33,831 bases of DNA. Source: Pelagibacterales bacterium SAG-MED31. Its GTDB lineage: Bacteria; Pseudomonadota; Alphaproteobacteria; HIMB59; GCA-002718135. The stretch covers positions 148,798 through 182,628 of the forward strand of contig JACWEB010000001.1 in the NCBI GenBank assembly GCA_014653715.1, read 5' to 3'. A model generated the notes under the pieces. It saw only the letters and a list, made by a program, of their open reading frames with translations, was not told the origin of the DNA and made no database searches. This document shows, piece after piece, positions 1 to 33,831 of the stretch (positions within the stretch are counted from its first letter, which is position 1; each line of letters starts with the position of its first letter). A program made the position numbers and the translations under genes.

Positions 1-63
1 CAAATATCGGAGCTATAATAATTAATGCAATAAAAGTAGCAAATATAGATGACTTATTCCAAT
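1..63 (-). CDS. Possible N-terminal fragment of an ABC transporter permease (partial, runs off window)
   Basis: Reverse strand reads IYWNKSSIFATFIALIIIAPIF with no stop to the window edge, immediately downstream of the iron-binding protein gene. Hydrophobic N-terminus; start codon uncertain. Confidence 0.35.
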
Positions 64-88
64 ATATCAAAACACTTGATGTTATAGA

Positions 89-1108
89 TTACCAGCCAAC
101 TCTATCAATTATTTTTTGGGCCAAGGGTGCAAGTTCTGCAATTTTAATAATAGGCACTTGGTCTTCTCTAAATTTTCCCCAAGAATTAAGCTCTTTACTT
201 GGTGAAATATTAACATTCACAGGATACTCAAAATTGATTTCCCCGTATAATTGTTGAGCTTTCTCATTAGTCAAAAATTCTAAAAGTTTAATAGCTTCTG
301 CTTTGTTTTTAGAGTATTTTGCTACACCTCCACCAGATATATTCACATGCGCCCCTCTATCTCCTTCAGCTTGATTAGGAAAAACTAGTTTTACTTTTTC
401 AGCCCATTTTCTCTGCTCAGGATCTTCACTGAATTTTAATTTTCCATAATAGTAATTATTAATTATTGCTATGTTACACTCACCTTCATATATAGATTTT
501 ATCTGCGCTCTATCATTTCCCTGTGGACGTCTTGCAAAATTATTTACCATACCTTTTGCCCATTCTTCAGCTTTCACCTCTCCGTATTCAGCTAAAACAG
601 AAGCCATAATTCCTCTATTATAAACATGACTTCCTGGTCTCGAACAAATTTGACCGTTCCACTTTGGGTCTGCCAAATCTTCCAATCGTGTTATTTCCCC
701 GTCTTTAATAACATCTTTATTTACAGCTATAACTCTTGCTCTTTTTGATAGTGCAAACCAATAATTATCAGGGCTTCTTAAATAAAATGGGATGCTTTTA
801 ATTAATTTATCAGACTTTATTTGAGCCAGAAGATCTAGGTCTGAATAAATATATAGTCTTCCAATATCTACAGTTAAAATTACATCAGCTGGACTATTTT
901 CACCTTCTGATTGCAGTCTCTGCGCAAGACCTTTTTTTGAATAAATAACATTAGTTTTTATTCCTGTTTCATTTGTGAACTCTTCCAAAAAAGGGTTGAT
1001 TAAAAAAGGCTGTCTATGTGAATAAATATTAATTTCTTTAGCAAAAAGGTTAATTGAAAAACATGTAATAAAAATTACTGATAGAATATTAATTATATTT
1101 TTTTTCAT
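89..1108 (-). CDS. Fe(3+) ABC transporter substrate-binding protein (FutA/FbpA family)
   Basis: 339 aa with signal peptide; family-typical segments such as EINIYSHRQ, ADVILTVDIGRLY, GSHVYNRG, ISGGGVAKYSKNKAEAIKLLEFL, YPVNVNI. Confidence 0.88.
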   Translation of the reverse strand: MKKNIINILSVIFITCFSINLFAKEINIYSHRQPFLINPFLEEFTNETGIKTNVIYSKKGLAQRLQSEGENSPADVILTVDIGRLYIYSDLDLLAQIKSDKLIKSIPFYLRSPDNYWFALSKRARVIAVNKDVIKDGEITRLEDLADPKWNGQICSRPGSHVYNRGIMASVLAEYGEVKAEEWAKGMVNNFARRPQGNDRAQIKSIYEGECNIAIINNYYYGKLKFSEDPEQRKWAEKVKLVFPNQAEGDRGAHVNISGGGVAKYSKNKAEAIKLLEFLTNEKAQQLYGEINFEYPVNVNISPSKELNSWGKFREDQVPIIKIAELAPLAQKIIDRVGW

Positions 1109-2108
1109 TAGAGTAACTCCTTTTATAAAGATTTAAGTAAAGTTTTTTGCTTAAAAAACTAAAATATTTGACAAAATAATTTTTGATTTCAAAAAATGGA
1201 TTTAGATATAATGATTTCAATTCATGACTTTCATCTTCTTGATTCTTTTTAATACCAAGTTCTAAAGTTTCAAAATCTACAGAATGATGTAGTGAACCAA
1301 AAAGCCAATCCCAAATTGCTAATGCGGCACCAAAATTTTTATCATGATGTTCCTTTGCTATAGAATGATGGAGTTGATGTTGGGCTGGTGAGATAAAAAT
1401 ATACTCTACCCATTTCCAATATTGAATTCCTACATGTGAATGCCTTAAATTAGAACCTAGAACATTAAATATAAAAACAAAAATGTTTACACCTAATATT
1501 GTATATAAGCTTACGGTATTGCCAAATAAAAAGATAAAAGAAGAAATGCTAATTGCTTGCGTGACCGAGCTCCTCAAAGAAAAAATAATTGCTTCTAACG
1601 GGTGTGTTCTAAAAACTGTCATAGGTGTGAGCACTGTTGCTGAATGGTGAACTTTATGAAGGGACCATAATATAGGCCATTTATGCATAAAATTATGAAT
1701 TATATATTTGCTAAAATCATCAATCGTGAATTGAAAAAGAGTAAAGGAAATAACAACAATTATTGGTGTTACCCCTGAATACATCCCTTGGTTTAGCCAT
1801 TCAATTGAATGAAAATAAAAGTAAAGAGCAGTTGCTATTGTTATCTGGGTTATAAGAAGTGGGGATATCAACAACATTATAAATTGATTGATAAAAAATA
1901 TTTTATAATCAGATTTAGCTGATTGTGAGAAAAAAATTTTTCTATCAAATATTTTTATAAGTGCCTTTTTAAGATTAATTTTTTTTATGTAAATAAACCA
2001 AAAAAGGGCAATAAGAAAAGAGAGGAAAATGTATGCTAAAAAAATTCTTTTTTTGGGATCTAAAAATTGATTCCCTATATTGTTTATATAATCAGTAAAT
2101 ATTTCCAT
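1089..2108 (-). CDS. Sterol desaturase / fatty acid hydroxylase family membrane protein
   Basis: Multiple TM segments and di-iron His motifs HNFMH, HKVHH, HQLHH. Overlaps the downstream iron-binding gene by 20 bp. Confidence 0.85.
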   Translation of the reverse strand: MEIFTDYINNIGNQFLDPKKRIFLAYIFLSFLIALFWFIYIKKINLKKALIKIFDRKIFFSQSAKSDYKIFFINQFIMLLISPLLITQITIATALYFYFHSIEWLNQGMYSGVTPIIVVISFTLFQFTIDDFSKYIIHNFMHKWPILWSLHKVHHSATVLTPMTVFRTHPLEAIIFSLRSSVTQAISISSFIFLFGNTVSLYTILGVNIFVFIFNVLGSNLRHSHVGIQYWKWVEYIFISPAQHQLHHSIAKEHHDKNFGAALAIWDWLFGSLHHSVDFETLELGIKKNQEDESHELKSLYLNPFFEIKNYFVKYFSFLSKKLYLNLYKRSYSNEKKYN

Positions 2109-2121
2109 AGTTATAGTAATA

Positions 2122-2146
2122 TGCGGCTCTTAATAAAAGAGCCGCA
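2122..2146 (-). other. Intercistronic hairpin, perfect 10-bp stem TGCGGCTCTT/AAGAGCCGCA, 5-nt loop
   Basis: Read directly; lies between the DUF4856 stop codon and the hydroxylase start codon, with no T-tract after it in the minus direction. Confidence 0.8.
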
Positions 2147-2159
2147 CTAAAAAAATTAA

Positions 2160-3536
2160 TTAGTCATTCTCAGCTGAATCAGACGATCCTAGTGAATCAG
2201 CTAATGCAGTCATTTCTGCTAATTGGTCATTGGCTTTAGCTTCTATACCAAATTCATCAACCATTAATTTTTGAATTTTAAGCATATGAAGTTTAAACTC
2301 TGACCATTCTTGCGCTTGGTCTTTGATATAATTACCTGAAGAGTCTACCCCAACGACTTGAGAAGCATTTAAAAGTACAGGACCAAAGCCCATCATACGA
2401 TTCATTTTAACAGAAGTTTCTCCAAGATCTGTAGGTCCACATTGAAGTGCTAAAGCAAATCCTTTTAACTCACCCCAATGCTTAGCATAAGTTCTAAAAG
2501 CATCAGCTGTATCACCATTAGCACCAACTATAGTTTCAAGAGCAACGATATCTTTATAAACCGATCCAGCATATTTAAATACAGATTCAGCTATAACTTT
2601 TTCCCAATTGTTTCTAATGATATCTCTTTCAGCAAGAAGTGCTGTTCTTTCAGAGAAGTTTAAGTTTCTTCCACCTGCGTCTCTGATAATTTCTCTGCCA
2701 TCAATAAATGCTTGATTGATAGTTGCTAGGTAATTTGTTTTACCACCTTTATCATAACTTGAAGCATAATAAGCATGCGCATAAGTATATTCAGAATACA
2801 CATCTACAACACCATCTCCATTAAAGTCAGCGGAAGCCATGTCTTTCTTTTTTGCGACATTATAGTTTTGCTCCGCGCTTAAAGTTAAGGCATGTGCAGC
2901 AGAACCCCAATATCCAAAAGCTTCATCCCAGCTATGCTCTTTACCAGTATAATAAGCACCTTCCTTATAAGGTTCACTGTTTGGCTTTTGACCTATTTCC
3001 ATTTTACTACCAAGATAACTATTTACTGCTTGGTTGTAGAAAACAGCGCCCATGGCAAATTTTGAAATTAGTTGAGTATAATCCATTCCAGTATTAGGAT
3101 CAAAACCACCTTCAACTTCACCCGCTTTTGTGATCATGTGCTCTATAGCCTCAGGACCTGTTAAATTTCCCCAACCAGGGATATATCCTTTGTACATTTT
3201 ACCAGATAAGTTTCCGCTACCTATTTCAGAAACCATAGTCTGCTTAATTACAAAATCACCTTTTGAAGCAGGGGCAACAATTGCTAGACCATCTTCACCA
3301 TTGTAATATGCCATCATTTTAGCAACATCACCACTTTTAACTAATGCTTTCAAACTATCATGAAGTGCATGTCTGGCCATTTGACCAGTATACTTTACTG
3401 AGTTTGTTTTATCTCCATCATAACCTTTTAAAGTAATTGGATAAGGCCCATAAATTTGATGGCCGTCTGCTAATACAGTTTTAGTAAAGCTGAAAGCTAT
3501 CAGGAGTGAAGTAACAAATATAACAAATTTTTTCAT
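2160..3536 (-). CDS. DUF4856 domain-containing exported protein (imelysin-like, iron-associated)
   Basis: 458 aa with signal peptide (…FTKTVLADG); YTGQMARHALHDSLKALV and GWGNLTGPEAIEHMITKAGE regions; calcium-loop-like DFNGDGVVD. Confidence 0.7.
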   Translation of the reverse strand: MKKFVIFVTSLLIAFSFTKTVLADGHQIYGPYPITLKGYDGDKTNSVKYTGQMARHALHDSLKALVKSGDVAKMMAYYNGEDGLAIVAPASKGDFVIKQTMVSEIGSGNLSGKMYKGYIPGWGNLTGPEAIEHMITKAGEVEGGFDPNTGMDYTQLISKFAMGAVFYNQAVNSYLGSKMEIGQKPNSEPYKEGAYYTGKEHSWDEAFGYWGSAAHALTLSAEQNYNVAKKKDMASADFNGDGVVDVYSEYTYAHAYYASSYDKGGKTNYLATINQAFIDGREIIRDAGGRNLNFSERTALLAERDIIRNNWEKVIAESVFKYAGSVYKDIVALETIVGANGDTADAFRTYAKHWGELKGFALALQCGPTDLGETSVKMNRMMGFGPVLLNASQVVGVDSSGNYIKDQAQEWSEFKLHMLKIQKLMVDEFGIEAKANDQLAEMTALADSLGSSDSAEND

Positions 3537-3564
3537 AATTTTCTCTAAATCAATTTTTTAAAGT

Positions 3565-3616
3565 GCGGGAGCTGAATAACGAAATTAGCTGGAACTATTG
3601 TATTTATAGCCCCCGC
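3565..3616 (-). promoter_or_regulatory. Structured 5' leader candidate of the DUF4856 operon
   Basis: GCGGGGGCT / AGCTCCCGC close a 52-nt element (9 bp including one G·U). Internal CTAT/ATAG and a competing AGCTAAT/ATTCAGCT pairing. Confidence 0.5.
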
Positions 3617-3714
3617 GTCCTCTTATTGAGAATCTAAAAACTTTTTAATCTAAAAACATAAAGAAAATAATATAAAAAAAATTGTTAAGGAAAAGTAATG
3701 AAAATTGATTATGT

Positions 3715-3729
3715 TTAGAATTATTCTAA
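3715..3729 (-). promoter_or_regulatory. ICE/Irr-box-like palindrome TTAGAATTATTCTAA
   Basis: Perfect 15-bp palindrome matching the core of the ICE motif TTTAGAA-N3-TTCTAAA; upstream of the DUF4856 operon. Confidence 0.6.
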
Positions 3730-3740
3730 TTAAATTTTAA

Positions 3741-4099
3741 TTAGAAAAATATTTCTTTTGATCGCAAGTACCATCGAGTTAGCATCAGAGAATACTCTTC
3801 GGATAAACAATAAGACCTTACTCTTCTATCTTTCTTTGAATATTGTTTTACAAAAAAACCTTTGCTGACAGCGTTGTTCAGTGTTGAATATATTGTTGAT
3901 CTACACCCTAATTTAGGAGGTATCCTTTTACATAACATTTCATAAGATAAGCATTTATCAGCATAGGTAGATGAAGCAATTTCTAAGCTTATCGCATGCG
4001 TTAAAGCAGAAGAGTAAAAAAATCATGGCATTTATCTTTTGTATTTTTTTGATAAAAATCATTCTTAACGAGATCTACAACATTTTGAAGAGCCAACAT
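3741..4099 (-). pseudogene. Small winged-helix (MarR-like) regulator split by a -1 frameshift at a T7 run
   Basis: Two minus-strand frames join at A7 (plus 4016-4022) to give MLALQNVVDLVKNDFYQKNTKDKCHDFF/YSSALTHAISLEIASSTYADKCLSYEMLCKRIPPKLGCRSTIYSTLNNAVSKGFFVKQYSKKDRRVRSYCLSEEYSLMLTRWYLRSKEIFF (about 119 aa). The listed 65-aa ORF is only its 3' part. Confidence 0.6.
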
Positions 4100-4256
4100 A
4101 AAAATACTATATAGGGTTGAAAAATTGCGCTGGTACCTGCAACAACTTTTCAACCACGAGTAGAAACATACAAGCTATTAAGTATGAATTTTTTGAATAA
4201 GAGTAAAGTTATTTATTATTTATTAAGGCGAGTAATCAAAAATCAATGTTATTGAA

Positions 4257-4273
4257 TTTAGAATAATTCTAAA
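4257..4273 (-). promoter_or_regulatory. ICE/Irr-box-like palindrome TTTAGAATAATTCTAAA
   Basis: Perfect 17-bp palindrome (8+1+8) matching TTTAGAA-N3-TTCTAAA; upstream of the winged-helix gene and abutting the hsp20 terminator. Confidence 0.65.
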
Positions 4274-4293
4274 ACAGGGGGCTCTCGCCCCCT
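4271..4293 (-). terminator. Rho-independent terminator of hsp20
   Basis: Minus strand: AGGGGGC GAGA GCCCCCT followed by GTTTT; immediately downstream of the hsp20 stop codon. Confidence 0.75.
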
Positions 4294-4304
4294 ATCTCGT
4301 AAGT

Positions 4305-4742
4305 TTAACTAATAGGAATTAGTCTTGCTTTCTTTTCTTCTGGAATAATTCTTTCCAAATCAATATTTAATAAACCATTTAACAATTCAGCATTCTTGAT
4401 TTTTATATCTTCTGAAATAGTAAATGATCGTTCAAATTGTCTAGTAGAAATTCCTTTATGAATAACTCCATTTCCTTCTTCATTCACAACTTTCTCTTTT
4501 TGTTTGTTGCGAACAGTCAGATTATTTTCTTTAAGCTCTAATTCAATATCATCTTTAGAATACCCAGCTAAAGCTACTTCTATTTTATAATTATTCTCAT
4601 TTATTCTGTGAATATTATATGGTGGATAATTTGAATTGTGTCGCTCTGTAGACTCCAACATTCTATCAAATTCTTCGAAAATTGAGTCAAATCCAACTGA
4701 AAATGGTCTAAGCGAATTCCATACGGATAGGTTTCTTGTCAT
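4305..4742 (-). CDS. Hsp20/alpha-crystallin family small heat shock protein (IbpA-like)
   Basis: 145 aa; PPYNIHRINENNYKIEVALAGYSKDDIELELKENNLTVRNKQKE and GISTRQFERSFTISEDIKIKNAELLNGLLNIDLERIIPEE are typical IbpA-type crystallin sequence. Confidence 0.95.
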   Translation of the reverse strand: MTRNLSVWNSLRPFSVGFDSIFEEFDRMLESTERHNSNYPPYNIHRINENNYKIEVALAGYSKDDIELELKENNLTVRNKQKEKVVNEEGNGVIHKGISTRQFERSFTISEDIKIKNAELLNGLLNIDLERIIPEEKKARLIPIS

Positions 4743-4746
4743 AAAA

Positions 4747-4793
4747 ACTCCTTATTAAGCAAGTTAAAATTGGCACCCACAATGGCATACCAA
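4747..4793 (-). promoter_or_regulatory. ROSE-like RNA thermometer in the hsp20 5' UTR
   Basis: SD-proximal hairpin ACUUGCU-UAAUA-AGGAGU, where UUGCU faces AGGA with one bulged G, preceded by UUGGUAUGCC-AUUGU-GGGUGCCAA. Confidence 0.65.
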
Positions 4794-4801
4794 TAATTAA
4801 A

Positions 4802-4829
4802 ATATGGGAATTGTTACAATTATTTCAAG
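4802..4829 (-). promoter_or_regulatory. Sigma32 (RpoH)-type promoter of hsp20
   Basis: Minus strand CTTGAAA-N14-CCCATAT, close to the E. coli sigma32 consensus CTTGAAA-N11-17-CCCATNT. Confidence 0.75.
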
Positions 4830-4837
4830 TAAGAAAA

Positions 4838-5494
4838 TTATTTTTTTCGTATAAACGAAAGACCATCAGATAATGGGAGTAAAGAAAATTCCACTCTATC
4901 ATCTTGATTAATTTGTAAACTTAAATCACGAATAGTTTTTGTTTGTGAATCATTTTTAGAAGTATCAGCTACATCACCGTGCCATAGCATGTTATCAATA
5001 ATTATGATTCCATTTGATGGAACTAAACTCAGAGATAATTCATAATAATTTGGATAGTTATTTTTATCTGCATCAATAAAAATCATGTCAAAGGTGTGCT
5101 GACGATCAATTAAACTTTGCATCACATCCACACCTGATCCAATAATAGATTCTATTTTTGAAGTGAGACCATCCTTGTCCCAGTATTTTTGTGCCAATGC
5201 TAAAAACTCTTCTGAATTATCAACAGTAATAATTTTACCATCAGTGGGAAGTCCTCGGGCCATATATAATGTGCTTAACCCTGTAAATCTTCCAATCTCT
5301 AAACATGATTTGGTTTTCGATATATTTACAATAATTTCTAAAAATTGTCCTTGCTCTTTGGCAATTTGCATTTGGGCAACTTTGCCCAGTGCTTTGGTTT
5401 CCTTTTCTAATTCATCGACAAGAGGGTCATTTCGGTACCCTACGTTTTGAAGGTATTTGATTAGATCTTCATTAATTTTTAATTGTGTGCTCAT
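4838..5494 (-). CDS. Class I SAM-dependent O-methyltransferase (caffeoyl-CoA OMT-like)
   Basis: 218 aa; CLEIGRFTGLSTLYMARGLPTDGKIITVD, DMIFIDADKNNYPNYYELSL, IIIDNMLWHGDV. Confidence 0.92.
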   Translation of the reverse strand: MSTQLKINEDLIKYLQNVGYRNDPLVDELEKETKALGKVAQMQIAKEQGQFLEIIVNISKTKSCLEIGRFTGLSTLYMARGLPTDGKIITVDNSEEFLALAQKYWDKDGLTSKIESIIGSGVDVMQSLIDRQHTFDMIFIDADKNNYPNYYELSLSLVPSNGIIIIDNMLWHGDVADTSKNDSQTKTIRDLSLQINQDDRVEFSLLPLSDGLSFIRKK

Positions 5495-6810
5495 TAGTTG
5501 ATTACTTCATACGTATATGGAAGTGCACTTATCTCCATATCAGCTATTATAAAACAATCCTCAATTTTCTTTCTAACATTTTCATAATCATCTTCTGAAT
5601 TAGTATAAACTGTCAAAAGAGGTGTGCTAGTATCCACTTTATCACCAATTCTTAACACATGATCATAACCAACATTAAAATTAATTTTATCCGTCACTTG
5701 TTTTCTTCCTCCGCCTAACTCGATAAGAATTAATCCCAAATCTCTTGTTTTAATTTCCTTTACCCATCCCGGTTGTTTTGAAAAAATATCTTTTTTAATA
5801 GCTGTTATTTTTAAATGATTATCATATGATGACATAATGTCAGAAGGACCTCCCAAAGCGTGAACCATTTTTTCAAATTTTTCTGCTGCTTGACCATTGG
5901 ATATTACAGTATCAATTTTTTTTAGAGCATCTTCTTTTGAGAGATTTTGGGACATCATTAAAATTGAAGCCACTAACTCATATGTGATTATTTCCAGTCT
6001 AGATTCTTTTTCTTGGTTTTTTAAAAAATCAATACACTCAGACATTTCCAAAATATGCCCAGCGCTCTTTCCTAAAACTTGATTCATATCTGTTATGATT
6101 GCTTCACATTGTAAGCCAGCTCCTTTTGCTACTTTTACAAGTGAGTGGGATAATTCTCTTGCTATATCTATAGTGCTATTAAAAGATCCGTTCCCTACCT
6201 TCACATCTAAAACTAATGTCTTTAAACCTGATGCAATTTTTTTAGATAGTATGGACGATGTAATTAACGGCAAAGATTCTACTGTGCCTACAATGTCTCT
6301 AATTGAATATAATTTTTTATCAGCAGGAGCTAAGTTTGAAGTTTGACCTATAATTGCACAGCCAATTTCTTTTACAACTTTCTTAAAAGTATCTAAATCT
6401 GGCTGTGTATTATACCCAGGAATTGAATCAAATTTATCTAACGTTCCCCCCGTATGTCCAAGACCTCTTCCAGAAATCATTGGGACAAATAATCCACAGG
6501 CTGCTAAAATAGGTGCAAGAATAACACTTGTTTTATCTCCAACACCACCGGTGGAATGCTTATCACAAACTAAATTAGTATCAACAACACCAGCCCAATT
6601 AATCGTATCCCCTGAAGTTGTCATTGCTTCAGTTAAATTAACTGTTTCTTCAGGAATCATGCCATTTAAAAAAATTGCCATGCTCATCGCTGCAACTTGT
6701 GAATCCGAAAAAGACCCATCGGTTAAACCTTTTACAAATAAAGAAATTTCTTTCTTCGAAAGAACTTTCTTATCTCTTTTTTTTCTAATTATTTCCTGTG
6801 GAATCATCAA
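5494..6810 (-). CDS. deoA: Thymidine phosphorylase
   Basis: 438 aa; DKHSTGGVGDKTSVILAPI, MISGRGLGHTGGTLDKFDSIPGYNT, LVLDVKVGNGSF. Confidence 0.95.
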   Translation of the reverse strand: MMIPQEIIRKKRDKKVLSKKEISLFVKGLTDGSFSDSQVAAMSMAIFLNGMIPEETVNLTEAMTTSGDTINWAGVVDTNLVCDKHSTGGVGDKTSVILAPILAACGLFVPMISGRGLGHTGGTLDKFDSIPGYNTQPDLDTFKKVVKEIGCAIIGQTSNLAPADKKLYSIRDIVGTVESLPLITSSILSKKIASGLKTLVLDVKVGNGSFNSTIDIARELSHSLVKVAKGAGLQCEAIITDMNQVLGKSAGHILEMSECIDFLKNQEKESRLEIITYELVASILMMSQNLSKEDALKKIDTVISNGQAAEKFEKMVHALGGPSDIMSSYDNHLKITAIKKDIFSKQPGWVKEIKTRDLGLILIELGGGRKQVTDKINFNVGYDHVLRIGDKVDTSTPLLTVYTNSEDDYENVRKKIEDCFIIADMEISALPYTYEVIN

Positions 6811-7612
6811 ATGTCACTTCTGTAATAAAGTTTTTAATTAATTGAAGAATATTATTTTCAGCTAGACTGGCATTTTCGAGAGTTTCCTTATGACTAAGTT
6901 TAGTTTTATTCATTCCTGCTGCTAAATTAGTGATGACACTAATTGCTATTACTGGAAGGTTACAATGATTAGCCACTAATACCTCCGGCACTGTTGACAT
7001 GCCTACAGCATTGCCACCAATAACTTTTAGCGCATTTATTTCAGCTGGTGTTTCAAAATTTGGACCAGAATACATACAATAAATACCTTCAAAAATTTGT
7101 TGGTTAGTTTTGTTGGCAATTCCAAGCAATTGATCGCGATAAAATTTATGGTAACCATCGCTCATGTCATGAAACCTAGGTCCATACTCATCTTGGTTTT
7201 TTCCAATCAAAGGGTTGTAACCACTCCAATTAATATGATCAGATATAGCCATTAAACTTCCCGCTGGCATTTTTTCATCAAGGCTTCCTGCTGCGTTGGT
7301 AACAATTAAAAGTTTACACCCGATATCTTTTAATACACGAATTGGTTTCGCGAGACTATTTGGTTCATGTCCTTCATAGATATGGGACCGACCGTACATG
7401 CACACTACTTTTTTATCAGCTATGTTTCCTAGAACTAATTTTCCTGCATGACCTTTTACTGTAGGTTGAGGAAAATCTGAAAGGTCGGTATACGGTATTT
7501 CTTTAATAATATTTTGTTGTTCAAAAAAATTTGTTAACCCTGATCCCAAAATAACTGCAATTTCTGGCTGCGTATTTGTTGTTTCTAAAAAAACTTTTGA
7601 AGAAGAATGCAT
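6785..7612 (-). CDS. punA: Purine nucleoside phosphorylase (trimeric PNP/MTAP family)
   Basis: 275 aa; VILGSGLTNF, VKGHAGKLVLG, GRSHIYEGH, VTNAAGSL, MYSGPNFETPAEI, GNAVGMSTVPEVLVANHC. Confidence 0.93.
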   Translation of the reverse strand: MHSSSKVFLETTNTQPEIAVILGSGLTNFFEQQNIIKEIPYTDLSDFPQPTVKGHAGKLVLGNIADKKVVCMYGRSHIYEGHEPNSLAKPIRVLKDIGCKLLIVTNAAGSLDEKMPAGSLMAISDHINWSGYNPLIGKNQDEYGPRFHDMSDGYHKFYRDQLLGIANKTNQQIFEGIYCMYSGPNFETPAEINALKVIGGNAVGMSTVPEVLVANHCNLPVIAISVITNLAAGMNKTKLSHKETLENASLAENNILQLIKNFITEVTFDDSTGNN

Positions 7613-8028
7613 TATAAATTTTCTGGACCAAAGGAGTCAGGAAGTAAATCTTCTAGTGTTGATGTTTTGATATGTCCATTAACATTACACATATGAATAT
7701 TAACATCAAGTGCTGCAAACTCTCTTAATCTTTGCCTGCACCCTCCACAAGGTGAGCAAAGTAAATCTCCAGAACCGATCACCACTACCTCTTTAATTTT
7801 TGTAAAACCCTTTGCTACAAGATTTCCTATTGCGCTTGCTTCTGCACATTGAGATTGTGGGTATGCTGCATTCTCAACATTGCACCCTGCAATAACTGAA
7901 TTGTCCTCTGTAAGAAATGCAGCACCTACTTTAAATTTTGAATAAGGAACATGTGCATTATCTCTAACATCTTTTGCAGCTTGAAAAAGCTTTTCAAAAT
8001 TTTCTGAAATCATATCTTCGTTTAACAT
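7612..8028 (-). CDS. cdd: Cytidine deaminase
   Basis: 138 aa; VPYSKFKVGAA, NVENAAYPQSQCAEASAI, SPCGGCRQRLREF zinc/catalytic motifs. Confidence 0.95.
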   Translation of the reverse strand: MLNEDMISENFEKLFQAAKDVRDNAHVPYSKFKVGAAFLTEDNSVIAGCNVENAAYPQSQCAEASAIGNLVAKGFTKIKEVVVIGSGDLLCSPCGGCRQRLREFAALDVNIHMCNVNGHIKTSTLEDLLPDSFGPENL

Positions 8029-8054
8029 GAAAAAACAAAAAAAATTATTTATTT

Positions 8055-9206
8055 CTAAATCTTAAACAATTCTTCTGTTAAATCAGGTAGGTCATCACCC
8101 CAGAAAACTTCTCTGCGTAAAAATTCTGGATCCTTATCAAAACACATAGACATGGCTGAATTATAAACAGCCCTTGAATCAATAGTTGAGTTTAGATCTC
8201 TGCCTTCAAATAATTCTTTCTTTTTTAAACCAGGCCAATCTGTATACACCTGTGATTTTTTTAACAAACCACCTGCCATTAATATTGCACTTCCATAGCC
8301 ATGCTCTGTCCCATAACCTCCGTTTTGTTTAATTGTTCTGCCAAATTCTGTAAGCGTTAAAATAAGAGTGTTATCAAAAGCTTGACCAAGATTTTCATAC
8401 AATATTTTTACAATTTCATTTACCTCTTCTAGCTCATCTGCATGAGCTCCATCAACACCCCCTTGGGCAGCATGCGTATCAAATCCATCTAATTCAAAAA
8501 CGGCTACACGTGGACCGCTTTGATCTTTAAGTTGCTTAGCAGCTTCTTGCGCAAGTTTTTTTTTATCATCCGAGTCTGTTGCAATTTGCATTGATAGTGG
8601 TCTTTGTCTGATTGTATCAAGTGTAGACTTAATGAGCTCATTATGATCACCTTTGAATTCGTCATAAATTTGATCTATTAATTTTGTCTCTACAAAATCT
8701 GGGGAGGGGAAAAAGTTATTATTTTGTGGAACACCGCGCAATAAAAGTGGCATCGGTAAAGATATAGCTAACCCTTTGCCAACAATATCTGATGCCAATA
8801 AACCTCTACCAAGCCATCCTGTTTTTTCTTTGTACGGAATATGAGCACCTGTTTCCATTAAGTTTTGCCCATCAAAATGAGATCTGCCAGTGTAAGGAAT
8901 GTTTGTTGCATGCACAAATGCTGCTTTGTCGTTCTGCCATAGTTCATGAAAAATTTCTAATTTAGGATGTAAACCAAAATCACTATTCAATTTAAGAACA
9001 TCTTCTAAAATAAGTTTTTTTCTTAATTTTTTTAATCTTTTATCTCCAATTACTGGTACTGCTGTTAAACCATCCATCCCCCCACGAAGAGAAATAATTA
9101 TAAGGTTTTTTTTCTGCATTGAAGCAAAGCTTAATTTAGGAAAAAATCCAGAGAGAAATAATGTTGTTGAGCCTCCAATTAAAAAATTTCTTCTTGTACA
9201 ATTCAT
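8055..9206 (-). CDS. DUF1501 domain-containing protein with Tat-type signal
   Basis: MNCTRRNFLIGGSTTLFLSGFF leader; LRGGMDGLTAVPV, HATNIPYTGRSHFDGQNLME, FELDGFDTHAAQGG, LTEFGRTIKQNGGYGTEHGYGSAILMAGG. Confidence 0.92.
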   Translation of the reverse strand: MNCTRRNFLIGGSTTLFLSGFFPKLSFASMQKKNLIIISLRGGMDGLTAVPVIGDKRLKKLRKKLILEDVLKLNSDFGLHPKLEIFHELWQNDKAAFVHATNIPYTGRSHFDGQNLMETGAHIPYKEKTGWLGRGLLASDIVGKGLAISLPMPLLLRGVPQNNNFFPSPDFVETKLIDQIYDEFKGDHNELIKSTLDTIRQRPLSMQIATDSDDKKKLAQEAAKQLKDQSGPRVAVFELDGFDTHAAQGGVDGAHADELEEVNEIVKILYENLGQAFDNTLILTLTEFGRTIKQNGGYGTEHGYGSAILMAGGLLKKSQVYTDWPGLKKKELFEGRDLNSTIDSRAVYNSAMSMCFDKDPEFLRREVFWGDDLPDLTEELFKI

Positions 9207-10639
9207 ACTTTTAATACTCCTGGTAAATTACAAATGACTCCAAATTTTCTTCCTAAATCTTTTTCCGTTGTCCCAAATCTAAATTGATGAATAAGAGAAG
9301 TCATACTTTCATAATTATTAAAATTATTCTTAAGGCAACTTATAATAAAATCATGTAATTGATTTTCAGATTTAACTAACCGTGGAAGCTCCACTGAAGC
9401 AAACCAAAACCGCCGTAATAGTAATTCGGGCGACACCCAATCTGCCTCAACATCACTCCAGCCATTTGGTTGTTTAGCTCGATAGGGTGAATGTCCTATT
9501 TCTCTAAGTATCCAAGATAACTGCCTCTGTCTATTAGTTGGTCTTGATTTAAAATTATAATTCATCCTATCTGCAGATAAAGGAATATTTAAATCAAACA
9601 TTCTTGATAATTGCATAAGCCATATTTCTGGAGGATGAAATTTATGTGTAGTGTCATTATATTTAAAGGCTTGCTTTATCACCGCCTTATGAATTTCAAT
9701 TAAATTACCATTAGATTTATTCCAGGCTTCAATAACAGGATTAATCATTTCTACAGTTGGTTCATCTGTAATAAAATGTCGACATAATTTTGTTGATACA
9801 AACTCGATACAAACTGGATGAGTTGCAAGATCATGAATAACTTTAGCAAGCTCTCTTTTTGCATCATTTTTATATTTAACACCTAAAACTTGCTTCTCTC
9901 CTTTTTGATGCTTTTCTTGATCAAACCAAACATCTCCAGTTTCTAAATTTTTTCTACTCCATTTATGTCCCCACCCAGTCATAATGTAGGCTAATTGAAT
10001 TACATCTTCTTGAGTATAACCTGCAGACGGGGAAACGGTATGTAACTCTAATAATTCTCTAGCGTGATTTTCATTAATGGTATCTCTTGATTCTAATCCT
10101 CTTCTAGAGTTTGGCCCCACAGACTCTGAGTTATCAAGATGATGAATCATGCACCATGATGTTGTTACTGAATGAACCATTTCTTCAAAAGTTTTAACCA
10201 TGTTTGGTCTAATAATTTCTCGTTGATAAGGCCCTGTACTAAACTCAGCTAAAAAATCTTTTTCACTGATAGCAAAGTGATTTCCCCAGAAAAGCCAAAA
10301 ACGCTCAAAGACAGGTTGCTGACTAAATTTTGTTTGATAATGTCTAATGGCATGCTCATTCAACTCAAAGTATCTCTCACCTGTTTTTAACCTAAGGTCA
10401 TCTTTTGCTTTTTTGTATTCATTTTTGTCATTTTTAAATTTTTTTCTTAAAACTTCTCTGTCACCATATACCCACTCACCGTATTTTTTTCTCAGTTCTT
10501 TTTCTGCTGGTATGGATCCAGGCCATAAAAGGTCTGGGACAGTGTTTAGCTGACTTAATGCCCAAGGAAGAGGGTCATCTGGCTTTTTATCAATTGGGGA
10601 GAGGCCAAAAGCAACTCGTCTAAAAAAATTTAATGACAT
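9203..10639 (-). CDS. DUF1800 domain-containing protein
   Basis: FWLFWGNHFAIS, NENHARELLELHTVS, GYTQEDVIQLAYIMTGW, KLCRHFITDEP are typical DUF1800; 4-bp overlap with the DUF1501 gene. Confidence 0.92.
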   Translation of the reverse strand: MSLNFFRRVAFGLSPIDKKPDDPLPWALSQLNTVPDLLWPGSIPAEKELRKKYGEWVYGDREVLRKKFKNDKNEYKKAKDDLRLKTGERYFELNEHAIRHYQTKFSQQPVFERFWLFWGNHFAISEKDFLAEFSTGPYQREIIRPNMVKTFEEMVHSVTTSWCMIHHLDNSESVGPNSRRGLESRDTINENHARELLELHTVSPSAGYTQEDVIQLAYIMTGWGHKWSRKNLETGDVWFDQEKHQKGEKQVLGVKYKNDAKRELAKVIHDLATHPVCIEFVSTKLCRHFITDEPTVEMINPVIEAWNKSNGNLIEIHKAVIKQAFKYNDTTHKFHPPEIWLMQLSRMFDLNIPLSADRMNYNFKSRPTNRQRQLSWILREIGHSPYRAKQPNGWSDVEADWVSPELLLRRFWFASVELPRLVKSENQLHDFIISCLKNNFNNYESMTSLIHQFRFGTTEKDLGRKFGVICNLPGVLKV

Positions 10640-10688
10640 AGGTTTACAAACTAGTTTACAGATATTTTATAATAATAAAATATTAAAA

Positions 10689-11339
10689 ATGAAAAAAATA
10701 TCATTAAAAATTTGCGGCATCACAAATTCACAGTCTGTCAAAACAGCCTATAAAAATAAAATTAAATCACTTGGATTTGCGAGCAATAATCTAAATGGTC
10801 CAAACACTGCTACGGATAAAAAAATACAAATACTAATTAAAGAATGTAAAAATTATAAAATTGAATCAGTTTTGCTAACTCGCTATGTTTCCTTAGATAA
10901 ATTAATTAAACAAATAGATTTTACAAAACCAAAAACTATATCATGCTCATATCACTTTAAGAAAGACGAGTTACAACTTTTACGTAAAACATTTAAAAGG
11001 TTAAAAATTGGTATTGCAGTTAATCCTGAAAATTTTAATATAAAATATCTTCATAATATTAAAAATATTGTGAATATCATATACTATGATCTCAACGTAT
11101 ATAAAACTAGAAGTATAAAGACATATTCGTTAATGAAGTGTTTAAAACAAATTCAATCTATAAAAAACCTATCTATTCCTGTTTTTATAGGAGGAGGTAT
11201 AAATGAAGAAAAGGCTAATAAAATAATAAATTTATTAAACCCTGAAGGCATTGATGTATCGCGCAATCTCAAAAATTCTAAAAATATAATTTCTTCAAAG
11301 AAATTAAAAAACTTCTTACAGCAAGTTGCGGTAGCTTAA
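10689..11339 (+). CDS. Divergent phosphoribosylanthranilate isomerase (TrpF)-like TIM-barrel protein
   Basis: KICGI N-terminus, late PVFIGGGI and GIDVSRNLKNSKNI; lacks canonical VQLHG and GGTG segments. Confidence 0.6.
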   Translation: MKKISLKICGITNSQSVKTAYKNKIKSLGFASNNLNGPNTATDKKIQILIKECKNYKIESVLLTRYVSLDKLIKQIDFTKPKTISCSYHFKKDELQLLRKTFKRLKIGIAVNPENFNIKYLHNIKNIVNIIYYDLNVYKTRSIKTYSLMKCLKQIQSIKNLSIPVFIGGGINEEKANKIINLLNPEGIDVSRNLKNSKNIISSKKLKNFLQQVAVA

Positions 11340-11846
11340 TTTTTTCACAATATAAGTATCTTTTAGTTGTTTAATTAATTGTTTCACCGTTAATTTAGAC
11401 ACTGGGTGTCTGAAGAAAGGATTAATATCCAAAAGAGGGTATAGAACAAAATCTCTTTCTTGTGCACGTGGATGTGGGATGACTAAGTTGTTATTTTTAA
11501 AAACTTTTTGATCAGAGAAAATAATATCTAAATCAATTTTTCTAGGTCCATTAATAATTCTTTTATTTTTTTTTAAATTTCTTTCTGCCAATTGTATTTT
11601 ATTTATTAATTGGCTTGGTAACATTTCAGATTTCAAACAAACCATAGTATTGTAAAAAAAATTTTGCTTTAAATATCCGTAAGGTTTGGATTTGTAAACA
11701 TGGGCAACTTTAGCCACATGACCAATTTTTCCTAATTCAACTAATGCTTTTGATAAATTATTTCTGTAATTGCCAACATTGGTTCCTAAGGCGATATAAT
11801 AACTAGTTGGATACACTAACTGTTTCTGATCCGTAACGTTTAGCAA
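11316..11846 (-). CDS. folK: 2-amino-4-hydroxy-6-hydroxymethyldihydropteridine pyrophosphokinase (HPPK)
   Basis: YYIALGTNVGNYRNNL, NGPRKIDLDIIF, LVIPHPRAQERDFVLYPLLDI. Confidence 0.94.
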   Translation of the reverse strand: MLNVTDQKQLVYPTSYYIALGTNVGNYRNNLSKALVELGKIGHVAKVAHVYKSKPYGYLKQNFFYNTMVCLKSEMLPSQLINKIQLAERNLKKNKRIINGPRKIDLDIIFSDQKVFKNNNLVIPHPRAQERDFVLYPLLDINPFFRHPVSKLTVKQLIKQLKDTYIVKKLSYRNLL

Positions 11847-12147
11847 CTGCCGTTTTATTAATTTTAACTTTAACTTTTTTAATCTTAAATTTTTTTGCTA
11901 ACATGTGAGAAGAAGAGGTAATGAGTTTCTCCAAAGTATCACAAGATGACTCAGTAATAAATTGTTTTAATGATTTAGCTATCTTTGAATAATCTTTTAG
12001 ATTATTCATTGCTTCTAGATCCTTGCCTTTAGCTACACTATAACTAAAATTTAAAGTAACTTTGAGTAATTGCTTTTTCTTTCGCTCCTCTGGGGTAATC
12101 CCAATATTTGCAAATATTTTTAGATTTTTAATTTCTACATCAAACAT
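11803..12147 (-). CDS. folB: Dihydroneopterin aldolase
   Basis: IKNLKIFANIGITPEERKKKQLLKVTLNFSY; YSKIAKSLKQFITESSCDTLEKL. Confidence 0.88.
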   Translation of the reverse strand: MFDVEIKNLKIFANIGITPEERKKKQLLKVTLNFSYSVAKGKDLEAMNNLKDYSKIAKSLKQFITESSCDTLEKLITSSSHMLAKKFKIKKVKVKINKTAVAKRYGSETVSVSN

Positions 12148-12953
12148 AATTTTTTATACACCCTAAGAGTTTGGTGGGTTTCTTTAACGTCATGTACTCT
12201 AAACATATTCACCCCTTTTTTATAGCAATAAAGGGCTGAGGCTATTGAGCCTCCGAGACGATTATTAACATCACTCTTATCAATACCGCTGATCCAACTC
12301 TTACGAGATGCTCCTAATAAGACGCCACATTTTTTGATTTTAAATTGTTGAATATTTTGCATGATTTCAACGTTTTGTGAGAGATTTTTACCAAAACCAA
12401 TGCCTGGATCAAACCAAATTTTAGAGTGGGGTATTTTATATTTATCGACTGTTTTGAGAGTTGTTTGAAAAATTTTTTTAATATCACTCACAACATTTTT
12501 ATAAGAATTTACTTTAGATTGCATGATTTTTGGTAGGGCTGGGGTATGCATTAAGACTAAACCATTTTTAAATTTTTTAGTTAACTGAAACAAATCATTA
12601 GAACCTCCAAACACATCATTAATGATATGTACCCCATTCTCTAAGGCAAATTCCTGTGTCTCAATTTTAGAAGAATCAATAGATATTAAAAATTGATCTT
12701 TAGGTAATTTTTTTAAGATTGGAGATAGTTTTCTAATTTCTTCTTTATAACTTATTGGATCGCTTCCCGGTTTAGTGCTCTCCGCTCCTATATCAATAAT
12801 TTGAGCCCCTTCTTCAATCATCCCCTTTATAGATTTTAAAGCATCAGATGTTTTGTAATTCTTTCCCCCATCACTGAAAGAATCTTTGGTAACATTACAA
12901 ATTCCCATAATTGCTGGCGACACAATAGAAAATTTATTTTTATTAAATATCAT
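12135..12953 (-). CDS. folP: Dihydropteroate synthase
   Basis: IMGICNVTKDSFSDGGK, MIEEGAQIIDIGAESTKPGSDPIS, IWFDPGIGFGKNLSQN, GASRKSWISGI, RVHDVKET. Confidence 0.96.
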   Translation of the reverse strand: MIFNKNKFSIVSPAIMGICNVTKDSFSDGGKNYKTSDALKSIKGMIEEGAQIIDIGAESTKPGSDPISYKEEIRKLSPILKKLPKDQFLISIDSSKIETQEFALENGVHIINDVFGGSNDLFQLTKKFKNGLVLMHTPALPKIMQSKVNSYKNVVSDIKKIFQTTLKTVDKYKIPHSKIWFDPGIGFGKNLSQNVEIMQNIQQFKIKKCGVLLGASRKSWISGIDKSDVNNRLGGSIASALYCYKKGVNMFRVHDVKETHQTLRVYKKLCLM

Positions 12954-13708
12954 AATTTTAATTGAGCTTCGTATATTGAAGATAGTCTTTTAAACATTTT
13001 TGATGAAGAGCTAAACCATTTAATTTGAGGAATAGATGAAACTTTAACTACACCTTTACCAGAACCAACCAAAATTAATTCATCGGATGACAACAAGTCT
13101 GAAGAGGTTATGGATTTAAATATATATTTATTCGTAAATTTTTTTAATAAATAATTCATTGTTATACCCTTATAATAATTACCTTTGGGCATAATCATCT
13201 GATTATTCTTAATCATAATTAAGTTTGTTGTAGAACCTTCAAGGATCATCTTTTTGCTATAAAATAAGATTTCTTCTTTTTGCATATCAATATCTTTTTG
13301 TAGAGATAATATTTTTTTATAGTGTAGATTTTTTACTCTGGCATTCACTCGTTGATAATTAATAAGCTGGCATTGAAAATTATTGCTTGGTTTTAGTCGA
13401 GGTCGAAGAGATATAGATATAAGGTTTTGTTTAACAGCAATTCTAAGAAGGTGATTAAATTTTTTTATCTTTAATTGATTTGGAATTAACTCTAATAATT
13501 TTTTTTCGGTTAGAGCAAATTTAATATTTTGTTTTTTTAAACTTTTATTTAACTGCGATAAGTGCTCTTTTAAAAAAATATATCTGGGACTTCTTCCTAC
13601 AACTCTGACTGTTGTAAAAACGCCTTTTGACCCCCACAAATGATCGTACTTAACACTATTAAAGCTGTTATAATTGTAGGACTTTTTGAATGAGAAATTT
13701 ACCATCAA
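12950..13708 (-). CDS. pabC: Aminotransferase class IV, probable 4-amino-4-deoxychorismate lyase
   Basis: WGSKGVFTTVRV, KNLHYKKIL, ILEGSTTNLIMI; lies between pabA and folP. Confidence 0.78.
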   Translation of the reverse strand: MMVNFSFKKSYNYNSFNSVKYDHLWGSKGVFTTVRVVGRSPRYIFLKEHLSQLNKSLKKQNIKFALTEKKLLELIPNQLKIKKFNHLLRIAVKQNLISISLRPRLKPSNNFQCQLINYQRVNARVKNLHYKKILSLQKDIDMQKEEILFYSKKMILEGSTTNLIMIKNNQMIMPKGNYYKGITMNYLLKKFTNKYIFKSITSSDLLSSDELILVGSGKGVVKVSSIPQIKWFSSSSKMFKRLSSIYEAQLKL

Positions 13709-14225
13709 CAGTTAAAAAAGAGTCCGGGTGAAATTGAAAACCATATACATTATTAATAGTATCTTCTATAGCCATAGCAACATTAGATTCTACACATCTC
13801 ATCGTTATTTTTAATGATGAAGAATTGAAAGGCTCTTTCAGCTTTAGAGAGTGATAGCGCCCTGCTAAAAAAACCTTATTAGGCTTAAATAAAGCACTTT
13901 CTTTTAAAGTTTTAATTTTAGACTGATAACCATGATATATTTTTTTTTGAGGAACTATATCAGCATTTTCCCCATATAATATTTGCTGAAAACCAAGACA
14001 AATACCTATAATTTTTTTATCCCCTTTGTACTTCTTATATACTTTTTGTGTTTCAGGATAGTGTGAGGGGTTACCAGGGCCTGGTGAAAAAATAATAATT
14101 TTAGATTTTTCTAATTGGTGCCAATTAATATCATAATAATTAGAAACATAAGTTGGAGAAAAACCCTCTAAGAGATGAACAAGATTATACGTGAAGGAAT
14201 CCTCGTGATCGATTACGTAAATCAT
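13668..14225 (-). CDS. pabA: Glutamine amidotransferase, aminodeoxychorismate/anthranilate synthase component II
   Basis: YVIDHEDSFTYNLVHLLEG, IIFSPGPGNPSHY, IIGICLGFQQI, AGRYHSLKL, YGFQFHPDSFLT. Confidence 0.9.
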   Translation of the reverse strand: MIYVIDHEDSFTYNLVHLLEGFSPTYVSNYYDINWHQLEKSKIIIFSPGPGNPSHYPETQKVYKKYKGDKKIIGICLGFQQILYGENADIVPQKKIYHGYQSKIKTLKESALFKPNKVFLAGRYHSLKLKEPFNSSSLKITMRCVESNVAMAIEDTINNVYGFQFHPDSFLTVDGKFLIQKVLQL

Positions 14226-15433
14226 GTTTTAAATAAATCTAAAAGTGATTTCGCTTTAATATAATTTTCTTTATATTCTCTTTTGGGTTTGCTGTCGATA
14301 ACAACACCACTTGCAGCTGAAATTTCAGCTCGTTTTTTATAATTTAAGATTGAGCGAATAATAATATTAAAACGCATGTCCCCATTAGCATTTATATAAC
14401 CAAAACTACCAGTATAAATATTCCTATTTAATTTTTCACAGCCATTAAGAAGTTTTATCGTATTTATTTTTGGACAACCAATGACGGATCCGCCGGGCAT
14501 CATTGCAGAAATAATGTCATGATTAGTAATGCGTTTCTTAAGCCTACCTTTTATCTCGGTGACATAGTGATAGAGGTCCCTATACTGTTCGACAGTTTTT
14601 AATTTATTAATTTTTACCGAACCCGTTTTACATATGCGTGATAAATCATTACGCTCCATATCAACAATCATATTATGCTCTTTGCTCTCTTTTTCATTTT
14701 TCTTAAAAAAGTTATTAGCGAATTTTTTGGTCATTTTTTTTGTACGATTTAGAGTACCAGCTATTGGCTTTGTAATAATAACATCCTTCTTTTTTTCAAT
14801 AAGAGTTTCTGGGGAGCAGCTGATAATACTATAATCCTTATCTCTTATTAAAAAACTTTCTGGAGATTCATTTATGCTCATTAATTTCCAAAAAAAACTA
14901 ACAGCATCAATATTGGATTTATTTGAATAGGTTTGACAAATTTTAATTTGATATGTTTCTCCTAATTGAATTTTTTTAGAAAAATGTTTAAATAAATTAG
15001 AATATTTTGATTCATCTAAATTCAAATTAAATTTTTTTTGGTAAAAATATTTATTTTCAGGTTTTGAAGTTTGTAATTGTCTAAAATTTTTTAATAAACT
15101 TTTAATTACAATATTTTTTCGAATTTTAATTATAGTCTGGGGTTTGTAAACAAGTCCTGGATAAAAATTTAAACTTTGTTGTTTAGGAATTTTAATTTTA
15201 ATATTTTCACATAAAAGCTGAAAACCAAAAAAGCCAATATAACAATTTAATTCCTTGATAGGAGAAGTTGATTGGGACGTTTTCTTATTAAGAAAATTTT
15301 TAAAATTCTTAGAATTTAAAGTGATCTTCTCTTTGAAATCAGTATAAACGTCGTATCCACCAATAGTTTTGTATATTATTAGTGGTTTATTTGATTGAAA
15401 AATCTTATTGAGGTATTCTTTATTGTTCAGCAC
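14222..15433 (-). CDS. pabB: Chorismate-binding protein, aminodeoxychorismate synthase component I-like
   Basis: GETYQIKICQTY, SPETLIEKKKDVIITKPIAGTLNR, EHNMIVDMERNDLSRIC, MMPGGSVIGCPK, YTGSFGYIN, SAASGVVIDS. GTG start. Confidence 0.87.
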   Translation of the reverse strand: MLNNKEYLNKIFQSNKPLIIYKTIGGYDVYTDFKEKITLNSKNFKNFLNKKTSQSTSPIKELNCYIGFFGFQLLCENIKIKIPKQQSLNFYPGLVYKPQTIIKIRKNIVIKSLLKNFRQLQTSKPENKYFYQKKFNLNLDESKYSNLFKHFSKKIQLGETYQIKICQTYSNKSNIDAVSFFWKLMSINESPESFLIRDKDYSIISCSPETLIEKKKDVIITKPIAGTLNRTKKMTKKFANNFFKKNEKESKEHNMIVDMERNDLSRICKTGSVKINKLKTVEQYRDLYHYVTEIKGRLKKRITNHDIISAMMPGGSVIGCPKINTIKLLNGCEKLNRNIYTGSFGYINANGDMRFNIIIRSILNYKKRAEISAASGVVIDSKPKREYKENYIKAKSLLDLFKT

Positions 15434-15461
15434 GTAAATCTATTATAATTAGGTAAAATAT

Positions 15462-15884
15462 ATGAAACATACCTTTATTCAAAAAATTGTTTTTTTGCTT
15501 GTATTATTTTTCTCTAGCGTAGTTTTATCGCATGGGACACTAATAATTCCAAATGTAGAGCATGAAAAAGGATACATTCATGTAGCTATATATGATTCAC
15601 AAGATGCTTTCCTTAATGAAGATCAGGCGATTGAAATAATCAGAAAAAAAGCAAGTAAAGGGAAAGTCACCGTGCCATTTTCAAAAATACACGAAGGTCA
15701 AATTGCGTTTGTAATATATCATGATGAAGATAATGATGGTGAATTGAAGACAGGTCTTTTTTGGAGACCAAAAGAGGGCTTTGCTTTTAGCAACAATTAC
15801 AATCCCAAAGGGCCTCCAAAGTTTAAAAAAGCAGCAATAATGTTGGAACATGGAGTGCCGGTTGAAATAGAGTTGAATTATTAA
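15462..15884 (+). CDS. DUF2141 domain-containing exported protein
   Basis: Signal peptide; IHVAIYDSQDAFLNEDQA, VIYHDEDNDGELKTGLFWRPKEGFAFSNN. Confidence 0.85.
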   Translation: MKHTFIQKIVFLLVLFFSSVVLSHGTLIIPNVEHEKGYIHVAIYDSQDAFLNEDQAIEIIRKKASKGKVTVPFSKIHEGQIAFVIYHDEDNDGELKTGLFWRPKEGFAFSNNYNPKGPPKFKKAAIMLEHGVPVEIELNY

Positions 15885-15897
15885 ACACTCTTAAGTT

Positions 15898-17280
15898 ATG
15901 GTCTTAAAAATTCACAACACATTAACAGGAACTAAAGAAATATTTAAGCCTGTAGATGAAAGCCATGTCAGAGTCTATGCATGTGGACCAACGGTTTATA
16001 ACTTTGCACATATTGGTAATGCAAGAATGGCAGTTGCTAATGATCTATTAATAAATGTTTTGCGAACACAATTTAATAAAGTCACCTATGTTTCTAACAT
16101 CACAGATATTGATGATAAAATTATAGAAGCAGCGCATGATCTCAATGAACCCATTAAAAATTTAACGAAAAAATATACAAAAATTTATAACGAAGATATG
16201 AGTTATCTTAATGTGCAACTTCCTGATATTCAACCGCGAGCAACTGATCATATCAAAGAGATGATAAATCTTATTACAAAATTAATAAACAGTGGTAACG
16301 CATACGAAAAAAATGGCCATATATTATTTCATGTTCCAAGCTATTCAAAATACGGTGTTCTATCTAAAAGAAACAGGGATGAACAAATTGCTGGAAGTAG
16401 AGTTGAAGTGGCACCTTTTAAAAAAGATCCAGCTGATTTTATTTTGTGGAAACCATCGCCTGACCCTATGCCAGGTTGGGAATCACCTTGGGGATTTGGT
16501 CGACCAGGTTGGCACTTAGAGTGTTCAGCGATGTCTGAAAAAACTTTAGGACTTCCATTTGATATTCATAGCGGTGGAATGGATTTAGTTTTTCCACATC
16601 ATGAAAATGAGATTGCTCAAACTTGCTCATTACATAAAAATCATGACCCTGATAATTTTGCACACTTTTGGTTTCATAATGGTTTTGTAAATGTTGAGGG
16701 AGAGAAAATGTCAAAATCAATTGGCAATATTCGATTAGTTCACGATTTAAAAAATCAGTACAGTGGAGAGGTGTTAAGATTAACTCTTTTATCAGCTCAT
16801 TACAGGCAACCTCTAAACTGGACTAAAGAAATAATAGATCAAAACAGTAAAATGTTGGATCGTCTTTATCGCTCTCTAAAAGATCTGCAAGATATAGAAT
16901 TAACTTCAGAAAATTTATCCAATTACGTTATGGAAAGCTTATTAGATGATTTAAATACCCCTAAATTATTGGCCCATCTTAATACTTTAACCAACAAACT
17001 GTCTACGGCCAATAGAAATGAAAAAATTAATATCAAAAATAATCTTATCGCGGCTGGGAAAATTTTAGGAATAATGAAGGAAGACCCTGATGTATGGCTT
17101 GGTTACAATCAATCGTCAAATCCTGAAAAAGAAGAAATAGAGGGGTTGATAAATCAACGTAATGAAGCTAGACGCGACAAAGATTTTAAACTGGCAGATG
17201 AAATTAGAGACAAACTTAAAATAAAAGGTATTGAAATAGAAGATACAAATAACGGGACTATTTGGCGAAAAGACTCATGA
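15898..17280 (+). CDS. cysS: Cysteinyl-tRNA synthetase
   Basis: [61 protein letters not shown]. Confidence 0.98.
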
Positions 17281-19199
17281 GCAATAATATTACAATTACT
17301 TTTCCAGATGGAAATACAAAATCAGTAGAAAAGGGTATCTCTGGTTTTGATCTTGCAAATCAAATATCTAAATCCCTTGCTAAAGAGTCAGTGGCAATCC
17401 AAATTGATGGGAAAATTTGTGACCTTTCATTAGAGCTGAATCAAGATTGTAAGGTTGTTATAATTAAAAGAGAAAATGAAGAAGCTCTAGATATTATTAG
17501 ACATGATTGTGCGCATGTTATGGCTGAAGCAGTTCAATCCCTTTTTCCTGGAACGCAAGTAACGATTGGACCATCAATTGAAAATGGTTTCTATTACGAC
17601 TTTGCGCGTAAAGAACCTTTTACTCTCTCTGATCTGCCTAAGATTGAAAAAAAAATGCACGAGATTATCAATAGAGGAAAGAAATTTACGAGAGAATTTT
17701 GGTCACGTGATGAAGCGATAAATTTTTTTAAAGAAAAAGGTGAAGAATATAAAGTTGAGCTGATTAAAGATTTAGACACTGATGAGGAAATCACAATATA
17801 CAAGCAAGGGGAGTGGCTTGATCTTTGTCGCGGTCCTCACATGATAAGTACCAAACAGATTGGTAAAGGTTTTAAATTAATGAAAGTTGCTGGTGCCTAT
17901 TGGAGAGGTGACTCTAATAATACAATGCTCACTCGTATCTATGGAACTGCTTGGAGAAATGAAAAGGAACTGGAAAATCACTTGCAACAAATTGAAGAAG
18001 CGGAAAAAAGAGATCACCGTAAACTTGGAAAAGAAATGGATTTATTTCACTTTCAAGAAGAAGCTCCTGGAGCTGTATTTTGGCATCCTAAAGGTTGGAA
18101 GTTATTTCAATCTTTAATAAATTATATGCGAAACAGGCAAGATAAGGCAGGGTATGTAGAGACCAATACACCTGACATGATGGATAAATCTCTTTGGGAG
18201 ACTTCTGGTCACTGGGATAAGTTTAGTGACATGATGTTTAGGACTGAAGCAAAAGACGAAAAAATATATGCGATCAAACCAATGAATTGTCCTGGTGCTG
18301 TTGAAATTTTTAAACAAGGATTAAAAAGTTATCGTGACCTTCCATTTTTATTAGCTGAATTTGGAAAAGTTCATCGCTACGAACCATCAGGTGCATTGCA
18401 CGGATTAATGCGTGTTAGAGCCTTTACACAAGATGATGCACATATCTTTTGTACTGAGGATCAAATTACAGAAGAAAGTAAAATTGTTTGTGATCTCATT
18501 CTGAGTATTTACAAAGATTTTGGCTTTAATGATGTCAGGATAAAGTTTTCTGATAGACCTGAAAAGCGCGTCGGTGAAGATGCTGTTTGGGACAAAGCAG
18601 AAAAAGCATTAATGCAAGCGATGGAAGCTACAGGTCTTGAATATACTCTTAATCCAGGTGAGGGAGCATTTTATGGTCCAAAACTTGAATTTGTTTTACG
18701 AGATGCCATTGGCCGTGATTGGCAATGCGGCACACTGCAAGTAGATTTAAATTTACCAGGTAGGCTTGGAGCAACATATATTGCTGAAGATGGTCAAAAG
18801 AAAGTTCCTGTTATGTTGCACAGGGCCCTCTTTGGATCCCTAGAGAGATTTACAGGAATATTAATTGAGCACTATGCAGGGCATTTACCATTATGGTTAT
18901 CTCCTTCTCAAATTGTAGTTGCAACAATAACGTCTGAGTCAGATAAATATGCTCTTGATGTTAAAGGACAGTTGATTAAAAATGGATTACGCGCAGACAC
19001 AGATACTAGAAATGAAAAAATTGGTTATAAAATTCGCGAACACAGTAGTGCTAAAATACCTGTTATTCTTGCTGTTGGGAAAAAAGAAGCAGAAGAAAAA
19101 ACTGTATCTGTTAGACGTTTAGGAAGCCAAAATACAACAGTCGTTAAACTTGATGTATTAATTAACAATCTAAAGACAGAATCACTTTCACCAAATTAA
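17277..19199 (+). CDS. thrS: Threonyl-tRNA synthetase
   Basis: TGS domain, [76 protein letters not shown] at 17277 (ATGA overlap with cysS) preferred over the TTG at 17262. Confidence 0.98.
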
Positions 19200-19204
19200 T
19201 TAAT

Positions 19205-20209
19205 ATGTCCAAATTTAATCTAGGTCAATTTCCTACCACTCGACTAAGAAGACTTCGTATGAAAGAATTCTCAAGAAGAATGGTGGGTGAAAATAGTTTA
19301 TCTATTGATGATTTAATTTGGCCATTATTTGTCTGTGAAGGAAGTAATGTTGCAGAAAAAATAAATTCGATGCCGGGTGTTTTTAGATATTCTATTGATA
19401 ATATTTTAAAAGAATTAGAGACTGCAGCTAAATTAAAAATTCCTGCTATCGCATTATTTCCACAGATTGATAATGCTTTAAAAGATGAAAATGGTTCTCA
19501 AGCAATTGATGAAAATAATTTAATTTGCCGAACAATCAAATCAATCAAAAAAAACTTTCCTGATCTTGGTGTTATTTGTGATGTTGCTTTAGATCCTTTT
19601 ACTAATCATGGACATGATGGGTTAGTAATTAATGATATAGTTGATAATGATGCAACATTAGCAGTATTAGAAAAACAAGCCCTTATTCAAGTTAGGGCAG
19701 GTTGTGATATTATTGCTCCATCAGATATGATGGATGGACGTGTGGGAAGAATAAGAAAAGCTCTTGATGATAATAATTTTCACAATACGTTAATACTCTC
19801 TTACGCAGCAAAATATGCGTCTAAATTTTATGGTCCATTTAGAGACGCTATTAGTTCTTCAGGAAATTTAAAAGGTGGAAGTAAATCTACTTATCAAATG
19901 GATATTTCAAATAGCGAAGAAGCATTAAGAGAGGTTGCTTTAGATATAAATGAGGGTGCTGATATGGTGATGATTAAACCAGGCATGCCTTATCTTGATA
20001 TAATTCAAAGAGTAAAATCAGAATTCAAAGTACCTACTTTTGCATATCAAGTTTCAGGTGAGTATGCCATGATTAAAGGTGCAATTGATAATAATTGGTT
20101 AGATTCTAAGGTAATAAAGGAGTCTCTTTTATCATTTAAAAGAGCTGGCGCTGATGGTATCTTAACCTATTTCGCAAAAGAAATTGCAAAGGAACTGACT
20201 AATGAGTGA
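19205..20209 (+). CDS. hemB: Delta-aminolevulinic acid dehydratase (porphobilinogen synthase)
   Basis: TTRLRRLRMKEFSRRMVGEN, LIWPLFVCEG, DVALDPFTNHGHDG, APSDMMDGRVGRIRKALD, VMIKPGMPYLDII. Confidence 0.97.
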   Translation: MSKFNLGQFPTTRLRRLRMKEFSRRMVGENSLSIDDLIWPLFVCEGSNVAEKINSMPGVFRYSIDNILKELETAAKLKIPAIALFPQIDNALKDENGSQAIDENNLICRTIKSIKKNFPDLGVICDVALDPFTNHGHDGLVINDIVDNDATLAVLEKQALIQVRAGCDIIAPSDMMDGRVGRIRKALDDNNFHNTLILSYAAKYASKFYGPFRDAISSSGNLKGGSKSTYQMDISNSEEALREVALDINEGADMVMIKPGMPYLDIIQRVKSEFKVPTFAYQVSGEYAMIKGAIDNNWLDSKVIKESLLSFKRAGADGILTYFAKEIAKELTNE

Positions 20210-20675
20210 TATTAAATTTGAACAAAGAAAAACAATTGAGCAGGTTGAAGAATCTACTGAATTAGCTCCTAAGTTTGATCAAGATGGACTTATACCAGTT
20301 GTAACAACTGATTTTAATTCTGGAGAAGTCTTAATGCAAGGATATATGAATGAAATATCATTTAAAAAAACAATTTCATTAGGTGAAGCAGTTTATTTTT
20401 CACGAAGTAGAAAAATTTTATGGCACAAAGGTAAGACGAGTGGCCTTGTTCAAAAAATAAAAGAAATAAGAATTGATGATGATCAAGATTGTGTATGGTT
20501 GCGTGTAGATGTTCAAGGTGGAGCAAGTTGTCATGTAGGATATAGATCTTGTTTTTATAGAAGCGTTCCGTTTGGAGAGAAAAGTGGATCGATTGTTTTA
20601 AAATTTGAAGAAAAAGAAAAGGTTTTTGACCCAAAAGAAGTCTATGGAAATGCACCTAATCCAACAAAACTATAA
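20202..20675 (+). CDS. hisI: Phosphoribosyl-AMP cyclohydrolase
   Basis: LIPVVTTDFNSGEVLMQGYMNE, AVYFSRSRKILWHKGKTSG, DDQDCVWLRVDVQGGASCHVGYRSCFYR. Confidence 0.95.
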   Translation: MSDIKFEQRKTIEQVEESTELAPKFDQDGLIPVVTTDFNSGEVLMQGYMNEISFKKTISLGEAVYFSRSRKILWHKGKTSGLVQKIKEIRIDDDQDCVWLRVDVQGGASCHVGYRSCFYRSVPFGEKSGSIVLKFEEKEKVFDPKEVYGNAPNPTKL

Positions 20676-20720
20676 TCTTATTTACAATCAAAATTAAAGG
20701 CATAAAGCAATAATCTGTTT

Positions 20721-21311
20721 ATGACATCAAAACTAAAATTTATTGAAACAAGCAAGCTACCTACAGATGTAGGCGAATTTACTGTTCATGCATTTACAGA
20801 TGAGAAAGACTCTAAAGATCACTTAGTAATTGGGATGGGCGATTTATTAACAAATGAACCTGTCTTAAGTAGAATACACTCTCAATGCATTACAGGAGAA
20901 TCTTTTTTTAGTATGCGTTGTGATTGCCGCTATCAATTAACTGAGTCACTTACACAAATTGCAGAAAAAGGTCGTGGGGTAGTTTTCTATTTGCAACAAG
21001 AAGGTAGGGGAATTGGCCTATCAAATAAAATTAGAGCTTATAACCTTCAAGACAAAGGTTTTGATACGGTAGAGGCAAATCATCAATTAGGTTTTAAAGA
21101 AGATGAAAGAGGATACGAAATAGTATCTGATATGATTAACTTTCTTGGAATTAAAGCTGTTGATTTAATGACTAACAACCCTAAAAAACTAAAAGCTCTT
21201 GAGGCTATGGGAGTTGTTGTTAATCAACGGGTACCACTTTACTCTAGTACCAATAAATATAATGAAAAATATATATCAACAAAAGTAAAGAAGCTTGGTC
21301 ATTTGATATAA
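20721..21311 (+). CDS. ribA: GTP cyclohydrolase II
   Basis: RIHSQCITGESFFSMRCDCRYQL zinc motif, YLQQEGRGIGLSNKIRAYNLQDKGFDTVEANHQLGF, MTNNPKK. Confidence 0.95.
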   Translation: MTSKLKFIETSKLPTDVGEFTVHAFTDEKDSKDHLVIGMGDLLTNEPVLSRIHSQCITGESFFSMRCDCRYQLTESLTQIAEKGRGVVFYLQQEGRGIGLSNKIRAYNLQDKGFDTVEANHQLGFKEDERGYEIVSDMINFLGIKAVDLMTNNPKKLKALEAMGVVVNQRVPLYSSTNKYNEKYISTKVKKLGHLI

Positions 21312-21323
21312 TTTCTAGTTTTC

Positions 21324-21740
21324 ATGTCTGAATCTGAACACTTAATAAAAAAATTAGAAATGATCACCCACCCTGAAGGTGGACACTTTTCTCAGTCATT
21401 TCGTGATAAAAATAATAATGTTAGTCTAATTTATTATATGCTTCGAAAAAATGAATGGTCACATTGGCACCGATTGACTAAAAATGAAATATTACATTTT
21501 TACAAAGGTGACCCCCTTACTGTTTATACTTCCAAAGATGGTATTGATTTTATTTCTATAACTATAGGTGGGGATAATAATTTTCATTTTGTAGTTGAGG
21601 CTAACAATTGGTTCGCTATGAGATCAACCGGGGAATATAGTTTAATTGGCTGTACTGTAGCACCTGGATTTGATTATGCAGATTTTGAGCTGGCTCCTAA
21701 GAACTGGAAACCATCAAATTTTAATCTAAAATTTAGCTAA
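21324..21740 (+). CDS. Cupin superfamily (DUF985, cupin_5) protein
   Basis: HPEGGHFSQSFR, SLIYYMLRKNEWSHWHRLTKNEILHFYKGDPL, WFAMRSTGEYSLIGCTVAPGFDYADFEL. Confidence 0.88.
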   Translation: MSESEHLIKKLEMITHPEGGHFSQSFRDKNNNVSLIYYMLRKNEWSHWHRLTKNEILHFYKGDPLTVYTSKDGIDFISITIGGDNNFHFVVEANNWFAMRSTGEYSLIGCTVAPGFDYADFELAPKNWKPSNFNLKFS

Positions 21741-21804
21741 ATGTGATCTATTTTCCTTTGCATTAATTACATTTCTTTATATATTTATAATTATACAAAA
21801 ATGA

Positions 21805-23970
<2,166 letters not shown>

Positions 23971-23985
23971 TTAAATTTTTTAATA

Positions 23986-24013
23986 ATTACGACCAGTTAA
24001 ACTTGGTCGTAAT
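23986..24013. terminator. Shared hairpin between convergent katG and tetR genes
   Basis: ATTACGACCA-GTTAAACT-TGGTCGTAAT, perfect 10-bp stem abutting the tetR stop codon; no strong T-tract on either side. Confidence 0.55.
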
Positions 24014-24559
24014 CTAACTTTTAAAAGTAGTAGCTCCTTTAAAAATATGTTTTAAAATCTTTTCGTACTGTGCTTTTTTTAAAGAAGTCAGAGTAGGCAT
24101 TTTTAAAGTTTTTCTTGTTTGAGAAATTCCAATAAAAGCAGAAATCATAAGGTCGTATTGAAGAGGACTAACTTTTTTTAATTTTTTTAAAATAGGATTG
24201 CGCATTTTCTTTATATTAATATTTTTAATAAAATTTCCTACAACGGGGTCAGATGAATTCATTATTAACATTTTTACAACAGTTGTTTCATCTTTTATGT
24301 CCATACTTGCTAATAACCAACCAACATATACATCAATAATATTATCATCGTTTATATCAAAATCATGAACCCAATCAAATGAACCTATAGTGGTCTTAAA
24401 TAAATTAAGCTTACTTAAATAATAGCGAGGAATAAGAGCAGCATCTACTTTTGCAGCCTTAGCAATTTGACGAACAGAAACATTTGAATAACCATAGTTC
24501 CAAAATAATTTTTTAGCCTCTTCAAGTATTTTAGATTTTGTTTTTTCAGACTTATTCAT
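24014..24559 (-). CDS. TetR/AcrR family transcriptional regulator
   Basis: KSKILEEAKKLFWNYGYSNVSVRQIAKAAKVDAALIPRYYLSKLNLF N-terminal HTH. Confidence 0.92.
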   Translation of the reverse strand: MNKSEKTKSKILEEAKKLFWNYGYSNVSVRQIAKAAKVDAALIPRYYLSKLNLFKTTIGSFDWVHDFDINDDNIIDVYVGWLLASMDIKDETTVVKMLIMNSSDPVVGNFIKNINIKKMRNPILKKLKKVSPLQYDLMISAFIGISQTRKTLKMPTLTSLKKAQYEKILKHIFKGATTFKS

Positions 24560-24584
24560 AACTTTTTATTAACACAAATATTTT

Positions 24585-24600
24585 GTCAACATTTGTTGAC
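24585..24600. promoter_or_regulatory. Candidate TetR-family operator GTCAACA-TT-TGTTGAC
   Basis: Perfect 7+2+7 palindrome in the 86-bp divergent spacer between the tetR gene and the SDR gene. Confidence 0.7.
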
Positions 24601-24645
24601 TTTTATCATATCTATACTTAGAAGGAAAGAAATTAAGGAGAATAA

Positions 24646-25713
24646 ATGGATTTAAATATTAATAAAAATGAACCGGTAATGGTGACTGGGGCAACTGGAT
24701 TTGTAGCTAGTTGGTTGGTTAAAAAACTAATGGATAATGGAATAACAGTACATGCGGCAGTAAGAAATCTAGATGACACAATCAAATTAGCCCATCTTAA
24801 AAATTTGGAAAACAGCTCTTCAGGTAAAATTATTTTTTTTAAATCCGAACTATTAGAAGAGGGCAGTTATTTAAAGGCAATGGAAGGATGCTCTGTAGTT
24901 TTTCATACAGCTTCACCTTTTAATTTTAAGGTTACAGATAGTCAGCGTGGGTTTGTTGATCCAGCCTTCAAAGGAACTCGCAATGTTTTGGATTCAGTAA
25001 ATAAAACAGAATCTGTTAAACGTGTTGTATTAACAAGCTCCTGTGTAGCAATAGTTGGAGATACAATAGAAATAGCTAAATATCCTAATAAAACGATAAC
25101 GGAGGATATGTGGAATACAACCTCTACAGTTAATAATAATCCCTATGGTTACTCTAAAAGTGTTGCAGAAAAACTAGCCTGGGAAATGAATGAAAAACAA
25201 GAAAGATGGAAATTAGTTGTGATAAATCCATCTTTTGTGATGGGCCCAACACTATCTAAAACATCTACATCTGGAACACACGATATGATTGGACAGATGG
25301 CTGATGGAACAATGAAAAGTGGCGCCCCTCCTTTTGAAATTGGAATGGTAGATGTTAGAGATGTAGCAGAAGCTCATTTTAATGCAGCTTATCTTGAGGA
25401 TGCTAGTGGACGTCATATCTTGAGTAATAAAACTTTATCATTAGTTGATGTAGCAAATATCATTAGAAATAAATTTGGTGATAAATGGCTCTTACCTAAA
25501 AAGGCAGCACCAAAATGGTTAATATGGCTAATTGGTCCAATTATTGATAGGTCTATATCTCGAAAAATGATCAGTAATAACTTTGGCCATCCTTGGTTAG
25601 CAACTAACAGTAAATCGATAAATAAACTTGGAATAAAATATACTGCTTTGGAAAACTGTATTGAAAATATGTTTCAGCAAATGATTGATAATGGAATTGC
25701 TAAAAAAAAATAA
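24646..25713 (+). CDS. NAD-dependent epimerase/dihydroflavonol reductase-like extended SDR
   Basis: VTGATGFVASWLVKKLMDNG, VFHTASPF, RVVLTSSCVA, NPYGYSKSVAEKLAWEM (YxxxK), VVINPSFVMGP. Confidence 0.92.
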   Translation: MDLNINKNEPVMVTGATGFVASWLVKKLMDNGITVHAAVRNLDDTIKLAHLKNLENSSSGKIIFFKSELLEEGSYLKAMEGCSVVFHTASPFNFKVTDSQRGFVDPAFKGTRNVLDSVNKTESVKRVVLTSSCVAIVGDTIEIAKYPNKTITEDMWNTTSTVNNNPYGYSKSVAEKLAWEMNEKQERWKLVVINPSFVMGPTLSKTSTSGTHDMIGQMADGTMKSGAPPFEIGMVDVRDVAEAHFNAAYLEDASGRHILSNKTLSLVDVANIIRNKFGDKWLLPKKAAPKWLIWLIGPIIDRSISRKMISNNFGHPWLATNSKSINKLGIKYTALENCIENMFQQMIDNGIAKKK

Positions 25714-25730
25714 TAAACTATTTATTTTAA

Positions 25731-25759
25731 TAATGGAGTTTATTTAATAAATTCCATTA
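25731..25759. other. 29-bp near-perfect palindrome between the SDR and MBL genes
   Basis: TAATGGAGTTTATT-T-AATAAATTCCATTA; 14-bp arms with one G·T pair. Confidence 0.6.
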
Positions 25760-25768
25760 TATATTTAA

Positions 25769-26806
25769 ATGCTTCGAAGAAATTTTTTAAAAAAAATATT
25801 AATTTCCACTATTGGAATAATTGTTATGTCGAATAAATTATTTGCTAAAGAAATTTTTAAAAAACCAATATTTAAAGATGGAATTTTTTATAATAATTAT
25901 ATTAGTCACAAAATGGCATCTTTCAAAGAGTTTTGGAAATGGCGCAAAGAGTCAACTAAACCAGAACCAATATCATTTCCCTTAGTTAAAAATGATCCAA
26001 TATTTTTACAACAAAACAGAACTCAGAAAACTCTTACCTGGATTGGTCATGCTTCTTTTCTTTTACAAGTTGATGGTATTAATATTCTGACTGATCCTCA
26101 TCTAACAAAAAGAGCATCACCAGTAATTTTTGCTGGACCATCCAGAACAACTCCACCAGGTTTATCAATAGAGGACTTGCCTCCAATTGATATTATTGTA
26201 ATTTCTCATAACCATTATGATCACTTAGATTATCAAACGATACTTAAAATAACAAGAAAGCAAAAAAATAACCAGCCATTGATTTTGGTGCCTCTTAAAT
26301 TAAAAAAATTGTTGGAAAGTTTTGGTGCAAAAAGTGTTAAGGAATTAGAATGGTGGGATAATTCAAATTTTAAAAACCTAACAATTCATTCTATCCCTGT
26401 TCAACATTGGAGTAATAGATCTTTTAATACAAACAAAACATTATGGTGCGGATGGGTTTTTGAAACAAGAAATTTTAAATGTATTTTCGTTGGTGACACA
26501 GGTTATTCAAAGGATTTTTTAACAATTCAAAAAAAATTTGGCTTTATGGATCTTGCATTGATTCCTATTGGAGCGTATGCCCCACGTTGGTTTATGAAAG
26601 ATCATCATTGTAATGTTGAAGAAGCAATTCAAATTCACAAAGATTTAAAATCTAAGCATTCTATTGCTATGCACTGGGGAACGTTTCAGTTAACAGATGA
26701 GCCAATGGATGAGCCGCCTAAACTTTTAAAAAAACTTGTTCTTGAAAAAAATTTATCTATTGATGAATTTATAACTATGGCACATGGTGAGAGTAAAACT
26801 ATTTAG
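25769..26806 (+). CDS. Metallo-beta-lactamase fold hydrolase (UlaG/NAPE-PLD-like) with twin-arginine leader
   Basis: MLRRNFLKKILISTIGIIVMSNKLFA leader; TWIGHASFLLQVDGINILTDPHL, ISHNHYDHLDYQT, FVGDTGYS, AMHWGTFQLTDEP. Confidence 0.9.
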   Translation: MLRRNFLKKILISTIGIIVMSNKLFAKEIFKKPIFKDGIFYNNYISHKMASFKEFWKWRKESTKPEPISFPLVKNDPIFLQQNRTQKTLTWIGHASFLLQVDGINILTDPHLTKRASPVIFAGPSRTTPPGLSIEDLPPIDIIVISHNHYDHLDYQTILKITRKQKNNQPLILVPLKLKKLLESFGAKSVKELEWWDNSNFKNLTIHSIPVQHWSNRSFNTNKTLWCGWVFETRNFKCIFVGDTGYSKDFLTIQKKFGFMDLALIPIGAYAPRWFMKDHHCNVEEAIQIHKDLKSKHSIAMHWGTFQLTDEPMDEPPKLLKKLVLEKNLSIDEFITMAHGESKTI

Positions 26807-26807
26807 A

Positions 26808-27779
26808 TTATCTTTCTTTAATATAAGGTTGGCCAATAGCTCTAGGAGCTATAGCTTTACCTACAAATCCAGCAAGTAAAATAACTGTTAAAACATAAGG
26901 GACAGCTTGAATTAGCTGAACGGGAATTGTACCAATGGTTGGAAGCTCAACCCCTTGCAATCTTATTTGAAGAGCATCTGTAAATCCAAAAAGTAAACAT
27001 GCAATTACTGCGGTTTTTGGATGCCATTTTCCAAAAATCATTGCAGCTAGAGCTAAGTATCCTCTTCCAGCAGACATTTCTCTAAAAAAGTTAGCATTAA
27101 CTGCAGTTGATAGGTGAGCTCCAGCAAAAGCTATTAAAACCCCATTGATTGCTAAAGCTTTGTATCTCATTGTAAATACATTTATTCCTGCAGTATCTAC
27201 TGCACTTGGATTTTCCCCAACTGCTCTTACTCGCAAACCAAAACTAGTTTTAAAAACGACCCAATAAACAATTGGGACTGATATATAAGCGAAATAAACA
27301 AATATGTAGTGCCCACTTAGTATATCACTATAAATTATACCAATTATTGGAACCTCTCTTAAAGCATCAGCAAAAGGTAGTGTTATTTCTAAAAACCTCT
27401 GATCGTCTGTGAGTGTTGGTGTCAAACCTGCTTGCCCAAACCAAGCTGCAGCTAAGGCAGTTGTTAACCCAATTATTAAAATATTAATCGCAACACAAGA
27501 AACAACTTGATCACCTTTATGAGTTACGGAGGCAAAACCATGTAACATTGACAAACTTACACACGCAACAATTGCCATAAACAACCCCGCCCATGGATTT
27601 CCAAAAAAATATGAACCCACTGCAGCTACAAAAGCAGCCATTAGCATTTTACCTTCTAAACTAAAATCTATAACGCCTGATCGTTCAGCAAATATACCAG
27701 CCATTGCAGCAAAAACTAATGGTGTTGAAATTCTCAGCGTGGAATTTGTTAGAGAGGCTATATCTGATAAAAATTCCAT
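26808..27779 (-). CDS. ABC transporter permease, nucleoside/BmpA-type system (second permease)
   Basis: RISTPLVFAAMAGIFAERSGVIDFSLEGKMLMAAF, RAVGENPSAVDTAGINV; overlaps the upstream permease by 1 bp. Confidence 0.93.
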   Translation of the reverse strand: MEFLSDIASLTNSTLRISTPLVFAAMAGIFAERSGVIDFSLEGKMLMAAFVAAVGSYFFGNPWAGLFMAIVACVSLSMLHGFASVTHKGDQVVSCVAINILIIGLTTALAAAWFGQAGLTPTLTDDQRFLEITLPFADALREVPIIGIIYSDILSGHYIFVYFAYISVPIVYWVVFKTSFGLRVRAVGENPSAVDTAGINVFTMRYKALAINGVLIAFAGAHLSTAVNANFFREMSAGRGYLALAAMIFGKWHPKTAVIACLLFGFTDALQIRLQGVELPTIGTIPVQLIQAVPYVLTVILLAGFVGKAIAPRAIGQPYIKER

Positions 27780-28897
27780 TAAACCTTAGCCTGTCTATTA
27801 AGTTTGTTTACAAAAAAACTTTCAATTTGGGGTCTAAATAAATTCTCAAGAGCTCCACTAAATAAAATTATAACACCTTGCACAGCAACAAACATATATC
27901 GTGTTATATTTGGCATATCAAAAGTAACCTCTGATCCACCTTGATATAAAATACCAAATAAAAATGCTGCTGGAAATATTCCTATCGGGTGATTTCTTCC
28001 CATCAAAGCAACTGCAATTCCTGTGAAGCCGTATCCAGCGGGAAATCCTGAAACTATTTTATGATGTACACCCAGTACTTCATTTATACTTAATAACCCA
28101 GCTAAACCTCCGGAGATTAACATAGCTATAATGATATTTTTATAAGGAGAAATACCTGCATATATAGCTGCTTGCGTATTGTGACCTACTGCCCGCATTT
28201 CATATCCCCATTTAGTTTTCCAAACAAGAAACCAAACAAATAAAGACGCTGCAATTGCAAGAAGAAATGATGCGTTAAGTGGGGAGTATCTAATTTTAAT
28301 ACCAAAAAATGCAGCAAAATCTTTAAAACTTGGAAGCCACAATTCTTTTGGCAATGCAACTGTATGAGGCCCCATTTGCTTCATGTCACGAATAACATCA
28401 ACTAACAAATAAACCATTAATGAGGATGCTATAAAATTAAACATAATTGTTGTGATTACAATGTGACTTCCTCTTTTTGCTTGTAAATAAGCTGGGATAA
28501 ATGCCCAAGCAGCACCAAAAATAAAAGCTCCAGCTATTGAGAGAATCCAAATAATTGGAACTGGCAGAAAACTAAAATTTATTGCAACTAGAAAAACTCC
28601 CAACCCCCCAATGTAAGCCTGTCCTTCTCCACCTATATTGAAAAGACGACAATGAAATGCAACTGCAAAAGCTAATCCAGTAAAAATAAAGTTAGTGGTA
28701 TAATAAAGAGTGTAAGCAAATCCCTCCACATAGCCAAAAGATCCATAGATAATTAATTTAATAGCCTGATAAGGGTTTTCACCTGCAATAAAAATAAATA
28801 AACCAGAAACAAGAAGTGCTAGAGTCAAATTTACTAATGGAACTATTAGGTTTGAAACCCACCAAGGAACTTTAGACTTATCTAATGCAAAGCTCAC
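27779..28897 (-). CDS. ABC transporter permease, nucleoside/BmpA-type system (first permease)
   Basis: FTGLAFAVAFHCRLFNIGGEGQAYIGGLG, MRAVGHNTQAAIYAGIS, GFTGIAVALMGRNHPIGI. Confidence 0.93.
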   Translation of the reverse strand: MSFALDKSKVPWWVSNLIVPLVNLTLALLVSGLFIFIAGENPYQAIKLIIYGSFGYVEGFAYTLYYTTNFIFTGLAFAVAFHCRLFNIGGEGQAYIGGLGVFLVAINFSFLPVPIIWILSIAGAFIFGAAWAFIPAYLQAKRGSHIVITTIMFNFIASSLMVYLLVDVIRDMKQMGPHTVALPKELWLPSFKDFAAFFGIKIRYSPLNASFLLAIAASLFVWFLVWKTKWGYEMRAVGHNTQAAIYAGISPYKNIIIAMLISGGLAGLLSINEVLGVHHKIVSGFPAGYGFTGIAVALMGRNHPIGIFPAAFLFGILYQGGSEVTFDMPNITRYMFVAVQGVIILFSGALENLFRPQIESFFVNKLNRQAKV

Positions 28898-30417
28898 TAT
28901 ACTACTCCTGCCATCAACAAACCAAGCTCACGGTCTGTTACATCTTCATTAACTCTTTCTCCTACAATCTTACCATCAAACATTACAATAATTCTATCAG
29001 ATAAAGATAATACTTCTTCCAACTCAACTGATACTAATAATATTGCTGCACCTTTATCACGCATATCAATCAATCGTTGGTGAATAAATTCTATTGCGCC
29101 TATATCTACCCCTCTAGTTGGTTGACCTATAAGTAATATTTTTGGGTTTTCATTTAACTCTCTACTTAAAATGAGTTTTTGCTGATTACCCCCAGAAAAA
29201 TTAGATGTCATTAAATGTGGAGATCTTGGTCTTACATCATACTCTTCCATAACTCTTTTTGAATAATCAAAAATTTTATCCTCTTTCATGATTGAAAATT
29301 TTGAATAGGGTTCTTGATCGTGGTAGCCAAAAATTAAGTTTTCAGATGCCTTAAAATCAGTTACCAATCCCATCCTTTGACGATCTTCAGGTATATGTGC
29401 CAAACCCTTTTCTTTAAGCTCTCTTGGGTTAAGCAGATTTAAACTGTCTGAAATTTTTTCTCCATTCAAAAAAATTTCACCTGATTCGACTTTTCTAATA
29501 CCTGATAAAGCTTCAAGAAGCTCAGTTTGTCCATTACCTGTAACTCCAGCTAAACCTAAAATTTCACCTGCATGTATTTCTAAATTTACATTCTTTACAC
29601 GTGCAACATCAAGATCATCTTTTACTATTAAGTTTTCTACCTTGAATGCAACATCACCTCTGTGCGTTTTTGATTTATTAATTCTTAACAGCACACTTCT
29701 GCCAACCATCATCTCTGCAAGTTTTTCTCTATTTGTAGCTTTGGTTTTAGTATGCCCTACAATTTCCCCTTGACGCATAACAGAAACCTCGCTTGTTAAA
29801 TCCATGATTTCGTTTAACTTGTGTGTAATTAGAACAATAGTTTTTCCTTCTTCCTTTAATGAACGAAGAATTTTAAATAACTCATCGACTTCTTGTGGAG
29901 TTAAAACACCTGTTGGTTCATCTAAAATAAATACTTCTGCACCACGGTATAGTGATTTTAAAATTTCTACTCGTTGACGAAAACCTACCGACAAATCAGA
30001 AATGACAGAATCAAGATCAACATTCAAATTATAAGTTTCACAAAGCTTTTTAAGATCTATTTTTGCTTTTTCTAAATTTTTTCCAAAAATTACCTCACCC
30101 TCAAAACCCAAAACTATATTTTCAAGAACAGTAAAATTCTCCACAAGCATAAAATGTTGGTGCACCATTCCAATTCCATTTTCTATTGAGTCTCTTGGTG
30201 ATTTAAGGTTTATTTCATTTCCGCTAACTTTAATTGTTCCAGAGTCAGCCTGATAAAGGCCGTAAACAATGCTCATTAACGTAGATTTTCCAGCTCCATT
30301 TTCACCAATGATGCCGTGAATTGTGCCTTTATTAATTGTTAAGTTGATATCTTTATTGGCATGAACATGACCAAATGATTTGTTAATATTTGATAGTTCT
30401 AAAATAGGTGAGACCAT
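28897..30417 (-). CDS. ABC transporter ATP-binding protein, duplicated ATPase (nucleoside/sugar type)
   Basis: Two Walker A motifs (GENGAGKST; GVTGNGQTE), HQHFMLVENFTVLENIVLG, FILDEPTGVLTPQEVDELF, SGGNQQKLILSREL. Confidence 0.96.
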   Translation of the reverse strand: MVSPILELSNINKSFGHVHANKDINLTINKGTIHGIIGENGAGKSTLMSIVYGLYQADSGTIKVSGNEINLKSPRDSIENGIGMVHQHFMLVENFTVLENIVLGFEGEVIFGKNLEKAKIDLKKLCETYNLNVDLDSVISDLSVGFRQRVEILKSLYRGAEVFILDEPTGVLTPQEVDELFKILRSLKEEGKTIVLITHKLNEIMDLTSEVSVMRQGEIVGHTKTKATNREKLAEMMVGRSVLLRINKSKTHRGDVAFKVENLIVKDDLDVARVKNVNLEIHAGEILGLAGVTGNGQTELLEALSGIRKVESGEIFLNGEKISDSLNLLNPRELKEKGLAHIPEDRQRMGLVTDFKASENLIFGYHDQEPYSKFSIMKEDKIFDYSKRVMEEYDVRPRSPHLMTSNFSGGNQQKLILSRELNENPKILLIGQPTRGVDIGAIEFIHQRLIDMRDKGAAILLVSVELEEVLSLSDRIIVMFDGKIVGERVNEDVTDRELGLLMAGVV

Positions 30418-30447
30418 AAAACTAAGTTTTAAAAATTGGTCTCACCT
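30406..30447 (-). promoter_or_regulatory. Intercistronic hairpin that includes the ATPase start codon
   Basis: Minus strand AGGTGAGACCA ... TGGTCTCACCT, perfect 11-bp stem with inner AAAAC/GTTTT; the ATG (30417-30415) is at the loop/stem junction. Confidence 0.8.
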
Positions 30448-30462
30448 GATATATTTATGTTA

Positions 30463-31446
30463 TTATTCTTGTGACCAGTCTGCAACTATTATAGAACCAT
30501 CTACAATACCTGCGGCAGCAGCTTCAGCGGCGGCAACCATTTCGTCAGTTACCATTCCATCTGCAGTAGCATAACCTACCATACCTTCAGCAAGCCCAAG
30601 AGATAAAAACTTACCTGATGACTCAAAAGTACCAGCAGCAGTTTTTTCTGCTTGTTCAAAAATTGTTAAGTCCAAACGTTTAAGCATTGAAGTTAACATA
30701 TTGCCAGGGTGCATCCAGTTTTGGTTTGTATCAACGCCAATACCCATAATGTCTGCATCCGCTGCAGCTTGAAGAACACCAATTCCAGTTCCACCAGCAG
30801 CTTGATACACAACATCAGCACCACCATCAATTTGAGCTTTAGTTAGCTCAGCACCTTTGGTTGGGTTATTCCAAGCTTCAGGAGTTGTTCCAGTCATATT
30901 AGCTAAAACTGTGATATTAGGATTCACATATTGAGCTCCCTGCTCATAACCACCTTGGAACTTTCTTATTAAAGGAATATCCATTCCTCCAACAAATCCA
31001 ATTGTTCCAGTTTTTGATGCCATAGCAGCAATTACTCCTACCAAAAATGAGCCTTCATGTTCTAAGTAACAAGCTTGATAAATATTGCCTGCTGGATCAT
31101 CAACCCAACAAACATCAACAGCTACAAAGTTTATATCTGGGTAGTCTGGCGCTACAGCAGCAACTGCATCAGCCTGTGCAAATCCCATTGCAACAATAAG
31201 AGTAGCTCCTCTGTCTGCAACTTTTCTCATTCCTTGTTCAATTTGAGTATTATTAGATGCTTCGAACTCAACCATGTCCCAGCCTAATTCATTTTTTACT
31301 CTTTCAGCCGTTTTAAATGCTAATTCATTAAAAGATTTGTCGAATTTTCCTCCAGAGTCGTAAATTACACCAATTTTATTTGCAAAAAGATTTGATGAAA
31401 ATACAAGTGCGAAAGAAACAACAAAAATATTTAAAAGTTTTTTCAT
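30463..31446 (-). CDS. BmpA/Med-family (PnrA-like) ABC transporter substrate-binding protein
   Basis: Signal peptide; IGVIYDSGGKFDKSFNELAFKTAERV, TIGFVGGMDIPLIRKFQGGYEQGAQYVNP, GIGVDTNQNWMHPGNMLTSMLKRLD. Confidence 0.95.
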   Translation of the reverse strand: MKKLLNIFVVSFALVFSSNLFANKIGVIYDSGGKFDKSFNELAFKTAERVKNELGWDMVEFEASNNTQIEQGMRKVADRGATLIVAMGFAQADAVAAVAPDYPDINFVAVDVCWVDDPAGNIYQACYLEHEGSFLVGVIAAMASKTGTIGFVGGMDIPLIRKFQGGYEQGAQYVNPNITVLANMTGTTPEAWNNPTKGAELTKAQIDGGADVVYQAAGGTGIGVLQAAADADIMGIGVDTNQNWMHPGNMLTSMLKRLDLTIFEQAEKTAAGTFESSGKFLSLGLAEGMVGYATADGMVTDEMVAAAEAAAAGIVDGSIIVADWSQE

Positions 31447-31504
31447 AGTAAATATCTCCTCATTATTTCCGTAAAATATATATGATTGATATCATCTTTA
31501 TCTC

Positions 31505-31531
31505 AAAAAAAAATTAATAAATTAAATTAAT
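31505..31531 (-). terminator. Weak A/T-only terminator candidate downstream of upp
   Basis: Minus strand ATTAAT-TTAATTT-ATTAAT followed by T9. Confidence 0.35.
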
Positions 31532-31554
31532 ATTTTATATCGTGGATAAATGAT

Positions 31555-32196
31555 CTAGGTACCCATATACCTATCACCTGCATCACCAAGACCAGGCACA
31601 ATGAACTTATTTTTATCTAATTTCGCATCAATTTGGCATGTAAAAACATGAAGTGATTTATGATTTTTTTGAATATTTTTAATTCCCTCAGGAGCAGCTA
31701 ATAGAGAAATAAGTGATACATTTTTTATATTAACACCCTTATTTTTAATTAAATTAATAGCTGCAATTGATGAGTTTCCTGTTGCAAGCATTGGATCAAG
31801 AACAAGGACTTTTTTATTTTTTGTTTTAGGAAGTTTAAATAGATATTCCACTGGTTCATATGTTTGTTCATCACGGTATAAACCAATATGACCCTTTTCA
31901 GCATCAGGAAGAAACTTTACAAAACCCTCTAACAATCCAAGCCCTGCTCTTAAGATTGGAACAAGAATAACCTGTTGTGCTAAATCTTTTCCCATAGTTT
32001 TTGTTAATGGTGTTTGAACAGTTACTTTTTTATATTTTAAATGTTTTAATACCTCAGCTGCGATTAAATAGCTTGCTTCATTCATTGTCTGCCTAAACAA
32101 AGAATTAGATGTTTTTTTATTACGCAAAATAGTCATTTTATATTCTAAAAAAGATGATTTAATTGATGTAATCATAAATATATTACATATATACAA
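31555..32196 (-). CDS. upp: Uracil phosphoribosyltransferase
   Basis: VPILRAGLGLLEGFVKFLPDAEKGHIGLYRDEQT, VLVLDPMLATGNSSIAAI, VPGLGDAGDRYMGT. True start may be an internal Met of the listed ORF. Confidence 0.95.
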   Translation of the reverse strand: MYICNIFMITSIKSSFLEYKMTILRNKKTSNSLFRQTMNEASYLIAAEVLKHLKYKKVTVQTPLTKTMGKDLAQQVILVPILRAGLGLLEGFVKFLPDAEKGHIGLYRDEQTYEPVEYLFKLPKTKNKKVLVLDPMLATGNSSIAAINLIKNKGVNIKNVSLISLLAAPEGIKNIQKNHKSLHVFTCQIDAKLDKNKFIVPGLGDAGDRYMGT

Positions 32197-32211
32197 TTAC
32201 TCATAAGAGCA

Positions 32212-32712
32212 ATGCGGATATTTTTATTCTTTATATTATTATTATTTTGGGGGTGCTCTACATTAGAGGTTACTAAAGAGGTAATTAAAGTGACAAATAC
32301 TGTAACGAATAAAGTCAAAGAAACGATTTCAAAAGAAGAAGAAACACAGAGTGTTGTGGAAGAAATAATTGAGGAAAAAGAAATAGAAGAAGAAATAGAA
32401 ATAATAGAAGAAAAACAAGAATTAGAAAAAAATATAATCGAAAATCAACAAAAATTAGCAGATATAAATTTTATTGGAAAAACTGAGAATATAATTTACG
32501 AATTATTGGGTGAAGCTCAGCTTTCAAGAATAGATGGATCAGTGCACACTCTTCGGTATGATAGTGATAAATGTAGATTATTTTTATTTTTTAACCAAGA
32601 AACAAATAACAAAAGAGTTGAATATTTTGAGTTAAGAAATGCTAAAGCAGAGCTATTAAATTCAAAACAAGCACTAGAAGGGTGTTATAATGAGCTTAAT
32701 TTACTAAATTAA
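32212..32712 (+). CDS. Putative lipoprotein with Glu-rich linker and possible SmpA/BamE-like C-terminal domain
   Basis: Lipobox-like LFWGC; Glu/Ile/Lys-rich stretch; FIGKTENIIYELLGEAQLSRIDGSVHTLRYDSDKCRLFLFF. Confidence 0.6.
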   Translation: MRIFLFFILLLFWGCSTLEVTKEVIKVTNTVTNKVKETISKEEETQSVVEEIIEEKEIEEEIEIIEEKQELEKNIIENQQKLADINFIGKTENIIYELLGEAQLSRIDGSVHTLRYDSDKCRLFLFFNQETNNKRVEYFELRNAKAELLNSKQALEGCYNELNLLN

Positions 32713-32714
32713 AT

Positions 32715-33831
32715 TTATTCTATTTCAATTAATAGATCTTTTGCCTCTACATTATCTCCAGAACTTACATAGATTTTTTTTATTGTGCCACTTTTTTCTG
32801 CATTAATTGTTGTTTCCATTTTCATAGCTTCAATAACCAAAACTCTATCGCCCTTAATCACCTTTATACCTTCACTAACAAATATTTTAGCAACTTGTCC
32901 TGGTAAAGGTGATCCGACATGATTTGGATTATCTTCTTCTGACTTAATTTTAGTAGTAACATTTTTTGAAAACTCTTTATTAATAATTTCAATCGTCCTT
33001 GGTTGGCCATTGACTTCAAAAAATACTGAACTTGAACCATTAGCATTAGGTTCTCCTTTTGCTAAATAACGTACAATAAGATTCTTACCTTTGTCTATTG
33101 GCAAAGAATATTCTCTATCTGGAAGTGGTCCGTAAAAAAATAACTCAGTTGATAGAATAGAGGTATCGCTATATGTTTGACGATGATTCATAAAGTCTTC
33201 AAATACTTTTGGATACATTAAATAAGAAGCTAGTTGTTGATTAGAAATTTTCTCTTCATATTTTGCCTCTAAATCCTCTTTTTCTTTATCTAAGTTAACA
33301 CTTGGTAGAACAGATCCTGCTCTTTTGCTAAGTGGTTTCTCATTCCCTAATATTTTGTTCTGCAATTCTTGAGGGAATCCACCCATAGGTATTCCAATTT
33401 CACCTTTAAAAAATTCCACAACTGATGAAGGAAAAGAAATTTCTTTATTTGGATCCAAAACATCTTCTGGACAGAGATCATTTGTAATCATATAGAGTGC
33501 CATATCGCCTACAACTTTTGAGGAGGGTGTTACTTTGATTATATCTCCAAACATTTTATTTACCTCAGCATACATATTGGCTACAAGACCCCATTTATCT
33601 GTTGTGATACCGAGGGATCGCGCTTGTTCTTTTAAATTCGTAAATTGTCCACCTGGCATTTGATGTAGGTACACGTCAGAGCTTCCCCCTTTAAAATCAG
33701 TCTCAAAAGCTTTATAATTATTTCTAACCTGCTCCCAGTATAATGAAGCCTCTCTTATGTTAGCCTCTTTAAGTCTTGGGTTTTCATTGTTTTTTTTCAT
33801 TATTGATACAACAGAACCTAGTGCTGGCTGG
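32715..33831 (-). CDS. pyc: Pyruvate carboxylase, C-terminal part (5' end outside window)
   Basis: Open frame continues past the listed ATG to the window edge (QPALGSVVSIMKKNN…); HQMPGGQFTNLKEQARSLG, VTPSSKVVGDMALYM, biotin motif VIEAMKMETTI. Confidence 0.95.
   Translation of the reverse strand, partial: QPALGSVVSIMKKNNENPRLKEANIREASLYWEQVRNNYKAFETDFKGGSSDVYLHQMPGGQFTNLKEQARSLGITTDKWGLVANMYAEVNKMFGDIIKVTPSSKVVGDMALYMITNDLCPEDVLDPNKEISFPSSVVEFFKGEIGIPMGGFPQELQNKILGNEKPLSKRAGSVLPSVNLDKEKEDLEAKYEEKISNQQLASYLMYPKVFEDFMNHRQTYSDTSILSTELFFYGPLPDREYSLPIDKGKNLIVRYLAKGEPNANGSSSVFFEVNGQPRTIEIINKEFSKNVTTKIKSEEDNPNHVGSPLPGQVAKIFVSEGIKVIKGDRVLVIEAMKMETTINAEKSGTIKKIYVSSGDNVEAKDLLIEIE

Follow-up and report, generated by a model that had tools for sequence, protein, structure and literature searches.

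ROSE elements have been reported as the most common RNA thermometers. A leader is considered ROSE-like when a U(U/C)GCU sequence pairs imperfectly with the Shine-Dalgarno (SD) sequence within the 3′-proximal hairpin (PMC3669281). The closest counterpart to the leader described here is that of Pseudomonas ibpA, a two-hairpin RNA of 61-62 nt that is transcribed from a sigma-32 promoter (PMC3669281). Its hairpin II opens on warming and its hairpin I stays closed, as established by reporter fusions, probing and ribosome-binding assays (PMC3669281).

The stretch of DNA analysed here, called the window, spans 33,831 nucleotides from Pelagibacterales bacterium SAG-MED31, whose streamlined marine lineage is probably AEGEAN-169/HIMB59. 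By synonymy, AEGEAN-169 is SAR11 subclade V (PMC10308909). The leader of interest lies on the minus strand, within the 95 bases that separate an O-methyltransferase gene (4838-5494) from hsp20 (4305-4742). By analogy with Pseudomonas ibpA (PMC3669281), this leader is very probably a short two-hairpin ROSE-like RNA thermometer layered on sigma-32 transcription. The features that bear on this assignment are the following.

4305-4742, minus strand: hsp20, encoding a small heat-shock protein of 145 aa; its start codon is at 4740-4742
4747-4764, minus strand: hairpin II, the SD hairpin, ACUUGCUUAAUAAGGAGU, with bulged G4760 and a U4761-G4750 wobble
4748-4752, minus strand: Shine-Dalgarno sequence AGGAG, 5 nt 5′ of the AUG
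4758-4762, minus strand: ROSE anti-SD motif UUGCU, read from the sequence
4769-4794, minus strand: hairpin I, wherein 4783-4794 pairs with 4769-4779, with bulged G4786 and a UUG loop at 4780-4782
4802-4829, minus strand: putative sigma-32 (RpoH) promoter, with CTTGAAA at 4823-4829 and CCCATAT at 4802-4808

Read 5′ to 3′ on the minus strand, the leader is ...CTTGAAATAATTGTAACAATTCCCATATTTTAATTATTGGTATGCCATTGTGGGTGCCAATTTTAACTTGCTTAATAAGGAGTTTTTATG, and the portion from the hairpins to the start codon is UUGGUAUGCCAUUGUGGGUGCCAA-UUUUA-ACUUGCUUAAUAAGGAGU-UUUU-AUG. Hairpin I is formed by AUUGGUAU-(G)-CCA paired with UGGGUGCCAAU around the UUG loop. In hairpin II, ACUU-(G)-CUU is paired with AAGGAGU, wherein UUGCU is matched imperfectly to AGGAG, with a single bulged G and a U-G wobble. 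Such non-canonical elements are characteristic of the SD helix in ROSE, and both are found class-wide, the wobble position being occupied by U-G or C-G. There is only one further occurrence of UYGCU-N(3-12)-AGGAG in the window, and it has no start codon in the next 12 bases. Location in the leader of a small heat-shock gene is another ROSE trait, and the downstream product does belong to the HSP20 family (PF00011, E=2.1e-15); IbpA and IbpB are its top NCBIfam matches, both under their cut-offs. A first-pass annotation had proposed two hairpins 5′ of hsp20, with a UUGCU/AGGA pairing that contains a single bulged G. The two hairpins are borne out on the minus strand by the minimum-energy fold and by comparison of 57 distinct homologues, and the bulged pairing is evident from both sequence and fold, with G4760 as the bulge.

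There are 80 genus-level homologues of the window Hsp20, nearly all of them on contigs titled uncultured Alphaproteobacteria (AG-/AH- isolates), and they include MarineAlpha5_Bin7 and Pelagibacteraceae AG-337-I02. The UYGCU...(A)GGAG motif is located 5′ of the AUG in all 80, and the hairpin I core AUGCCA-NNN-UGGGU is equally invariant (80/80). The stem flanking this core exhibits compensated changes, with UUGG/CCAA in the window, UAUC/GAUA in homologue L068 and UUAG/CUAA in L060. Among 57 distinct genus-plus-outgroup sequences, whose alignment was fitted to the model structure and is biased towards it, 95.9% of pair cells are paired, compared with 47-55% in controls that slide the partner by 1-3 columns. 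Eleven pairs change on both sides in this set, including 10 of the 13 pairs of hairpin I, and none of 500 shuffles reaches the observed value on any measure. A class-wide alignment of 24 sequences (16 from other families and eight from the genus), fitted and biased in the same way, is 91.3% paired versus 45-58% when slid, and 16 of its 21 pairs change on both sides, including all 13 in hairpin I. The slid controls and a model-free anchored count agree in direction with the model-fitted alignments. Hairpin I therefore supplies, through its covariation, the 5′ hairpin selected as RNA that is expected of a ROSE element. One MAFFT alignment (A1) was discarded because it placed gaps in the stem of the window sequence and masked compensatory pairs, a problem that core-anchored and model-guided alignments solved.

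The SD hairpin presents a different pattern. Its centre (C-G, U-A, U-G, the bulged G, C-G and U-A) is kept in 24 of 24 sequences class-wide, except that U-G becomes C-G in three. These core pairs are invariant under the constraint of the SD sequence, and two-sided variation occurs only in the outer and loop-closing pairs. Since the central pairs never vary, they are beyond the reach of a covariation test.

The evidence for the predicted structure is comparative rather than energetic. The minimum-energy fold of the isolated leader has two hairpins and no more, one at 4769-4794 and the other, from which G4760 bulges, at 4747-4764; alternative folds are possible in longer sequence contexts. Neither the 54-nt leader (z of -0.26) nor a 56-nt piece (z of -0.55) exceeds shuffled sequences in stability. 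By itself, the SD hairpin is weak, at -1.3 kcal/mol at 37 C. Nearest-neighbour modelling predicts an approximately ninefold gain in SD accessibility between 10 C (0.012) and 50 C (0.112). This is not distinctive, as similar behaviour is seen for other genes of the window and shuffled leaders frequently come out as more closed. Folding energy and modelled accessibility were given no weight as support because neither discriminates from chance. Folding of the plus strand was also considered and dropped, since it is the wrong strand and is not stable.

A covariance model built from genus sequences only (R1) was searched against 289 genomes of the class. It finds four non-genus places at E<=0.05, all four of them directly upstream of an HSP20 gene. 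A second R1 match in the window (24557-24609, 19.7 bits, E=0.08) precedes a TetR-family gene and was dropped as a chance hit. Model R2 adds the four non-genus places and was searched against 385 class genomes. There are 12 non-genus R2 matches at E<=0.01, and every one is directly upstream of an hsp20-family gene (Pfam-checked), such that the strong matches are exclusively linked to hsp20. At E<=0.3, 15 of 22 non-genus places are immediately 5′ of HSP20 genes; the other seven comprise a sigma factor gene (L042, described below), a handful of unrelated genes and one place that ends without a reading frame.

The first-pass annotation had looked to the Rfam ROSE models for confirmation, which they provide only in part. 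At the gathering level, no ROSE family passes at the window site or in ten homologues. However, ROSE_3 (RF02523) is the top Rfam match at the exact site, with 26.2 bits and E=0.0017 (351 bases, 4227 families). The curated gathering cut-off of this family is 43 bits, and the window element is not a member of ROSE_3 as curated. In genus relatives the corresponding site scores 28.6-32.2 bits, and in a ROSE_3 search of five relatives' whole genomes the hsp20 site is the best match (E of 3.7e-5 to 3.1e-4). Among sampled alphaproteobacterial genomes, the Rfam cut-off is passed by RF00435 in one of 289 and by RF02523 in one of 385. Rfam misses the hsp20-linked elements of the R2 type in many families, including streamlined genomes of ~1.2-1.4 Mb.

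Upstream of the hairpins, CTTGAA-N15-CCCAT has a single match in the window (4804-4829, minus strand), where 0.20 would be expected by chance. CTTGAA-N15-CCCA[TC], with the identical 15-base spacing, is present in 76 of the 80 homologues. The window's genome, which is incomplete, has a match to the rpoH_proteo model under the curated cut-off, and matches over the cut-off are found in 36 of 41 genomes searched. Transcription would start at about 4794-4796, some 6-8 bases past CCCATAT and at the base of hairpin I; the leader would then measure about 52-54 nt. In another family (f10; L132, L136 and L140), a recurring inverted repeat of the TTGACA...ATGTCA type replaces the sigma-32-like motif ~45 bases 5′ of a ROSE-like hsp20 leader, possibly reflecting a different heat-shock control.

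The first-pass annotation had also named this leader ROSE-like, and the anti-SD motif, the covarying hairpin I, the ROSE_3 top match and the hsp20 linkage of R1 and R2 matches all support that name. If the leader acts as its Pseudomonas counterpart does, the heat-shock (sigma-32-type) promoter would yield an mRNA that begins at or just 5′ of hairpin I. At low temperature, hairpin II would hold UUGCU on AGGAG, by way of the U-G wobble and bulged G, and so exclude ribosomes. On warming, hairpin II would melt to free the SD sequence for translation of Hsp20. Hairpin I, the more stable of the two, probably aids the folding of hairpin II or guards the 5′ end of the mRNA. Such a device would offer a testable way for abundant, largely uncultured and regulator-poor ocean bacteria to sense temperature. 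A bolder proposal, which we consider rather doubtful, is that streamlined marine bacteria retain an ancestral short ROSE of the alphaproteobacteria that lies below current Rfam cut-offs, and that its opening range has moved to the temperatures of the sea surface. Translation of Hsp20 would then report ordinary ocean warming and not severe heat shock.

The weakness of the isolated SD hairpin, its undistinctive modelled accessibility and the presence of a strong sigma-32-like promoter would all be accommodated if control were purely transcriptional, with an SD hairpin too weak to repress and hairpins kept for mRNA stability or SD spacing. However, UUGCU, the bulged G and the U-G wobble recur in hsp20 leaders across the class, even though the anti-SD strand would otherwise be free to vary. 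Moreover, the proven Pseudomonas SD hairpins are similarly short, yet they melt and regulate (PMC3669281). Control by transcription alone thus appears improbable. The lack of excess folding stability might instead suggest that the pairing is fortuitous, given that any SD sequence in an AT-rich leader would find a partner, but this is hardly credible in view of the covariation with its controls and the strong model matches found only with hsp20.

Every class of RNA thermometer considered here sequesters the SD sequence in a terminal hairpin, and in ROSE-G, too, a G of the anti-SD strand is bulged (PMC12857270), so a fourU or ROSE-G element might present a similar outline. However, the sequence opposite AGGAG is CUUGCU, which lacks the four consecutive U residues of a fourU element. 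ROSE-G requires CUGCU, opposing G bulges and no wobble, whereas this leader has UUGCU, one bulge and a wobble. Assignment to either of these classes is therefore extremely unlikely, and the ROSE-like reading is preferred.

In one genome from another alphaproteobacterial family (G243), a ROSE-like leader (L042:1501-1560) is located directly 5′ of a sigma-32-family sigma factor gene, whose product matches NF005143 above cut-off. It reads AAGAACU-G-CU...AGGGUUCUU, then AUCUU-G-CUUAAUAAGGAGAU, and scores 25.4 bits with R2 (E=0.019); folding predicts an alternative structure for it. It would be unusual for the gene of a heat-shock sigma factor to carry a ROSE element, and no leader of this type was found in three other genomes of the same order.

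In three further loci (L148, L151 and L153, near 1501-1570), Rfam ROSE_3 matches are found 5′ of ClpB-like genes, as identified by eye from their N-termini. Here a bulged-G hairpin, GGGA[C/U]-G-CC..GGGUCC, comes after a CCATAT-type -10 element, which suggests that heat-shock mRNAs may have hairpin I in common as a 5′ module. No such leader was found for clpB in the other family of the window's order (f2), which has near-full-length ClpB-like proteins. In the window's own genus (f1, G001-G018), the ClpB model gives only partial matches, split into 2-396 and 525-852 and below cut-off; in most genomes the reading frames are 757-768 aa long. No true clpB leader is readable in this genus, as the ClpB model matches are partial and lie in short reading frames; ClpB may be absent from it, and the genomes are incomplete.

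Family f2 has hsp20 leaders (L001-L016) with three hairpins. The first is of the bulged-G type, and its changes are compensated, as in GUAGGU-G-CC...GG-ACCUAC (L005) and GAAAUU-G-CC...GG-AAUUUC (L006). It is followed by GCAG...CUGC and then by an SD hairpin, AAUUAAC-G-CUUAAGGAGGUUAAUU, wherein ACGCU replaces UYGCU and the helix offers no covariation to test. These leaders are unrecognised by Rfam ROSE_3, and in an unfiltered R2 search their best score, 13.8 bits (E=0.23), is not significant. The f2 leader nevertheless looks like a three-hairpin relative of ROSE.

No paper on RNA thermometers in this clade was found in a literature search. Among described elements, ROSE_3 is matched over its full model (positions 1-69), including both hairpins, a bulged G in each and the AUG; the window SD hairpin is, however, shorter than that of the model. 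Classical ROSE (Bradyrhizobium hspA, RF00435) shares the SD/anti-SD logic and the small heat-shock gene, but has three to four hairpins (PMC3669281), and a search of the window's genome with RF00435 gives no match. ROSE-G also has a bulged G in its anti-SD strand, but its anti-SD motif is CUGCU, its SD sequence contains a further bulged G, and it is located upstream of ABC transporters (PMC12857270). The best likeness is to Pseudomonas ibpA, which has two hairpins in a 5′ UTR of ~60 nt, imperfect pairing of U(U/C)GCU with the SD sequence in hairpin II, a stable hairpin I, a sigma-32 promoter (here putative) and a small heat-shock gene (PMC3669281). In contrast, the window element is alphaproteobacterial and AT-rich, its hairpin I is rich in U-G rather than GC pairs, its SD hairpin is rich in A-U pairs, and its temperature response is a predicted one. 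The first-pass annotation rightly called the element short, but it is not unusually compact, as a two-hairpin ROSE of ~62 nt is already proven for ibpA (PMC3669281). Compactness thus has a precedent, and the linkage of ROSE to small heat-shock genes in alphaproteobacteria is classical. What is new here is the breadth of lineages, the support from covariation, the co-occurrence with a sigma-32-like promoter that is itself conserved, and the many hsp20-linked relatives hidden by Rfam cut-offs.
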